A stretch of 64,000 nucleotides of DNA from Idiomarina aquatica (GTDB lineage: Bacteria > Pseudomonadota > Gammaproteobacteria > Enterobacterales > Alteromonadaceae). The stretch is from NCBI RefSeq assembly GCF_004362895.1, contig NZ_SNXI01000001.1:124001-188000 (forward strand), written 5' to 3'. A model generated the notes under the pieces. The model was given only the letters and a program-made list of their open reading frames with translations, was not told the origin of the DNA and ran no database searches. Made by a program: the position numbers and the translations under genes. The stretch's first letter is position 1. Each line of letters begins with the position of its first letter. Positions 1 through 64,000 of the stretch are shown here, in pieces.

Positions 1-314
1 TCAGCGAGCATGACGATAAGTTACAGGGTAATCTTTATTTAAGTCCGAATAGCCACTCGCCCGCAGGGCTGAGTATCACACTTAAGGAGTCTTTTTCGCC
101 GGCGATGTCTGTGACCCTGGAAAACTTCGAAATGCAGATTGAGCTAATGCCCATCACTGACAAGGGTACAACTTTTTATGTGCCCAAACAGACAGAAGAG
201 AAAATGGCGGGCAGCTACCTTTATTTTAAGGATTTTAGCAACCACACCATTCGCGAATATACCGATTATTCGGTATTGGATACCGCATCAGTAAGTCGCG
301 TCAGCGCCAACTGA
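1..314 (+). CDS. Hypothetical protein, C-terminal fragment
   Basis: The frame is open from the first complete codon (position 3) to the stop at 314, so this is the last ~103 residues of a gene that begins before the window. An internal ATG at 105 has no convincing ribosome site and need not be the start. The residues are mixed polar and beta-rich, with no membrane segment and no motif I recognise. Its last 49 bases overlap, tail to tail, the end of the ArsA-like ATPase gene on the other strand. Function unknown. Confidence 0.55.
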   Translation, partial: SEHDDKLQGNLYLSPNSHSPAGLSITLKESFSPAMSVTLENFEMQIELMPITDKGTTFYVPKQTEEKMAGSYLYFKDFSNHTIREYTDYSVLDTASVSRVSAN

Positions 315-1297
315 GCAGCAAACGACTCGAGCGCTTCCAGGCCCTGCGGATCCTCAGTAAGTAAGGGTAATCGATGATTAGGCCAGTGCTTAAAGCGCTG
401 GTCTATTTCCTCAAGATAGCTTTGCTGTTGAACCCGCCGTTTAGCCAAAAATTCACCGTCAGCATCGTCGGGTAAAATGCGGTTAATAATGACCCCGGCA
501 ATGGGTAACTTCTCTTTGGCGAGAGCCTCTAATGCACGCTCGGTTTCCTGTATGGGCAGGCGTTCCGGCGTCAAAACAAACAAGATGCCGGTGTAATCCG
601 GGTCTTGCAACAGCCGTCGCGTGCGTTGGAATAGCCGCTGACGCTCTAATAATTGCTCGGTTATAGCTTTAGTGCGATCGGTCATTCCTTCAGTGGCATG
701 CTCATCAGGATTCGCCATTGGGTTAGCAACATCTTTACCGGCTTTAGGGGCAAGGTGTTTTAATACCCCCTCAAATTCCTCCGAGCGGTGTTGCGAACGT
801 AACATACCCTGGGTCCAGGCTGCCATTGCTTCAGGCAACGTCAGCAAACGTAAGGTATGACCGGTTGGCGCGGTGTCAAAAATCAGTAAGTCATAGTCCC
901 GTTCAGCCTGTTCAATGATCTGGCAAATCCGCTCCAGCAAGGCGGCTTCCTGCGCCCCCGGCGATTGCTGAGACAGTCGCATTTGCCGTTCAATTTCGGG
1001 AAATAACTCCGGCTTTGTAAACCGCTTCATTTGCTGAGTTACGCGTTGAATATGCGTTTTTACTTCTTTATCGGGGTCGATTTCCAGTGCATCAACACCG
1101 TCTTTTATCGTCGTTATGTTATCGCCAATGTTAGTACCAAACGCATCGGCCAAGCTGTGCGCAGGGTCAGTCGACACGATCAGCACACGTTTGCCCTGGC
1201 GCGCAGCTAAAATAGCTAATGCAGATGATACGGTGGTTTTGCCAACACCACCCTTGCCGCCGACAAGCAGCACTTTTCGATCAAGAGGTTGTGTCAT
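266..1297 (-). CDS. ArsA/Get3-family ATPase
   Basis: A 343-residue P-loop ATPase of the ArsA/Get3 (TRC40) branch of the SIMIBI class. The deviant Walker A GGKGGVGKTT sits at residues 13-22, followed by a switch region STDPAHSLADAFG and a later DTAPTGHTLRLL motif, both typical of ArsA/Get3. Family members are cytosolic dimers that couple ATP hydrolysis to moving a client, either arsenite to ArsB or tail-anchored proteins to membranes. No arsB or arsR is nearby, so arsenic resistance is unlikely. It is last in a leftward group after cstA and a small Cys-Cys-ending protein, 29 bases from the latter, so a role linked to that pair is inferred. Its 3' end overlaps the unknown gene on the plus strand. 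Confidence 0.85.
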   Translation of the reverse strand: MTQPLDRKVLLVGGKGGVGKTTVSSALAILAARQGKRVLIVSTDPAHSLADAFGTNIGDNITTIKDGVDALEIDPDKEVKTHIQRVTQQMKRFTKPELFPEIERQMRLSQQSPGAQEAALLERICQIIEQAERDYDLLIFDTAPTGHTLRLLTLPEAMAAWTQGMLRSQHRSEEFEGVLKHLAPKAGKDVANPMANPDEHATEGMTDRTKAITEQLLERQRLFQRTRRLLQDPDYTGILFVLTPERLPIQETERALEALAKEKLPIAGVIINRILPDDADGEFLAKRRVQQQSYLEEIDQRFKHWPNHRLPLLTEDPQGLEALESFAAQLALTRLTDAVSNTE

Positions 1298-1326
1298 TGC
1301 TGATGTCCGTTAGTTTGCCTACTGCA

Positions 1327-1599
1327 TTAGCAGCAGCGGAAGTGATCAAGCGGGGAATGTTCCATGCCCATACGTTGATGCCATTCGTGAAAGCGTTCCA
1401 ACATCAGGGGTTGTAATTCGAGCGTGTAGTAAGCGGCCGGATTCGGCACGCCCATCATTTCGGAGAACACCAGTAACATGAACAAGTCATCCTCATCGCG
1501 CTTAGCTCGTGCAATCGCAGAGCGATAGGGCGCATTGTAAAACTCATTCATCAATTCGCTTGCACGACCAAACCAATGTCGAATCGAATGAATGTTCAT
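1327..1599 (-). CDS. Small protein with C-terminal Cys-Cys (cory-CC-star type)
   Basis: About 90 residues, rich in aromatic and charged residues, ending exactly in Arg-Cys-Cys before the stop. Start chosen at the ATG preceded by GAGGAG with a 7-base gap; the ATG five codons upstream overlaps that ribosome site and is less likely. It has a long amphipathic helix-like stretch (DEDDLFMLLVFSEMMGVPNP) and no signal peptide. The strictly terminal Cys pair recalls the small family named cory-CC-star in public annotation. It lies between cstA (24 bases) and the ArsA-like ATPase, presumably in one transcript. The CC end could bind a metal, be lipid-modified or be a recognition tag for the ATPase; none of these is shown. 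Confidence 0.7.
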   Translation of the reverse strand: MNIHSIRHWFGRASELMNEFYNAPYRSAIARAKRDEDDLFMLLVFSEMMGVPNPAAYYTLELQPLMLERFHEWHQRMGMEHSPLDHFRCC

Positions 1600-1623
1600 G
1601 TTACGGCTCCTCATATTTTAAGC

Positions 1624-3297
1624 CTAACCAGCGGCTTTATTTTCTTTACTGACTTTAGATAGCGTAGCGGTCGCTTCCAGAATAATCCAGATAGCGGCGA
1701 TAAGTACCACGATATCCAAGAAGAATAAGAAATACTTCTCTTGCTCATAAAAGCCTTGCAGCTGAATAACCAGTGCAAAAACCGTCATGATCAGCAAGAA
1801 AATTAGTGGTAACAGAGTAACGTACATTGGGCGCCCCAAACGTACCAGCATTACCGTAATAACCATTAATGTCAGGCCTGCTAACAGCTGGTTAGTGGTA
1901 CCGAACAGCGGCCAAATTTGTAAGCCGCCTGAACCATCTGCACCACCAGCACCAAAGGCCAATAATAGACAGCTACCGACAGCTAACAAGGTTGCAACCG
2001 CGGGCTTCTGAATAAAGGATATATCGTAAATATTACCCCATTCCTGGAAAATATAGCGTTGCAGACGGAGACCTGTATCCATGGTGGTTCCGGCGAATAA
2101 TACAGCCATTACCGTTAATAAGGTTTCTGAGATACCAACATCCAAACCAATACCCTGGCTGATAATATTAGCACCACCTTCAACGAAAGCAGATACACCG
2201 CCCTGGCCGAACGAACTGTAGACCGCTTCCCAGTCCGCCAGGGTAGCAAAACCGGCACAGGCTGCGATGATTGTTGCCAGCGACAATGAACCTTCGCCAA
2301 TGGCACCAAAGTAACCCACGAAGCGTAAGTCAGTTTCTTTGTCCAGCTGTTTAGAGGTAGTACCTGATGCGACTAAGCCGTGGAACCCGGAAATAGCACC
2401 ACACGCAATGGTAACGAACAATAACGGTAGCATTGACGGTGTGCCTTCCGGCGTATTGCTGTTAAAGGCAGGAGCAGTCATATCCGGCCCCAGTAATAAC
2501 ACCGCACCGTAAAGCAAAATCAGACCAATAAACAATTGTAAGCCGTTGATGTAGTCACGCGGCTGTAGCAATACCCAAACCGGCAGTAATGAAGCGATAG
2601 CCGCGTAACCAAACAGGATTAGGATCCACTGGGCATTGTCAGATAAACCCATTGCCATGTCGGGTAGTTGCAGTGGCATGTTAGGGCCTACCCAAATTAG
2701 CACGTAAAGGGCAACAACACCCAGCACCGATACTGCGCCCAGGCCCATCCATTTGCGGAAGATTATCTGACCAATAATCAACGCCACAAATATGGCGCCC
2801 CAGACCGGGATCACTGCGCTTGGGAAATTAATCAGCAGCCCTGCAATGGCTGTTGCAAATACTGCATTAACCATCAACAGCACCAGAAAAATAACGATCA
2901 TAAACAACGTTTGCGCGCGTTTACTGACTACGTCACCGGTCAAGCTACCCATGGACTTCGCTTTATTGCGGTTTGATGCCCAGATAGCACCGGCATCGTG
3001 TACGCCGGCAAAAAAGATTGTACCGAATACCACCCATAAAAACGCAGGTACCCAACCCCAGATAACGGCAATTGCGGGACCAATGATAGGCGCCGCGCCG
3101 GCAACTGAAGTGAAGTGGTGACCCCAAAGAACATATTTATTGGTGGGAACGAAATCTACGCCGTCTTCGAATTCGTGCGCAGGTGTTTTGAAGTTTGGAT
3201 CAAGCTTGTAGATTTTCTCGGCAATGAATTTTGAGTAGAACACATAACCGAGGAACATCGCGCCCAGACCCAGAAGCATCACAATGATCGCATTCAT
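1624..3297 (-). CDS. cstA: Carbon starvation protein CstA family transporter
   Basis: A 557-residue integral membrane protein with about 15 hydrophobic segments and the hallmarks of the CstA family: an N-terminal region with HEFEDGVDFVPTN and HHFTSVAGAAPIIGP, then FHGLVASGTTSKQ in mid-protein. Family members (E. coli CstA and BtsT) take up pyruvate or peptides in starved cells. It is shorter than the ~700-residue E. coli proteins, lacking much of their C-terminal extension, which is common among shorter homologues. The usual small partner YbdD/YjiX is absent; the gene is instead followed by the CC-ending protein and an ArsA-like ATPase. Substrate is not readable from sequence. Confidence 0.9.
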   Translation of the reverse strand: MNAIIVMLLGLGAMFLGYVFYSKFIAEKIYKLDPNFKTPAHEFEDGVDFVPTNKYVLWGHHFTSVAGAAPIIGPAIAVIWGWVPAFLWVVFGTIFFAGVHDAGAIWASNRNKAKSMGSLTGDVVSKRAQTLFMIVIFLVLLMVNAVFATAIAGLLINFPSAVIPVWGAIFVALIIGQIIFRKWMGLGAVSVLGVVALYVLIWVGPNMPLQLPDMAMGLSDNAQWILILFGYAAIASLLPVWVLLQPRDYINGLQLFIGLILLYGAVLLLGPDMTAPAFNSNTPEGTPSMLPLLFVTIACGAISGFHGLVASGTTSKQLDKETDLRFVGYFGAIGEGSLSLATIIAACAGFATLADWEAVYSSFGQGGVSAFVEGGANIISQGIGLDVGISETLLTVMAVLFAGTTMDTGLRLQRYIFQEWGNIYDISFIQKPAVATLLAVGSCLLLAFGAGGADGSGGLQIWPLFGTTNQLLAGLTLMVITVMLVRLGRPMYVTLLPLIFLLIMTVFALVIQLQGFYEQEKYFLFFLDIVVLIAAIWIILEATATLSKVSKENKAAG

Positions 3298-3423
3298 GGA
3301 CAGTGCCTCTTAAGTTATACAGACAATTTGTTATAAACAGTAAAAAAACCTTGATCTAGCCCAATTATTGTAACGCATACTCAATAACGCTGGGCATCAG
3401 ACCAAGGTCTAATAGACTGTTTG

Positions 3424-3594
3424 TTATTTTTTACCACGCCTTAACAGACTGCCAATTAGCGAGATGGCAAACAGAATAATAAAGATAAAGAAAATAATTT
3501 TTGCAATCTCTGCTGCCGCGCCGGCGATACCGCCAAAGCCTAACACCGCGGCAATAACTGCAACCACCAGAAAAATAAGTACCCAACGTAACAT
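3424..3594 (-). CDS. DUF1328 small membrane protein (YtjA-like)
   Basis: A 56-residue, two-helix inner-membrane protein. The start at 3594 is set by AGGGAGA six bases upstream; a longer reading adds 16 residues with no ribosome site. The sequence begins [20 protein letters not shown] and has the Gly/Ala-rich second helix ([13 protein letters not shown]) and Arg-Arg-Gly-Lys-Lys tail typical of DUF1328 proteins. Function is unknown in the family, although some members are induced by stress. Monocistronic: it is flanked by its own upstream gap and by 126 bases before cstA. Confidence 0.85.
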
Positions 3595-3666
3595 ACTGAA
3601 TCTCCCTATTTTTTTGTTGTTCCATATAACAATAGTAGACAAATTCAGAAAAGATCAACTAAGCAT

Positions 3667-3701
3667 AAAAAAACCACTATAGCGCGAGCTATAGCGGTTT
3701 T
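3667..3701 (-). terminator. Rho-independent terminator, usable in both directions
   Basis: Ten-base stem CCACTATAGC / GCTATAGCGG around a GCGA loop with one G-T pair, with seven A on the left and four T on the right. On the minus strand it follows the stop of the M14 peptidase gene by about 20 bases and ends in a seven-T run. Confidence 0.8.
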
Positions 3702-3722
3702 GGTTGCGCGGTGAAGTATTGC

Positions 3723-6353
3723 TTAGTGCGCTGCTTCTGCCGCCGCAGCATCTGCGGCTTTTTTGTCTTCAATCGGTTTGGCATAAGCTTCTATCGCAGG
3801 GGCCAGATAGACGGCATTACTCAGTAATTTAGCCGTTCCCCAGAAGAAAGCACGGAAGTTAACATTATCCGCAAAGCCTATGACACGACCACTACCTAAA
3901 CGGTGTGCAACGATGTTTGATTTGCCTTTCAGCACATCGCGATTACGTTCGTCGGCATAGCCGCTTAATAAGGGTTGCTCCTGATCGTAGCTGGCAACAC
4001 TGATAAACGGGCTTTCCGGCACTTCCATAGCATTTAATTCGTCTTTAAATACCGGCATATTTTCGCGCGGGAAGCCAAACAATAACGGGTGAGAGGTATC
4101 AACCTGCATGTTGAATATTGCACCCGCTACGCGACGCTTAGCATAAAAGCCGTCACGCTCGGCATAGCTTAAGCCGCTGCTGTCGAAGGCTTTCTCGAAT
4201 ACCTCGTCCGCCACCCATTGCGCGCGTAACAACTCATTTTTAGCGAGCCATTCCGCACCGCCTTGTTGGCCGATAATCACACCGCCATTGTTAACCCATT
4301 GCGACAGCTTCTGTTGCTCTTGCTCACCGAGCGTGTAATAGCTCCCGTCCACCAGTACAATATGACTGTATTTAGTCAGGTCAACACGCGACAAACGATC
4401 AGTATCGACCATAGACAATGGCACACCTACATGACGGTCAAAGTAATACCAAGCCTCGCCGGCCTCGTACAGGTTTACACCGTCACCGGTCAACATCATC
4501 ACAGATGGCTCTTCAACCGGGTTAATGTTACGGCTACCCAGGTCAATGCCCTCGGGCGTTAAACCGCTTTCAACAGATACGACCGCGATTTCACGCTCCG
4601 AAGCAGCTTGATCCAGTACCTTTTGTACATCAGCCCAGTCATGCTGTTGATAAGCGCGCGTTACCACAATTGAGCCGGCGCTGAGTTTTTTCACACCGTC
4701 AGGTGTTTCCACCGTCAGCGGTTTGTAACTCTGGCGGGCATGGATGTCATTTTCTAACAGTTCCTGCAGTAAACCCGGGGCAAGATAGTCATTCCAGTCA
4801 AACGCGTATGCATAGGCATCGGCGGCTAACGGATAACTAGCTCGTTGAGGTTCATCCCAGGCGTTGTCAGCCAGGCTGATACGACCGCGGTATTGCGAAA
4901 AGTCCAGGTTAAAGGCCATCGGTAGCGTCCAGCCGGAAACATCATAGAAGGTATTGTCCGGGAACGACTTACGGGTACTAAACATCCCCTGGATTAAGCC
5001 AAACTGTGGTTGCTCGGCAGGTACAAAGTAACTGCGGCCAGCTTCATAACGCTTGCCATCAGTCTCAATGGTTTTTTCTACCCGGTACGCCTCGACACCA
5101 TGCTGCTTAAGAATATCAACTAAGCCCTGCAGGCGATTGGCATCGCTGCCGTCACCAATCAGGTAGCCATCAAAGTTGGCGTCATCACCCATCTCCATCC
5201 AACGGTCGTAGGTGTTTTCCTGAAACTCAATAAAACGGGCTTTGTTTTTGTGCGCGCCATAAATGGTGCTTAACGACGTAATAAACTGATTACGGATGGT
5301 AAATGGAAACTCTACCTCACCGTTAATAGAGTCCTGCAAATGACCGCGGCTTGAGGCTTGTTCAAACAGGATACCCACCGCGCCTTGCACGTCCGGATAA
5401 GTCGAACCTTTGCCGTAATAGAAGTCATCGAAGGATTCTTCGGTGTAATACAGATTACCAAACTCATCCAGAGAGTCCGCGTGCTCAGCAGCCAGGATCT
5501 CGGTCAAGCGAACATTTTCATCCGGGGTAATCGGGTTTTTACGTGATGGAATGCCGGGCTGAAAGAAAAACGTGCTATTAGTGCCCATTTCGTGAAAGTC
5601 AGTTAACACGTTTGGCTTCCATTTTTGGAAATTAGCAACACGTGCACGTGACTCAGGGTGTTGCAGTAGCAACCAGTCACGGTTCATATCAAACCAATAA
5701 TGATTGACGCGGCCACGAACAAAGGGTTGCACATGTTCGCGATGGTCCGGATCAGCTACCAGGTTTTGGCCGCGATGCTGGTTGGCCCATTGCGCAAAGC
5801 GCGCCAGTCCATCAGGGTTAAAAGACGGGTCAAGCAGGATCACGGAGTCTTGCAGGACCTGCTCAACGGCATCGCCCTGAGCGGCGGCAAGATAATACGC
5901 GAAAACTAAGGCGGCGTTACTGCCACTGGACTCGTCGCCATGAATACTGTAGCCCATATACATGACTAATGGGGTATTATCCGGGTCGGCGTCACGTTTT
6001 GGATCGGCTGCTGCCAGATGACGTTGTCTTACATCGTCGATGTTTTGATGGTTCTCGGGTGAGGTTACTGTCAACAGTACCAATGGGCGTTGTTCATGCG
6101 TACGTCCGGTTACCTCAAACGTAATCCGGTCAGATTCTTCCGCCAGCACTTCCATATAGCGAACGATCAAATCGTGACGTGCGTGCCATTCACCAACCTC
6201 ATGACCCAGAATTTCAGAGGGTTTGGTGATGGATGGATCGTAGCTAACATCGGACGGCAGATAATAGGATAGATCTTTGGTTGCAGCCATTGAGGGTAGT
6301 GCAATACTGACTACCGCAACTGCGCTTAGACCACGAATAAACTTACGTAGCAT
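3723..6353 (-). CDS. Secreted M14-family zinc metallopeptidase
   Basis: An 876-residue protein with an N-terminal signal peptide (cleavage likely after ALPSMA near residue 23) and an M14 carboxypeptidase-like domain. Zinc ligands are visible as His138-x-x-Glu141 in YSIHGDESSG and His254 in TDFHEMGT. A further ~500 residues follow the catalytic part, longer than classic carboxypeptidases but normal for the large bacterial M14 subfamily. They include a stretch like a glutamine-amidotransferase-type fold (VNNGGVIIGQQGG). Probably periplasmic or outer-surface, for peptide scavenging in a protein-degrading marine lifestyle (inference). It has its own strong terminator and stands alone. Confidence 0.85.
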   Translation of the reverse strand: MLRKFIRGLSAVAVVSIALPSMAATKDLSYYLPSDVSYDPSITKPSEILGHEVGEWHARHDLIVRYMEVLAEESDRITFEVTGRTHEQRPLVLLTVTSPENHQNIDDVRQRHLAAADPKRDADPDNTPLVMYMGYSIHGDESSGSNAALVFAYYLAAAQGDAVEQVLQDSVILLDPSFNPDGLARFAQWANQHRGQNLVADPDHREHVQPFVRGRVNHYWFDMNRDWLLLQHPESRARVANFQKWKPNVLTDFHEMGTNSTFFFQPGIPSRKNPITPDENVRLTEILAAEHADSLDEFGNLYYTEESFDDFYYGKGSTYPDVQGAVGILFEQASSRGHLQDSINGEVEFPFTIRNQFITSLSTIYGAHKNKARFIEFQENTYDRWMEMGDDANFDGYLIGDGSDANRLQGLVDILKQHGVEAYRVEKTIETDGKRYEAGRSYFVPAEQPQFGLIQGMFSTRKSFPDNTFYDVSGWTLPMAFNLDFSQYRGRISLADNAWDEPQRASYPLAADAYAYAFDWNDYLAPGLLQELLENDIHARQSYKPLTVETPDGVKKLSAGSIVVTRAYQQHDWADVQKVLDQAASEREIAVVSVESGLTPEGIDLGSRNINPVEEPSVMMLTGDGVNLYEAGEAWYYFDRHVGVPLSMVDTDRLSRVDLTKYSHIVLVDGSYYTLGEQEQQKLSQWVNNGGVIIGQQGGAEWLAKNELLRAQWVADEVFEKAFDSSGLSYAERDGFYAKRRVAGAIFNMQVDTSHPLLFGFPRENMPVFKDELNAMEVPESPFISVASYDQEQPLLSGYADERNRDVLKGKSNIVAHRLGSGRVIGFADNVNFRAFFWGTAKLLSNAVYLAPAIEAYAKPIEDKKAADAAAAEAAH

Positions 6354-6393
6354 AAGTGAGTTCCCCTTGTTGTAGTTTGCTCATTACCATAGC

Positions 6394-6440
6394 AAAAACC
6401 CAGCCGGTGGTAAGTACTTTTCGGTATTCTGCGGCTGGTT
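6394..6440 (-). terminator. Possible terminator after asnC
   Basis: On the minus strand, ACCAGCCG pairs with CGGCTGG across a ~25-base loop and is followed by GTTTTTG. It lies 30 bases beyond the asnC stop. The long loop makes it weaker than the other terminators here. Confidence 0.45.
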
Positions 6441-6470
6441 TGCGATGGGGAACGCGTACTAATCGTTGTT

Positions 6471-6941
6471 TTATGGCTGGATTTGACGCTGAATCGGTTG
6501 TTGCAGTGATATCAGTGTTTCGGTTGACTGAACTTCGTCTATCGACTGAATTCGATTAATTAACACATGCTGCAAGTCATTGATCGATGGTGTCATGATT
6601 TTTATAAAAACATTGTAGGGTCCGGTTGTGTAGTAGGCTTCAATAACCTCTTCTAACGCTTCTAGCTTGGCAATTGCTTTAGGATAGTCACCTGCATGCC
6701 GCAGCGTAATACCAATAAAGCAACAGACATCGTAGCCCAGTTGCTTCGCATTAACCTTAAGCTCAGTACTGGCAATAATCCCGGCTTTGCGCATTTTCTC
6801 GACCCGCACATGAATCGTAGCCGGACTTACGCGCAGTTTTTTTGCAATTTCGCTATAGGCTGTGCGCGCATCGTTAATCAGCGTATTAAGGATGGAACGA
6901 TCTAAACTGTCGATTTGATAATTCCCGCTGGTATTTTTCAT
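6471..6941 (-). CDS. asnC: AsnC, Lrp/AsnC-family regulator of asparagine synthesis
   Basis: 156 residues: an N-terminal winged helix-turn-helix (SEIAKKLRVSPATIHVRVEK) and a C-terminal RAM/ligand domain with YDVCCFIGI, EAYYTTGPYN and STETLI. It matches E. coli AsnC along its length far better than Lrp. AsnC senses asparagine and activates asnA. The gene diverges from asnA across a 160-base gap, as in E. coli, so the circuit is conserved. A possible terminator follows it. Confidence 0.93.
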   Translation of the reverse strand: MKNTSGNYQIDSLDRSILNTLINDARTAYSEIAKKLRVSPATIHVRVEKMRKAGIIASTELKVNAKQLGYDVCCFIGITLRHAGDYPKAIAKLEALEEVIEAYYTTGPYNVFIKIMTPSINDLQHVLINRIQSIDEVQSTETLISLQQPIQRQIQP

Positions 6942-7101
6942 GGTTTTTTAACGATTTGTTGGTTTTAGTTAATTTAATTTTATTTTATTAATCATGTAAA
7001 GGCTTTTTTATTAAATGGTATTTAATGATTCTCGCGATTATGCGAAAAATGATCACACGATAAGTCTAAACGATGAATTACGATTAATGACGAGGCGAAC
7101 C
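6942..7101. promoter_or_regulatory. Divergent asnC/asnA control region
   Basis: A 160-base, strongly A+T-rich gap between the two divergent start codons. The half next to asnC is nearly all A/T (TTAATTTAATTTTATTTTATT), suited to promoters and Lrp-type wrapping. AsnC is expected to bind here, by analogy with E. coli. No single promoter can be assigned with confidence. Confidence 0.5.
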
Positions 7102-8082
7102 ATGACGAAAACGACATACATAAAACACCAGCTACAAATCCAACAGGTCAAAACAACTTTCAGTCAGCAACTTTGTCAACACTTGCAGTTGGTCCCGGTA
7201 CAGGCGCCGATTCTGAGTGAGACAGGCACCGGGATTCAGGACGATTTGGCTGGCCACGAGCAGGCTGTATCAGTCTCGGTAAAAGCGATTCCGGATAAGC
7301 GCTTTGAAGTGGTGCATTCATTGGCAAAATGGAAGCGCCACACTCTCGCACGCTACGGTTTTGAACCCGGCGAAGGTATTCTGACAGACATGCGCGCGCT
7401 GCGCCCGGATGAGGATAGTCTGAGTGCGAAGCACTCCGTCTATGTTGACCAATGGGATTGGGAAAAAGTCATCGACGAAACTCAACGTAGTGTCGCGTTT
7501 TTAAAGCAGACCGTTCGTCAGATATACGCTGCATTGCTGGCTACCGAAGCCAGCTTAGCAGAGCAGGGCGGGCGAACACCATTAGCCGAACAGGTTTATT
7601 TTATTGATAGTGAGGCATTGGCGCAGCAATTTCCTGAGCTTTCGCCTAAGCAGCGCGAACGAAAAATAACCCGTCAGCATGGTAGCGTGTTTATTATGGG
7701 TATTGGTGGTCAGCTGAAGGAAGGTCAACCGCATGATGTCCGGGCGCCGGACTACGATGACTGGAGTACATTGTCAGAAGAAGGGTTTACCGGTTTAAAT
7801 GGTGACTTGCTGGTTTGGCACGATGGCTTAAAGGATGCATTAGAATTGTCGTCAATGGGCATCCGCGTAGATAGCACTGCACTATTGCAACAACTCGAAT
7901 TAAGCTGTCAGCAGCATCGAGCTGAACTCCCGTGGCATCAGGCATTACTGACCGGGCAATTGCCGCTGACCATCGGTGGTGGCATCGGGCAATCACGCGT
8001 AGTGATGCAACTATTGCAACTTGATCATATTGCCCAGGCGCAGTGTGGCGTGTGGCCGGAAAAAGTAAAACACGCGTTGTAG
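7102..8082 (+). CDS. asnA: Aspartate-ammonia ligase
   Basis: 326 residues; makes asparagine from aspartate, ammonia and ATP in the cytosol, an enzyme related to class II aminoacyl-tRNA synthetases. Diagnostic stretches are VQAPILSETG, FEVVHSLAKWKR, RPDEDSLS, HSVYVDQWDWE, VRAPDYDDWST, LSSMGIRVD and TIGGGIGQSR. Start set at 7102 by GAGG six bases upstream and by alignment with the E. coli N-terminus (M-K-T-A-Y-I-A). A longer open frame upstream adds 29 unrelated residues. Length agrees with E. coli AsnA (330). Confidence 0.95.
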   Translation: MTKTTYIKHQLQIQQVKTTFSQQLCQHLQLVPVQAPILSETGTGIQDDLAGHEQAVSVSVKAIPDKRFEVVHSLAKWKRHTLARYGFEPGEGILTDMRALRPDEDSLSAKHSVYVDQWDWEKVIDETQRSVAFLKQTVRQIYAALLATEASLAEQGGRTPLAEQVYFIDSEALAQQFPELSPKQRERKITRQHGSVFIMGIGGQLKEGQPHDVRAPDYDDWSTLSEEGFTGLNGDLLVWHDGLKDALELSSMGIRVDSTALLQQLELSCQQHRAELPWHQALLTGQLPLTIGGGIGQSRVVMQLLQLDHIAQAQCGVWPEKVKHAL

Positions 8083-8111
8083 CGAAACTAAGCGGTGCGT
8101 ACAATAATGCG

Positions 8112-8876
8112 ATGCGAGAATACTACAGAAACGGCGCCAACCACCGCGCTGGTGCCGATGTTAGCTTTGCCGATATTGTGCAGTTGTTTGGTTTTTACTC
8201 AGTCCGTATTGGTCGTTGGGTAACCAAAGCCGAACAACAGCGGGCGGCTAACTTATTTTTTGATGCGCTGTGCGACCTACAACATTTACTGCAAGTGCCG
8301 GGTGAGGTGCTGTCGTTACGCGGTACCTTAGCCTTGCACTATGGTATTGGCGGCCGCCCGGGGGCGAGTGCGCATTATCAGCCGGCAGGTCGTGTCTTAG
8401 CATTGGCCAAAAATGCTGGTGGCGGCAGTTTGGCGCATGAGTGGTTTCATGCGTTTGATCATTATGTATGCTCAAAAATGTTTGCGGATGAACCGCCGGC
8501 CATGCGATTTGCGTCACGCCATTGGCTAACCAGTGACGCACTTATTGAACATCCCCTCAACCATTGTCTGGCACTGGCATTTAAGCGCTTGTTTTTGTCA
8601 GCCGATGGTAGCCAGCCGGGGACATTTATGCGCCACTGTATTAATTACGATAAACGCTTGAACACCCAATATTTTGCTATGCCGGAGGAAGTGTCAGCAC
8701 GCTGCTTTGAGGCAATTTTACAGCGCCAGTCACTAAAGAATCACTTTCTTGTGGCAGGCACCATGCAAACCGATACGGCACAGGCGGGATTGTACCCGCC
8801 GATAGACTTGCAGAACAGCGTTGCTGAATGTTGGTTTGATTACTTTAACCGGCTAGGTAAAGCCCTAAACCAATAA
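8112..8876 (+). CDS. HExxH-containing protein, CLCA_X-like family
   Basis: About 254 residues of unknown function. The protein contains HEWFHAFDH, an HExxH zinc-protease signature, preceded by ALAKNAGGGSLA, and an N-terminal block beginning YYRNGANHRAGADVSFADI. Similar proteins in marine gammaproteobacteria carry the label CLCA_X family. Start uncertain: ATG 8112 fits the conserved N-terminus but lacks a good ribosome site; a GTG at 8043 would overlap asnA by 40 bases. No signal peptide is visible, so a cytosolic metalloprotease-like role is possible. The last 32 bases overlap the permease gene tail to tail. Confidence 0.65.
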   Translation: MREYYRNGANHRAGADVSFADIVQLFGFYSVRIGRWVTKAEQQRAANLFFDALCDLQHLLQVPGEVLSLRGTLALHYGIGGRPGASAHYQPAGRVLALAKNAGGGSLAHEWFHAFDHYVCSKMFADEPPAMRFASRHWLTSDALIEHPLNHCLALAFKRLFLSADGSQPGTFMRHCINYDKRLNTQYFAMPEEVSARCFEAILQRQSLKNHFLVAGTMQTDTAQAGLYPPIDLQNSVAECWFDYFNRLGKALNQ

Positions 8877-10068
8877 CCAGCCATGCCACACTGACTGTAC
8901 TAAGTGTCAGCATCACCTTATCGCTGAGTGTTTTACCGCTGCCATGATTGTGGTGATGGTGATGACCGTGGTCATGCCCGGTTTTGTGGTCGACAAAGAG
9001 TTTAACTAAAAGCGCCGCGAAGCTGAGGAATATGATGTTCAGCACAAAGCCATAATTTAGTTCAAAGTGCGCTCTGTCAGTCGGAGCATTCCAGTTTTCT
9101 GCAGTTGGCAATGCGTCAAAGCTTAATAAACCGTAATGCATTACTAAAGAGGCTGCGACTAATGAAACGAACAACATCAAGGCGATATACAGCGACATCT
9201 TCCAACCGTAATAACGCGCATTAATTCGCAAGACAGGCAACACCACTAAATCAGAAAAAATAAACGCCATCACGCCGGCAAACGCAACACCTTCACCAAA
9301 CAGAACAGCTGCAAGGGGAATGTTGCCCATCGATCCGATAAAGGTGAAAAAAGCGGCTATAGGGCCAACAACCGCCTGTTGTAATACCGCCCAAAAACCG
9401 AGCTCCTGCTCTGAGCCAACGCCAAGAAACAGCCACTCAAAAAATGCGCTGGGAACAAACGCAGAGATGATACCTGCAACGGTAAAGCCAATCAGGACAT
9501 CCTTCCACACCATTTGCCATTCCATCACAAACTTCATCGAAACTTGATGCCACGTATGCAGTTTTAGTAAGTCTGAGAGAGCACCACCGCTATCGTCCTG
9601 ATCGTCTGAAGAGTCTTTTTCACGTGCCTGTTGAATGAGTTTACGGGGATTAGTCAGGGTAATAAAAAGCCAGGCAAAAAGGATCAGTATAATACCACCG
9701 ACATATTCACCAATAACAAATTGCCAGCCCAGAAATATCGCGATAACAAAACCTAGTTCGATGACCAGGTTAGTGGATGCCAGCAGAAAAGCAATTGATG
9801 CGCTGAACGCAGCCCCCTTGTTAAACAACGCACGGGTGGTGGACAAGGCAGCGAAACTGCAGGAGCTGGAGATAAAGCCAAAAAAGGAACCCAGCGAGAC
9901 CGACTTTAGATTATTAGCGCCCATCGATTTGCGCATACGTTGTTTTGTAATTAATACCTGAATCAAACTGCTGATAAGGTAACCCAGAATAAAGGCCCAC
10001 AATGCCATCCAGAAAAAGCCGACACTGGTATAGGCAGCCTCGCCCCAGGTTGCCAGAAACTGTTCCAT
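8845..10068 (-). CDS. Permease of the DUF318/ArsP-like family with His-rich loop
   Basis: 407 residues with about nine to ten membrane segments. The conserved core [28 protein letters not shown], with its paired motif [31 protein letters not shown] in the second half, marks the predicted permease family PF03773, whose ArsP members export organoarsenicals. Between the last helices is a His-rich loop ([12 protein letters not shown]) suited to binding transition metals. Conserved cysteine and glycines sit in the SSSCSF repeat. Substrate unknown; metal or metalloid efflux is a guess from the family and the His loop. Confidence 0.8.
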
Positions 10069-10146
10069 GTTTGCTCCTTGAAACCGCGAAAAATAACCTC
10101 ACCTTATTACATACGACTCAAATGGAATTTTAGGTTACTTTTGCTC

Positions 10147-11130
10147 ATGCGGTATTCATTACTAGACCTTGCCCCTATTACTGAAGCGGGCTCAGCGGGC
10201 GAGGCCTTGCGCAATTCTGCTGATCTGGCAAAACACGCTGAAAAATGGGGCTACCACAGATTTTGGATGGCAGAACATCACAATATGACCGGTATTGCCT
10301 CGGCAGCGACAGCCGTAGCGCTGGGCTATGTTGCCGGTAAAACGGATAAGATTCGGGTTGGCTCGGCCGGTATCATGTTGCCTAATCACGCACCCTTTGT
10401 GGTCGCTGAACAATTTGGCACCTTAGATGCGCTATATCCTGGGCGGGTTGATCTGGGCTTGGGCAGAGCACCGGGTACTGACGGTGCAACGTTAAGGGCA
10501 CTGCGTCGAAAGCCGAACGACGCCGAGCAGTTTCCGAATGACGTTCAGGAGTTGCTGGGTTATTTGGCTGAGGCAGGTGATGGTGATGCTATCAAAGCGG
10601 TGCCGGGATTTAAACAAAACATACCGGTTTGGCTACTGGGCTCCAGTACCTTTGGTGCTCAGTTAGCGGCGCACCTGGGGTTACCTTATGCCTTTGCATC
10701 GCATTTTGCACCAGACTATCTGCACCATGCGCTGCGCGCCTACCGTGATAACTTTAAGCCATCACGATATCTGGATAAACCCTACGTAGCAGCCGCAATG
10801 AACGTATTCGCGGCGGATAAAGAAGCGGACGCCCGGCACATGATGACCTCGATGCAACAGCAATTTGTGTCACTAAGACGCGGCATGCCGGGACCGCTTA
10901 AAGCACCGGTCGAGGATATAAACCAGGTTGCATCTCCGCATGAAATTGCCGCTGCTAACCATGCCTTAAGCTATACGGCGGTGGGCAACAAAGAACAGGT
11001 ACAGCACACGCTCAATCACTTTATTGACGAAACCGGCATTGACGAAATTATCCTGACCTGCCACGCGTTCGACCATCAGCAACGCTTGCGTAGTTTAGAA
11101 ATCGCCGCCGAAAGCTTGAGTCAGAATTAA
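10147..11130 (+). CDS. LLM-class flavin-dependent oxidoreductase (luciferase-like)
   Basis: About 328 residues with the bacterial luciferase-like TIM-barrel fold. Diagnostic stretches: [12 protein letters not shown] near residue 40, [40 protein letters not shown], and VWLLGSS. It resembles the YhbW/MsnO8 group, which uses reduced flavin and O2 on unknown substrates. The start at 10147 is the ATG before [10 protein letters not shown], where family homology begins; upstream codons read as filler. Stands alone; the 5' gap to the divergent permease gene is short. Confidence 0.87.
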
Positions 11131-11137
11131 ATGGGAA

Positions 11138-11335
11138 GCTGAAAACCGGAAGGCTTTTGACGGTGTGAGTGTAAAAGTGTGGCGGAGTGGGAGGGGGCTC
11201 GCAGCGGAATGTTGGAGGCCATGGATGGCCGGAAACAAGCCCACATGGATGTGCTCGTGGCGGTTCCGCTGCGAGACCCCTCCCGCTTCGTCAAAAGCTT
11301 TTACACTGACGCCGCCACGCCTTTCGGTTTTCAGC
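11138..11335. repeat. 198-bp imperfect palindromic intergenic element
   Basis: Two 70-base arms (11138-11207 and 11266-11335) flank a 58-base centre. Outer blocks (GCTGAAAACCG-AAGGC) and inner blocks (GGGAGGGG-CTCGCAGCGG) are almost perfect inverted repeats, as is a central AGTGTAAAAG. Between them, TTTTGACG and GTGGCG occupy exchanged places in the two arms. The centre holds two smaller palindromes with a GG middle, GGCCAT-GG-ATGGCC and CACAT-GG-ATGTG. It is non-coding and sits between convergent genes. The form suggests a dispersed repeat of the ERIC/REP or MITE kind and could also stop transcription from both sides; only this copy is visible. Confidence 0.75.
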
Positions 11336-11340
11336 AGAAG

Positions 11341-12051
11341 CTAGCGCACTTTTAAGTTGGCTTTAACGACTTCTAACAGATTCTCGTAGGGTACCAGACC
11401 GGGGATGATATCCGTACCAACGACGGTGCCGGGCGTGCCGCGCAGGCCGATATCGCTGAACATTTTATAATTATTACGGATACTGGCTTCGACTGTATCA
11501 CTCGGCGCTAAGAGCGACTCAGTGTTCGTTTTGCTGGCAATTTGGCGCAGCGACTTGGCGCTATGCATGCCGTTTTTGGCCATTAACAGGTCGTGCACTT
11601 GTTTAAACTTAGCGGGCTGTTCCTGCCAGACGCGCTGGGCGTAAAACGCCGAATTGGTGTCGATACCCTCTAATTGCTGTTGGCGCAAGGGAACAATCAC
11701 GTTAACCACTTTGAGTTCGGGATAGTTTTCCAGTAACTGCTCCAGCACGGGCTCGAGACGTTTGCAGTAGGGACAATTGTAGTCGGTAAATACGACGATT
11801 TGTTGATCGCTTGCGGCGTCAAGGTTGCCAAACGCAGGATGATCGTCGCTGTTATAAATGGCCGACATGCTTGTGTTCATAGACGCGCGTTGTTGCTGAT
11901 ACTGCTTGATGCTTTGGTAAACAGATTCAATAATTTCGGGGTTTTGTTGCAGCATCGCCTCGATCTCATCGATTTTATCTTGTTGTGCGTAGGCACCAAT
12001 GCTCACTGCAAACAAGATGCTGGCTGTTAGAGTTTTGGTTAATAGTTTCAT
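11341..12051 (-). CDS. DsbA-family periplasmic thiol oxidoreductase (ScsC-like)
   Basis: 236 residues: signal peptide ending YAQ (~residue 23), an N-terminal helical stretch rich in Gln (IESVYQSIKQYQQQ) that in ScsC-type proteins mediates oligomerisation, then a thioredoxin/DsbA fold with Cys93-Pro-Tyr-Cys96 and the cis-Pro loop RGTPGTVVG. Expected to isomerise or reduce disulfides in the periplasm, kept reduced by the ScsB-like protein encoded 13 bases upstream. The pair plus the preceding small gene resembles the scsABC copper-tolerance operon. The palindromic element begins just beyond its stop. Confidence 0.85.
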   Translation of the reverse strand: MKLLTKTLTASILFAVSIGAYAQQDKIDEIEAMLQQNPEIIESVYQSIKQYQQQRASMNTSMSAIYNSDDHPAFGNLDAASDQQIVVFTDYNCPYCKRLEPVLEQLLENYPELKVVNVIVPLRQQQLEGIDTNSAFYAQRVWQEQPAKFKQVHDLLMAKNGMHSAKSLRQIASKTNTESLLAPSDTVEASIRNNYKMFSDIGLRGTPGTVVGTDIIPGLVPYENLLEVVKANLKVR

Positions 12052-12064
12052 GGGTTTCCTCGTA

Positions 12065-13960
12065 TTATTTGGCTTGTTCGATAGCGTCTAAAACGGCGCT
12101 GTCGGTAAGAATTACAGGTAGTGCAATGCCCTCAGGGGCAGCGGGTCCGTAGACGATGTTAAAAGGCACGCCGTAGCGGTTATGCTGGCGTAAGTAATCA
12201 GTAATGTTATCGCTGGGTGTGGTCCAGTCGGCTTGCAGAAGCGTCATATCCGCTTCGGCTAAGCGGGTAGCTACGGGGTTTTGTTCAATAACCGCACGCT
12301 TGTTGGCTTTGCAGGTAAGACACCAGTCGGCTGTCACGTCCACGAAAACGACTTGGTCATCATCGACTGCGGCGGCTATTTTTTCTTGTTCAAAGGTTTG
12401 CCAGCCTGGATCCGGTGCTGCGGTAGCGGGTGCCAGGTGGTGAATAATCAATAAACTCAGCAACCAGAGTGTCGTTAAGCCCATCATGATGCCAAAAACC
12501 GGCTTAATCCAATTTAACCAGCGTCCGGGTTTGGGTAAAAAACGCACTAACGAAGGTTTCGCGGCGACCAATAGCCATGGCAGCGCCATGCCAACGCCCA
12601 GTGCAACAAACAAGGTCAGTTGCACGACAATGCCGGCACCCATGGCAAATGCGACGGCGGTTCCTAAAAAAGGCGCTGTGCAGGGCGTTGCCAGTAAGGT
12701 GGCTATGACGCCCTGCAAAAAGTCGCCGCGGTGACTGTCGCTGGTTTTTTGCGCGGCCAACTTTTGGCTCATTCCCTGCGGCATGCGGATTTCGAATAGT
12801 CCCAACAGGTTGGCACTGAATACTGCGGTAATTAAGACCAGAGCGCCCAAAAACCAGGGGTTTTGGAACTGCATACCCCAGCCGACCGACTGACCGCTTA
12901 GCTTCATTACCGCGACGACAATGCCCAGGGCAAAAAAGGTACTGATAATACCGGCCGCAGATGCTAAAAACTTAGTCCGGGTATGGGTTTGCTGCTGACT
13001 TTGGATCAGGCTACGGAGTTTGATGCCCAGCACTGGCAGCACACAGGGCATAACATTCAGTATTAAGCCGCCGAGCAGGGCGAACAGTAAAATGACAGGA
13101 AGCGAGTGCACTGTAGTAGGGAGGTTGTTAACTGCGCCTGCTGTGATACCAAGCGGTGCTTGAAAAGCGCCGGTTTCATCGACAATGACGGCAGCAATAA
13201 CCTGATCTTGTTCTAAACCTGACAGATCAGGTGTTTCCAGCCAATGGTCAACTTCAACAATAGCCTCGCCGCTTTCTGTACGTGTATTGGCAAAAGTTAG
13301 CTCGTTAAGGTCAGCATCGTCCGAATAAAAATAAATCTGCTCGATGCCCTGCACTGAGCTTACGGATAGTAACTGACGGTCGTTATCCCATACAGCCTCG
13401 ATGGGTGTGTTGCGTTGTACAGGGACCCTGGAACGGGCAATTTGAAAACGCTCGGCTCGTTGGCTATCAACTGCCCATTGTGACGTGTCACCGCTTAAGT
13501 TGATTTGATATTCGGTTAATACACAGACCGTAGTACAGGTCGATAACGTTAGCGTGGTTTGCCAGTTAAAAGCTCCCTGTTCGTTAAGTTCCACCAACAG
13601 CGGAAACACCACATTGTTTTGATAGCCAATGGTGTTAAGGCCTTGCAGCGAATAGGTTTGTGGCAACGGCCATAACCATTCGACCGCAGCGATATTTTCC
13701 AGCTGTTGGTGATTAAAGGATGGTGCTACGCCACCTTCGCCGGGCGCTCGCCAATAGGTTTTCCAGTCGTTATCGAGCTGAACCTCGAGTGTGGCCAGCG
13801 CTTTACCGTCCTTTATTTGACCGGTAAACGCTAAACGTACTTTAACATCAGGATGTTCTTGCTGTTGTAGCCAGCCGCTGGAGGGCGGCTCAGCAGCAAT
13901 TGCAAAGGCACTGCTTAATAGCAGCATCATCGCCGTTACAGCGAGTGTTCTTAGTTTCAT
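12065..13960 (-). CDS. ScsB-like DsbD-family thiol reductant transporter
   Basis: 631 residues in three parts: a signal peptide and periplasmic immunoglobulin-like domain (~25-270, with Cys pair STCTTVCVL), an eight-helix membrane domain containing MPCVLPVLGIK and ATPCTAPFLG cysteines (~290-510), and a C-terminal thioredoxin-like domain with Cys547-x-x-Cys550 in DWCLTCK. This is the DsbD/ScsB plan: electrons move from cytosolic thioredoxin through the membrane to periplasmic partners, here most likely the adjacent DsbA-like protein. The N-terminal domain is longer than in DsbD and matches the ScsB subfamily. Confidence 0.88.
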   Translation of the reverse strand: MKLRTLAVTAMMLLLSSAFAIAAEPPSSGWLQQQEHPDVKVRLAFTGQIKDGKALATLEVQLDNDWKTYWRAPGEGGVAPSFNHQQLENIAAVEWLWPLPQTYSLQGLNTIGYQNNVVFPLLVELNEQGAFNWQTTLTLSTCTTVCVLTEYQINLSGDTSQWAVDSQRAERFQIARSRVPVQRNTPIEAVWDNDRQLLSVSSVQGIEQIYFYSDDADLNELTFANTRTESGEAIVEVDHWLETPDLSGLEQDQVIAAVIVDETGAFQAPLGITAGAVNNLPTTVHSLPVILLFALLGGLILNVMPCVLPVLGIKLRSLIQSQQQTHTRTKFLASAAGIISTFFALGIVVAVMKLSGQSVGWGMQFQNPWFLGALVLITAVFSANLLGLFEIRMPQGMSQKLAAQKTSDSHRGDFLQGVIATLLATPCTAPFLGTAVAFAMGAGIVVQLTLFVALGVGMALPWLLVAAKPSLVRFLPKPGRWLNWIKPVFGIMMGLTTLWLLSLLIIHHLAPATAAPDPGWQTFEQEKIAAAVDDDQVVFVDVTADWCLTCKANKRAVIEQNPVATRLAEADMTLLQADWTTPSDNITDYLRQHNRYGVPFNIVYGPAAPEGIALPVILTDSAVLDAIEQAK

Positions 13961-14009
13961 GTTTACTTCCTCACAAAATTAAAACGATAAGTTTTTAAGT
14001 GAGGTGAAT

Positions 14010-14384
14010 TTATTCCAGATAACTACAGTAGAGGGTATGGTAGGGCGGATGCGGACGCGGCGGCTCCTGCTCGCGATAGCGTTGACTATGGTGCAAATAA
14101 AACAGTGCCGCAATAATAAGCAATGCAGCTGCATAAAGTACGACGTCGGCAAAGTCGGTATTAACCGACGATGAGGCTAATAGCTGTTCGGAGGCCGCGC
14201 AGTCATGTTCCGCGTTGGCTGTTGATTCACCAGAGCTCGCTGCTTCAGCGACTACGGCTGTTTTAGCAGGACAGTAATGGGTTACCGAAAATTGCTGACC
14301 CCAACACAGCACAAACACAGCGATCAGGGCAAACGCTGTAAAGAGCAGGTGCTGTAATTTTTGTGGTGTCGGGAGTGTTTTCAT
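14010..14384 (-). CDS. Small anchored protein preceding the scsB-like gene
   Basis: About 125 residues with two membrane helices (HLLFTAFALIAVFVLCWG and VVLYAAALLIIAALFYLHH) bracketing a loop that holds HYCPAK and EHDCAASE, then a Pro/His/Tyr-rich tail. I do not recognise the family. By position it is the first gene of an scs-like operon and may stand where scsA stands elsewhere; the Cys and His in the loop would suit metal or thiol chemistry. The start is uncertain: ATG 14384 is used, while an ATG at 14438 would add 18 residues. Neither has a strong ribosome site. Confidence 0.6.
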   Translation of the reverse strand: MKTLPTPQKLQHLLFTAFALIAVFVLCWGQQFSVTHYCPAKTAVVAEAASSGESTANAEHDCAASEQLLASSSVNTDFADVVLYAAALLIIAALFYLHHSQRYREQEPPRPHPPYHTLYCSYLE

Positions 14385-14454
14385 CGGCGCTAAACTTATC
14401 ACAAAAATCAGCATGTGGTAAGCTTGCGGCCGTTTCATTTAAGAGGTAAGTCTT

Positions 14455-14841
14455 ATGCGTATTTTGATTCGCTATTTTTTTAGATTGGTTCGTCTGATCT
14501 TAACGCCTTTTATGTTAATTGGCGAAAAGCTCAGTACGCCAAAAGGTGTTGAGCGGTCGTCTGAACAACAGGCAAAAGTCGAGGAAGAATGTCAGCAGCT
14601 AGCATTATATCAATTTAAAACCTGCCCATTTTGTATCAAAGTACGCAAACACATGGCAGGTCTCTCGTTACCAATAGAGACCCGCGATGCACAAAATGAT
14701 AACGCATATCGGCAGGAACTAGCGCAGGAAGGAGGCCGGGTCAAAGTGCCTTGCCTTAAAATTACGCAAGACGATGGCAGCGTCGAGTGGATGTATGAAT
14801 CCAGTGACATTAACGCCTATCTCACCCGACGTTTCGGCTAA
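14455..14841 (+). CDS. Membrane-tethered glutaredoxin
   Basis: 128 residues: a hydrophobic N-terminal segment (residues ~5-23) followed by a glutaredoxin domain with Cys57-Pro-Phe-Cys60, the cis-Pro loop VKVPCL and a C-terminal DINAYL helix. It probably faces the cytosol, reducing disulfides or glutathionylated thiols at the membrane. Ribosome site AAGAGGT lies before the ATG. It diverges from the scs-like operon, which supports a shared thiol role. Three bases separate its stop from that of the convergent gene. Confidence 0.85.
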   Translation: MRILIRYFFRLVRLILTPFMLIGEKLSTPKGVERSSEQQAKVEEECQQLALYQFKTCPFCIKVRKHMAGLSLPIETRDAQNDNAYRQELAQEGGRVKVPCLKITQDDGSVEWMYESSDINAYLTRRFG

Positions 14842-14844
14842 CAA

Positions 14845-15135
14845 TTAAATGTGTTCGAGTTGTCTCTTTTGCTGCGCTTTGATGTGATGGTAGATTTTAT
14901 CTGCGACCAACGTCAGCGCGGCAGATACCGCAATAATGGTCAGCACTGTGTACAAACGTGGATTTTGCCCGAAAAAGGTGTTGGACTGGCGAAATACTTC
15001 ATGCAACCAATCGGCGGCAATCCAAATCACTGCAACCGGCGACACGGCTAATAACGCCAACGCCAAATACATCACTCCGGTGGTTAGAAAAAAGCCCAGC
15101 GAACTACCATTAAGTTTGGTTTGATGATTGTCCAT
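14845..15135 (-). CDS. Hypothetical two-helix membrane protein
   Basis: About 96 residues with two hydrophobic segments (FLTTGVMYLALALLAVSPVAVIWIA and LYTVLTIIAVSAALTLV) and a basic C-terminal tail. Start fixed by AAGGGGG seven bases before the ATG at 15135. No recognised domain. Convergent with the glutaredoxin gene. Confidence 0.65.
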   Translation of the reverse strand: MDNHQTKLNGSSLGFFLTTGVMYLALALLAVSPVAVIWIAADWLHEVFRQSNTFFGQNPRLYTVLTIIAVSAALTLVADKIYHHIKAQQKRQLEHI

Positions 15136-15434
15136 AACCACACCCCCTTACAAAGTATTAACAACGTCAATTACCTGTTAATAAGTGTAGTTAAGAATTT
15201 TGGATTACTGCGTTATTAAATTGTAAAGACTGTGTTAAAAAAGCCAATCTCTTTGAATTTATTCAGATTAAAGTTTGCCCTTAAAACATTTGTTAAATGC
15301 CGTTACAGCCACCGCGAAACAGTCCATATTAATTGTCAAAAATTAAAAGAGGTACCCCTAATGTCCACAACAGGGCTAGGGACATTGTGATAAAATGCCT
15401 GGAGTTTTAATGGTCAACAAGAGACGGATGATCG
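15136..15434. promoter_or_regulatory. 299-base A+T-rich gap with an inverted repeat
   Basis: Non-coding gap between two divergent genes. At 15360-15386 AATGTCC and GGACATT form a 7-base inverted repeat spaced by 13 bases, followed at once by GTGATAAAAT, which resembles a -10 box. This lies about 50 bases before the CoA-transferase start and could be an operator-promoter; nothing confirms the protein that would bind it. No other structure seen. Confidence 0.3.
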
Positions 15435-16712
15435 ATGAAAGTTAACAGCGCAGAGCAAGCACTGGAAATACTACAGGACAATGATGTCATTTGGTGCCAG
15501 TCAATGGCGGCGACTCCTTATAAGTTGCTTGAGGGATTGAAAAACGTTGCGGTTTCGCGCCAGAACTTAACCTTATTGCAGTTACATACAGAATACAGCG
15601 AACCCTTGAATGATCCCGCTTTAAAGGGCCACTTGCGCCAACGTGCATTTTTTGTTGGGGCGTCTACCCGCAAAGCGGTCAACGACGGCTTAGCCGATTA
15701 TGTACCGATTTTTCTGTCCGAAATACCGAAATTATTTCGCTCAGGGGAGCAACCGTTAAACGCGGCGATTATTCAAGTTTCACCACCAGACAAGCATGGT
15801 AACTGTAGCCTGGGAATTTCGGTCGAAGCAACGCGGGCAGCGCTGCAAGTCGCTGAAAAAGTGATTGCCTGGGTTAACCCCAAAATGCCACGTACACATG
15901 GTGACGCGTTAGTTCCGTTAAGCCGTTTTGATCGTTACTTTGTCGAAGAAGCTGAGTTACCTTTGCACCAGCAGCCGCCGCAAAATGAAACCACTAAAAA
16001 AATTGGCGAACAGGTGGCGAGCCTTATAGACGATGGTGATTGTCTGCAAATGGGGATAGGGGCGATACCCGATGCCACATTAGGCTGCCTGGGTAACCAT
16101 AAGGACTTGGGTATTCACACCGAGATGTTCTCGGATGGAGTATTACCGCTGGTAGAAAGTGGTGTTATTAATAACTCGCGTAAGCGCAAGCATCGCGGCC
16201 GAATCGTGACAACCTTTGCCATGGGATCGCAGCGTCTGTACGATTTTGTCGACGATAACCAAGAGGTGTTCTTTTTGGATGTTGAGTACACCAACGATAC
16301 CTCGGTGATTCGGCAAAATAAGCAGGTTATGTCGATTAACAGCGCCCTGCAGGTTGATTTAAGTGGTCAGGTTTGTGCTGATTCAATCGGTACCAAGATC
16401 TATTCTGGTGTGGGCGGGCAGATGGACTTTGTTCGCGGGGCAAGCCTTTCGGAGGGCGGCCGTTCAGTTATCGCCTTGCCATCGACAGCCTGTGGCGGAA
16501 CGGTTTCCCGTATCAGTTCGTTACTGGCACCCGGCGCCGGCGTAGTAACGACGCGCGCCCATGTGCATTATATTGTCACCGAACATGGCATCGCGAATTT
16601 ACGTGCCAGAAGCATGACTGAGCGCGCCCGCGCACTAATCGACATCGCTGCGCCACAGTTTCGTGAACAGCTTGCACGCGAAGCATACAACGATTGGGGG
16701 CTTACGGTTTAG
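15435..16712 (+). CDS. Acetyl-CoA hydrolase/transferase family protein
   Basis: 425 residues of CoA-transferase family I, closest in layout to 4-hydroxybutyrate CoA-transferase-like enzymes. Visible blocks: NAAIIQVSPPDKHGNCSLG, LQMGIGAIPDATL, HTEMFSDGVLPL, VEYTND (Glu likely the thioester-forming residue), SGVGGQMDFVRGA and HYIVTEHGIANLRARS. These enzymes swap CoA between acyl groups, usually with acetyl-CoA. Cytosolic. The actual acid used cannot be read. The 3' end overlaps the binding-protein gene on the other strand by 11 bases. Confidence 0.85.
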   Translation: MKVNSAEQALEILQDNDVIWCQSMAATPYKLLEGLKNVAVSRQNLTLLQLHTEYSEPLNDPALKGHLRQRAFFVGASTRKAVNDGLADYVPIFLSEIPKLFRSGEQPLNAAIIQVSPPDKHGNCSLGISVEATRAALQVAEKVIAWVNPKMPRTHGDALVPLSRFDRYFVEEAELPLHQQPPQNETTKKIGEQVASLIDDGDCLQMGIGAIPDATLGCLGNHKDLGIHTEMFSDGVLPLVESGVINNSRKRKHRGRIVTTFAMGSQRLYDFVDDNQEVFFLDVEYTNDTSVIRQNKQVMSINSALQVDLSGQVCADSIGTKIYSGVGGQMDFVRGASLSEGGRSVIALPSTACGGTVSRISSLLAPGAGVVTTRAHVHYIVTEHGIANLRARSMTERARALIDIAAPQFREQLAREAYNDWGLTV

Positions 16713-17556
16713 GCCGTTGCTCACCCAGCCACTGGTCCAGCGCTTGCTGAAAGCGAGCGTTGGCCTGCAGCCGCTCAACAGCACTATTAAGGTGTTCAGC
16801 AGCGCGTTTGCCCCAGTCGTTATTACTGCAGCCAATGGCGCCTTCGATAACCTTACCCTGATATTCCGCTATCGGTAAAAACACCAACTGTTCGTCGGTT
16901 TCATTGACTTGGTCGGCTTCATAAAATCGTTTAATCATCTCGTAATCAACGGTGTAATCGACACGGTGATTCAACATCATGGTCATTAAATTAACGTGGG
17001 CGTTATCCCCGGTTACGATACGGTAATGTGATTTGCCAATAAGATGTTTTTCGACCAACGGTTGCAGCTCGCCGTAGCGACGCTCTATAGGCTGTGCAAA
17101 CCGAAAGCGACTATCCTGCACTAAAGCCTCAAAGGAAACCGGGTTACCGTAGCGATCAGTAATTTTTTTAGCGGCGTTGGCATGCGCAACGATACCATGC
17201 GGCGGATAGCTGTGTGTGGTATCGGTATAGTTAAACTCGGCGTTGTAGCTGGAACGTTTGATTAGACAGGGGAAGCACAAATTGCGTTCGCGTTTCATTA
17301 ACAGGGTGATACGGCGCGCGGGTAATTGACGAATTTGTTGCTGTAGCTCGGACAGTTCTTGTTTCATAACATCGACTAATACGTCGCAGATACCTTCTCC
17401 CTGATAGTCGCCCTGTGAAATATGAAACGGTGGTGAGGTGTTAACTCCCCAAATAATATCTGCCGGGTCATCTTCTGCCTGAACTTGCTGCATGGCCTGA
17501 CCAATTGCAATAGCAGACCAAAAAGCAATTAGCATGAGCATCTTACAGCTTTTCAT
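16702..17556 (-). CDS. Periplasmic amino-acid-type binding protein, copy B
   Basis: About 284 residues with a signal peptide (cleavage near MQQVQAED) and a family-3 solute-binding-like fold starting IIWGVNTSPPFHI. Start fixed by a strong GGGAGGTG before ATG 17556; the longer open frame runs into the neighbouring gene. It shares the unusual block LCFPCLIKRSSYN with its upstream neighbour (copy A), as well as DT-x3-YPPHGI, RVDYTVDY, PI-EYQ-K and IGAIGC-type blocks, so the two arose by tandem duplication. No permease or kinase gene adjoins, so an orphan sensor or scavenging role is possible. It resembles the uncharacterised TIGR02285 group. Confidence 0.8.
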   Translation of the reverse strand: MKSCKMLMLIAFWSAIAIGQAMQQVQAEDDPADIIWGVNTSPPFHISQGDYQGEGICDVLVDVMKQELSELQQQIRQLPARRITLLMKRERNLCFPCLIKRSSYNAEFNYTDTTHSYPPHGIVAHANAAKKITDRYGNPVSFEALVQDSRFRFAQPIERRYGELQPLVEKHLIGKSHYRIVTGDNAHVNLMTMMLNHRVDYTVDYEMIKRFYEADQVNETDEQLVFLPIAEYQGKVIEGAIGCSNNDWGKRAAEHLNSAVERLQANARFQQALDQWLGEQRPKP

Positions 17557-17590
17557 TTTCACCTCCCGTGAACGCGTCACAGTGATTGCG

Positions 17591-18445
17591 CTATTTGGGC
17601 CGATCCGTGCCCAACCAAAAATCGAGACTGCGATTAAATTCTTTATTCTGTTTAATTTTCGGCAAAACAGAATTAATGGCGTCGATAGCTTGTTTACCCC
17701 AGGGGGTTCTGGCGCAACCGATGGCACCGATTATAGGTTTTTGCTGGTATTCGGTAATCGGAATAAAGGTTAACTGGCTTTCTGCTGTGTTCACCGCGCC
17801 GAGTTGTTGATAGAGTTTTATCATCATCGGGTAATCGACTGTGTAATCAACTCGATCTGTCGCGATCATAGACAATAGGTTGTAGGTCGCATTGTTACCA
17901 AATACGTCCTGATATTTGTCAGTATCAATCAGGTGCTCTTCTAAAATGGGCTGAATATCACCGTATTTACGCCCACTGGGTTGAGCAAAACGTAGCTCGG
18001 TTTGGCTGGCTATATCGGCAAAACTAATTTGCTCACCAAACTGTTGGCGTAATTGTTCGGCTACTGATTTACGCGTGATAATTCCATGCGGGGGATAAAG
18101 ATTAACTGTGTCACTAAAATAGTAATCAGGATTATACGAGCTGCGCTTTATTAAACAGGGAAAGCAAAGGTTCTGTTCTCGCTTCATTAAGCGACGAATA
18201 CGTATCTGCGGTAACCGGCTAACTTCGATTGTGTAGTCGGGTAGTTGCTGTGATACGGTTTCAACTAGTGCATCACAGAAGCCGGCCGGTATCTGCTGCT
18301 TTTGCTGCATCGAGTCGGGAATATGAAAAGGCGGCGCGGCGTTTACACCAAAACGAATGTCGGGATCCTGAGCAATGGCTGTATCCAAGGGTAATACAGC
18401 CCCCAAAAGGATTAATAATACAGTGACAAGCCGTGCTACTATCAA
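17591..18445 (-). CDS. Periplasmic amino-acid-type binding protein, copy A
   Basis: 284 residues, paralogue of the next gene (34 bases apart). Signal peptide ends near TAIAQ; mature part starts IRFGVNAAPPFHIP. The shared block LCFPCLIKRSSYN with two Cys, YPPHGI and RVDYTVDY define the pair. The start appears to be TTG at 18445, with GGTGGA five bases upstream; there is no earlier ATG in frame. Function as for copy B: binds an unknown small solute in the periplasm. Codon use looks like that of its neighbours. Confidence 0.78.
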   Translation of the reverse strand: MIVARLVTVLLILLGAVLPLDTAIAQDPDIRFGVNAAPPFHIPDSMQQKQQIPAGFCDALVETVSQQLPDYTIEVSRLPQIRIRRLMKREQNLCFPCLIKRSSYNPDYYFSDTVNLYPPHGIITRKSVAEQLRQQFGEQISFADIASQTELRFAQPSGRKYGDIQPILEEHLIDTDKYQDVFGNNATYNLLSMIATDRVDYTVDYPMMIKLYQQLGAVNTAESQLTFIPITEYQQKPIIGAIGCARTPWGKQAIDAINSVLPKIKQNKEFNRSLDFWLGTDRPK

Positions 18446-18541
18446 TTGAATCCACCGTTACGTCGCGTTGTGCGCATTAACTTTGCTACAACAATACACT
18501 ATACGTTTTTTAGATAAATTTAACACGATATACAAGAGACT

Positions 18542-19063
18542 ATGCACGTTATTTTTAATCACGGAAAAGAAAGCGGTCCCTGGGGCACAAAAATAAAGCG
18601 TTTAGCTGAGGTCGCACAAAAACTTGGCTGTTCGGTCGAGAGCCTTGATTATGAAGGCGAATATGATGCTGATCAGCGCGTTAAACAATTACAGGCGCAT
18701 GTGCACGGCTGCTCCTCAGGTCCGTTATTACTCGTCGGCTCTAGTATGGGCGGTTACGTAGCAACAGCTGTTGCCGGTGCAATCGAATGCAGTGGATTGT
18801 TTGTAATGGCGCCTGCCTATTATCTTGGCGGATATACTAATCTCGATAACCTGAACCTGAGCTGTCCGGTTAGCATTATTCACGGCTGGCGCGACAACGT
18901 TGTGCCGGTGGAAAATAGCTGGCGCTTTGCCCAACCGATGAACGCGGATTTACATATTGTGAATGATGACCATCGACTGGTCGACACGTTAGACCATACG
19001 GCCGCAATTTTTGAGCGGTTTTTAAAGGATATTATGGCAGGAGAGCAATATGGCAGAGTTTGA
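18542..19063 (+). CDS. YqiA/YcfP-like alpha/beta hydrolase
   Basis: 173 residues, small cytosolic esterase-like protein. Opens MHVIFNHGKESGPWG; nucleophile elbow GSSMGG with Ser68; acid in HGWRDNVVP and His in DDHRL complete the triad. Belongs to the UPF0227/YqiA-type group of uncharacterised esterases. Its last 14 bases overlap the HIT gene, so the two are translated together. Confidence 0.82.
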   Translation: MHVIFNHGKESGPWGTKIKRLAEVAQKLGCSVESLDYEGEYDADQRVKQLQAHVHGCSSGPLLLVGSSMGGYVATAVAGAIECSGLFVMAPAYYLGGYTNLDNLNLSCPVSIIHGWRDNVVPVENSWRFAQPMNADLHIVNDDHRLVDTLDHTAAIFERFLKDIMAGEQYGRV

Positions 19064-19457
19064 ATTACATCCGCAATTAGCTAAGGATAGTTTGCATCTG
19101 GCTGATTGGCCGTTGTCCCAGGTTAGAGTCATAAACGATGCGAATTTTCCGTGGTTTTTATTAGTACCACGCATCCCAAATATCATTGAAGTCATTGATT
19201 TAAGCGAGAACGACCAGCAGCAACTGTGGCGGGAAAGTGCTTTTTTAAATCACTGGCTAAAAGCCGAGTATCGGCCTGATAAATTAAACCTTGCTGCCAT
19301 CGGCAACAAGGTTCCGCAATTACATCTGCACCACATTGCCCGTTATACCGATGACCCAGCATGGCCTGACCCTGTCTGGGGTAGGTTGCCGCCACAGCCG
19401 CTTGCTGAGCAGGAAGTTGTGCGGCTGCAGCAGGTGTTTCGTGAGTTAACGCTTTAA
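19050..19457 (+). CDS. HIT-domain protein
   Basis: 135 residues with the histidine-triad signature as QLHLHHIAR, preceded by NLAAIGNKVP, as in other HIT hydrolases acting on nucleotide phosphoesters. Also VPRIPNIIEVIDL near the N-terminus, typical of the short bacterial HIT subgroup. Start ATG overlaps the upstream hydrolase gene and has GGAG before it. Substrate unknown. Confidence 0.87.
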   Translation: MAEFELHPQLAKDSLHLADWPLSQVRVINDANFPWFLLVPRIPNIIEVIDLSENDQQQLWRESAFLNHWLKAEYRPDKLNLAAIGNKVPQLHLHHIARYTDDPAWPDPVWGRLPPQPLAEQEVVRLQQVFRELTL

Positions 19458-19534
19458 CTTTTAAACTGAGCCACTTAGACAAAAAGAAAAGCGCAGCGAC
19501 TGATCAAAATTAATCAAGGTACCGTTTTAGCTAT

Positions 19535-20113
19535 ATGGAAAATTTATCGTTACTTGCATTATTGCGTCAACAGACCGCGGCTAAACACCGACAAGTCGAG
19601 CAACAAGCGCCAATTAGCGCATTGATGTCAGCGGATCTTGATGATGACGGTTATCTGGATGCACTTTTTGTGTTGCATGATTTCGTGGCGTCTGCCGAGC
19701 GTAGCTTACAGCATCATTTTGGTGATCAATCCAGTGGCACTTATTACTACATGCCAAGGCTACGCGAAATCATTCGGGATATTCATCAGCTTCAGGGGAT
19801 TACGCCAACTTATCAGCCGGCAACGGTGGAGCCCTGCTTCTATCGCGCTATTGGCATAGCGTACGTGATAGAGGGCTCAACAGCCGGCGGTAAAATATTA
19901 GCGAAAAGACTAGCGCGCCAACTGCGTCGTGATCGAAACTCAGGACTTGCGTATTTTAACTTTCACCGCCGCGGAACCTGGTCATTGTTTCAACGTTGGT
20001 TAGAAACAGTGCAATTGAACGCAAGCCAGCGACAACGGTGTATCAGTGGCGCAATGGATGGTTTTGATACATTATTAGCGCAGCATTCTATCTATCAACA
20101 ACAAAGTTGCTAA
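19535..20113 (+). CDS. bphO: Biliverdin-producing heme oxygenase
   Basis: 192 residues. His18 in TAAKHRQVE fits the proximal heme ligand, and GIAYVIEGSTAGGKIL is the distal-helix signature of bacteriophytochrome-associated heme oxygenases. The enzyme opens heme to biliverdin, CO and iron. The phytochrome gene starts ten bases after its stop, so the two form one unit supplying chromophore to photoreceptor. Symbol given by this context. Confidence 0.9.
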   Translation: MENLSLLALLRQQTAAKHRQVEQQAPISALMSADLDDDGYLDALFVLHDFVASAERSLQHHFGDQSSGTYYYMPRLREIIRDIHQLQGITPTYQPATVEPCFYRAIGIAYVIEGSTAGGKILAKRLARQLRRDRNSGLAYFNFHRRGTWSLFQRWLETVQLNASQRQRCISGAMDGFDTLLAQHSIYQQQSC

Positions 20114-20123
20114 GGAGAGCAAG

Positions 20124-22208
20124 GTGGTAGAAAAATTGAATGATACTGAGCTATCGGAAGCACTGGAAAACTGTGCTAAAGAGCCTATTCATATTCCCGG
20201 TGCGGTGCAGGGACATGGCGCGCTTGTTGCATTTGATACTCAGTTTCAGCAGGTGCTCGCCTGCAGTGAGAACATCGAAAACTTTTTGGGGTGTAACCCT
20301 GAGCAGCTTTTTGGCAAAAGCGCTGCAGATTGTTTCGCTGATAATTTAATGACTGCCATGCAGCGCGCTGCAAACCGGCTGGATCCGGCAACGCCGACGG
20401 CGTCTTTTGAATACTCCTTTGAACAAGCTGATATAGATGTCTTTTGTACGTTGTTTAAGATCCGGCAGCAACAAAGCCAACAATTATTAATCCTCGAAAT
20501 CGAGCCGCTTTACGTCAAGTTAGCGAGTGATTTTACTTCGACTGTGCGGCAACAGTTTGGTCGGGTTCAGGCAGCTAAAACGGAGCAGCAAACGTTACAG
20601 CAATTAGTTAAGTCAGCCGCTGCTATCAGTAATTTTGAACGGGTATTAGTGTACAAATTTGATAGCGAGTGGAACGGCGAAGTAGTTGCTGAATATCTCC
20701 GCGAATCTGACATCAGTAGCTTTATGGGACAGCATTTTCCGGCTAGCGATATTCCCCCGCAAGTGCGGGATATGTACCGGGTTAATGCGGCACGAAAAAT
20801 CGCGTCGACATCAATGCCCGCTGCTCAGTTAGTCCAGAACCCGGATATTGAGGCGTTAGAGCCGCTCGATTTAAGTTTAGGCATGCTGCGCGCGGTATCG
20901 CCCATACATGCTGTCTACATGGAAAATATGGGCATCTGCCGATCGCTCTCTATAGCTATCTTTGACGAAAAAAAGCTCTGGGGCATCTTGTCATGCCACG
21001 GCCTGCGACCAGCACAAACGAACCCTTATCAACGCCATGCGTTGCACTCACTGGTGATGATGGCCAGTCAGCGGTTGATGCTACAGCGTCAGTATCAGGC
21101 CTTGCAGTTTTTCGATAAGGTTGAGCAAAGTCGCAAAGCGTTACTGGACCCTGATAAAGATATCATGGCGCCCGAACAATTGTTAAAAAGTCAGGGTAAG
21201 CGCTGGTTAAAGCTATTTCAAATTGAACTGGTGGTATTGGTTCACGGCAATGAAATCAGTCAAGTAGGTGAGAAACTTCCCCTTAGTACACTCGTCGAGT
21301 TAGCTGAATGGCTACGCAAAAAACACTGGATTACCGGCCTTTACAGCAGCCGCGAGCTAGGTGCGTCTGATTGTTCAATGCTGCTAAAAGACACAGATTT
21401 TCGAGGCTTACTCGCGGTGTCGATGCCTTACGAAAAAGAGTTAAATGGTTGGCTGCTGATGTTTCGTCGCGAAGCCGTGGAAGTAAAAACCTGGGCCGGT
21501 CAGCCGGAAAAAACCGAAACGCAACAATTTAAGGGACGCACGGTGCTGTCGCCGAGGCGTTCGTTTGTCGGTTGGCAGGAACAGCTACAAGGCCGGTCTA
21601 TCGAATGGACAGATGACGAAAAACAAGCAGCTAAAACACTGGCAGAGGATTTGGCTATTGGCGCCTCCGCTTATCAAATTGAACAATTAAACAGCCAGCT
21701 GCAGCAAGCCAATGACCGGTTAGAGCATTTGGTTCATACCGATGCCTTAACACAGCTATGGAACCGTTATCACATGGAGCAGGCGCTTGACGAGGAGCTG
21801 AGTCGTGCACAACGGCATGGGCATCCACTAAGCGTCATTATTTTCGACATCGATAATTTTAAACAGATTAATGATGACTACGGGCATGATGTTGGCGACG
21901 AGGTGCTAAAAGGTATTTCTAAAGCGCTCGACAGCCTAATGCGAAAATCCGACGCACTAGGCCGATGGGGCGGAGAGGAATTTTTGGTTATCGCACCTGA
22001 AGTTGAGTTAGATAACGCGATGGAACTTGCAGAAAGATTACGGCAAGTTATGGCGGATATTGAATTTGACAAAGCAGGCGTGGTAACCGCAAGCTTTGGT
22101 GTAGCAGAACTGGACCAGGCTGATACTCGTAGTGACTTAGTAAGACGAGCTGATAAAGCGCTTTATCGCGCCAAAAACGAAGGGCGAAATCGCGTTTATA
22201 GCGAATAG
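20124..22208 (+). CDS. padC: Bacteriophytochrome-diguanylate cyclase (PadC-like)
   Basis: 694 residues in order PAS-GAF-PHY-coiled coil-GGDEF. Cys17 in ENCAKEPIHIPG is the biliverdin attachment site; FPASDIPPQVRDMY (~205-218) is the GAF signature; SPIHAVYMENMG carries the pyrrole-contact His; PRRSFVGW (~477) and KTWAGQ are the two sides of the PHY tongue. A helical linker (~500-535) leads to a cyclase with WGGEEF (GGEEF 616-620) and an inhibitory RxxD site (607-610). It should make c-di-GMP under red-light control, as shown for PadC of Idiomarina sp. A28L. Start is GTG with AAGGAG upstream. Encoded between heme oxygenase and a Fic-like gene. Confidence 0.93.
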   Translation: MVEKLNDTELSEALENCAKEPIHIPGAVQGHGALVAFDTQFQQVLACSENIENFLGCNPEQLFGKSAADCFADNLMTAMQRAANRLDPATPTASFEYSFEQADIDVFCTLFKIRQQQSQQLLILEIEPLYVKLASDFTSTVRQQFGRVQAAKTEQQTLQQLVKSAAAISNFERVLVYKFDSEWNGEVVAEYLRESDISSFMGQHFPASDIPPQVRDMYRVNAARKIASTSMPAAQLVQNPDIEALEPLDLSLGMLRAVSPIHAVYMENMGICRSLSIAIFDEKKLWGILSCHGLRPAQTNPYQRHALHSLVMMASQRLMLQRQYQALQFFDKVEQSRKALLDPDKDIMAPEQLLKSQGKRWLKLFQIELVVLVHGNEISQVGEKLPLSTLVELAEWLRKKHWITGLYSSRELGASDCSMLLKDTDFRGLLAVSMPYEKELNGWLLMFRREAVEVKTWAGQPEKTETQQFKGRTVLSPRRSFVGWQEQLQGRSIEWTDDEKQAAKTLAEDLAIGASAYQIEQLNSQLQQANDRLEHLVHTDALTQLWNRYHMEQALDEELSRAQRHGHPLSVIIFDIDNFKQINDDYGHDVGDEVLKGISKALDSLMRKSDALGRWGGEEFLVIAPEVELDNAMELAERLRQVMADIEFDKAGVVTASFGVAELDQADTRSDLVRRADKALYRAKNEGRNRVYSE

Positions 22209-22247
22209 TTTGCAAATAGTCATCTATATTAGAATAAAGGACGCTAA

Positions 22248-23237
22248 GTGAGCTTATCTCAGGCAATGCTGGCGGTGGCCGAAGTCGCAGGCCGTCTCGC
22301 TTACACAAGCGAAGCCGTTGGTGTATTAAAGGTTAAACTTGAGCAAACAACACCCATTAATTCGCTAAGGGAAGACTTTTTGCGCGCCAGCCTTGCTATT
22401 GATTCGTTAGGTGAGCCGCAAGTCATAAGCACGCTAGTATCGTTATTTGATCGTGTCGCAAGTCTCTCCACTAACGATGAAAGAGCATTACGGCAACTGC
22501 ATGCGCAGCTGCTCCAGCCCGCAACTGATGCCGGGCATTATCGTAGTACTGGCATGGGGGTTTATCGGCAAAACCGACTGGTGCATATGACAGCTCCGGC
22601 CAATCAAATTTCTAAAATGCTGCGTCAGCGCCTGCATGCCAATAGCGATGTCCGCCACCACCCGTTGCTAAATGCCGCCAACACCCTGTTTGATCTGGAG
22701 TTTATCCAGCCATTTGCACGCGCTAACGGCGTCATTGCAAGATTATGGATAAAAGCGATTTTGCATCAATGGCATCCTTTTTTGTTGGAAATTCCATTTG
22801 AGCAGTGTGTTAAAAACGACCAAGCGCAGTACTATGAATGCTTAAAACAAGCGATAGCTGATAATGACAATAGCCGTTTTATTGATTTTGTCCTGCAGTT
22901 AATCGGGCAGGCAGTTGAACAGCTTACCGAGCAATTACCGAACAAAGAAGAAAGGGTAAGTTCGGAAAAGAATCGCAGCAATACCTCCGAATTGGAGGGC
23001 TTTATAGGTTCGGAAAAAATCTCTACCCGCGAGAAACTGCTGCATTTACTGGAACAGCAACCCGACTGGAGCGCCGCGCGCGCAGCAGAGGTACTGGGGA
23101 TTTCATCGCGCGCGGTAGAAAAACATTTATCTCGGTTAAAACGGGATGGTTTGTTAGAGCGTCAGGGCTCGGCACGGGCAGGGCGCTGGATTGTCACCCG
23201 CCCAACGTCCCGGCAGCTGTCTCTACCGGAATACTGA
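22248..23237 (+). CDS. Fic-fold protein with degenerate active site plus winged helix
   Basis: 329 residues. Residues ~90-210 have the Fic layout: GHYRSTGMGVY beta flap, HHPLLNAANTLFDLEF helix and a motif at 154-165 reading QPFARANGVIAR where active Fic enzymes have HPFxxGNGRxxR. Catalytic His is Gln, the metal-binding acid is Arg, and a key Gly and Arg are lost, so AMP transfer is improbable. Residues ~262-320 form a winged helix-turn-helix (AAEVLGISSRAVEKHLSRL). GTG start with AAAGGA upstream, 39 bases after the phytochrome gene. Likely a DNA-binding regulator built on a dead Fic fold; link to light signalling is inference. Confidence 0.82.
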   Translation: MSLSQAMLAVAEVAGRLAYTSEAVGVLKVKLEQTTPINSLREDFLRASLAIDSLGEPQVISTLVSLFDRVASLSTNDERALRQLHAQLLQPATDAGHYRSTGMGVYRQNRLVHMTAPANQISKMLRQRLHANSDVRHHPLLNAANTLFDLEFIQPFARANGVIARLWIKAILHQWHPFLLEIPFEQCVKNDQAQYYECLKQAIADNDNSRFIDFVLQLIGQAVEQLTEQLPNKEERVSSEKNRSNTSELEGFIGSEKISTREKLLHLLEQQPDWSAARAAEVLGISSRAVEKHLSRLKRDGLLERQGSARAGRWIVTRPTSRQLSLPEY

Positions 23238-24561
23238 ACCGCGCATTAATTTTTTGTGCGAGCGCCGCTTGCGCGTCTGGTTCACCATGAATCAACCGCA
23301 CCTGCTTTACCCCACCGTTGGCGCTGCCAATAAAATCCAGCAGCTCGGCCTGGTCTGCATGGGCAGAATATCCGCCTAACGTATGTATTGCTGCCTTGAT
23401 CGTTATTTTCTCTCCATCCAACACAACGTAACCACCGGTTGGGCCGTATTGTTGAATATCCCTGCCGGGCGTACCCTGTGCCTGAAAGCCAACAAAAAGC
23501 ACATCGGTTCGCGCATCGGGTAACAGCGCTTTCAGGTAGTTGACCATACGCCCGCCGGCGCACATGCCACTGGCGGCAATAATAATGACCGGCTCAGCCG
23601 TAGATGCCAGTCGGTTGACCAATGCCTGGTGCTGATCGTGATCCCGAATCACATGGCAATGTTCAAACGATAATGGGTGGCGACCATTGCTAAGCCGTTG
23701 TTTTGCTTCTTCGTCCCACAGCTCATGTAATTCGCTATAGAGTTCGGTTAATTCGCTAGCCAGGGGCGAATCTACAACAATTTCAGGGAAGTGTTGATGT
23801 CCTGCGCTGGCTAGCTCGTGCCAAATCTGTTCAAATTCATAGAGCAACTCCTGGGTTCTGCCCATACTGAACGCAGGTATCAGTACCGCACCCCGATCCT
23901 CAATACAGCGGTTAATAATCTGTTTAAGGCGTTGCTTTCGTTGTTCACGAGACTCATGCAAACGGTCACCGTAGGTACTTTCTAATAGCAGCAAATCAGC
24001 GTGTTCTAACGGCGCAGGATCAGGTAAAAGCGGGGTGTTTTTGCAACCGATGTCGCCACTGAAAACAATGCGTTGTGTCGGGGTATCCATCTCGATAAAC
24101 GCCGAGCCCATAATGTGACCCGCATTCTTAAACCGTATCCGGCAATTATCTGATAACGTCAGCCAATGGTCATAATCAACCGGTTGCAGTTGCCGGCCGA
24201 GCCGGGCTAGCACGGCCTCCACCAATTCAGGGTTGCGGCTAATACCGACTTTAACCGCATCCGCTAATACCAGCGGCAACAACTTTGCGGTTGCTGAGGT
24301 ACAAATGACAGGACCTTTGTAACCTGCAGCGAACAAATAAGGTAAACGGCCAATGTGGTCAAGGTGACAGTGTGTTATCAGGACAGCGTTTAAACCAGCT
24401 AACGAAAGGTTAATACCGAAGTGTTCGTCATCAACATCAGTCGTTACGTCCTCGCCCTGAGCTAATCCACAGTCAATTAAATAGTGCTCGTGGTCCGATA
24501 ACAGTATTTCGTGACAAGAGCCCGTTACTTGATTAAACCCGCCATGGTGGATAATGTTCAT
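23194..24561 (-). CDS. Metallo-beta-lactamase/beta-CASP hydrolase (RNA-specificity type)
   Basis: About 455 residues. Metal-binding HCHLDHIG, GHIMGSAF, FSGDIG and SAHADQ motifs define the beta-lactamase fold with an inserted beta-CASP domain (IPAFSMGRTQELLYEF, SGMCAGGRM) and a C-terminal RMMBL segment. This is the YSH1/CPSF73-like bacterial group, a predicted nuclease acting on RNA. ATG 24561 is preceded by AAGG; a GTG eight codons upstream is less likely. It converges on the Fic-like gene with a 44-base overlap. Confidence 0.88.
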   Translation of the reverse strand: MNIIHHGGFNQVTGSCHEILLSDHEHYLIDCGLAQGEDVTTDVDDEHFGINLSLAGLNAVLITHCHLDHIGRLPYLFAAGYKGPVICTSATAKLLPLVLADAVKVGISRNPELVEAVLARLGRQLQPVDYDHWLTLSDNCRIRFKNAGHIMGSAFIEMDTPTQRIVFSGDIGCKNTPLLPDPAPLEHADLLLLESTYGDRLHESREQRKQRLKQIINRCIEDRGAVLIPAFSMGRTQELLYEFEQIWHELASAGHQHFPEIVVDSPLASELTELYSELHELWDEEAKQRLSNGRHPLSFEHCHVIRDHDQHQALVNRLASTAEPVIIIAASGMCAGGRMVNYLKALLPDARTDVLFVGFQAQGTPGRDIQQYGPTGGYVVLDGEKITIKAAIHTLGGYSAHADQAELLDFIGSANGGVKQVRLIHGEPDAQAALAQKINARFSIPVETAAGTLGG

Positions 24562-24672
24562 TAAAGACCTTATTAAATGAAACACCTTAAGATTGTGCTA
24601 ATGTTGCATAGAGATTATCGCCTTAGCAATACGAAATAATGGACATTGTTGGTGCGACAAAGGAGCGTAGAC

Positions 24673-26316
24673 ATGCACGTCAGTTATATCCCACTGTATT
24701 ATTTGATAGGCGCAATCGCTGCACTCTTTTTCGCTATTTTATTACCCGGTTGGCCGCTAAAAGTCGTATTTAGCTGGATTTTTATTGCCTTGGCCATGAT
24801 CGCATCAGCTTATTGGCTTAATATGGCCAGCGTGTTTCGCAAACGTGAGGGCGGTCAGATACCGGTTTATATTCGCTGGCTTCTCATTCCCTTTTTACTC
24901 GGTGTGCGAATTTACAATGCAGTGGCCCGAAAACGCGATGGTCTTGCCGGTTGGCACCAGGTCGGAGAACGTCTTTATGTAGGCCGGCGGCTGTTCGGTA
25001 GTGATATTGACGCGTTAAAGCAGCAGGGCATTACTGCTATTTTAGACGTTACAGCCGAATTTGATGCACTTGACTGGTCCTCGGAAAGTGCAGATATCCA
25101 TTATTTGAATATTCCGGTGCTCGACCATAAAGCGCCTTCCGAACAGCAAATTCACCAAGCCATTCAGTGGATACAACAACAGCAGCAGAGCCAGCGCAAT
25201 GTGCTTGTGCATTGTGCACTTGGCCGGGGCCGTTCGGTGTTTATGGCGGCGGCATACCTGTTAGCCAGAACAAAAACCAGGAACGTCGATGAGATACTCG
25301 AACAAATTCAGGCTGAACGCCATGTGGCACGCTTGAATTCGGTGCAACATGAACAATTAAAGGCATTTGCACAAGATAACCTCATGTTGTTGGCGAAAAC
25401 TGCCTGGATTATCGCAAATCCGGTTTCCGGCGGTGGTAAATGGAAGGAATGTCAGCAGGATATAAAAAACCTGCTACAGCCCTATTTTGAACTGGAAATA
25501 TTAGAGACTACCGAGCAGGTCGGGGCACAACAGTTGGCCAGGCAGGCACTGGATGCTGACGCAGAATTAATTATCGCCTGTGGGGGCGACGGCACGCTAA
25601 CTGCGGTGGCTAGCGAGGTTAAAAACTCTGACACAGTAATGGCTATCATTCCTATGGGAACCGCCAACTCGTTAAGTCAGGCACTGTGGGGGATGAGTTC
25701 AAAGATAAGTCCGGTAACGGCAGCCTGCACGACGATTATTGAAGGCCGTAGCCGGGCGATTGACGTTGGCGACGTTAATGGCCGCACCATGTTGCTATGC
25801 GCAGCAATCGGGTTTGAACAGCAAATGATCGAAAAGGCTGATCGCGATGCCAAAAATAAGCTGGGTCAATTGGCATACTTGCAGGGGCTTTGGCGTGCCT
25901 GCAACGAAAACCAAATACTGGACTTATGCGTTACGCTCGATGATGATGAGCCGCAACACTGGCAAACCAGTAGTCTGATTATTGCTAATGCAGCGCCAAT
26001 AACTACGCTGTTAGCACAGGGCAAGGGCAGCCCCATGATCGATGATGGCAAGCTGGATCTGACCTGGCTAGAGCCACAGGAAAGCGGTAACCAGCACGTC
26101 CTGAGTTTAATCGAATTACTTTACTCCGGGCTGACTGAAGATAACCCGGGTATTAATACCGGTTACACCCAGGCATGTAGTGTTAAGGTAAAACATCAAC
26201 AAGGGGAAGCGCTAAAATATGTGGTCGACGGCGAACCCTACGAAGCGAATGAATTAATGGTGAGGTTGCAAAAAAGGGCGCTTAACATATTGATTCCAGA
26301 ACAGGCTGATTACTAA
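24673..26316 (+). CDS. Fusion of dual-specificity phosphatase and lipid-kinase domains
   Basis: 547 residues. Two N-terminal membrane helices, then a cysteine phosphatase domain (~85-240) with Cys181 and Arg187 in HCALGRGRS, then a diacylglycerol-kinase catalytic domain (~245-545) with ANPVSGGGKW, CGGDGTL near 303, PMGTANSLSQAL and VVDGEPYEANELMV. Both halves look intact. It sits at the inner membrane and could dephosphorylate and phosphorylate lipids or phosphoinositide-like heads. Start set by AGGAG before ATG 24673. Similar fusions occur in proteobacteria with no clear role. Confidence 0.88.
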   Translation: MHVSYIPLYYLIGAIAALFFAILLPGWPLKVVFSWIFIALAMIASAYWLNMASVFRKREGGQIPVYIRWLLIPFLLGVRIYNAVARKRDGLAGWHQVGERLYVGRRLFGSDIDALKQQGITAILDVTAEFDALDWSSESADIHYLNIPVLDHKAPSEQQIHQAIQWIQQQQQSQRNVLVHCALGRGRSVFMAAAYLLARTKTRNVDEILEQIQAERHVARLNSVQHEQLKAFAQDNLMLLAKTAWIIANPVSGGGKWKECQQDIKNLLQPYFELEILETTEQVGAQQLARQALDADAELIIACGGDGTLTAVASEVKNSDTVMAIIPMGTANSLSQALWGMSSKISPVTAACTTIIEGRSRAIDVGDVNGRTMLLCAAIGFEQQMIEKADRDAKNKLGQLAYLQGLWRACNENQILDLCVTLDDDEPQHWQTSSLIIANAAPITTLLAQGKGSPMIDDGKLDLTWLEPQESGNQHVLSLIELLYSGLTEDNPGINTGYTQACSVKVKHQQGEALKYVVDGEPYEANELMVRLQKRALNILIPEQADY

Positions 26317-26377
26317 ATAGCCCTAATTTGTGCTATTATTGCGCTTGTTGAGTTGAGTTTTCCAACATAAAGGTAGG

Positions 26378-26740
26378 GTGTTTTCGTTGTCTAATCTTTT
26401 GTCAAAGTTGCCACGTTTTGATTTTGTCGGTTGGTTCCGGCAACCCGCTTTAGCAGATGTAGATCCCCGCGTTGCCCATCGCGCTATTACGATCGCTAAG
26501 TTTCGCGCTAAGATTTATCAAAAAGGTTCAGTCATTCTGCGTCAGGCTGCACTGCTATCTATTATCGCGGCCGCCATTATTCTGCCGGAATGGAACAGTT
26601 TTCCAGCGCCGGTGCTACTGGTGCCTGCTTATTTAATTTGTAGTAAAGCGCTCAATGCGCGGGCTTACCGTGAACATGCATTTCCGCTGTTGCCTGAAGC
26701 TGTGGATGATGCCTTGAAGTTCCCATTAAAAGGTGCTTAA
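26378..26740 (+). CDS. Hypothetical membrane protein
   Basis: 120 residues, GTG start with AAAGG five bases upstream. A soluble N-terminal part (~1-50) containing FDFVGWFRQPALADVDP precedes two hydrophobic segments (~55-90). No recognised family. Follows the phosphatase-kinase fusion by 61 bases on the same strand. Confidence 0.6.
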   Translation: MFSLSNLLSKLPRFDFVGWFRQPALADVDPRVAHRAITIAKFRAKIYQKGSVILRQAALLSIIAAAIILPEWNSFPAPVLLVPAYLICSKALNARAYREHAFPLLPEAVDDALKFPLKGA

Positions 26741-26776
26741 GTAAATCCCTGAATCATTGCTAATGTACAGGGATGT

Positions 26777-28711
26777 ATGCAGAAAAAGTACTATGCTTTA
26801 GCGGCGTTGGCAGCGGTTACGACCGCCTTCTTTTATTTCGTTAATGACGATAAGCCGTCTGCCAACGGCATGCAAAATTCAACGGGTAGCAACCAACTTA
26901 CGGCCGAAAACTCACCTTCGACCAAGCCTAAGCCGACACACGAAAAGGTTAGCGCACCCGCTAATCAATCGGCGCTAATCGACACTTCCCATTTTGCCCA
27001 GTGCCAGCAAGTACTGTATGACATGCGCGTTGAGCAGGAACAATGGCGTCAGGAGAAGGTCGGTAGTTTTACCAAGTTTCTGCAACAGGGATACTCCTTA
27101 GACGAGGTAACTCTGGCTATTGATGAATTCCGCAATAGTAATTTTGCCGCAAGGTTTAGGGTGGCACAGCTTCGTAAAAACGCGGCAATAACCGAAGTTA
27201 ATGCGATGCTTGAAGACGAGCTAAAACAACGTCTGGCGGACAAGCCGATTACCGGCCTATCGATACAACGCCGTGTACCATTGCAGGTATTAGATAATTT
27301 TGACGAACTGTCGTTAGCGCAACAACAGGAAATTGCTGATAGCGGCAAAGTAACCGTTGATGATGTTGCCTTTATGATGGGTCGCTCAAAATACAGTGAC
27401 GAACAAATCCTGATGTTAACCAAAAGTTTACCTGACCCCGGCGCGACGGTAGGTTACGAACATCTTGATGAAGCTGTCTCTTTACTTGATTTTGCGGCTA
27501 AATCAGGCCGCCTCAGTAGCTTTAATTATTTGATCGATCAGGGGCTGGCTCCAACCCAGGATCGTTATCTGGGCTCGACTATGGAATGGGCACTGAGTGG
27601 TTTAATGGACTGTTGTGAGCGCCGCCAGAGACGTGTCGATATTATTAAAAAATTAAATTCGTTAGGAGCAGCAGCGCGTTTTAGGAAACAGTCTCCGACA
27701 CGTGTCTATGGCAACTTCCCTCGTCGGTTTTATCGTTTTGACCAAGCTGATATCGCTTCGCTTCGCGATGAATTTGGATTGAACTTACTGGCGATAAAAC
27801 AACGACAGCCGCTCTCGATGACGCAACACGGGCGCCTGGTTAAGCGACTGGCAAAGCAGCGCGACGACTTTATCGAAACGCAAACAGCAATGACTGACGT
27901 AACCGATACGCGTGCTGCCTGCAGGGCCACCGTCAAACGCATTAGCGATCAATGGCGTCCGCGTCGCAGTCATGAGGTGGTACAAGAGATCCGCGAACAA
28001 TATCCCGATTCTGACTCCTCAGCATTAGCGGTATTAGCTGATATGGATCCTGCGCTGGTGGACGAGTACCGACGATATTTTGTATGGTCTGGCGGAATGC
28101 GGCAAACCGACGCGCTTGGCAAGGTCTATCAATATTTAGCTGATGGTGATATCGAGCGCGTTATCAGTGAGTTGGAAGCGGCTTCGCTAAACACGCGCGA
28201 AAAGCGATTTGTTATTAGTAACCTATTAAAACGCGACCTGAACTATTACCGGGCATTGAGTCAATCATCGCTGATGGACGACGGTTTACAACATCACCAA
28301 CTGGCATTTATTACGTTGGACGCAGATAAATTAAAAGCCCTGGTTGATGCAGGCTATGACGTTTACGGGCACGATAATCGGGGCAAAAGTCTGCTTTATT
28401 ACGCGGCAACAAAAGCCAACACGGAAACTGTCGCTTGGCTAATCCAGCAAAACGCGCCGTACGAAGGTGACGGGCAAGGTAGAGATCCGCTTTATCAGGC
28501 GCTTAAACATGCCAGTGGTGGTCAGATTGCTGAACAGTCAAAACTTTTGATAGATCAGTTGATGACAAGCTACCAACCAACCGTCACGCGCTTTCACAAA
28601 CAACGCATGGCCGTGGTCAAACTACGTTACCCAGAGCAGTATCAGCAGTTGATCGACTTGCATCCAGCGCTTACAGTGGATGAAGCAACCGAGCTACCGG
28701 TGGTGTGGTAG
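26777..28711 (+). CDS. Anchored protein with ankyrin-like repeats
   Basis: 644 residues. One N-terminal hydrophobic segment (YYALAALAAVTTAFFYFV), a Ser/Thr/Pro-rich linker to ~65, then a long helical region. Two zones look ankyrin-like: ~235-300 (LLDFAAKSGRLSSFNYLIDQG, ... LGAAARF) and ~515-590 (LKALVDAGYDVYGHDNRGKSL and TVAWLIQQNAPYEGDGQG). Likely periplasm-facing and tethered to the inner membrane. No enzyme motif seen; a scaffold role is inferred. Same strand as the next small gene, 28 bases on. Confidence 0.7.
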   Translation: MQKKYYALAALAAVTTAFFYFVNDDKPSANGMQNSTGSNQLTAENSPSTKPKPTHEKVSAPANQSALIDTSHFAQCQQVLYDMRVEQEQWRQEKVGSFTKFLQQGYSLDEVTLAIDEFRNSNFAARFRVAQLRKNAAITEVNAMLEDELKQRLADKPITGLSIQRRVPLQVLDNFDELSLAQQQEIADSGKVTVDDVAFMMGRSKYSDEQILMLTKSLPDPGATVGYEHLDEAVSLLDFAAKSGRLSSFNYLIDQGLAPTQDRYLGSTMEWALSGLMDCCERRQRRVDIIKKLNSLGAAARFRKQSPTRVYGNFPRRFYRFDQADIASLRDEFGLNLLAIKQRQPLSMTQHGRLVKRLAKQRDDFIETQTAMTDVTDTRAACRATVKRISDQWRPRRSHEVVQEIREQYPDSDSSALAVLADMDPALVDEYRRYFVWSGGMRQTDALGKVYQYLADGDIERVISELEAASLNTREKRFVISNLLKRDLNYYRALSQSSLMDDGLQHHQLAFITLDADKLKALVDAGYDVYGHDNRGKSLLYYAATKANTETVAWLIQQNAPYEGDGQGRDPLYQALKHASGGQIAEQSKLLIDQLMTSYQPTVTRFHKQRMAVVKLRYPEQYQQLIDLHPALTVDEATELPVVW

Positions 28712-28739
28712 ATAGAACAAACAGACAAGGAGAGAATGT

Positions 28740-28937
28740 ATGATGGGTGCAGGTTTTGGTGGCATGCTTGTTTTTTTAATTATTTGGCTGCTACCGATCA
28801 TATTGATTGCTAAATCGAACCGCACACAAGGCGGTGAGAAAGCGGCGTGGATACTGGCAATTATTTTTGTATCCTGGTTGGCGTGGGTATTCTACTTATT
28901 GCTCGCGCCGTTAAAGCCAAAAATTGATGACCTGTAA
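28740..28937 (+). CDS. Small two-helix membrane protein
   Basis: 65 residues, two hydrophobic helices (GMLVFLIIWLLPIILIA and AAWILAIIFVSWLAWVFYLLLAPL) joined by a short polar turn SNRTQGGEK. Resembles the N-terminal two-helix module of PLDc_N/superinfection-immunity-type small proteins, but no assignment is certain. Good ribosome site AAGGAGAG. Its terminator lies inside the end of the convergent endopeptidase gene. Confidence 0.65.
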   Translation: MMGAGFGGMLVFLIIWLLPIILIAKSNRTQGGEKAAWILAIIFVSWLAWVFYLLLAPLKPKIDDL

Positions 28938-28954
28938 CGGCGCTTAATTGCGTA

Positions 28955-30220
28955 CTACGGAGCCAGGCCTGCGAGTTCGCTGGCCTGGCTTTTTAATTGC
29001 GCAAGGTAACGCTTAAAGCGGGCCAGTTCGACACCGGAGAGACGGCGGTCTGACGGAACTTTAATATCCACCGGGTTAATGGTGCGGCCATTGCGGTATA
29101 CTTCGTAATGTAAATGACGCCCTGCCGACAAGCCGGTATTGCCGAGGTAACCGATAATATCGCCCTGACTAACATAGTCACCAACATCGATATCTTCATT
29201 AAAACGGTCCAAATGAGCATATAGGGTTTCGTAACCTTGTGCGTGCTCAATAATTACTGCGTTACCAAAGCTACCTTTACGACTCGCGTGTTTTATAGTG
29301 CCACGACCTGCCGCCATAATCGGCGTGCCCACCGGGGCGCTAAAATCAATCCCTTTATGCTGACGGTTGTAGCCCAGCACCGGGTGGTAGCGATTGCCGT
29401 AATGAGAGGTCAAGCGTGCGCCGTTAAGTGGCGTTTTAAGCAAGAAACTCTGTGCAACCCGGCCATCCTCGAAGTAGAAGGTGCCGTCAAACCGGTACAT
29501 ACGATAATCTTCGCCGCCATTGGTAAAGCGCAGGTAACTGAGCTTTAACGGATTTTGCAGGTGCGAAAACAACGCCTTATCCCGCACCACCTCTGAGCGC
29601 GCGTATTGGGCTTCAAAAATATCGCCCGGCTGCAGTTGTCGCTGAAAGTCGACAAAATGCGACAGCGCCATCATGGCACTGTTAATAATGGTTACGGGAA
29701 CATCTTCTGCTACGGCATCTTCATACAAACTGCTGCTTATCGTGACGGCCGCTTCATGGGTTTCGGCGCGTAATGGCACCGTTTGCTTGGTCACGTTCCA
29801 TGCGCCGTTCTCATAGATAGCGTCAATGATTTCGCCGTACTCTTTTGCGAGCCTTACGCGCGGCTGATCATTATCATTAAAACTAATTTCTAGCGGAGCA
29901 CCAATTTGTAAACGACCGAGGTCGATAAGCGGTTGTGCCGTCAGTGCCAATAACACCACTTGCTGCGCCGACAAGCCTTCGTTGGTCAGTAATGAGGTTA
30001 AGTTTTGACCGGGTTGAACATAAACGATATGAGTTTCGCGATTATGTGTGGGTGGCTTACGGTAATTTGCATATGAACCTGTGTTCCATGCACTATCAAA
30101 AGCTACCAACGGCTGTGGAATAGGTTCATCAGAGATTGGCTTGGGTGATTCGATGGCGGCGATAAATAGCGCCCCGACGGCGATTGCTGCCGCAACATGC
30201 CAACGTTTAATACTTAGCAT
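28955..30220 (-). CDS. mepM: M23 peptidoglycan DD-metalloendopeptidase (MepM-like)
   Basis: 421 residues. N-terminal hydrophobic anchor/signal, an OapA/LysM-like region (VYVQPGQNLTSLLTNEGL near 70), then an M23 domain with His-x3-Asp in HKGIDFSAP and HxH in GRHLHYEVYRNGRTINPVD. Cuts D-Ala-meso-DAP cross-links so new murein can be inserted; acts in the periplasm. Length and plan fit E. coli MepM (440). Gene stands alone on the minus strand. Confidence 0.88.
   Translation of the reverse strand: MLSIKRWHVAAAIAVGALFIAAIESPKPISDEPIPQPLVAFDSAWNTGSYANYRKPPTHNRETHIVYVQPGQNLTSLLTNEGLSAQQVVLLALTAQPLIDLGRLQIGAPLEISFNDNDQPRVRLAKEYGEIIDAIYENGAWNVTKQTVPLRAETHEAAVTISSSLYEDAVAEDVPVTIINSAMMALSHFVDFQRQLQPGDIFEAQYARSEVVRDKALFSHLQNPLKLSYLRFTNGGEDYRMYRFDGTFYFEDGRVAQSFLLKTPLNGARLTSHYGNRYHPVLGYNRQHKGIDFSAPVGTPIMAAGRGTIKHASRKGSFGNAVIIEHAQGYETLYAHLDRFNEDIDVGDYVSQGDIIGYLGNTGLSAGRHLHYEVYRNGRTINPVDIKVPSDRRLSGVELARFKRYLAQLKSQASELAGLAP
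28961..28994 (+). terminator. Rho-independent terminator within mepM 3' coding end
   Basis: Plus-strand stem AGCCAGGCC / GGCCTGGCT, nine perfect pairs around a 12-base loop, followed by four T. It ends transcription of the small upstream plus-strand gene while encoding, on the other strand, the last residues of the endopeptidase. Confidence 0.75.
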
Positions 30221-30406
30221 CTAACAGCAGACTCCGTAATCTCGGTTACAACTCATCAGCAAATAAGGCCTGTTTATTCGTTTATTGTGTTATCGCTTAC
30301 GCTGCGGGCGCGCTAAGTTATCAGCGTAGCCCCAAACGTGCAAGTTTTTGATTAGACAGGCGTTGGCTAAATAATTCCCCGGCATGTTGTAAAGATCGGT
30401 AAGTTA

Positions 30407-31105
30407 CTATTTAGTGTCTTTAGGCATCCATTGAACCGCAGCGTCGGTATGGATTTCGGTTGTGTCAAACAACGGCAGCTGTGTATCGGATTGTGAAATA
30501 AGCAGGCCGATTTCGGTGCAGCCCAGAATCACCGCCTGTGCGCCGTTTTCAGCAAGATTATCAATAGCGTCGACATAGCACTGGCGTGAGTGCGCTGTGG
30601 TGACACCATGGCATAGTTCATTAAAAATAATGTCGTGGATCTGCTGACGTGCATCGCTGTCCGGCGTTAGTACGTTGATACCGTATTGCTCCAGTCGCTC
30701 GCGATAAAACGCTTGTTCCATGGTAAAACGGGTACCGACCAGGCCGACAGTTTTAACGTTTTTTTGCTGCAAGGCGAGGGCTGTGGCATCGACAATATGT
30801 ATCAGTGGGATATTGACCTCGGCTTCAACCTGAGGCGCAACCTTATGCATAGTGTTGGTAGCAATCAGAAAACCGTCCGCACCAGCGGACTCCAGCGCTT
30901 TTGCCGCAGCCATTAAACGTTCGCCAGCCTGGTTCCAGTCTCCGTGCCGTTGTAATGGTTCTATGTCAGCAAAATCGACGCTATTAATGATGATTTTTGC
31001 TGAATGCAGCCCACCAAGTTTTGCGTTAACTTTCTGATTAATTAGACGATAATAACTGAGCGTCGACTCCCAGCTCATACCACCAATAATGCCGATTGTT
31101 TTCAT
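30407..31105 (-). CDS. Aspartate/glutamate racemase family protein (YgeA-like)
   Basis: 232 residues, closely parallel to E. coli YgeA: MKTIGIIGGMSWEST, LGGLHSAKI, VDFADIE, TNTMHKVAP, GTRFTMEQAFYRERL and LGCTEIGLL. The catalytic pair is incomplete. Cys196 is present in GCTEIG, but the first Cys of the family (Cys83 of YgeA) is Ala82 here (IATNTMH). Racemisation by the normal two-base path would be impaired; one-directional conversion or another activity is possible. Stands alone, 186 bases from mepM. Confidence 0.85.
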   Translation of the reverse strand: MKTIGIIGGMSWESTLSYYRLINQKVNAKLGGLHSAKIIINSVDFADIEPLQRHGDWNQAGERLMAAAKALESAGADGFLIATNTMHKVAPQVEAEVNIPLIHIVDATALALQQKNVKTVGLVGTRFTMEQAFYRERLEQYGINVLTPDSDARQQIHDIIFNELCHGVTTAHSRQCYVDAIDNLAENGAQAVILGCTEIGLLISQSDTQLPLFDTTEIHTDAAVQWMPKDTK

Positions 31106-31215
31106 AGCCGCTCTTTCAATAGTTTAAAACATCTAATTAACAATTTATGCTAACAGAAATTTAGTCTAGGATGGAATATGATTTAGGGAATAAACAAGAT
31201 AAAGCAGGAGAAACT

Positions 31216-31473
31216 ATGGATTCATTACCTTCGGGATATGTTGCATTTGGGGCAATAGCTCTGGTTGCAGTCAATATTATTATGGCATTCGGGGTTTACT
31301 TTGAAGCTGAGCGTTATCGCAGTATAACCGGACAAAAAACGGCTTTTTTTCATCCGCTAATTTGGTTTTTCGTCGGGTTATCAACCGGCATTATGGGAGC
31401 GATACTTTTCTGGCTGAGTCATTGGCTTGCACCGAAAAACGAACTAACCGCGAGACAAAAAAGTAAGGAATAA
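31216..31473 (+). CDS. Hypothetical two-helix membrane protein
   Basis: 85 residues from the ATG at 31216, which has AGGAG five bases before it; an upstream in-frame ATG lacks a ribosome site. Two hydrophobic helices (AFGAIALVAVNIIMAFGVYF, LIWFFVGLSTGIMGAILFW) separated by EAERYRSITGQKT, then a basic tail. No family recognised. Confidence 0.65.
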   Translation: MDSLPSGYVAFGAIALVAVNIIMAFGVYFEAERYRSITGQKTAFFHPLIWFFVGLSTGIMGAILFWLSHWLAPKNELTARQKSKE

Positions 31474-31490
31474 AAACTAGGAAAGGAAAT

Positions 31491-31567
31491 TGGTCGGCGT
31501 GAGAGGATTTGAACCTCCGACCCCTGACACCCCATGACAGTGCGCTACCAGGCTGCGCTACACGCCG
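31491..31567 (-). tRNA. tRNA-Pro (GGG)
   Basis: 77 bases with encoded CCA. Acceptor CGGCGTG/CACGCCG, D-loop GCGCAGCCTGGTAGCGC, anticodon loop ATGGGGT with GGG at the centre, T-arm GGAGGTTCAAATCCTC. The anticodon stem keeps the T-T mismatch of E. coli proL. Confidence 0.97.
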
Positions 31568-31580
31568 ACCGTGGAGCAGT

Positions 31581-31608
31581 ATGTTACGGATTTATGCGCA
31601 ATTAGCAA
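31581..31608 (-). promoter_or_regulatory. Likely tRNA-Pro promoter
   Basis: On the minus strand TTGCTA and TAACAT are separated by 16 bases and sit 13 bases before the mature tRNA 5' end. Fair match to sigma-70 boxes. Confidence 0.4.
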
Positions 31609-31645
31609 GGCTTAAAGCGCGCAGCCTGTGCTGACTGCGCTTTTT

Positions 31646-33280
31646 TTAGTCAGTTTTTGCGGAGCGACTAAAGCGTTTTAAGTCTTTTAGTGCATCAATC
31701 AGCACAGGAACGGGCGGCTCTGCGCCTTTTTTCAATTCAAATTCAGCAAAACTGTAAACACTGAACTGACCGGTATTATCCAGAATCGTTATTTCTTCAC
31801 TATCGTAAATTACGATATAGGGACTGTAAGTTTCTATCAATGGCCAGCGTTCACCGCTGTCGGTCAGGCTTTCGCCATTACTGAAGTTTTTAGTACCGCC
31901 GGCACAAGACATGGTCTGGTTCAGTAATGTCGGCATCAGATCCATTAACCCGGCAATAGGGTGCTCCGGCAACGAATAACCACGTTCATATAAGGGTACC
32001 GCCATGTTCTTAGGCATAAACTGCTGCTGTCCCAGTATTGACTCTGAGTCGCTGGGTGCCAGCGCAGTAACCAGCAATTGGTGTTGCTGTGTTTTGGCTA
32101 AAATATCCGGTAACTTTGCAAAATCATCGCCATCAATAAAAACAATATTCAATTGATTACGTGGGCGCGGTGCAAAACTTTGCAGCGCCAACAGGTCACT
32201 GTCCTGGTAATAGCTTGATAATGTCAGCTCTTGCGACCAGTTGGCGCTAGCGTACCAGTTAACCTGCAGACCAAAATCATCTAATGGCTTCAAGTAAGCC
32301 GGCGCGATATTTTGACGGGCAATGGTCTCCTGGTAAAAGTCAGGCAGGCCGTAAACAAGCTGAAATAGTCCGCCATCACGACTGGGATGGCCTAGCAACT
32401 GACCGTTAAATCCAACAAGTTCAGAATCCGTGGCAATCGTTGCTAATTGACGCTGTTGTTGCTGCGTTAGACGGTCAAACACAATCAAGGATTTTGAACG
32501 CTCATCTGGACGTTTGGTGCAGAGCAATTCGTTTTGCGGGTAACGCAGACGAATATTATCGGCCACCATCAGCATCTGTTGTTGTGCCTGATAACTTTCT
32601 ACGTCGATAAACCCATGCTTGGCCATTAACGTTTTGGCAGTGGTGGGGTATGACAACGGGAACATGTCATCTTGCTGAGTAATGGGTTCATAGAGTTCCG
32701 CATCCGCCCAAACGTGGGTCAGATGGCTGGTAAAGAAACACAGCACAAACACGCTGGTCGCGGATGCGCCAATACGCCGGCGTTGCAATTCCTGTAGGTG
32801 CTTCCAGGTGTAATTGGCGACCAATAACTCAAAGCCCAGCAGCACCAAAAAGCCAAGTAATACGCCCAGAATGATTAAAAAGCTGGCTCCGGCAAAAACC
32901 GTTTCTGCGTCTTTCGCCATCTGCGCCAGCGAGTAACTATTGAGGTGATAGCCGTATTGGCGATAAAACAATAAGTCTGCAACTAATGCAACAATCCCGA
33001 GCGAACCAATGAGAGCTGCCCAGCCGCGCAGAATACGGGCATACGGCAGTACTAAACAGAGCGGAAAAATAAGAATAATAAAGAAAACAAAGGGCAAAAA
33101 CGCAAAGTGACCAATCCAGTTAACAACGCTATACAAGGTCGCCAATGCCGTTTCTGATGGCGGCGATGCTTCTAGGTAGAGTGAGCCCAACGCCAAACAC
33201 AACAGAATATTGATAAACGTGAACCAGTGACCCCAGCTGATCAGGCGGGCGATTTTATCCCGGCGTTGGTGTTTTCCCAT
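31646..33280 (-). CDS. yejM: YejM/PbgA-like inner-membrane sulfatase-fold protein
   Basis: 544 residues. Five N-terminal membrane helices beginning RLISWGHWFTFINILL, matching the DUF3413 region of YejM, then a periplasmic alkaline-phosphatase/sulfatase-like domain (~250-540). In E. coli this protein senses periplasmic lipopolysaccharide and restrains LpxC breakdown through LapB. Start set at 33280 because the MGKHQRRDK leader lines up with that of E. coli; the weak ribosome site leaves some doubt. Back-to-back with yejK, as in relatives, but yejL is not between them. Confidence 0.88.
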   Translation of the reverse strand: MGKHQRRDKIARLISWGHWFTFINILLCLALGSLYLEASPPSETALATLYSVVNWIGHFAFLPFVFFIILIFPLCLVLPYARILRGWAALIGSLGIVALVADLLFYRQYGYHLNSYSLAQMAKDAETVFAGASFLIILGVLLGFLVLLGFELLVANYTWKHLQELQRRRIGASATSVFVLCFFTSHLTHVWADAELYEPITQQDDMFPLSYPTTAKTLMAKHGFIDVESYQAQQQMLMVADNIRLRYPQNELLCTKRPDERSKSLIVFDRLTQQQQRQLATIATDSELVGFNGQLLGHPSRDGGLFQLVYGLPDFYQETIARQNIAPAYLKPLDDFGLQVNWYASANWSQELTLSSYYQDSDLLALQSFAPRPRNQLNIVFIDGDDFAKLPDILAKTQQHQLLVTALAPSDSESILGQQQFMPKNMAVPLYERGYSLPEHPIAGLMDLMPTLLNQTMSCAGGTKNFSNGESLTDSGERWPLIETYSPYIVIYDSEEITILDNTGQFSVYSFAEFELKKGAEPPVPVLIDALKDLKRFSRSAKTD

Positions 33281-33351
33281 TCTTATTATGTCCCGTGGTA
33301 CACTATTAGCCATTAGTCTAACACACGGATTTTGCAAGGATAGTCCCGCTT

Positions 33352-34395
33352 ATGCAACTGCGTATTGAAAACAGTATTATTCATCAGTTTTACAGCCACG
33401 ATGACCAGGTTGGCTTGCGCTTAGCGCCGGAGGCGTTGGCTGAGGATGAACAACTTCACGAATTATTGGAAGAGTTGACACAGGTCTATACCAATAAACC
33501 CGCTAAGGGCTATGCCAGTTTTTTAACCGAGGCGGACGATGCTGAGCGGGGACCGTTTCCGGATTTTATGCAGCAATGGCACGCAAACGAAATACAGTTT
33601 GTCGACTTTAGCCAACAGGCGGCAAAGCTTCTGCTTGAGCAGTTGCAGAATCACAATATGTTGGAGGCCGGCTTTTTGTTAATTACCCGCTATCAGCATT
33701 TGAGCACCGACTATCTGTTAGTTGCGTTCCTGCCGGTTAAAGAAGGGGTGTCGATTAATCCCAACCTGGCGGTCAATAAATCCTCGCAGCTGGATATTAG
33801 TAAGGTACAGCTGGCGGCGCGCATTAATCTGACTGACTGGGAAACCGAAGCGGATAGCGAACGTTATATTTCGTTTATCAAGGGACGCGCGGGTCGCAAA
33901 GTATCTGATTTTTTCCTCGACTTTTTAGGTTGCACCGAGCGACTTAACTCAAAGTCACAGACGCAAACCTTAATCGAGGCCGTTAACGAATACGGTAAAG
34001 CTGCAGAATTAGAGCCACAGCAGCGCCAGTCGTTAAATGCTGTTGCCTATGAATATTGTGATCAGCAGTGGAAGCAGGGCGAAGACGTTAACGTTAAAGA
34101 TTTGTCTGAACATTTTTCGCAAGCGCAGCCGAGCGAACGTTCGTTTGACGACTTTAGCCGTGAATATGCGCAGCAACGTGAAGCTGAATTACCGGACGAG
34201 TTTCCGGCAGATAAGTCGACCTTGCGTAAGCTCGTTAAGTTTCAGGGGCAGGGCGGAGGTGTTAGCGTTGGCTTTGATCACACACAGTTAGGTGAACGTA
34301 TTAACTATGACGCTGCAACAGATACCTTAACTATTCATGGCACGCCACCGAATTTACGTGATCAATTGCGGCGTTACTTTGGTATTGATAGTTAA
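33352..34395 (+). CDS. yejK: Nucleoid-associated protein YejK (NdpA)
   Basis: 347 residues, matching the 37-kDa nucleoid-associated protein family by length and by blocks near the start (LRIENSIIHQFY), VSINPNLAVNKSSQLDI, YISFIKGRAGRKVSDFFLDFLGC and GVSVGFDHTQLG. Binds the nucleoid; precise role unknown. Divergent from yejM with 71 bases between starts, presumably holding both promoters. A bidirectional terminator follows. Confidence 0.93.
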   Translation: MQLRIENSIIHQFYSHDDQVGLRLAPEALAEDEQLHELLEELTQVYTNKPAKGYASFLTEADDAERGPFPDFMQQWHANEIQFVDFSQQAAKLLLEQLQNHNMLEAGFLLITRYQHLSTDYLLVAFLPVKEGVSINPNLAVNKSSQLDISKVQLAARINLTDWETEADSERYISFIKGRAGRKVSDFFLDFLGCTERLNSKSQTQTLIEAVNEYGKAAELEPQQRQSLNAVAYEYCDQQWKQGEDVNVKDLSEHFSQAQPSERSFDDFSREYAQQREAELPDEFPADKSTLRKLVKFQGQGGGVSVGFDHTQLGERINYDAATDTLTIHGTPPNLRDQLRRYFGIDS

Positions 34396-34407
34396 GAAGG
34401 AAAAAAT

Positions 34408-34435
34408 AAAACGCCGGCACAAGGCCGGCGTTTTG
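34408..34435. terminator. Bidirectional terminator between yejK and cspD
   Basis: Stem AACGCCGGC / GCCGGCGTT with loop ACAAG, A-run on the left and TTTT on the right, between two convergent genes. Confidence 0.85.
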
Positions 34436-34460
34436 GTAATTCGTTGTATAGGTGTTACCA

Positions 34461-34676
34461 CTATTTGTCAGTGGTTCCCGGAACGATATTGGAGGCGTGC
34501 AAGCCTTTAGGCCCCTCTTCCAGTTCAAACTCAACAGTTTGGCCTGCTTTTAGGGTACGGTAGCCTTCCATTTCGATGGTTGAATAGTGAGCGAAAATGT
34601 CACCTTCGCGGTCTTCAGCCTCAATAAAGCCAAAGCCTTTTGAGTTGTTGAACCATTTGACTTTTCCGGTAGCCAT
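34461..34676 (-). CDS. cspD: Cold-shock-like protein CspD
   Basis: 71 residues, a single cold-shock domain with RNP motifs KGFGFI and DIFAHYS; HYSTIEMEGYRTLKAGQ identifies it as CspD rather than CspA. In E. coli CspD rises in stationary phase and blocks replication by binding single-stranded DNA. Divergent from clpS with 224 bases between, the arrangement seen across gammaproteobacteria. Confidence 0.95.
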   Translation of the reverse strand: MATGKVKWFNNSKGFGFIEAEDREGDIFAHYSTIEMEGYRTLKAGQTVEFELEEGPKGLHASNIVPGTTDK

Positions 34677-34900
34677 ACTTCTACTTCCTTCTTTTGCAAC
34701 AGAGAATGTTTATTATTATGTCAGTGCTAAACGAGAGCTCTTGAATTATGCAATCGGCAGCACCATGTTTTACTCTAGAAAACGCAGTGTAATAGTCAAG
34801 CATTTGCGGTGAAAAAATCAACATATTTGTTAAAGTTTTTCGAAAAAATATCGCATAAAACGTTAACAAATAAACTATAGTGATAATAGGTCGTTAACTC

Positions 34901-35215
34901 ATGAGTCAGTCTGATCATCAACATCTTCATGATCTGGAAGAGAAAGAAAAGCAGGAATTGAAACCGCCGTCGATGTACAAGGTCATACTGAATAATGACG
35001 ATTTCACGCCGATGGACTTTGTGATTGAAGTGTTGATGAAATTTTTTAAGATGGATCAAGAGCGTGCGACGGACACCATGTTGCAGGTTCATTATAAAGG
35101 CAAAGCCGTCTGTGGCGTTTACTCGGCACAAATCGCAGAAACAAAAGTTGTACAGGTCAACCAATATGCGCGCGAAAACCAGCACCCATTACTTTGTACT
35201 ATGGAACAGGCGTAA
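34901..35215 (+). CDS. clpS: ATP-dependent Clp protease adaptor ClpS
   Basis: 104 residues: acidic disordered N-terminus, then the N-degron pocket fold with [19 protein letters not shown] and [13 protein letters not shown]. Binds Leu, Phe, Trp or Tyr at protein N-termini and hands them to ClpA. Its partner gene clpA follows 42 bases on; the transferases Bpt and Aat, which create such N-termini, are just beyond. Confidence 0.97.
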
Positions 35216-35257
35216 TGGGACAACGGATAGAGCCAGCATGGCGGTAAGGAGTGGTAT

Positions 35258-37528
35258 ATGTTGAACAAAGCCCTTGAACTGACGTTAAACGATGCATTTC
35301 GTTTGGCGCGTGAACGTCATCACGAGTTAATGACGGTCGAGCACCTGTTGGTTGCGCTGCTGGATAATCCGGATGCGGCGGAAGTTCTGCGTGCCTGTGG
35401 TACTAATTTTGACCAGTTAAAAGACGAATTGCTGTCCTATATCGACCGCAGTACGCCAAGTTTCGAATCAGAAGATGAAAGTTCGGATACCCAGCCGACG
35501 CTGGGTTTTCAACGCGTATTGCAACGTGCTGTGTTTCACGTGCAATCATCCGGCAATGCTGAAGTGACCGGCGCTAACGTGCTGGTTGCCATTTTTAGTG
35601 AGCAGGAATCACAAGCCGTTTATCTATTAAACAAACACGATATTACTCGCCTGGACATTGTTAACTTCATTTCGCATGGCATTTCGCGCATGCAGAATGA
35701 GCAGCCGGGAGACGAGCCAATCGACGAAGAAGAGGCGGCTGAGGTTCAGGAAGAGCAACAGAGCCACTTAAAACGCTTCTGTACTAATCTGAATGTGCAG
35801 GCTAAAGACGGCAAGATCGATCCGTTAATTGGTCGGGACCACGAGCTGGAACGCTGTGCGCAGATTTTGTGCCGTCGGCGCAAGAATAATCCTTTGCTGG
35901 TCGGCGAAGCCGGTGTCGGTAAAACGGCGATTGCTGAAGGATTAGCGTATCGTATCGTTAATAAAGATGTACCCGAGATCCTCGAGGATGCGGTTATTTA
36001 CTCGCTGGATATGGGCGGCTTGTTAGCAGGTACTAAGTATCGTGGTGATTTCGAGAAGCGCTTTAAACAGCTGCTTAAGGAATTGAGCGAAAAAGAAAAC
36101 GCTATCTTATTCATTGACGAAATTCACACCATTATTGGTGCAGGTGCGGCCAGCGGCGGGGTGTTAGACGCCTCAAACCTGCTTAAGCCGTTACTGTCGG
36201 GTGGTCAGCTTAAGTGCATCGGCTCGACAACTTACAACGAGTTCAAGAACGTATTCGAGAAAGATCGGGCGTTGGTACGTCGGTTCCAGAAGGTTGATGT
36301 GGTCGAACCCTCTGTCGAGGACACCACCAAGATTCTGATGGGGCTCAAAGATCGCTATGAGAGCCACCATGGCATTCGCTACACCCAGCCGGCAATTAAA
36401 GCGGCGGCAGAACTGTCTGCGAAATACATCAACGAGCGCCACCTGCCGGATAAAGCCATCGATGTGATGGATGAAGCGGGCGCATCGCAGCGTTTATTAC
36501 CGCCGTCAAAACGTCGTAAGACCGTTGGTGTGCAGGATATCGAAACCATTATTGCCAAAATTGCACGGATACCTGAGCAGTCTGTATCACGTACCGATCA
36601 GGACGTGCTGAAGCAATTGGATCGCAATCTGAAAATGGTGGTATTTGGTCAGGACGAAGCTATTGATAAACTGACATCCGCTATTCGCCTGTCGCGTTCA
36701 GGTCTTGGCAATGAACATCAACCTATCGGTTCGTTCCTGTTTGCGGGCCCAACCGGTGTCGGTAAAACCGAAGTCACCCAGCAATTGGCAAAAGCCATGG
36801 GCATCGAGCTGGTTCGTTTTGATATGTCGGAGTACATGGAGCGCCATGCGGTTAGTCGTTTAATCGGCGCGCCACCGGGCTACGTAGGCTTTGATCAGGG
36901 TGGGTTGTTAACGGATTCAGTTATTAAACAGCCACATTGTGTTCTGTTGCTGGACGAAATCGAAAAAGCCCATCCCGATGTCTTCAATATCCTGTTGCAG
37001 GTAATGGATAACGGTACCCTGACTGACAATAATGGTCGTAAAGCCGACTTCCGCAATGTGATTATCGTTATGACCACCAATGCCGGTGTTCGCGAGACGG
37101 TGCGTAAGTCTATTGGCTTTAAACAGCAAGATCATAGTCATGATGCCATGGCTGAAATTAACCGTACCTTTACGCCTGAGTTCCGCAACCGTCTGGACGG
37201 CATTGTTTGGTTTAATCACCTTAACGAAGAAGTTATCAAGCAGGTGGTGGATAAATTTATCACCGAGCTGCAGGCGCAGCTGGATCGCAAAGGCGTATCG
37301 TTGGAAGTTGATCAGGCCGCGGTCGACTGGTTGGCCAACAAAGGTTATGACAAAGCCATGGGCGCGCGGCCTATGGGTCGCATTATCCAGGAAAACATTA
37401 AGAAGCCGTTAGCTAACGAAATCTTATTTGGACAACTGACGCGTGGCGGCAGCGTAAAAGTCTCGAAAGGCAGCGATGACGAGCTGAAATTTGATTACGA
37501 CAGCTCCAATGAAACCGTTGAAGGCTAG
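35258..37528 (+). CDS. clpA: Clp protease ATP-binding subunit ClpA
   Basis: 756 residues (E. coli 758). Clp-N repeat domain (~1-145), first AAA+ module with [13 protein letters not shown], second with [13 protein letters not shown], plus an IGF-type ClpP-binding loop in RKSIGFKQ near 620. Hexameric unfoldase for ClpP in the cytosol. Acidic linker [13 protein letters not shown] between N domain and D1. Ends at a strong terminator shared with infA. Confidence 0.97.
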
Positions 37529-37551
37529 GGCATATCCCTAGCTAATAACAT

Positions 37552-37594
37552 AAAAAAGCTGCTCGTTCAGTTAGCACTGAGAGCAGCTTTTTTT
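37552..37594. terminator. Bidirectional terminator between clpA and infA
   Basis: AAAAAAGCTGCTC pairs with GAGCAGCTTTTTT around a loop that itself pairs TCAG with CTGA; A-run and T-run on the two sides serve both convergent genes. Confidence 0.88.
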
Positions 37595-37614
37595 ATGCCG
37601 TTTTTAGTAATGAC

Positions 37615-37848
<234 letters not shown>

Positions 37849-37882
37849 TTATCATTATTGTGCGATTGTTCGCACGATTAGC

Positions 37883-38599
37883 TTAAAGTGTGGGCGATTT
37901 TACCGCTTTTTTCCACTGATTGCCAATGAGACGTTCATTTGGCGTAAATTTAGCTTTGTAATTCATCTTGTTGCAGGCATCAATTTGGTAGCCAAGGTAT
38001 AAATAATCTTTGTTTTGCTGCTGACACAGCTCGATAAGCGCCAGAATCGAGAAGGTGCCGGGCGAGCATTTATCATGGTCTGGCTCGAAAAAGGTATACA
38101 TCGCGGACAGCGCGTTGGGCAGGGTGTCGATTACTGAAACCATGATGAGCTTATCGCTGGGGTCGCGCCACTCGACAAATTGTGTCTGCATCCAGTCGCA
38201 ATCACACCAATGCCAAAAGCTGTCAGGATCCGGCGGGTACATGGCACCGTCTTTATGCCGTAACTCGATAAAGCGACAGAACAGTTGGTCATAGTCGGGC
38301 TGTGGTTTAGTAACAATGCATTGCGTCAGATCCGCGTTTTTATTTATCACCCGGCGCTGACTGCGGCTGGGGCTGAATTCAGGCGCCAACACACGCAGCG
38401 ACTGACATGCCTGACACAGTCGGCAGTAGGGGCGATAGACGTCATTGTGTGAACGGCGGAATCCATGCTCCAGCAAATGTTCATAGAGTTCCGCGGTCAT
38501 CGGCGGATTGCCGTCTGTTACAGTAACGAGTAGTCGTTCCTGCTGCTGGCTTAAATAACCACACTGGGACTCACGGGTAACGCCAAACTGCAACGTCAT
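37883..38599 (-). CDS. bpt: Aspartate/glutamate leucyltransferase
   Basis: 238 residues of the ATE1-like bacterial family. N-terminal cysteine group CGYLSQQQ, YRPYCRLCQACQSLRV, and later MYPPDP, WRD and YLGYQIDACNKMNYKAKFTPNERL. Transfers Leu from Leu-tRNA to proteins with N-terminal Asp or Glu, marking them for ClpS-ClpAP. Stop overlaps nothing; its start overlaps the end of aat by four bases (ATGA-type), so the two are co-translated. Confidence 0.95.
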   Translation of the reverse strand: MTLQFGVTRESQCGYLSQQQERLLVTVTDGNPPMTAELYEHLLEHGFRRSHNDVYRPYCRLCQACQSLRVLAPEFSPSRSQRRVINKNADLTQCIVTKPQPDYDQLFCRFIELRHKDGAMYPPDPDSFWHWCDCDWMQTQFVEWRDPSDKLIMVSVIDTLPNALSAMYTFFEPDHDKCSPGTFSILALIELCQQQNKDYLYLGYQIDACNKMNYKAKFTPNERLIGNQWKKAVKSPTL

Positions 38600-39315
38600 A
38601 GCGCTATACCCAGCCTGGCGTCAGCTATGGTGCGTGGTTGCCAAAACCCTTGGCTAAGGTTAGCTTCCTGCGCAATATGCAATTGCACCAGAAACTTGTC
38701 GCGGTCAATGTTGCGGGCCCCTAATGTACTTAAGTGCGGGTTTGCGACCTGACAGTCGATTAACTGCCCGCCGGCTTGAGCAAATGCCCGGGCAAACGTA
38801 TTTAAGGCAATTTTAGAAGCGTCTGTTTTGGTGTGGAACATGCTTTCGCCACAAAACGCCCGGCCAACCGATATACCATACAGTCCGCCGGCCAGTAGGT
38901 CGTCGCACCAAACCTCTACTGAATGCGCATGGCCCAGCTGATGTAGTTGGCTGTATGCTTCGCGCATCGGTTCAGTAATCCAGGTACCTTCCTGATCCCG
39001 TCGAGATGCCGCACAGCCTTCGATAACCGCATCGAAATCCTGGTTAAGGGTGACCCGCCAAGGAGATCGACGCCAGGACTTTTGCAAGCTGCGGGAAACA
39101 TGAATTTGCTCAGGGTAAAACACGGCGCGGGGATTTGGTGACCACCATAAAATAGGGTCATCAAGGCCAAACCAGGGGAATATGCCGTGCCGATAAGCAT
39201 GCATCAAGCGTTCGGGAGATAAGTCACCGCCGACCGCCAGTAAACCGTTAGGTTCATGTAACGCGGTCGCCGGTGGAGGGAAGCTGATTGAGCGGGGATT
39301 TAACTGAACTATCAT
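38596..39315 (-). CDS. aat: Leucyl/phenylalanyl-tRNA-protein transferase
   Basis: About 239 residues. Typical stretches: FPPPATALHEPNGLLAVGGDLSPERL, GIFPWF, PILWWSPNPRAVF, GTWITEPM, VEVWCDDLLAGGLYGISVGRAFCGESMFH. Adds Leu or Phe to proteins starting with Lys or Arg; works with ClpS/ClpA. ATG 39315 taken; a TTG one codon earlier is unlikely. Together with bpt it gives the complete N-degron writer set next to clpSA. Confidence 0.96.
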   Translation of the reverse strand: MIVQLNPRSISFPPPATALHEPNGLLAVGGDLSPERLMHAYRHGIFPWFGLDDPILWWSPNPRAVFYPEQIHVSRSLQKSWRRSPWRVTLNQDFDAVIEGCAASRRDQEGTWITEPMREAYSQLHQLGHAHSVEVWCDDLLAGGLYGISVGRAFCGESMFHTKTDASKIALNTFARAFAQAGGQLIDCQVANPHLSTLGARNIDRDKFLVQLHIAQEANLSQGFWQPRTIADARLGIAL

Positions 39316-39351
39316 CAATTATTCAATCATCGTTGCTCAATCGCCTCCGGG

Positions 39352-40335
<984 letters not shown>

Positions 40336-40428
40336 TTAATGTAAGATAAGAGATGTATGGGGATTGATTGTAGGGTTTGCAAGCCTGTGGAACAAGACAA
40401 AAAATTAAAAAGCGAGGGTTAGTTAGAC

Positions 40429-40860
40429 ATGTTGGAGAGTATTAGGCGATGGACCGCAAACGTGCCGTTAGGTTATCGCGCCGCGATAATCACTTTAATC
40501 ATTACAGCTGTTTTTTCCTTCTGGGACTGGGGTGCTTATTACTTGGGCGTTGCCATCATGTTGTGTACCTTTTTGTATGCTCCCGAAAAATTCTTATTGG
40601 CGTCTGACCAACACAATAAAGTTAAAAACGTGATGTCGCTGTTAGCTGTGCGAGGGGATAACTTACAAGTGGGCCTGGAGCAGGTTCCCGTCAGTAAATT
40701 AAAGCGGGTGGCGGTAGGTGAATACGATAAACGATTTGGGATTTTGCAATTTCCCTTCAATTACCAGATTAGCCATTCTCATATATTCCCAATTCAACAG
40801 TTGGATTCGGTGCGCGAGTTTTTTAAAACGAACTACCCAGACGTTGAATTGATTACGTAA
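40429..40860 (+). CDS. Hypothetical membrane protein
   Basis: 143 residues; two N-terminal hydrophobic segments (~20-55) then a soluble domain with VGEYDKRFGILQFPFNYQISHSHIFPI, which looks like a PH-type or similar beta domain. No family recognised. Divergent from trxB; a bidirectional terminator follows at once. Confidence 0.65.
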   Translation: MLESIRRWTANVPLGYRAAIITLIITAVFSFWDWGAYYLGVAIMLCTFLYAPEKFLLASDQHNKVKNVMSLLAVRGDNLQVGLEQVPVSKLKRVAVGEYDKRFGILQFPFNYQISHSHIFPIQQLDSVREFFKTNYPDVELIT

Positions 40861-40894
40861 AAAAGCCCCGGTGAACTTACTTCACCAGGGCTTA
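40861..40894. terminator. Bidirectional terminator between hypothetical gene and ald
   Basis: AAGCCC-C-GGTGAA pairs with TTCACC-A-GGGCTT around CTTAC, flanked by an A-run on the left; lies between two convergent stops. Confidence 0.75.
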
Positions 40895-40919
40895 AATTAG
40901 GTTGTCGTAGTTGGGCGTC

Positions 40920-42047
40920 TTACCCCTGCAATGCCTCACGCGGGTCTTGATAATCCAGGCCTAGTTTCTCGCCTAAGTCATCATGTACCGCTTTGTAGGT
41001 GATCTTGCCTTTGTGCATGTTCAGGCCTTTTAGCAGGTGCTCGTTTTCCAGCATCGCTTTAGGGCCTTTGTTTGCCAGTGCTATACCATAAGGCAGGGTA
41101 GCGTTGTTCAGCGCGATGGTGGAGGTACGCGCAACGCCGCCTGGCATGTTAGCGACGCAGTAGTGCACTACATCGTCGATAACGTACACCGGGTCTTGGT
41201 GCGTGGTCGCTTTCGAGGTTTCGAAACAACCGCCCTGGTCGATGGCAACGTCTACCAGCACTGAACCTGGCTTCATGTTTTTGATGTTCTCGCGGGTCAG
41301 CAGTTTTGGTGCTGCAGCGCCTGGGATCAGTACTGCGCCAACAACCAAGTCAGCTTCGCGGGAGTATTTATCGATAGCATCAACGGTTGAGTAAACGGTT
41401 TGTACCCGACCGGCAAAGATATCGTCTAATTCACGTAAACGCGGCAATGAACGATCTAAAATAGTGACTTCTGCGCCAAGGCCGATAGCCATTTTCGCTG
41501 CATTGGTGCCAACCACGCCGCCGCCGATAATCAGTACTTTTCCGGGGGCAACACCCGGTACGCCGCCCAGCAGGGTACCGCTGCCGCCATGGGCTTTTTC
41601 CAAGTAATGTGCACCCGCCTGAATCGACATACGACCGGCGACTTCGCTCATTGGTGCTAACAGCGGCAAACCATTGCGGTTGTCGGTAACGGTTTCATAA
41701 GCAATAGCCGTACAACCTGATTTACCTAACAATTCAGTTTGCGTCGGATCCGGTGCTAAATGCAGGAAGGTATAAAGGATTTGGCCTTCGCGCAGCATCT
41801 TACACTCGTTTGGCTGTGGCTCTTTTACCTTAACGATCATGTCAGCGCGTGCAAAAATTTCTTCCGGTGTATCGATGATTGTCGCACCGGCTTCGATATA
41901 TTGGTCATTGGTAAAACCAATCGCCGCACCACCGTTATTTTCGATAATAACGTCGTGACCATTTTCTACGTATTCGCGCACCGCTGCCGGGGTTAAGCCA
42001 ATACGATACTCATGGTTTTTAATTTCTTTTGGTACACCAATTAGCAT
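40920..42047 (-). CDS. ald: Alanine dehydrogenase
   Basis: 375 residues. [20 protein letters not shown] at the N-terminus, EPQPNE, a Rossmann [30 protein letters not shown] and [20 protein letters not shown]. Interconverts L-alanine and pyruvate/ammonia with NAD. Diverges from lrp over 142 bases; Lrp-type control by alanine or leucine is likely but inferred. Confidence 0.96.
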
Positions 42048-42189
42048 TTCACAGCCTCTAAATTGTTAGTGGTTAGAACATCAAAATTTGCGGCAAATTA
42101 TAGACGCAAAATGCAGTGTGTGACGTACTTTTTTTAGGCTTAAAATTAGCGTAAAATCCATTTATTAATCACTGTTTTAGAATAAAACT

Positions 42190-42681
42190 ATGTTTATTGC
42201 CGAAGAACCCGCAGAAATCACTATTGACAGGATCGACCGTAAGATTCTGCGACTATTGCAGGATGATGGACGTATCTCGAATGTGGCACTCGCTAAGCGG
42301 GTCGGATTAAGCGCAACCGCATGTCTGGAGCGGGTTCGCAAGCTAGAGCGGGAAGGCGTGATCGAGAGCTATCATGCTAAAATCAACCCCGCCAAGCTGG
42401 GCGCAAACCTGATGGTGTTCGTCGAAATAACATTAACCCGAACGTCTGCTGATGCCTTTGCTGAATTTAGTGAGGCCGCGCGAAAAACTGAAGAAATTCT
42501 TGAGTGCCACTTAGTTGCCGGTGATTTTGATTTTTTAATAAAAGCGCGGGTGCCGGATATGCGCGCTTATCGTAAACTGCTTGGCGAGACCTTGTTAATG
42601 ATGCCCGGCGTCGATGAATCTCGCACCTATGTGGTGATGGAAGAGGTCAAACAAGAAAATAAAGTATTAGTAAAGGGCTAA
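42190..42681 (+). CDS. lrp: Leucine-responsive regulatory protein Lrp
   Basis: 163 residues. Helix-turn-helix NVALAKRVGLSATACLERVRKLEREGVI, then RAM domain with CHLVAGDFDFLIKARV and MPGVDESRTYVVMEE. Global regulator of amino-acid metabolism. Its place, between ald and ftsK, is as in many gammaproteobacteria. The N-terminus (EEPAEITIDRIDRK) is slightly longer than in E. coli Lrp, 164 residues. Confidence 0.94.
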   Translation: MFIAEEPAEITIDRIDRKILRLLQDDGRISNVALAKRVGLSATACLERVRKLEREGVIESYHAKINPAKLGANLMVFVEITLTRTSADAFAEFSEAARKTEEILECHLVAGDFDFLIKARVPDMRAYRKLLGETLLMMPGVDESRTYVVMEEVKQENKVLVKG

Positions 42682-42757
42682 CATTCAGCGTCAGTTTCGC
42701 TACAATCAATGCGTTAGCAGGATATAACGATAATAAACAGGATACTCGATACGCGCG

Positions 42758-45178
42758 ATGACAGGTGTACAACGTTTACTTGAAGCGGGATTATTGCTGA
42801 GCGGAGCGCTGGCGATTTTTATATTTTTGTCGCTGGTTAGCTTTAACCCGGCGGATCCCAGTTGGACGCAAACTGGCTTTGAAGGCTCAATTCACAATGC
42901 TGGTGGTGCGGTAGGCGCCTGGACGGCCGATGTCCTGTTATTTACCTTTGGCTTCGTTGCTTACCTGATTCCCTTTGCTTTTGCCGGGCTGGGTTACCTG
43001 CTGTTTCGACAAACACACAAACTGCTTGAGCTTGATTACCTGGCCGTCAGCCTGCGTTTGGTCGGGGCATTGCTGACCTTGATAGGTGCGTCCGCGCTAT
43101 CGTCGATTAATTTCGACGACATTTATTATTTCTCGGCCGGGGGCGTTTTTGGTGACGTGATCGCGGCATCATTACTTCCTTATTTAAATTTTGTTGGCTC
43201 AACCCTGCTGTTATTAACCTTTTTAGCTACGGGGTTAACCCTGGTCACCGGGGTTAGCTGGTTACAAATCGCCGATAAACTGGGCGAGTGGGTAATCACC
43301 GGCGTGGTGTGGCTGGTAGAAAAAGTGCAGGCTACCTGGAGCCAGCGTGGTGATAAAGAGCATGCGCAAAATTCCGCGCAAGAGACAGACGGGGCGCAAC
43401 AACCGGATGACAGCGTGCTGGCTATCGAAAGTGACGAGCGCGGCCGCGCCGATGAGCCTGAAATTGATTTAGAAGGCCTGTTTGGTAAGAACGAATCAGA
43501 AGATGACAAGGCCGAACCCACGCTTGATTTACCATCAATCAGTGCCACCGATGACGAACCAGAACCTGAGCCGCCGCGCTTTTCTAAACAGGCGGCCGAG
43601 AAAAAATCAACGGCTGTCGCGGTCGCAAAAATGGTCGACAATGGTCAAGACAATAGTGAAGACGAAGATGAACAAGATCCATCGCTGCCGCGGTTGCCAT
43701 CTATTGAATTACTAGACCGGCCTAACAAAAAAGAGAACCCGATTACACAAGAAGAGCTGGATCAGGTTTCGCGAACCGTCGAAACCGTGCTGAAAGACTT
43801 TGGTGTGGATGTGACTGTTGCACATGTGCAACCAGGCCCTGTAATCACGCGCTTTGAACTGGATTTGGCGCCGGGAGTTAAGGTTTCAAAAATATCTAAC
43901 CTGGCTAAAGACATCGCCCGCACGTTATCAGCGGTGGCAGTACGCGTGGTTGAAGTGATACCGGGTAAATCTTACGTCGGATTAGAATTACCGAACAAGC
44001 ATCGCGAGGTGGTGCAGCTTAGCGAAGTGATTAACTGTGATGCATTCCAGGGCAGCAATTCGCCACTGACGATGATTTTAGGTAAAAGTATTTCCGGGTC
44101 TCCGGTCGTGGTTGATCTGGGCAAAATGCCGCACCTATTGGTTGCTGGTACTACCGGCTCCGGTAAATCGGTGGGTGTTAACGTCATGATCCTGAGTTTG
44201 CTGTATAAGAGCACGCCCGAGGACGTTCGCCTAATCATGATTGATCCGAAGATGCTCGAGCTGTCGGTTTACGAGGGTATTCCGCATCTGTTGACCGAAG
44301 TTGTCACCGACATGAAAGACGCTGCCAATGCGTTGCGTTGGTGTGTGGGCGAAATGGAACGTCGCTATAAATTAATGTCGGCGCTCGGTGTTCGTAACTT
44401 AAAAGGCTATAACGCTAAGGTTGTCGCTGCGCGCGAGGCGGGCAAGCCATTGCGCGATCCGATTTGGAAGCCGGGCGATTCGATGGATGAATTACCACCG
44501 GAATTAGAAAAACTGCCGAATATCGTGGTGGTCATTGATGAATTTGCCGACATGATGATGATCGTCGGTAAGAAGGTTGAAGAACTGATTGCGCGTATCG
44601 CACAAAAAGCTCGTGCGGCGGGCATACACTTGATTTTGGCAACACAACGGCCGTCGGTCGATGTTATTACCGGCTTGATAAAAGCCAACATACCTACTCG
44701 TATTGCCTTTCAGGTTTCATCAAAAGTGGACTCACGCACTATCCTCGATCAACCGGGAGCGGACCAGTTGTTAGGGCAGGGTGATATGCTCTATCTACCG
44801 CCGGGTAGCGGCTCGCCGGTGCGTGTACATGGTGCTTTTGTTGATGACCACGAAGTTCACGCTGTGGTTGCCGACTGGAAAAAACGGGGTAGTCCGAATT
44901 ATCTGGATGAGATTTTATCTGGTGATCAGGGTGAAGAAGGTCTATTGCCGGGCGAGCAGAGTGAAGACGACGATGCTGAGTCTGACCCTTTGTATGACGA
45001 GGCGGTTGCCTTTGTCACCGAGGCCCAGCGGGTTTCTGTATCCAGCGTACAGCGTAAATTCAGAATTGGTTACAATCGCGCTGCGCGTATTGTCGAACAA
45101 ATGGAAATGAGTGGTGTCGTAAGTACAGCCGGCAACAACGGTCAACGCGATGTACTGGCACCCCCGCCAGTGCGTTAA
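42758..45178 (+). CDS. ftsK: DNA translocase FtsK
   Basis: 806 residues. Four N-terminal membrane helices (~1-170), an acidic linker (~200-320), the RecA-like motor with [12 protein letters not shown] at ~465 and [13 protein letters not shown], and the C-terminal gamma winged helix ([18 protein letters not shown]) that reads KOPS. Pumps the chromosome ends through the division septum and activates XerCD at dif. Much shorter than E. coli FtsK (1329) because the linker is short. Confidence 0.96.
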
Positions 45179-45205
45179 AAAGATTGTCATTGATAAGGAA
45201 AAGCA

Positions 45206-45811
45206 ATGCTCAAAGTTGTTTCTACACTGTTTGCAGCCACGCTATTAAACGCGATACCAGCGGTTGCCGCCGACGCTAAACAAGAGTTGCAGCAAAAACT
45301 GGAATCCATGCAAAGCCTGCAAGCCAATTTTTCTCAGCAAGTCACTGCAGATAATGGCGATGTGCTGCAACAACTGACGGGTGAGCTGACTATCCAGCGG
45401 CCCAATAAAATGCGCTGGAAGACTAATCCCCCCGATGACACCCTGATGATCGCTTCCGGCGACACGGTTTGGTACTACAATCCGTTTGTTGAGCAGGTGA
45501 CTATTTATCAGCAACAGGATGCAACCGCCAATAGCCCGATGCTGTTGTTGTTAACAGGTAGCGATGAGCAGTGGCAGGGGTATCAGGTAACTGAGTCTGC
45601 ACCTAACGAATATCACATAGTCAGCGACACAGCCGAGAGCGAACTGAACCTGGGCTTTACAAATGACATGCTGACAGATATCGAATTGCAACAACAAGGC
45701 GGTGATACCATTACCCTGGAGCTGACCGACGTTGCTGTTAACCCTTCGTTAGAACGCCAATTATTTACCTTTGACGTGCCCGATGGGGTTGACGTGGATG
45801 ACCAGCGATAG
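45206..45811 (+). CDS. lolA: Outer-membrane lipoprotein carrier LolA
   Basis: 201 residues: signal peptide ending AVAAD, then a LolA fold with [51 protein letters not shown]. Shuttles lipoproteins across the periplasm from LolCDE to LolB. Start has AAGGA upstream. Overlaps the rarA start by 14 bases. Confidence 0.94.
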
Positions 45812-47139
45812 TTTGGATCTTGATTTTAAACCCGACTTTCAGCCGTTGGCTGCGCGTTTGCGTGCCCGCTCTTTGGATGAGTACGTAGGTCAGCAACACC
45901 TGTTAGCGCAAGGCAAACCGCTGCGTACTGCAATTGAGCAAGGGCATTTGCACTCGATGATCTTATGGGGCCCGCCCGGTACCGGTAAGACCACCCTGGC
46001 TGAATTAATAGCGCGGCATGCAAACGCTTCTGTCAGCCGTTTAAGTGCGGTTACGTCAGGGGTAAAAGACATTCGTCAGGCTATCGACGAAGCGAAGCAG
46101 CGCGCCCAGCAACAAGGGCGTCGCACGCTGCTGTTTGTAGACGAAGTGCACCGCTTTAATAAAAGCCAGCAAGATGCGTTTTTACCCCATATCGAAGACG
46201 GTACCGTCGTTTTTATTGGTGCAACCACCGAAAACCCTGGCTTTGAATTAAATAATGCGTTGCTGTCGCGGGCTCGGGTTTACCGGTTGCAGAGTTTGAC
46301 CCAAAACGATTTGGAACAGCTGTTGGAACGGGCGCTGGCAGATACTGAAAAGGGTTTGGGCGAACGTGATATCCAACTAGCGGCAGATGCGCGTGCACGG
46401 CTGCTTGATTTGGCCGGTGGTGATGCGCGTCGATTACTGAATTACCTGGAAGTGGTCGCCGATTATTTACCTATGGATCAACACCAGGTCAGCGTCGAAC
46501 TGGTTACCGACGCCATCGGTGAAAAAGCCACCGCGTTTGATCACCAGGGCGACCACTACTACGACATTTTATCGGCATTTCATAAATCGGTACGCGGGTC
46601 GTCACCGGATGGTGCATTGTACTGGTATGCACGGTTATTAGTCGGCGGCGGCGATCCATTAATTATCGCGCGGCGGCTGTTGGCTATTGCATCAGAAGAT
46701 ATTGGTAATGCGGATCCCCGGGCAATGCAGCTAGCGCTTAATGCCTGGGACACCTTCCATCGGGTAGGTCCTGCGGAAGGTGAACGTGCCATTGCCCAGG
46801 CGACCATCTATTGTGCCTGTGCCGCAAAGAGCAACGCGGTTTATAATGCCTTTAAGCAGGCACTGCGAACGGCAAAAGAACATGGCGATGCACCGGTACC
46901 TGAACATTTGCGCAATGCGCCCACTAAAGTTCACAAGGCACAGGGCTACGGCGAGGATTATCGCTATGCGCATGATTATCCGAACGCGTATGTGGCGGGC
47001 GAGCAGTATTTACCGGACGAGCTTGCAGGTACCCGCTTTTACCAGCCGAACGAACGCGGTCTGGAGATAAAAATTAAAGAGAAACTACTGCGTTTACAAT
47101 CGCTTGACGAGCGTAGCCCGTGGGCAAGGGGACGTAGTG

Positions 47140-47153
<14 letters not shown>
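45798..47153 (+). CDS. rarA: Replication-associated recombination protein RarA
   Basis: About 451 residues. AAA+ ATPase with [36 protein letters not shown] and GATTENP, and C-terminal MgsA-type domain with [16 protein letters not shown] and [12 protein letters not shown]. Acts at stalled replication forks. The ATG inside lolA's last codons (45798) fits the known N-terminus; an earlier frame adds nine residues with no match. Confidence 0.94.
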
Positions 47154-48835
<1,682 letters not shown>

Positions 48836-48839
48836 TGGC

Positions 48840-49169
48840 TTAAATACATTTTGCCGGCTTGGGCAGCCCGGCTATCCGGGTTGCCTGCTTGGCTGGTCCT
48901 TTGGGGAACAGCTTGTACAAATAGCGGCTGTTTGCCTTTTCTTCGCCTAACTGCTTTTTCATGGCTTTAACCAGCACGCGCATAGCCGGACTGGTATCAA
49001 ATTCTTTGTAAAAATTCTGCACAAAGTAGACGACTTCCCAATGCGCGTCACTCATCTCAATGTTTTCCAATTGTGCTATATGCAAGGCCAGGTCTTCATT
49101 CCAATCCTCAATATTGGCTAAATACTCGTGTTTATCGGTTTGGTATTGGTGACCGTTAAATTCCAGCAT
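48840..49169 (-). CDS. tusE: Sulfur relay protein TusE
   Basis: 109 residues of the DsrC/TusE family, ending GLPKPAKCI with the sulfur-carrying Cys one from the C-terminus. Takes sulfur from TusD and passes it to MnmA for 2-thiouridine of tRNA wobble bases. Encoded right after tusB, so all four Tus genes are in one leftward unit. Confidence 0.95.
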
Positions 49170-49178
49170 GTGATGATT

Positions 49179-49433
49179 CTACCAGGTGATTTGATGGGGA
49201 AAGTTTAACACCAATTCGAGCCATTGCGGATCGTCAATTAGCGTGACGTAATCGGGCAGGGCTGTCGTTATTTCTTGACTCAGTGCATAACAGGTGTTGT
49301 TTAGGGGCGCACTGCGAGGCAAATTCTCGAGCCCTTTATCGCTCAGCAACAAGGCGGCGTTAACGTCTAATAATGAACGGTTTTGCTCAAGCCACTGGCT
49401 TAATGAAGTGGCTCTAATCCAATGTAATGTCAT
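49179..49433 (-). CDS. tusB: Sulfur relay protein TusB
   Basis: 84 residues of the DsrH/TusB family (MTLHWIRATSLS, AALLLSDKGLENLP, VTLIDDPQWLELVLNFPHQITW). Small member of the TusBCD hexamer. Overlaps tusC by four bases (ATGA), implying coupling. Somewhat divergent, so rests partly on position. Confidence 0.9.
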   Translation of the reverse strand: MTLHWIRATSLSQWLEQNRSLLDVNAALLLSDKGLENLPRSAPLNNTCYALSQEITTALPDYVTLIDDPQWLELVLNFPHQITW

Positions 49434-49741
49434 GAGAACTGCAACACCTCGTCAAATGAATCAAGTAGCTCACGCAGCTTCGCGGTTGCGATAATTTGCG
49501 TATCTAGACCAGGATCGATGTTGAGGTCGTTATCGCTAACCAGCCCAATCGGCTCAGCATCGAGTAACTCCAGCATGGCATAGCGTTTAGATGGATTTTG
49601 CTGCAGAACCTTAACGGCATCGCCCGATAAAACTAGCTGTACTGGCTGATCCATACTAGCCAGTGCCAGCGCCATATCCAGTGCTTCGGTTGCGGTATTA
49701 GCGTTAGCGGATGTTTGTAAAATGGCCGTTCTTCGCGTCAT
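49430..49741 (-). CDS. tusC: Sulfur relay protein TusC
   Basis: 103 residues of the DsrF/TusC family, with ALDMALALASMDQPVQLVLSGDAV and DLNIDPGLD. Structural member of the TusBCD complex. Follows tusD by 12 bases. Confidence 0.92.
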   Translation of the reverse strand: MTRRTAILQTSANANTATEALDMALALASMDQPVQLVLSGDAVKVLQQNPSKRYAMLELLDAEPIGLVSDNDLNIDPGLDTQIIATAKLRELLDSFDEVLQFS

Positions 49742-49753
49742 GGTCTGTTGCTC

Positions 49754-50101
49754 TTAAAACTGTAAGGTTCGGTCTGCGCTAGCCATCGCTTGCACCAGCG
49801 CCGTTAATCCAGCGTCCTGGTAGCCTGGGGCAAAATCACTTAAACCCATACGTTCAGCTACAGTATGACAGACGATCAATGGCACTTGCTGTTGCGTAGA
49901 CCAACTCTGCCATTTTTGTTGCAGGGCTTGTGCTGAGCCAGACAACTCAGTTTTGGCATGGTTAACGGCAGAGCGGTAAAAAAACACGCAGTTAATCTGA
50001 TGGCCTGCGGCAACGGCCTGCTGTGCAAAACGCAGGGCACGCTCGCTGTAAAGATGCTCACTAATACTCTTTTGAAGGATTAAACAAAGTTGCACCGGCA
50101 T
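49754..50101 (-). CDS. tusD: Sulfur relay protein TusD
   Basis: 115 residues of the DsrE/TusD family: CVFFYRSAVNHAK and VPLIVCHTVAERMGL with the active-site Cys that accepts sulfur from TusA. First gene of the tus unit. The yccA terminator lies just upstream, so tusD has its own start site or depends on read-through. Confidence 0.93.
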   Translation of the reverse strand: MPVQLCLILQKSISEHLYSERALRFAQQAVAAGHQINCVFFYRSAVNHAKTELSGSAQALQQKWQSWSTQQQVPLIVCHTVAERMGLSDFAPGYQDAGLTALVQAMASADRTLQF

Positions 50102-50124
50102 GTCCTACTAACTGGCTCAAACAA

Positions 50125-50149
50125 AAACGCCCCGCAGTGCGGGGCGTTT
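50125..50149 (-). terminator. Terminator after yccA
   Basis: AAACGCCCCGC and GCGGGGCGTTT form an 11-pair stem with a tiny loop; on the minus strand it is followed by further T. It separates yccA from tusD. Confidence 0.85.
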
Positions 50150-50174
50150 GATTACAATTTACTGTGCAGCGGTT

Positions 50175-50846
50175 CTATTCGTCGCCGCCACCAAACGCCA
50201 TTAACAATGTTAGCAAGTTTACAAACAAGTTATAAAGCGAAACATACAATGTGACGGTTGCCATGATGTAGTTGCGCTCGCCACCGTGAATGATGTCACT
50301 GGTTTGCCACATGATTAACATTGCCATCAATGGAATCATCAAGGCTGACAATGCAAGCTGCAGCGCAGGTAACTGGAAGAAGAAATTAGCAATCATAGCA
50401 ACAAATACCATGATGATGCCGGCGGTAATTACGCCGCCTAACTTCGACATATCCTTTTTAGTGGTCAACACATAAGCTGACGTTGCAAAGAACGTTAATG
50501 CGGTGCCACCAAGCGCTGTAGCAACCATCTCGCCACCACCTGGCATGGACAACGCCATATTAAGCAATGGCCCTAAGGTGTAACCTAAAAATCCGGTCAG
50601 CGCGAAGGTTAATACAATGCCCATACCGCTGTCTTTGGTTTTGTGAATACCAAACAGCAGGCCAAAGTAAGCAATTATGGTGATGAAGAAGCCAGGGTAT
50701 GGCAAGTTCATCATGGTGCTGATGGTTGCGGTGACGGCACTGAATGCCAGTGTCATCGCCAACAGCGAATAAGTGTTACGTAGTACCTTGTTGACGGCCA
50801 GTGTCGATGCTTCTTGACCGACATACATCTGACTGCGATCGTTCAT
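50175..50846 (-). CDS. yccA: Bax inhibitor-1 family protein YccA
   Basis: 223 residues, seven membrane helices (from NTYSLLAMTLAFSAV) and the family C-terminus VTLYVSLYNLFVNLLTLL. In E. coli YccA is a substrate and modulator of the membrane protease FtsH. Neighbour of tus genes, as in E. coli where yccA adjoins tusE. Confidence 0.93.
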   Translation of the reverse strand: MNDRSQMYVGQEASTLAVNKVLRNTYSLLAMTLAFSAVTATISTMMNLPYPGFFITIIAYFGLLFGIHKTKDSGMGIVLTFALTGFLGYTLGPLLNMALSMPGGGEMVATALGGTALTFFATSAYVLTTKKDMSKLGGVITAGIIMVFVAMIANFFFQLPALQLALSALMIPLMAMLIMWQTSDIIHGGERNYIMATVTLYVSLYNLFVNLLTLLMAFGGGDE

Positions 50847-51074
50847 AGTTGTCTCCGTGGTTAACGACTATTTATAAGACTTTTTATACGTTAAAAAGTT
50901 TCTATACCAGTGCATGAATTTACTGTGTTCGATACTACCGTATAAATGGGGGCGTTGGGTAGCCAAATCAATGCCTTTTCGTAGCGTTCAATACGTAGAT
51001 TGATGGAATATCGATCGGTTTGACTAATTAGTCACCAAACGAACCAAAAACTGCAATTTTGTTTCAATTTTTAC
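50847..51074. other. Non-coding gap upstream of yccA and tRNA-Ser
   Basis: A+T-rich gap between the yccA start and the tRNA-Ser promoter. It should hold the yccA promoter on the minus strand. I see no open frame with a ribosome site and no strong hairpin. Confidence 0.4.
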
Positions 51075-51103
51075 TTTACAAGAGAATCTCAGCCCTTTAA
51101 TAT
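51075..51103 (+). promoter_or_regulatory. tRNA-Ser promoter
   Basis: TTTACA and TAATAT separated by 17 bases, about 40 bases before the mature tRNA. Good sigma-70 spacing and boxes. Confidence 0.6.
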
Positions 51104-51143
51104 TCGCTTCGTCTTGAGGCAACAGCCCCACAGACCAAAATTT

Positions 51144-51235
51144 GGAGAGGTGGCAGAGCTCGGTTTAATGCACCTGACTTGAAATCAGGCGTAGGTTCAT
51201 CCCTACCGGGGGTTCGAATCCCTCCCTCTCCGCCA
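51144..51235 (+). tRNA. tRNA-Ser (TGA)
   Basis: 92 bases with CCA. Acceptor GGAGAGG/CCTCTCC, anticodon loop CTTGAAA with TGA, long variable arm (GTAGGTTCATCCCTAC) as expected for tRNA-Ser, T-arm GGGGGTTCGAATCCCTC. Confidence 0.97.
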
Positions 51236-51246
51236 AATTTAAAAAG

Positions 51247-51281
51247 AAAAGCCCTACTCATCGAGTAGGGCTTTTCTTTTT
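51247..51281 (+). terminator. Terminator after tRNA-Ser
   Basis: AAAAGCCCTACTC and GAGTAGGGCTTTT form a 13-pair stem with loop ATC and a following C-TTTTT run. Confidence 0.9.
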
Positions 51282-51469
51282 GCGTTTGAGGAAAGGGCGG
51301 CTCGATGAGAACCCCACGGATAGCACGAGTCAATCCCACCCGTGAAGCCTGTCCCCTCCGACCGAAACGCTGTGGTGTGTGCTATATTGCTGACAACATC
51401 CTTTGTCATTATGGTGATTATTGGTATTCTTAATGCCTAATTCAAACAGGTGTTTAATAGGGAAAGTCC

Positions 51470-52264
51470 ATGCAGCTTCATCAAACTTTAGCGTTAATCG
51501 AAGACAACAAAAACAATCAGACCATCGAGTTGCCTGAAGGCTGGGCACAAGGTCGTGCATTTTTTGGTGGCTTTAGCGCGGCGTTAGCTGCCCAGTTTTT
51601 ATTGCAGCAACTTCCGGCGGATTACCACCTACGCAGCTTTGCAATCTCGTTTGTGGCACCCGCCGCTCCGGGGGCAGCAACACTGAGTTACCGGGTACTA
51701 CGGCAGGGGTCTTCGGTGCTGCAGGTTGCGGTGGAACTGCTGCAGAATGATCAGGTCATGCTCGCCGGACTTGCCAGTATGGGTAAAGCACGGTCGTCGA
51801 TGGTTAATGTTAGTGGCGAAACGGCGCCGGATCTAAAAACGGTCAACGACGGGCCGGGACTTCCCGATGCGGAGATTGTGCCTGAATTCGCCAAGCACTA
51901 TGACTACCGCATAACCTCCGGTGGTATGCCGTTTAGTGGACAGCCGGGCAGAACCTTTGGTGGCTGGGTACGGTTTAGGCACGAACAGCAGCAACTAACA
52001 ACCGCCGCTATTATTTCTTTAGTTGATGCCTGGCCGCCGGCGGTATTGCCTCACCTCAATAAACCCGCACCGGCGTCATCACTTACCTGGACAATCGAGT
52101 TTCCTGACCGCGATTTGAGCCCATTCAATACCCATGACTGGTTTCAGTACGAGGCATTTATCGAGCACGCCGCTGATGGCTATGGTCATAGTCGGGCAGG
52201 GTTATGGTCTGAGCAAGGCGAATTACTGGCAATTAGTCGCCAGTCCTTTACTGTGTTCGCGTGA
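51470..52264 (+). CDS. Acyl-CoA thioesterase family protein (double hotdog)
   Basis: 264 residues, two hotdog domains of the TesB-like type: WAQGRAFFGGFSAALAAQFLLQQL in the first half and GGWVRFRHEQQQL with LVDAWPPAVLPHL in the second; C-terminal RAGLWSEQGELLAISRQ is typical of the group. Hydrolyses some acyl-CoA in the cytosol; substrate not readable. AGGG lies before the start. Confidence 0.85.
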   Translation: MQLHQTLALIEDNKNNQTIELPEGWAQGRAFFGGFSAALAAQFLLQQLPADYHLRSFAISFVAPAAPGAATLSYRVLRQGSSVLQVAVELLQNDQVMLAGLASMGKARSSMVNVSGETAPDLKTVNDGPGLPDAEIVPEFAKHYDYRITSGGMPFSGQPGRTFGGWVRFRHEQQQLTTAAIISLVDAWPPAVLPHLNKPAPASSLTWTIEFPDRDLSPFNTHDWFQYEAFIEHAADGYGHSRAGLWSEQGELLAISRQSFTVFA

Positions 52265-52307
52265 TGGGTTCAATATGAACCTGCCGCCAGGCAAAAATGA
52301 ACCCATC
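52263..52307. repeat. Ten-base inverted repeat after the thioesterase stop
   Basis: GATGGGTTCA and TGAACCCATC are perfect inverted copies around 25 bases that themselves contain CCTG-CCGC-CAGG. It starts within the stop codon. No T-run follows, so it is more an mRNA 3'-end hairpin than a classic terminator. Confidence 0.6.
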
Positions 52308-52462
52308 ATAACTAAACAGCGATAAAACGGTTGCGATAATGGCGATTATTAACAAAGTTTAATGCTGATGTCGCAGGGTAGAAAGACGTAATATGATTAC
52401 TGTGGTCGCAGGCATCGATTTACACGGACGTTTTGTTTAATTACTGTAAAAGGATAGCCACT

Positions 52463-53125
52463 GTGCATCATATTATTTTAGCAATATCTAACCCATTCAC
52501 CAGTGCCGGAATGGCCTCTATTCTTGAAGATGGCCTTAGCCATAGCATCGAAACTGTTACCTCCATGATGCAACTACGTACTGCATGTCACAAACACGAT
52601 GACGCCATCGTTGTGCTGTGCAGTCAACTCGGTAAGGATTCGACGGTAGAGGTTTGGCGGCGGTTAGTACGCCGTTTTAAGGAGCTTCGTTTAATTGTGT
52701 GGGGCAAAACTTACCAGGATGTATTGGATTTTCAGTGTAGCGTTCCGCATGTGGATGGCTATTTGCTGGAATCAAGCACCGGCCAGGAACTAAAAGAAGC
52801 CGTATTAGCGATAAAACATGGCGGTGTTTATGTTGCTGCTCCGGTTGCCTGTTATCTGGCGAAAAATCCGCACTTGGATCGCTCGACGCCCATGGTTGAT
52901 AAGCTCAGTGAACGGGAATTACAAGTCGCGCAGATGATCAGTCGTGGCGTTAAAGTGTCGGAGATTGCTGATCACCTTAATATCAGCAGTAAAACCATTA
53001 ATACCTTCCGCTACCGAATCTTCTCTAAACTCGGCGTGCAAGGTGATGTACAATTGACCCATCTTGCCATTAGTAATGGCCTTGTCGAGGTCAAGCAACA
53101 AAGGGATTATGACGCACGCATTTGA
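52463..53125 (+). CDS. uvrY: GacA/UvrY-like regulator with degenerate receiver domain
   Basis: About 220 residues. C-terminal LuxR-type helix-turn-helix (~150-210: LSERELQVAQMISRG, SEIADHLNISSKTINTFRYR) is close to GacA/UvrY. The N-terminal receiver fold lacks its chemistry: the acidic pocket reads AISNPF, the phospho-acceptor position is Cys53 in VVLCSQLG, and the conserved Lys is Glu103. Phosphorelay from BarA is therefore unlikely through the usual site. GTG 52463 chosen for AAAGGA eight bases upstream. Overlaps uvrC by 17 bases, the standard uvrY-uvrC arrangement, which supports orthology. Symbol rests on context. Confidence 0.82.
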   Translation: MHHIILAISNPFTSAGMASILEDGLSHSIETVTSMMQLRTACHKHDDAIVVLCSQLGKDSTVEVWRRLVRRFKELRLIVWGKTYQDVLDFQCSVPHVDGYLLESSTGQELKEAVLAIKHGGVYVAAPVACYLAKNPHLDRSTPMVDKLSERELQVAQMISRGVKVSEIADHLNISSKTINTFRYRIFSKLGVQGDVQLTHLAISNGLVEVKQQRDYDARI

Positions 53126-54932
53126 CGCTGAAAACTTCCTTCGTCACCTGACTCATCAGCCAGGCGTTTATCGCATGTATGATGAGGCAGGTGACGTTAT
53201 TTATGTAGGCAAAGCCAAAGATCTAAAAAAGCGCGTTTCTAGTTACTTCCGTGACAAAGTTGATCGCGTCAAAACGCAAGTTCTGGTGAAGCAAATTTGC
53301 GATATGGACGTCACGGTAACTAACACCGAAGCCGAAGCGCTAATCCTCGAAAACACCTTCATTAAAAAATATCGCCCGCGTTATAACGTGCTGTTACGCG
53401 ATGATAAGTCGTACCCTTATATTATCATGACCGATCATCAGCATCCGCGGCTGGGCTTTCACCGCGGCGCGCGCCGCACTAAAGGTGAGTATTTCGGACC
53501 ATTCCCCAATGGCGCAGCGGTACGCGAGAGTCTGCGCCTGATGCAAAAGATTTTTCCGGTGCGTCAGTGTGAGGACTCATACTATAGAGCGCGCAGCAGG
53601 CCATGTTTGCAATATCAGTTGCAACGTTGCCTGGCGCCCTGTGTGAATGTGTGCACCGATGAAGAATATGACGAGCAAGTACGCTTTGCTAAACGCTTTC
53701 TACAGGGCAAAAATCAGCAGGTAATTGACGAGCTGGTGAGCAAAATGGAGCAGGCGAGCGAGGCGCTGGATTTTGAAAGGGCAGCGCGTTATCGAGATCA
53801 GATTGCGATGTTGCGACGTACCCAGGAACGCAACTCAGTCACTGGCTCTCAGCAAGAGCTCGATGTTATCGGCCTGACGCGGGGCAACGGCATGGTCACG
53901 GTTCAAATGCTGTTTATTCGTGATAACCACTTACAGGGCAGTCGCAGCTACTTCCCGAAAGTGCCGGCAGATACCGCAGATGAAGAAGTACTGCGCGCGT
54001 TTTTACTGCAATTTTATCTATCTGATACAGCGGGTCGCAAAGCGCCGGCCGAAATCGTCCTGCCGACCGAAGTTGAGCGTGACGAAGTACTGGCTGAGGT
54101 CATGGGACAAGCGCTGAATAAAAAAGTACGTCTATTGCAAAACGTACGCGGCGAACGAAAACAGTACCAACAGCTAGCACACAAAAATGCCGTAAATGCG
54201 CTGGAAAGCAAGTTAAACCAACAAAGCACCATGAACCGCCGAACTCACGCATTGCAGCAGGTGCTGGAGCTTGGTATACCGATTCAACGTATGGAGTGTT
54301 TCGATATCAGCCATACCATGGGTCAGCAGACTGTCGCATCCTGTGTGGTATTCGACCAGAATGGCCCCAAGAAATCCGATTACCGGCGCTATAATATCGA
54401 CGGTATTACCCCAGGCGACGATTATGCAGCCATGTCTAAAGCGTTGGCCAAGCGCTACGACAATGCCAAAGACGCCGGGAATATTCCGGACATCCTGTTT
54501 ATCGACGGGGGGAAAGGGCAGCTGGCACAGGCAGAAAAATATTTTGCGGACTGGGGTAAAGATGCCCCCATGCTAATCGGTGTGGCCAAAGGAGAGTCGC
54601 GCAAGCCGGGTTTAGAAACGCTGATTATGGCCGGCAGCCACGAGACCATACCGCTGAGTAAGGACGCAAGTGCGTTGCACTTAATTCAGCATATACGCGA
54701 TGAGTCACATCGTTTTGCCATTACCGGCCACCGCCAAAAGCGTGGTAAAGTTAAGCGCACTTCAAGCCTGGAGCAGATCGAAGGCATCGGCGCTAAGCGT
54801 CGGCAAAAGATTTTGCAAAATCTGGGTGGATTACACGAGGTGAAAAACGCTAGTATTGAACAAATCGCCAATGTACCGGGAATCAGTCGGGCGTTAGCAG
54901 AAAAGATCTATTATTCATTTAGAGATGAGTGA
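53109..54932 (+). CDS. uvrC: UvrABC excinuclease subunit C
   Basis: 607 residues (E. coli 610). GIY-YIG nuclease at the N-terminus (QPGVYRMYDEAGDVIYVGKAKDL), UVR helix pair near 205, RNase-H-like second nuclease with MECFDISHTMGQ and LFIDGGKGQL, and C-terminal helix-hairpin-helix pair. Makes the 3' and 5' incisions in nucleotide-excision repair. ATG 53109 has AAGGG upstream. Confidence 0.96.
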   Translation: MTHAFDAENFLRHLTHQPGVYRMYDEAGDVIYVGKAKDLKKRVSSYFRDKVDRVKTQVLVKQICDMDVTVTNTEAEALILENTFIKKYRPRYNVLLRDDKSYPYIIMTDHQHPRLGFHRGARRTKGEYFGPFPNGAAVRESLRLMQKIFPVRQCEDSYYRARSRPCLQYQLQRCLAPCVNVCTDEEYDEQVRFAKRFLQGKNQQVIDELVSKMEQASEALDFERAARYRDQIAMLRRTQERNSVTGSQQELDVIGLTRGNGMVTVQMLFIRDNHLQGSRSYFPKVPADTADEEVLRAFLLQFYLSDTAGRKAPAEIVLPTEVERDEVLAEVMGQALNKKVRLLQNVRGERKQYQQLAHKNAVNALESKLNQQSTMNRRTHALQQVLELGIPIQRMECFDISHTMGQQTVASCVVFDQNGPKKSDYRRYNIDGITPGDDYAAMSKALAKRYDNAKDAGNIPDILFIDGGKGQLAQAEKYFADWGKDAPMLIGVAKGESRKPGLETLIMAGSHETIPLSKDASALHLIQHIRDESHRFAITGHRQKRGKVKRTSSLEQIEGIGAKRRQKILQNLGGLHEVKNASIEQIANVPGISRALAEKIYYSFRDE

Positions 54933-54958
54933 TACAGCCTAAAAGGAAATGGCGGATA

Positions 54959-55507
54959 ATGAAGTGGAATATCCCGAACATTTTAACCAGTTTTAGAATT
55001 GTCCTGATCCCGGTCTTCTTGATCATCTTTTATTTACCGTTTGAAGAAGCCCGCTTCTGGTCAGCGTTTATTTTTTTGCTGGCTGCGGTAACCGATGCAC
55101 TGGATGGTTTTGTAGCACGCCAATTTAATCAATATACCGAGTTTGGCGAGTTTTTAGACCCGGTTGCCGATAAAGCCATGGTGGTTGCCGCGCTAGTCGT
55201 TGTCGTGGAAGATTTTAATGCCTGGTATATTACCATCCCGGCGCTGACCATGATTTGTCGCGAATTAATTGTTAGTGCATTGCGCGAGTGGATGGCACAA
55301 CGGGGCAGTCGCGGCAAAGTGGCCGTATCCAATTTGGGTAAATTAAAAACAATTGCGCAAATGGTGGCGTTGATCGGGTTGCTTTGGAACGCAAATATTT
55401 ATATCTTTTGGCTTGCGCTGTTCTTATTCATCGTTTCGTTTGTGTTAACGGTGTGGTCAATGTGGGAATATTTACGCTCAGCCGGCAGTGAATTGACTAA
55501 GAATTAA
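54959..55507 (+). CDS. pgsA: Phosphatidylglycerophosphate synthase
   Basis: 182 residues. CDP-alcohol phosphotransferase with D-x2-DG-x2-AR motif in VTDALDGFVARQFNQYTEFGEFLDPVADK and several membrane helices. Commits CDP-diacylglycerol to phosphatidylglycerol. Start chosen at KWNIPNILTSFRI to match E. coli PgsA. Follows uvrC by 26 bases, as in E. coli. Confidence 0.95.
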   Translation: MKWNIPNILTSFRIVLIPVFLIIFYLPFEEARFWSAFIFLLAAVTDALDGFVARQFNQYTEFGEFLDPVADKAMVVAALVVVVEDFNAWYITIPALTMICRELIVSALREWMAQRGSRGKVAVSNLGKLKTIAQMVALIGLLWNANIYIFWLALFLFIVSFVLTVWSMWEYLRSAGSELTKN

Positions 55508-55557
55508 CTGCTTTGTCGTAAATTTAGCCAAACAGTCACAAAAATAGCAAAAAGTCG

Positions 55558-55585
55558 TTGACTGAAACCGAATAGACAGTAGAAT
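55558..55585 (+). promoter_or_regulatory. Promoter of the Gly-Cys-Leu tRNA operon
   Basis: TTGACT and TAGAAT with a 16-base spacer, followed by a G+C-rich stretch (GCCACGGC) like the discriminators of stringently controlled stable-RNA promoters. It lies 18 bases before the tRNA-Gly 5' end. Confidence 0.75.
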
Positions 55586-55603
55586 GCCACGGCAGATGAC
55601 GGT

Positions 55604-55679
55604 GCGGGAATAGCTCAGCTGGTAGAGCACAACCTTGCCAAGGTTGGGGTCGCGAGTTCGAATCTCGTTTCCCGCTCCA
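55604..55679 (+). tRNA. tRNA-Gly (GCC)
   Basis: 76 bases with CCA; acceptor GCGGGAA/TTCCCGC, anticodon loop TTGCCAA, T-arm GCGAGTTCGAATCTCGT. Confidence 0.97.
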
Positions 55680-55685
55680 AACATC

Positions 55686-55759
55686 GGCGGGTTGGCAGAA
55701 TGGCTATGCAGCGGATTGCAAATCCGTGGATCTCGGTTCGACTCCGGGACCCGCCTCCA
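55686..55759 (+). tRNA. tRNA-Cys (GCA)
   Basis: 74 bases with CCA; acceptor GGCGGGT/ACCCGCC, anticodon loop TTGCAAA, T-arm CTCGGTTCGACTCCGGG. Six bases after tRNA-Gly. Confidence 0.97.
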
Positions 55760-55784
55760 TTATTCGAGAACACTTCTATGTAGT

Positions 55785-55871
55785 GCCCGGGTGGTGGAAT
55801 TGGTAGACACAAGGGATTTAAAATCCCTCGAAGGTAACTTCGTGCCGGTTCAAGTCCGGCCCCGGGCACCA
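55785..55871 (+). tRNA. tRNA-Leu (TAA)
   Basis: 87 bases with CCA; acceptor GCCCGGG/CCCGGGC, anticodon loop TTTAAAA, long variable arm. Completes the glyW-cysT-leuZ order found after pgsA in E. coli. Confidence 0.97.
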
Positions 55872-55883
55872 ATTCCGAATCAG

Positions 55884-55953
55884 TAGCTTGCGCTTTCAGC
55901 GCAAGAGTAAGCTCCGATTATTTCAAAATCAATAGCTTGCGTCGTGACGCAAG
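55884..55953. repeat. Twin hairpins after the tRNA operon
   Basis: Two hairpins 49 bases apart share TAGCTTGCG: CTTGCGC-TTTCA-GCGCAAG and CTTGCGTC-GT-GACGCAAG. Neither has a T-run on the plus strand. They may trim or end the tRNA transcript, or be copies of a short repeat. Confidence 0.6.
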
Positions 55954-55962
55954 TAAAACCTA

Positions 55963-56283
55963 CTACCATGGCACCTTCCGAAGCAAAATATCTTTAAACA
56001 TCACCCAGTCGCCCAGCAAGCTGTAAAAAGGATGGGTGAAGGTTGCTGGACGGTTATGTTCAAAAAAGTAGTGGCCGACCCAGGCAAAGCCATAGCCCGC
56101 CACCGGCATGAGCCAGAGGTAAACATAGTTGCCGCTGAACAGGGCATAAAACAGAATCGCGAGAACCACTAAACTGCCGGCAAAATGCAAGCGGCGGCAG
56201 ATTTTGTTTTTATGCTCTTGCAAGTAATAAGGGTAAAATTCCTTAAAACTATTAAATGACTTTTTATCGGCTACGCTACCCAT
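55963..56283 (-). CDS. Mpo1-like (DUF962) membrane protein
   Basis: 106 residues with three to four hydrophobic segments. FYPYYLQEHKNKICRRLHFAGS, YGFAWVGHYFFEHNRPATF and PFYSLLGDWVMFKDIL match DUF962, whose yeast member Mpo1 is an iron-dependent fatty-acid alpha-dioxygenase; the conserved His in LQEHKN, RLHFAG, VGHYFFEHN fit iron ligands. Bacterial role untested. Confidence 0.85.
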   Translation of the reverse strand: MGSVADKKSFNSFKEFYPYYLQEHKNKICRRLHFAGSLVVLAILFYALFSGNYVYLWLMPVAGYGFAWVGHYFFEHNRPATFTHPFYSLLGDWVMFKDILLRKVPW

Positions 56284-56564
56284 TTTAGCCCCTCATCGAC
56301 ACAGTTTATTCGTTAGCCTAGCAATTTATTCAATGAGAAGACACATAAATTGCTGAGTCCTGAACTATTATCGATAACTCGCAGAAGATGAGGCAGCATG
56401 ACTCAAACAAATACGCCTTCGAATTTACGGGTTCGATTCAATATTTTAACCGGGAAGAAGTCTGTTAGTTATTAGCGAAGCGAAGATCTTTTTAACCAGC
56501 CGTAGTAAAGTCAGCAACCGTACAGTCGATAATCGCCAGAATCAAATCATAAAGGATGATAACT
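56284..56564. other. Non-coding gap at the start of the accessory block
   Basis: A 281-base gap between divergent genes, no convincing frame or hairpin. It should hold promoters for both sides. No copy of the tRNA-Leu 3' end was found in it. Confidence 0.35.
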
Positions 56565-57299
56565 TTGAAACGCGTCATATTATTCGCAAGTTTACTGTTT
56601 AGTACTTTTAGCTTCGCAGGCGACAAGATTTACGATAAATCGAGGGACCGATATATTCCGATAGAGGCCTCGTACCCTAACCTCAAACAAAATTGCGATG
56701 AGACTCAGAAATGCCCGGTGGCATTACTTAGCGCAGGCTATGGCGTGTCACATACACAATACACCTTTCTGTCCAAGCAACTAAACGATCTCGGTTACAT
56801 GGTGGTTGCTATTGGGCATGAGTTAGAGAGCGATCCTCCGCTGTCCGTATCGGGTAATTTGTACGAAACGCGAAGCGAGAACTGGATGAGAGGCGCCGAA
56901 ACACTCGACTTTGTTAGACACAATTTGGCATCTACTTATAAGAGATATAACTTCAATGATGTGCTGCTTATTGGTCACTCAAATGGTGGGGATATTTCTT
57001 CCTGGCTTGCAAATGACGGCAAGGACTACATCGACACCGTGATCACACTTGATCATCGGCGCGTTCCGCTTCCGCGAAGAAACGATGTCAGTGTCCTCTC
57101 AATTCGAGGTAGCGATTTCCCGGCTGACGACGGCGTATTGCCCACAAGGAGTGAGGCAAAAGAATACGGTATTTGCGTCACAGAAATACCAGAGTCTCGT
57201 CACAACGACATGACGGATTATGGCCCCAAATGGCTTAAAGAAGAAATTGCTCACGCAATCGCTAATTTTCTGAATGGCACCGGCTGTCGAGGTGATTAA
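56565..57299 (+). CDS. Secreted alpha/beta hydrolase-like protein
   Basis: About 244 residues. Signal peptide KRVILFASLLFSTFSFAG; nucleophile elbow GHSNGG near 142; Cys in NCDETQKCP; likely His in SRHND. Looks like a periplasmic serine hydrolase of the dienelactone-hydrolase/lipase style; substrate unknown. TTG 56565 is preferred because AAAGGA is eight bases before it, whereas ATG 56556 overlaps that site. Its stop overlaps the next start (TAATG). Confidence 0.7.
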   Translation: MKRVILFASLLFSTFSFAGDKIYDKSRDRYIPIEASYPNLKQNCDETQKCPVALLSAGYGVSHTQYTFLSKQLNDLGYMVVAIGHELESDPPLSVSGNLYETRSENWMRGAETLDFVRHNLASTYKRYNFNDVLLIGHSNGGDISSWLANDGKDYIDTVITLDHRRVPLPRRNDVSVLSIRGSDFPADDGVLPTRSEAKEYGICVTEIPESRHNDMTDYGPKWLKEEIAHAIANFLNGTGCRGD

Positions 57300-57601
57300 T
57301 GATGAAGACTAAAACGCGAACTATTGCTGTATGGGCAGGATTAATCTCAGTCATTATTGGCGCAGTAACCTTTGCGTTGAGTTGGAATTTATACGACGTT
57401 CTCGGTGGCCCTATGCCCGGCACCAAGGTGCTGCTCTTCCCGGGGAGCTTAACGTTGATATACGTTTGGCATCCTCTTTTCACCGAAGAAATTAATTTTT
57501 GGCCCAAGTTCGCGCTTCAAATGTTTGGGCAGTTCTTTGTCGTTACGGCCATGGCAATGCTGTGTGTTGGTCTTGCTAAGAAGCTACTTCGTGCTACCTA
57601 G
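57299..57601 (+). CDS. Hypothetical membrane protein
   Basis: 100 residues, three hydrophobic segments (AVWAGLISVIIGAVTFALSW, VLLFPGSLTLIYVW, QMFGQFFVVTAMAMLCVGL). Start overlaps the stop of the hydrolase gene, so translation is coupled. Not recognised. Confidence 0.6.
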   Translation: MMKTKTRTIAVWAGLISVIIGAVTFALSWNLYDVLGGPMPGTKVLLFPGSLTLIYVWHPLFTEEINFWPKFALQMFGQFFVVTAMAMLCVGLAKKLLRAT

Positions 57602-57752
57602 GACTATTGATAATGAAGCCGCTAGTCCGCTATGAGCGATAGCCAGACATTGGTTTGTCTACCTTTAAAGTTAAGCTTGCGACAAACATCAGAAGTTCAA
57701 CGCCCCAAAAAAAACGGGCAAAATACGGAACGAGGTGACGGGAACCCACATG

Positions 57753-58127
57753 TTAGTGATCGGCTGCCTTATTTTGCAATGTGTTGCGCTCGGTTTTTAT
57801 TAAAAGTGCGATTCCTGTAAACACGTGAAAAAGTAGCCCTAATAAAAACCATCCCAAAGCACTCCGCCCAGTTGTTTTTGCCCACCATGCACAGAAAAAG
57901 GCAAATAATAAGATGGCAAGGCCATTTTTATTTATAGCCTTTTGTAGCTTTGAGACGGCTGTCTCAGTTTTGTTTTGTGCATATTCCAAACTTCTCACTT
58001 TTGACTGAAGAATACTAACTTTTTGCTCCAACTCTGAAATGTTTGGTTGGGTTGCTGCCTCGGATGCCAGAGCAGCATATTGAAGACCGATGATAAGAAA
58101 AACAAAGGCTAATAACTTCCTTTTCAT
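57753..58127 (-). CDS. Hypothetical protein with coiled coil and membrane helices
   Basis: About 124 residues: signal-like N-terminus (KRKLLAFVFLIIGLQYAALA), a heptad-rich coiled coil (ISELEQKVSILQSKVRSLEY), then two membrane helices near the C-terminus. ATG 58127 preferred over 58181. Not recognised; on the opposite strand to its neighbours. Confidence 0.5.
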   Translation of the reverse strand: MKRKLLAFVFLIIGLQYAALASEAATQPNISELEQKVSILQSKVRSLEYAQNKTETAVSKLQKAINKNGLAILLFAFFCAWWAKTTGRSALGWFLLGLLFHVFTGIALLIKTERNTLQNKAADH

Positions 58128-58338
58128 TCCGCTAAATATCCCTTTTGCAAATAACTGGTAAGGCCTGAGACCTCTCGACATCTTTTATACTAAAATATGT
58201 GGCGTAAAGCGAATTACCTCCCTTTTATTAGGAAGTGAATTGCCGCCAGTCATTGCAAACTTACCTCTGGGTTTGGTGACAGACTAAACCCGAACACCGT
58301 TTTGCATGGTAGTATTCTCTTTAACAAGGAGATATTAA
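58128..58338. other. Non-coding gap
   Basis: 211 bases between divergent genes; contains AACAAGGAGATATTAA just before 58339, the ribosome site of the next gene. No other structure seen. Confidence 0.3.
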
Positions 58339-59007
58339 ATGGCACGGAAAAAACGAGTAAAGCGCCCCAGAGCTGATATAGTAAATGAGCTCAAAGAACA
58401 GATTGAGCTGTTGATTCATGCCTGCGAGGCTTTTGATAATGGCTTACAGCCTATTGGTAAACACATCGCACTAAGTTTGCGTAAACTTCTCCACCACCAT
58501 CGTCAATCAAAGGCTCTACTTGAACAACTTGGGCTTCGCTCAAAAAGGCATCTAGACACCGCTGGAGACTTGAACACAAGAAACCTTTTGACTGAAAATC
58601 CTTTATGTGTAATGCGAATAGGGGCAAATAATCAGTATTTGCCCACTTGCGCTGTTGGCGGCAGCCCAATTCCAGCACGGTGGCTACCTTTTGAAAAGTG
58701 GTGGAATAATAAAGTTATAAGAGATGAGAAGGGGCGTTTTTTTAACCGGAGAGAATTAGTCCTTCATGTCGCCGACACCGACGGTGGTGCACACGTCGAT
58801 CCTGAACTTGATGAGCAATATATGGATTTATCTCGTAATAATTCGTTAGGCTGGATTATTGGAGATGGTGAGGCAGGTAAGCCATTTCCCCCACCTATAA
58901 TGGCGTGTATTTGCCAAATAGCTCATGAAGTTTTAGAAACACTAAAGGTTAAAGCTAATGACGTAGTTACGATAAATTATGAACCTATCAATGAAAGCGC
59001 AAAATAA
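58339..59007 (+). CDS. Hypothetical protein
   Basis: 222 residues with a very basic start (ARKKRVKRPRADI), a helical region to ~70, then a domain with GGSPIPARWLPFEKWWN, RRELVLHVADTDGGAHVDPELDEQY and GDGEAGKPFPPPIMACICQIAHEVL. The HVADTDGGAHVD run with its acidic and His residues could bind metal or nucleic acid. No family recognised. Strong AAGGAG site. Codon use is more A+T-rich than in core neighbours, which suggests recent gain. Confidence 0.65.
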   Translation: MARKKRVKRPRADIVNELKEQIELLIHACEAFDNGLQPIGKHIALSLRKLLHHHRQSKALLEQLGLRSKRHLDTAGDLNTRNLLTENPLCVMRIGANNQYLPTCAVGGSPIPARWLPFEKWWNNKVIRDEKGRFFNRRELVLHVADTDGGAHVDPELDEQYMDLSRNNSLGWIIGDGEAGKPFPPPIMACICQIAHEVLETLKVKANDVVTINYEPINESAK

Positions 59008-59088
59008 ACCCTTTGACTGTGTCTCCTCTATTCAGTTAACCGAACGTCCGGTCTTGGCACAAACCCGCCTAAATACAAAAGGAACCCC

Positions 59089-59454
59089 ATGCCGCATAAA
59101 CCGATAAACTTCAAAGAGAAACTGAGCCTGTTTAGCGAACAATGGTCGCCGAAAGTGATTGCCGAGATGAACGATTATCAGTTTAAAGTGGTTAAACTGC
59201 AGGGTGATTTTGTTTGGCATGACCATAAGGACACCGATGAAACGTTTATTGTTCTGGCGGGGCGGTTGCGCATCGATTTCAGAGATGGTTATGTCGAGCT
59301 GTGCGAAGGTGAAATGTACGTCGTGCCGAAGGGGGTTGAACATAAGCCGTATGCGAAGGAAGAAGCCCAGGTGCTGCTGATTGAACCCCGGGGTGTGGTC
59401 AATACCGGTGATGAAAATGACAGCAAGACGGCGGAGAATGACGTTTGGATTTGA
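59089..59454 (+). CDS. Cupin-domain protein
   Basis: 121 residues, single cupin barrel: HDHKDTDETFIVLAGRLRI (metal-binding His and Glu) and EGEMYVVPKGVEHKPYA (second His). Small metal-binding beta barrel of unknown substrate. Start ATG has AAAGGAA seven bases upstream. Confidence 0.85.
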   Translation: MPHKPINFKEKLSLFSEQWSPKVIAEMNDYQFKVVKLQGDFVWHDHKDTDETFIVLAGRLRIDFRDGYVELCEGEMYVVPKGVEHKPYAKEEAQVLLIEPRGVVNTGDENDSKTAENDVWI

Positions 59455-59535
59455 TGTAGGGTATAGTAATCAATCGATTCATTAAAACGAGACGCTCACT
59501 GAGTGTTTGCTTTTAAGTTTCTGCAAAGGTTAACG

Positions 59536-60690
59536 ATGGAGCTAACAATTAAAAAAATAATCCCATTTTTAAGTCTGGCGCTGTCATTATCGGTAAGCAC
59601 TTTGCAAGCTCAGGAAAACATGTTTGATGCCATTCCCAAAATGTTACGAAATGGTGAGGTTAGTACAATACTTGCTGAGTTTTCTGACCAACCGCAAACA
59701 CTGGCTCAGATTTATGTGAATATGGGACGTCCGGATAAAGCTCACAATATGATCCAGCGTTTCTCAAAGGCAGGTTATTGTAACGTTGAGCCTGAGTTTG
59801 AAAAAGTGTCAGGCAAGGGATTGGCGGAAGAATTGTTGGCGGATCAAAAGATTGTGATGATTAACGAGAACCATTTTAACCCCGCCGCGCGCGCAGTTGC
59901 GCTAAGTTGGCTGCCATGGCTCAAGGCGCAGGGAATCACTCACGTTGGTTTTGAGGCTTTTGAACCCGATGCAAAACAAACGGAAGCTTTCTACATTCAA
60001 GAACCTATGATGTCGAATTTGGTTCAAGAGGCGACGAAGCTTGGTTTAAATGTGTTTGGTTATGAGGCAGAGACACCGGCGCCGAAAGGTGCAGGTTTCG
60101 TAGAACGCTTTGAATTTCGTGATAAACAGCAAGCGGAAAACATTGTCTCCCGCATTGATGATGCGCCAGCCGATGCCAGGTTTTTGATCTTTGCGGGGTG
60201 GGGGCACATCGCAGAAGCGCCGTTAACCGGTCCTAACCTAGAGCCTTACCGTGTTATGGGGGATTTTCTTAATAACCGTTATGGCTATGAGACTTTGAGC
60301 ATTGATACCACAGCCTGCTCGTTTGAGGGGAGGAACAAAGATCCTCTGGCCACCTATGCGTACCGGCATGATGACAATATCATCAATGTGGGATCGGTGC
60401 AGAATGTCGATATTCAACTGCGTCTTCCTATGGCTCCTGCCGATGACCCCAGTTACTTTCGTCAATTATTGGGCGAACCGTATTTACCAAATATCGATAA
60501 ATGGCCTGAAAATGCGAGTGTCATTTTACAGGCTTACCATCCTGAGACGGAGTTTCCTGCCGATCGGGTGTTGTCCGAAGCAGGACAAAAGTTACCGTTG
60601 TATCTTAATAGCGGCAGTTACCACGTCACACTGCACGATCTTGACGGAAACTTGCTGTGGGACAAACGCATTAATTTAAGGAAGAAATAA
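59536..60690 (+). CDS. Secreted ChaN/TIKI-like protein
   Basis: About 384 residues: signal peptide ending LQAQ, then a domain with IVMINENHFNPAARAVALSWLPWL and THVGFEAFEP plus AGWGHIAEAPL, which recalls the ChaN/TIKI/EreA superfamily of heme-binding and hydrolase folds. C-terminal ~90 residues form a beta-rich tail. Start set by AAAGG six bases before ATG 59536. Role unknown; periplasmic by its signal peptide. Confidence 0.6.
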   Translation: MELTIKKIIPFLSLALSLSVSTLQAQENMFDAIPKMLRNGEVSTILAEFSDQPQTLAQIYVNMGRPDKAHNMIQRFSKAGYCNVEPEFEKVSGKGLAEELLADQKIVMINENHFNPAARAVALSWLPWLKAQGITHVGFEAFEPDAKQTEAFYIQEPMMSNLVQEATKLGLNVFGYEAETPAPKGAGFVERFEFRDKQQAENIVSRIDDAPADARFLIFAGWGHIAEAPLTGPNLEPYRVMGDFLNNRYGYETLSIDTTACSFEGRNKDPLATYAYRHDDNIINVGSVQNVDIQLRLPMAPADDPSYFRQLLGEPYLPNIDKWPENASVILQAYHPETEFPADRVLSEAGQKLPLYLNSGSYHVTLHDLDGNLLWDKRINLRKK

Positions 60691-60932
60691 CGTCGTATAT
60701 AGCGGCCTGTACTGCTTTTTTTGATTATTTGACTGGGCACCTGCCCAACTGATTGCTAGCACTTCGAACGAGAGCAAAAACGGTAATAGCCGGGGCCAGG
60801 AGGTGGTTGTCATGCACCAGCGATATCAGGCAGCTTGAACAGATCATTTATACGTTTTTTTATCTTTTGCTTATCCGTAGCAAGCTGATATAGCTAATAA
60901 GAGGTAAGTTTAGACAAGCTAAGGATTGGACA
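60691..60932. other. Non-coding gap
   Basis: 242 bases. Contains GGGCA-CC-TGCCC, a small palindrome at ~60727-60738. No frame with a ribosome site and no clear terminator. Confidence 0.3.
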
Positions 60933-61274
60933 ATGTCAGAACTTTTTACAGATATGCTTCGTATCGTTGCGCCCATCGCACTTATTGGCAGTGTTGTCCT
61001 GGCCAATCGGCTTATTGGGCTTAAATACCCTCTGGGAGCGCTCTCTTGCATTGCTGTATTTTGTCTTTTTTATTTCGGAATAGAGCTTATTAGTTCATAT
61101 GCCAACGACAAAGAAAGCACGTCGGGGCCGTTAGACAGTATTTTTGACGTGGCTGTGCCGGTGTTATTGGCTGTTATTACACTATGGGCTGATGTGATTG
61201 CATCCAAATTGTTTCCGGGGCGGCAAAGGGTTATGCAGACCAGGCGAATATTCGATAACCGAACTGGGCGTTAG
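60933..61274 (+). CDS. Hypothetical three-helix membrane protein
   Basis: 113 residues, hydrophobic segments IVAPIALIGSVVLANRLIGL, ALSCIAVFCLFYFGIEL and VAVPVLLAVITLWADVIAS, then a basic tail. AAGGA before the start. Not recognised. Confidence 0.6.
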   Translation: MSELFTDMLRIVAPIALIGSVVLANRLIGLKYPLGALSCIAVFCLFYFGIELISSYANDKESTSGPLDSIFDVAVPVLLAVITLWADVIASKLFPGRQRVMQTRRIFDNRTGR

Positions 61275-61329
61275 ACAACTGGCTATTTTTGTCGCTCACT
61301 TATACGGACGCTGATTGCAGGTTGTCTAA
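61271..61329. repeat. Nine-base inverted repeat after the hypothetical gene
   Basis: TTAGACAAC and GTTGTCTAA flank 41 bases and begin at the stop codon of the upstream gene. No T-run follows; possible mRNA 3' hairpin. Confidence 0.4.
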
Positions 61330-61406
61330 TTTATTTGCAACACACCACAAACTTCGTGCATAGTATGAATTGCATATACAGACGTTAAAAAGGCTAACAG
61401 CATCCT

Positions 61407-61856
61407 ATGAAACAAGCCCTTATAGCAGCTACACTGTCGTTTTTTATTGTGAGCTGCGCATCGACCGAAGAAGAAACGATTCCCGCTAACCAGTTTCTAA
61501 ACTTGACCGCAGAAGAAGACGCTGATGAAGTCGAACAATATTGGCAAGTCAAAAATCGTGTTGGGCCAATGTATCCGCCGGAAGCAGCAAGAAATCGCGT
61601 TAACGGCTGTGTCGATTTAATTTTTGGTATTGGTTCGGATGGAACAGTTGAAGGCTATAGGGTTGAGTCCTCTTACCCGCAGGGTGTGTTCGACGATTAT
61701 GCCGCAGCTGCGTTGATGAAGTGGACTTATGAAGCGGCACCGGAAAACAGCGAACGCATACCGGTATTAACCCATGTTCAGCTTTACTTTACTGTAGAAG
61801 ACAGTGGACCGGACCCTAAATATGACGCCAACTGCAAAGACGAAGAAAACTCCTGA
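61407..61856 (+). CDS. Lipoprotein with TonB C-terminal-like domain
   Basis: 149 residues. Lipobox FIVSC (Cys17) and a domain with GPMYPPEAARNRVNGCVDLIFGIGSDGTVEGYRVESSYPQGVFDDYAAAALMKWTYEAAP, close to the TonB C-terminal fold. It lacks the proline-rich arm and N-terminal helix of true TonB, so it is a free, membrane-anchored TonB-C protein. Partner unknown. Confidence 0.8.
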   Translation: MKQALIAATLSFFIVSCASTEEETIPANQFLNLTAEEDADEVEQYWQVKNRVGPMYPPEAARNRVNGCVDLIFGIGSDGTVEGYRVESSYPQGVFDDYAAAALMKWTYEAAPENSERIPVLTHVQLYFTVEDSGPDPKYDANCKDEENS

Positions 61857-61887
61857 TACTCACGTTAAAATAACGGGGAGTTAGCTG

Positions 61888-63159
61888 CTACCGATCTAAC
61901 TCACTGGCCTCTGCCCGCGTTGGCAGAGGCTCCCCCTCATCATCCCGTAGCTGATAATCGAAGGCGGCTTGCAGGCCGGTTTCTTCCTCTGGCACTTGCG
62001 TATCGTCTTTGATATGGACTGGGTAAAACGGCGATAACAAGCTGGCAAAAATACCGATGGTGGCAAATATCGAAAAACTTGCAGCGTAGCCAAATTCACT
62101 CACTAGAAAACCGATAACCGGCGAACCTATTGCCTGACCAAGCGCACAGGCCACGAAGGGTAAGACCGGTCCCAATGACAGCCGCCCGGGTAGTAACCGA
62201 ATGCCCGTCATTAAGTAAAGGCCGGTCAAACTCATATAGGCTAAGCCAAACACTAACGCCGAAAACACGGCAAGATAAATTTGATCGGGACTAGCAGCTA
62301 GTAGCGTCAGGCTAGTGGTTAACATCATCAACATCAATGCATGTGTAATTGCCGGGTTATTGCGATCTGCGATGTCGCTGATAATCGCGCCGCCTAAACC
62401 AGCCACACCGACGGCCAACCATAGCCAGCCACTTTGTCCCGGCGCTAACGCGCCTAATTGGGTGACTAGATCCGGACCAAACGTCCAGTATGCGGCGGCC
62501 ACAAATCCCATCGCAAAAGCAAAAACAAATAGTTTGAACAGGCGCACTGCTCGTTGTGCCGTAATTTTTCCCGGCGGTGCGGCATTAGATGGGGTGACTC
62601 GAGAAACTGACGGGATTAGAAACCAGGCTAGAAAAACACCAACAATGGCTAATAACGCGAATGCAAAGTAAGCATAACGCCAGGAATTCATAAAGAACAA
62701 TACGGCTGGGCCTGACAGGGCGACACCAATACTGGTGCCGGCATTCATTACCGAGCTAACGCGGCCATGAATCGAGCGATCAACAAGTGCCTGCATGGCT
62801 GAGGTTAACGCCGGCATCATCAGACCGGTCGAGATACCGCAGGCGAGGGCGCCTAAGCCAAGTGAAATAGGGCCAATGGCCTGACTGATTAGAACCAACC
62901 CAAAGGCCGCAAAAGCAGCGGATAACACCGTGGTATTGCGTGCGCCAAAGTATTTAGTAATTAGCGGTGCAACAAGACTTACGATGACAAAGCTGATGAG
63001 CGGCAGCGCTGCGATAATACCAATAAGATTTGCACTAAGTTCCAACGCATCCCGAATTTGCGGCACGAACAAGCCAAAGGCAAAACGCGCCAAGCCAAAA
63101 CTGATAGCAATCAATATGGCACCGACGGTGGCAAAGCGCATGCCTGATATCTGGGTCAT
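61888..63159 (-). CDS. MFS transporter
   Basis: About 423 residues, twelve membrane helices, with SFGLARFAFGLFVPQIRDALELS at the start, as in the YbfB/YjiJ-type uniporter or exporter group. Start 63159 has GAGGG upstream; the earlier frame overlaps ydbL. A C-terminal acidic tail of ~45 residues is cytosolic. Substrate unknown. Follows ydbL by 10 bases. Confidence 0.85.
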   Translation of the reverse strand: MTQISGMRFATVGAILIAISFGLARFAFGLFVPQIRDALELSANLIGIIAALPLISFVIVSLVAPLITKYFGARNTTVLSAAFAAFGLVLISQAIGPISLGLGALACGISTGLMMPALTSAMQALVDRSIHGRVSSVMNAGTSIGVALSGPAVLFFMNSWRYAYFAFALLAIVGVFLAWFLIPSVSRVTPSNAAPPGKITAQRAVRLFKLFVFAFAMGFVAAAYWTFGPDLVTQLGALAPGQSGWLWLAVGVAGLGGAIISDIADRNNPAITHALMLMMLTTSLTLLAASPDQIYLAVFSALVFGLAYMSLTGLYLMTGIRLLPGRLSLGPVLPFVACALGQAIGSPVIGFLVSEFGYAASFSIFATIGIFASLLSPFYPVHIKDDTQVPEEETGLQAAFDYQLRDDEGEPLPTRAEASELDR

Positions 63160-63169
63160 TGATGGCCCT

Positions 63170-63535
63170 CTACGGCTTTTTCCGCCACTGACCATCAACT
63201 TTAATGAAATGACCGGATGCGCTGCGTTCGATAGCGCGTTTGCCTGCCAGTAATTCAACATCGGCAACGGCAATATCGTTTTCTTCGGCTATGCGAGTAT
63301 ATTCCTGACGACGTGCCTCATTAATTCTTTCGGCGATCTGTTGTGCGGTCGCGGTTTGTTCAACAACGCCCAGATAGCCATTTGGCTGCTCGCCTACCCA
63401 GCCGTTAGCTTTGGCTTGTTGTAATTGGTCCATGGCCTGCTGCAAGGTCATTTGCTGCGCATGGCTGGCTGTCGATATAGTGACGCTTGATAACGTAAGT
63501 AGGGCGATAAATGTGCTGACTAAGAACTTTTTCAT
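63170..63535 (-). CDS. ydbL: YdbL-like DUF1318 periplasmic protein
   Basis: 121 residues: signal peptide ending SHAQ, then DUF1318 with MTLQQAMDQLQQAKANGWVGEQPNGYLGVV and AERINEARRQEYTRIAEENDI. In E. coli it is encoded with ydbH and ynbE, which take part in phospholipid traffic between membranes. Confidence 0.9.
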   Translation of the reverse strand: MKKFLVSTFIALLTLSSVTISTASHAQQMTLQQAMDQLQQAKANGWVGEQPNGYLGVVEQTATAQQIAERINEARRQEYTRIAEENDIAVADVELLAGKRAIERSASGHFIKVDGQWRKKP

Positions 63536-63553
63536 AAGACAATCCTTTGTTAA

Positions 63554-63748
63554 TTAAAACAGACCGCTGGATTCAGAAATCACATCGTCGAGCGCTCTGT
63601 CGACTTTGACGTAAATTTCATGCTCGATTTTAACGTTAAGGTTAATGGTGATTGGCTCTTTTGGAGCGGCAACCTGAACCGTTGGTGTGCAAGCAGATAA
63701 CAGCAGAAGCGCTGTAAATGCCATACTGATAGGCGCTAGATATTTCAT
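63554..63748 (-). CDS. ynbE: YnbE-like small outer-membrane lipoprotein
   Basis: 64 residues with lipobox LLSAC and the family block AAPKEPITINLNVKIEHEI, matching YnbE. E. coli YnbE caps YdbH at the outer membrane to complete a lipid bridge. Between ydbH and ydbL. Confidence 0.92.
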   Translation of the reverse strand: MKYLAPISMAFTALLLLSACTPTVQVAAPKEPITINLNVKIEHEIYVKVDRALDDVISESSGLF

Positions 63749-63774
63749 ATCATCCCCTGATGTTGCGGTGCATG

Positions 63775-64000
63775 CTAATTAACACGCTGTTGTATTCGCT
63801 GACGAATGACGTCACTCACACTATTACTTAACTGTAGCCCCTGGATTAGAGCGGGCAAGTCCTCTTGCAAGGTAATATTCAGTTTAACGGTACGTCCATT
63901 TTCCACTGCCGGGTTGTAACCGGTTAATTCTAACCCCAGCGTCAGGTCGCCATTCTCATCGTAATCAATAACACTGGCAAGCTCTTGATAATAGAAGTTT
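63775..64000 (-). CDS. ydbH: YdbH-like AsmA-type intermembrane protein, C-terminal fragment
   Basis: The frame is open from the window edge to a TAG at 63775-63777, about 74 residues. It reads FYYQELASVIDYDENGD, LGLELTGYNPAVENGR and ends RIQQRVN; NGD-x-G-x2-L-x-G-x-NP is typical of the YdbH C-terminus. Part of the ydbH-ynbE-ydbL unit. The bulk of the gene lies beyond the window. Confidence 0.85.
   Translation of the reverse strand, partial: NFYYQELASVIDYDENGDLTLGLELTGYNPAVENGRTVKLNITLQEDLPALIQGLQLSNSVSDVIRQRIQQRVN

Follow-up and report, generated by a model that had tools for sequence, protein, structure and literature searches.

Several described proteins join a Fic domain to a C-terminal DNA-binding domain. 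CccR of Yersinia pseudotuberculosis, which consists of Fic followed by a helix-turn-helix (HTH), is a secreted protein whose Fic motif is intact and which AMPylates FtsZ; it also represses its own promoter via the HTH domain, and a mutant in the catalytic His still restores repression (accessible text of PMC9755527). A Fic core with a C-terminal winged helix is likewise present in 4rgl (Dde_2494), in SoFic (3eqx and 3zcn; the accessible account has the structure solved with ATP) and in CbFic2 of Coxiella (8cil), the latter two being treated in PMC10628234. According to the available part of that paper, the winged helix of CbFic2 binds DNA, possibly without sequence preference, DNA induces dimerisation, and the protein AMPylates histone H3. 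Fic folds that have lost motif residues are found among the Bartonella Fic effectors, which are targeted to the host and carry a BID domain, no winged helix being described in the accessible text of PMC8401265. Two further systems bear on the present locus: the Fic proteins of type I restriction operons (gene order hsdM-hsdS-fic-hsdR), and PadC, a photoreceptor with a well-studied structure, whose phytochrome-GGDEF architecture is known from IsPadC of Idiomarina sp. A28L (5llw, 6et7).

Here we analyse a gene for a Fic-like protein, termed pseudo-Fic, that lies directly downstream of a padC-type gene in a 64,000-nucleotide stretch of DNA from Idiomarina aquatica (contig NZ_SNXI01000001.1; hereafter the window). 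The features of the locus are collected in Table 1; the Shine-Dalgarno-like AAAGGA listed there also precedes the GTG codon in the Idiomarina aquatica orthologue.

Table 1. Features of the pseudo-Fic locus (positions are those of the window unless a locus is named)
Feature	Position	Strand	Basis and remarks
UPF0227-like hydrolase, syntenic upstream neighbour	18542..19063	+	Pfam, synteny
HIT-domain protein, syntenic upstream neighbour	19050..19457	+	Pfam, synteny
Heme oxygenase	19535..20113	+	Pfam; directly 5' of PadC in 9/9 PadC genomes
padC-type gene, PAS-GAF-PHY phytochrome and GGDEF diguanylate cyclase, 694 aa	20124..22208	+	Pfam, IsPadC match
Shine-Dalgarno-like AAAGGA	22236..22241	+	6 bases 5' of GTG; by eye
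Pseudo-Fic winged-helix protein gene	22248..23237	+	329 aa, GTG start; orthologues in 17/19 genus genomes
Fic-fold core	22434..22931	+	residues 63-228; Pfam 77-172, AlphaFold2, 4rgl best structural match
Degenerate Fic motif QPFARANGVIAR	22707..22742	+	residues 154-165; replaces HPFx(D/E)GNGRxxR
Linker, mostly disordered, fast-evolving	22932..23015	+	residues 229-256; pLDDT <50 at 236-255
Winged-helix DNA-binding domain (predicted)	23016..23195	+	residues 257-316; HTH_11, HTH_24; many invariant columns; dN/dS
C-terminal tail QLSLPEY, short motif resembling beta-clamp-binding motifs	23214..23234	+	conservation, low pLDDT
44-bp tail-to-tail overlap with antisense beta-CASP metallo-hydrolase gene (23194-24585, -)	23194..23237		
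PadC remnant	L064:8619-8750; L065:8467-8592		directly upstream of pseudo-Fic

The two-domain plan of CccR, an N-terminal Fic domain and a C-terminal HTH, is present in pseudo-Fic by both Pfam and AlphaFold2, in agreement with the sequence-only reading of this DNA, which had the Fic fold and a C-terminal DNA-binding helix retained. Fic profile PF02661 scores 46.7 bits over residues 77-172 (cut-off 24). At about residues 258-313 several HTH families match, two of them barely exceeding their cut-offs (HTH_11, 25.2 against 25; HTH_24, 24.6 against 21.9). The AlphaFold2 model, built from 27 sequences (mean pLDDT 86, pTM 0.68), is confident in the Fic core and the winged helix. Its structural neighbours are Fic proteins, headed by 4rgl (Foldseek E 5e-15), and the Fic-winged-helix structures 4rgl, 3eqx and 8cil are among the best matches. 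The alignment with 4rgl has Z 29.3 and rmsd 13.3 over 287 residues, a high value that presumably reflects a different arrangement of the two domains; for SoFic, the alignment covers the Fic part of the model, with Z 25.0 and rmsd 2.9 over 224 residues.

While the fold of an active Fic AMP transferase is present, its catalytic His, the metal-binding acid (in the window) and the GNGR anion hole are not. The motif that reads HPFADGNGRMGR in 4rgl is the degenerate QPFARANGVIAR in pseudo-Fic: His is replaced by Gln, the acid by Arg, the first Gly by Ala and the Arg of GNGR by Val, such that A-N-G-V stands where active Fic proteins have GNGR; unchanged are Pro, Phe, Asn, the second Gly and the last Arg. 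Among the 17 aligned Idiomarina homologues, the catalytic position is Gln throughout and the GNGR Arg is always absent, but the acid position is still Glu in four, and the first Gly is kept in four and replaced by Ala in the other 13; the Asn persists in all 17 and the last Arg in 13. The loss of His, acid, Gly and Arg described earlier from the letters alone is therefore accurate for the window, but for the acid and the Gly it does not extend to the whole genus. The inhibitory helix motif (S/T)xxxE(G/N) is missing too: the window has ASLAIDSL, with Asp for Glu and no G/N after it, where relatives have for example SLAIEHN or TLEIEGN, and 20 aligned columns behind this helix are absent from the Idiomarina rows. 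Judged from these residues, the Idiomarina protein would be a Fic fold that is catalytically dead.

Among the 19 genomes of the genus Idiomarina that were searched, 17 carry the gene at the same locus, including I. aquatica, seosinensis, ramblicola, rhizosphaerae, abyssalis, zobellii, piscisalsi, fontislapidosi and baltica. In the two that lack it (G012 and G014) the HIT gene lies in a different neighbourhood, so that they are uninformative on loss at this locus; the sole match in G012 is weak and is to a different Fic protein (E 1e-7). Outside the genus, all 29 relatives compared keep the catalytic His and 28 of them a complete HPFxDGNGRxxR, the exception (L114) having GKER in place of GNGR. 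In a phylogenetic tree with these relatives the 17 Idiomarina proteins form one clade (support 100/98); the tree is midpoint-rooted and the program warns of long branches meeting, such that the exact sister of the clade is not fixed. Since the carriers form a single clade with Gln in 17 of 17, against His in 29 of 29 relatives, the active site was most likely lost once, before the sampled Idiomarina species split. A profile search of 395 genomes of the family found a match in 153, and the His is present at each of the best 13 loci outside Idiomarina. Scanning the order with a degenerate DNA pattern for QPF gave hits in 320 of 394 genomes, and the same pattern written backward, as a control, was found widely as well; the pattern is too unspecific, and the presence of such a pseudo-Fic outside Idiomarina is therefore judged from the best matches only. 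The scan of named genomes covered the best 80 of 116 relatives, many of which matched through the winged helix alone.

The relatives point to a likely source of the gene. By sequence, pseudo-Fic is related to restriction-operon Fic proteins, with which it shares the Fic core, the winged helix and a Ser/Lys-rich linker. A plasmid search returned 27 records with homologues, ten of them listed, and in five of the seven records examined (H1, H3, H6, H7 and H9) a type I restriction operon has the Fic gene between its hsdS and hsdR, though the operons of H7 and H9, both on IncC plasmids, resemble each other and can hardly count as independent cases. In H1 an AbiE pair also lies between hsdS and hsdR; H5 and H10 have no restriction operon in their annotated part. 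Among 15 named loci outside Idiomarina, with one neighbour scanned at each of ten, HsdR adjoins the Fic gene at four (L112, L114, L115 and L116), the neighbour is a fused methylase-specificity gene at L117 and a helicase-like protein without the HsdR N-terminal domain at L128, and it is unrelated to restriction systems at L118, L119, L122 and L126. On an Azotobacter salinestris plasmid (L188, 2170-5624), a single type I restriction operon has Fic family genes on either side of hsdS. These relatives, several of them in restriction operons, keep the catalytic His and end shortly after the winged helix, whereas the Idiomarina clade has lost the motif, carries a QLxL tail and occupies another kind of locus: the neighbours identified there are hydrolase, HIT, chemotaxis receptor, heme oxygenase, PadC and metallo-hydrolase genes, not hsdS or hsdR. 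Because plasmid relatives so often lie between hsdS and hsdR, it is likely, though not proven, that a restriction-linked Fic was domesticated at a chromosomal locus; the tree is not rooted inside the group.

Substitution patterns indicate purifying selection on the Fic domain and the winged helix. Nei-Gojobori counts for 14 chosen pairs (undefined values being saturated) gave dN/dS of 0.027 to 0.149 for the Fic domain in the ten pairs where it is defined, 0 to 0.255 for the winged helix in 13 of the pairs, and 0.19 to 1.36 for the linker over all 14, with three values above 1. In the six genomes that have neither PadC nor a remnant of it, the Fic domain gave 0.027 to 0.080 in four of five pairs, the fifth being saturated. 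By this measure pseudo-Fic is a working protein and, since the ratios are low without PadC, it does not work on account of PadC. The earlier reading had held that homologues with an intact HPFxxGNGR at the same locus would mark a strain-specific decay; the 17 Idiomarina carriers include none, and such decay is rejected by the missing His in all 17 together with the low dN/dS.

We hypothesize, with a probability of roughly 60%, that pseudo-Fic is a catalytically dead Fic-winged-helix regulator that acts by binding DNA, without AMP transfer. The loss of the active site, the retention of fold and winged helix, and the survival of the gene after PadC was lost together make it look like an enzyme turned into a non-enzymatic regulator. 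The proposed ancestor would be of the Fic-winged-helix type, whose relatives are often found in type I restriction operons, and would have been fixed chromosomally in an ancestor of Idiomarina. The winged helix is predicted to bind DNA, and the Fic domain, whose target-facing hairpin is recognisable in 13 of the 17 species, would serve as a folded scaffold for dimerisation and partner docking. Most likely pseudo-Fic regulates transcription locally, its own operon being a possible target; in genomes with PadC it is probably co-transcribed, and so co-produced, with heme oxygenase and PadC, but its core function would be independent of PadC. By analogy, the Idiomarina protein looks as if it had kept the transcription-factor half of a CccR-like protein and given up the enzyme. 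If so, the two activities united in CccR would here have been separated by nature, with a single origin and throughout the genus, and the case would illustrate a route from a restriction-linked Fic to a regulator. Binding without sequence preference, as the available text suggests for CbFic2 (PMC10628234), would weaken a promoter-specific role, and inspection by eye of the upstream regions found no palindrome common to all clades that could be an operator. One clade has an inverted repeat ahead of the start codon; since its loop varies in length, it is better taken for an RNA hairpin. The hairpin lies between a GGAG ribosome site and the ATG in six PadC-less genomes (L057, L058, L059, L061, L062 and L063) and consists of AGTAACC, a loop of 3 to 6 and GGTTACT, with small variations (for example L057:7731-7748, just before the pseudo-Fic start). 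It folds at -6.0 to -8.8 kcal/mol, with modest z-scores against shuffles (-0.8 to -2.4), and folding would set GGAG and ATG at a normal distance.

The link to light comes from the neighbourhood. The window PadC matches IsPadC along its length (439 bits) and shares its architecture but is clearly non-identical: IsPadC of A28L is a different orthologue, and the three Idiomarina PadC proteins compared all score below an identical sequence. Heme oxygenase, whose gene lies directly upstream, would supply the bilin chromophore. PadC is full-length in nine of the 19 genus genomes, and in all nine it stands directly 5' of pseudo-Fic on the same strand, with gaps of 39, 11, 19, 15, 12, 15 and 15 bp in seven and a stop codon overlapping the start codon in two (G003 and G017); the heme oxygenase-PadC-pseudo-Fic block is intact although flanking genes vary between genomes. 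The 39-bp spacing given in the earlier reading is thus borne out, and the pairing, which that reading proposed to look for in other Idiomarinaceae, recurs in every Idiomarina genome with a full-length PadC. Among the open-licence papers listed in literature searches, none concerns a Fic-like gene beside PadC; the word Fic occurs zero times in the PadC papers PMC9587094 and PMC6005682, and the accessible text of two PadC papers does not describe the genomic neighbours of PadC.

Eight of the 17 carriers, however, lack a full-length PadC and keep pseudo-Fic behind the hydrolase and HIT genes. At some of these loci an opposite-strand gene is inserted before pseudo-Fic, which encodes a chemotaxis receptor at the one locus scanned. 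By tblastn, G011 (zobellii) and G002 (piscisalsi) contain a PadC remnant directly 5' of an intact pseudo-Fic, in which PadC residues 516-529 (in the reading of G003) adjoin residue 687 onwards; the heme oxygenase survives as a 173-aa frame still matching Pfam in G011 and as fragments only in G002. These remnants are traces left behind by the loss of the phytochrome module. In the other six PadC-less carriers the sole PadC match by tblastn is at chance level and far from the gene (E 0.23 in G006). On the gene tree, the simplest history would be an ancestral heme oxygenase-PadC-pseudo-Fic block with two losses of PadC. Fic-domain dN/dS is 0.116 in the PadC-remnant pair against 0.062 in its PadC-bearing sister pair, which could reflect some relaxation after PadC was lost.

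Pseudo-Fic may instead be a dedicated output partner of PadC, reading light via c-di-GMP or via the conformation of PadC. The strict same-strand adjacency, at distances from 39 bp down to overlapping stop and start codons, and the cohesion of the three-gene block amid changing neighbours speak for this reading, and they make pseudo-Fic a candidate partner gene for PadC. The reading is nevertheless unlikely, as full-length PadC is missing from eight of the 17 carriers, two of these have only a remnant beside an intact pseudo-Fic, and selection is still strong in the six genomes without that remnant. Counted by presence and absence, pseudo-Fic accompanies PadC in 9 of 9 genomes and occurs in 8 of 10 without it (about 0.26 by hand count); this association is not significant, and hence the weight of the PadC link lies in the adjacency. 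The tie to light is a conserved operon-like neighbourhood with no obligate dependence: of the suggestion of a light- or c-di-GMP-linked regulator, the conserved link to PadC stands, and an obligatory role is not supported.

The C-terminus offers a further lead. The Idiomarina proteins extend some ten residues beyond the ends of their relatives, and in this extension, which has low pLDDT in the AlphaFold2 model, Q, L and L are invariant. The tail reads QLSLP in 13 and QLGLL in four of the 17, its codons changing synonymously. QLxL occurs within the last 12 residues of 17 of 17 pseudo-Fic proteins as against a single one of 313 further mechanical ORFs at these loci, a set that contains many mutual orthologues; none of the 29 relatives has Q[LM]x[LM] among its last 25 residues. 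An antisense gene overlaps the tail by 44 bp in seven carriers; the other ten lack the overlap and keep the motif, so that tail conservation is not a by-product of the antisense gene, an explanation that was considered and rejected. The antisense gene in the window (23194-24585, minus strand) encodes a protein of the beta-CASP metallo-beta-lactamase fold; the NCBIfam models that it matches best, type VII CRISPR Cas14 and aCPSF1, score far below their cut-offs.

The tail resembles a sliding-clamp-binding motif, and might dock pseudo-Fic on the DNA sliding clamp such that it acts at replication forks. According to the accessible text of PMC12309361, the binding consensus is commonly QL[S/D]LF, and Hda binds tightly with QLSLPL. 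The near-exclusive QLxL, its synonymous codon changes and the low pLDDT speak for such a role. We regard it as doubtful: positions 1, 2, 4 and mostly 3 of the tail match the consensus, but Pro or Leu stands at position 5 instead of Phe, and Glu, Gln or Ala at position 6, which leaves both the pentapeptide and the hexapeptide form incomplete. Gly at position 3, present in four of the 17 tails, weakens binding in E. coli (PMC12309361, same portion), and the Hda of the present genome has a different stretch, QLPLQV, near its N-terminus.

A changed chemistry, in which the pocket catalyses a different reaction independent of the Fic His, as the Fido protein AvrB probably does, is improbable. Asn160 and the Pro and Phe of the motif are invariant in all 17 Idiomarina proteins, the target-facing hairpin of Fic proteins is still recognisable in 13 of the 17 species, and the motif helix is strongly constrained in most close pairs. 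The varying acid, Gly and Arg positions, however, differ by clade, unlike a new shared active site, and many of the invariant residues are common to intact Fic proteins and look like scaffold. A composite of the other readings, in which a dead Fic of restriction origin sits on DNA as an adaptor, is tethered to the replication clamp by the QLSLP tail and shares its expression with a phytochrome cyclase, is a shade more improbable still; were it true, the light or c-di-GMP state could bear on replication or transcription at the fork. That the gene is a decaying pseudogene of a former Fic enzyme, as the lost active site and the fast divergence of the N-terminus and linker might suggest, can be set aside, given that the frame is open in all 17 genomes, that dN/dS outside the linker stays well below 1, and that the gene has a single origin and persists across the genus. 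Two further observations concern the surroundings of the gene. In the window, two tandem related genes (16702-17727 and 17591-18445, both on the minus strand) have no Pfam match at E 1e-4, and the sequence cluster to which they belong is represented by one or two copies at the locus in 17 of 17 genomes. Further downstream, window positions 24646-26316 (plus strand) encode a 556-aa fusion of a dual-specificity phosphatase domain with a diacylglycerol kinase-type domain.
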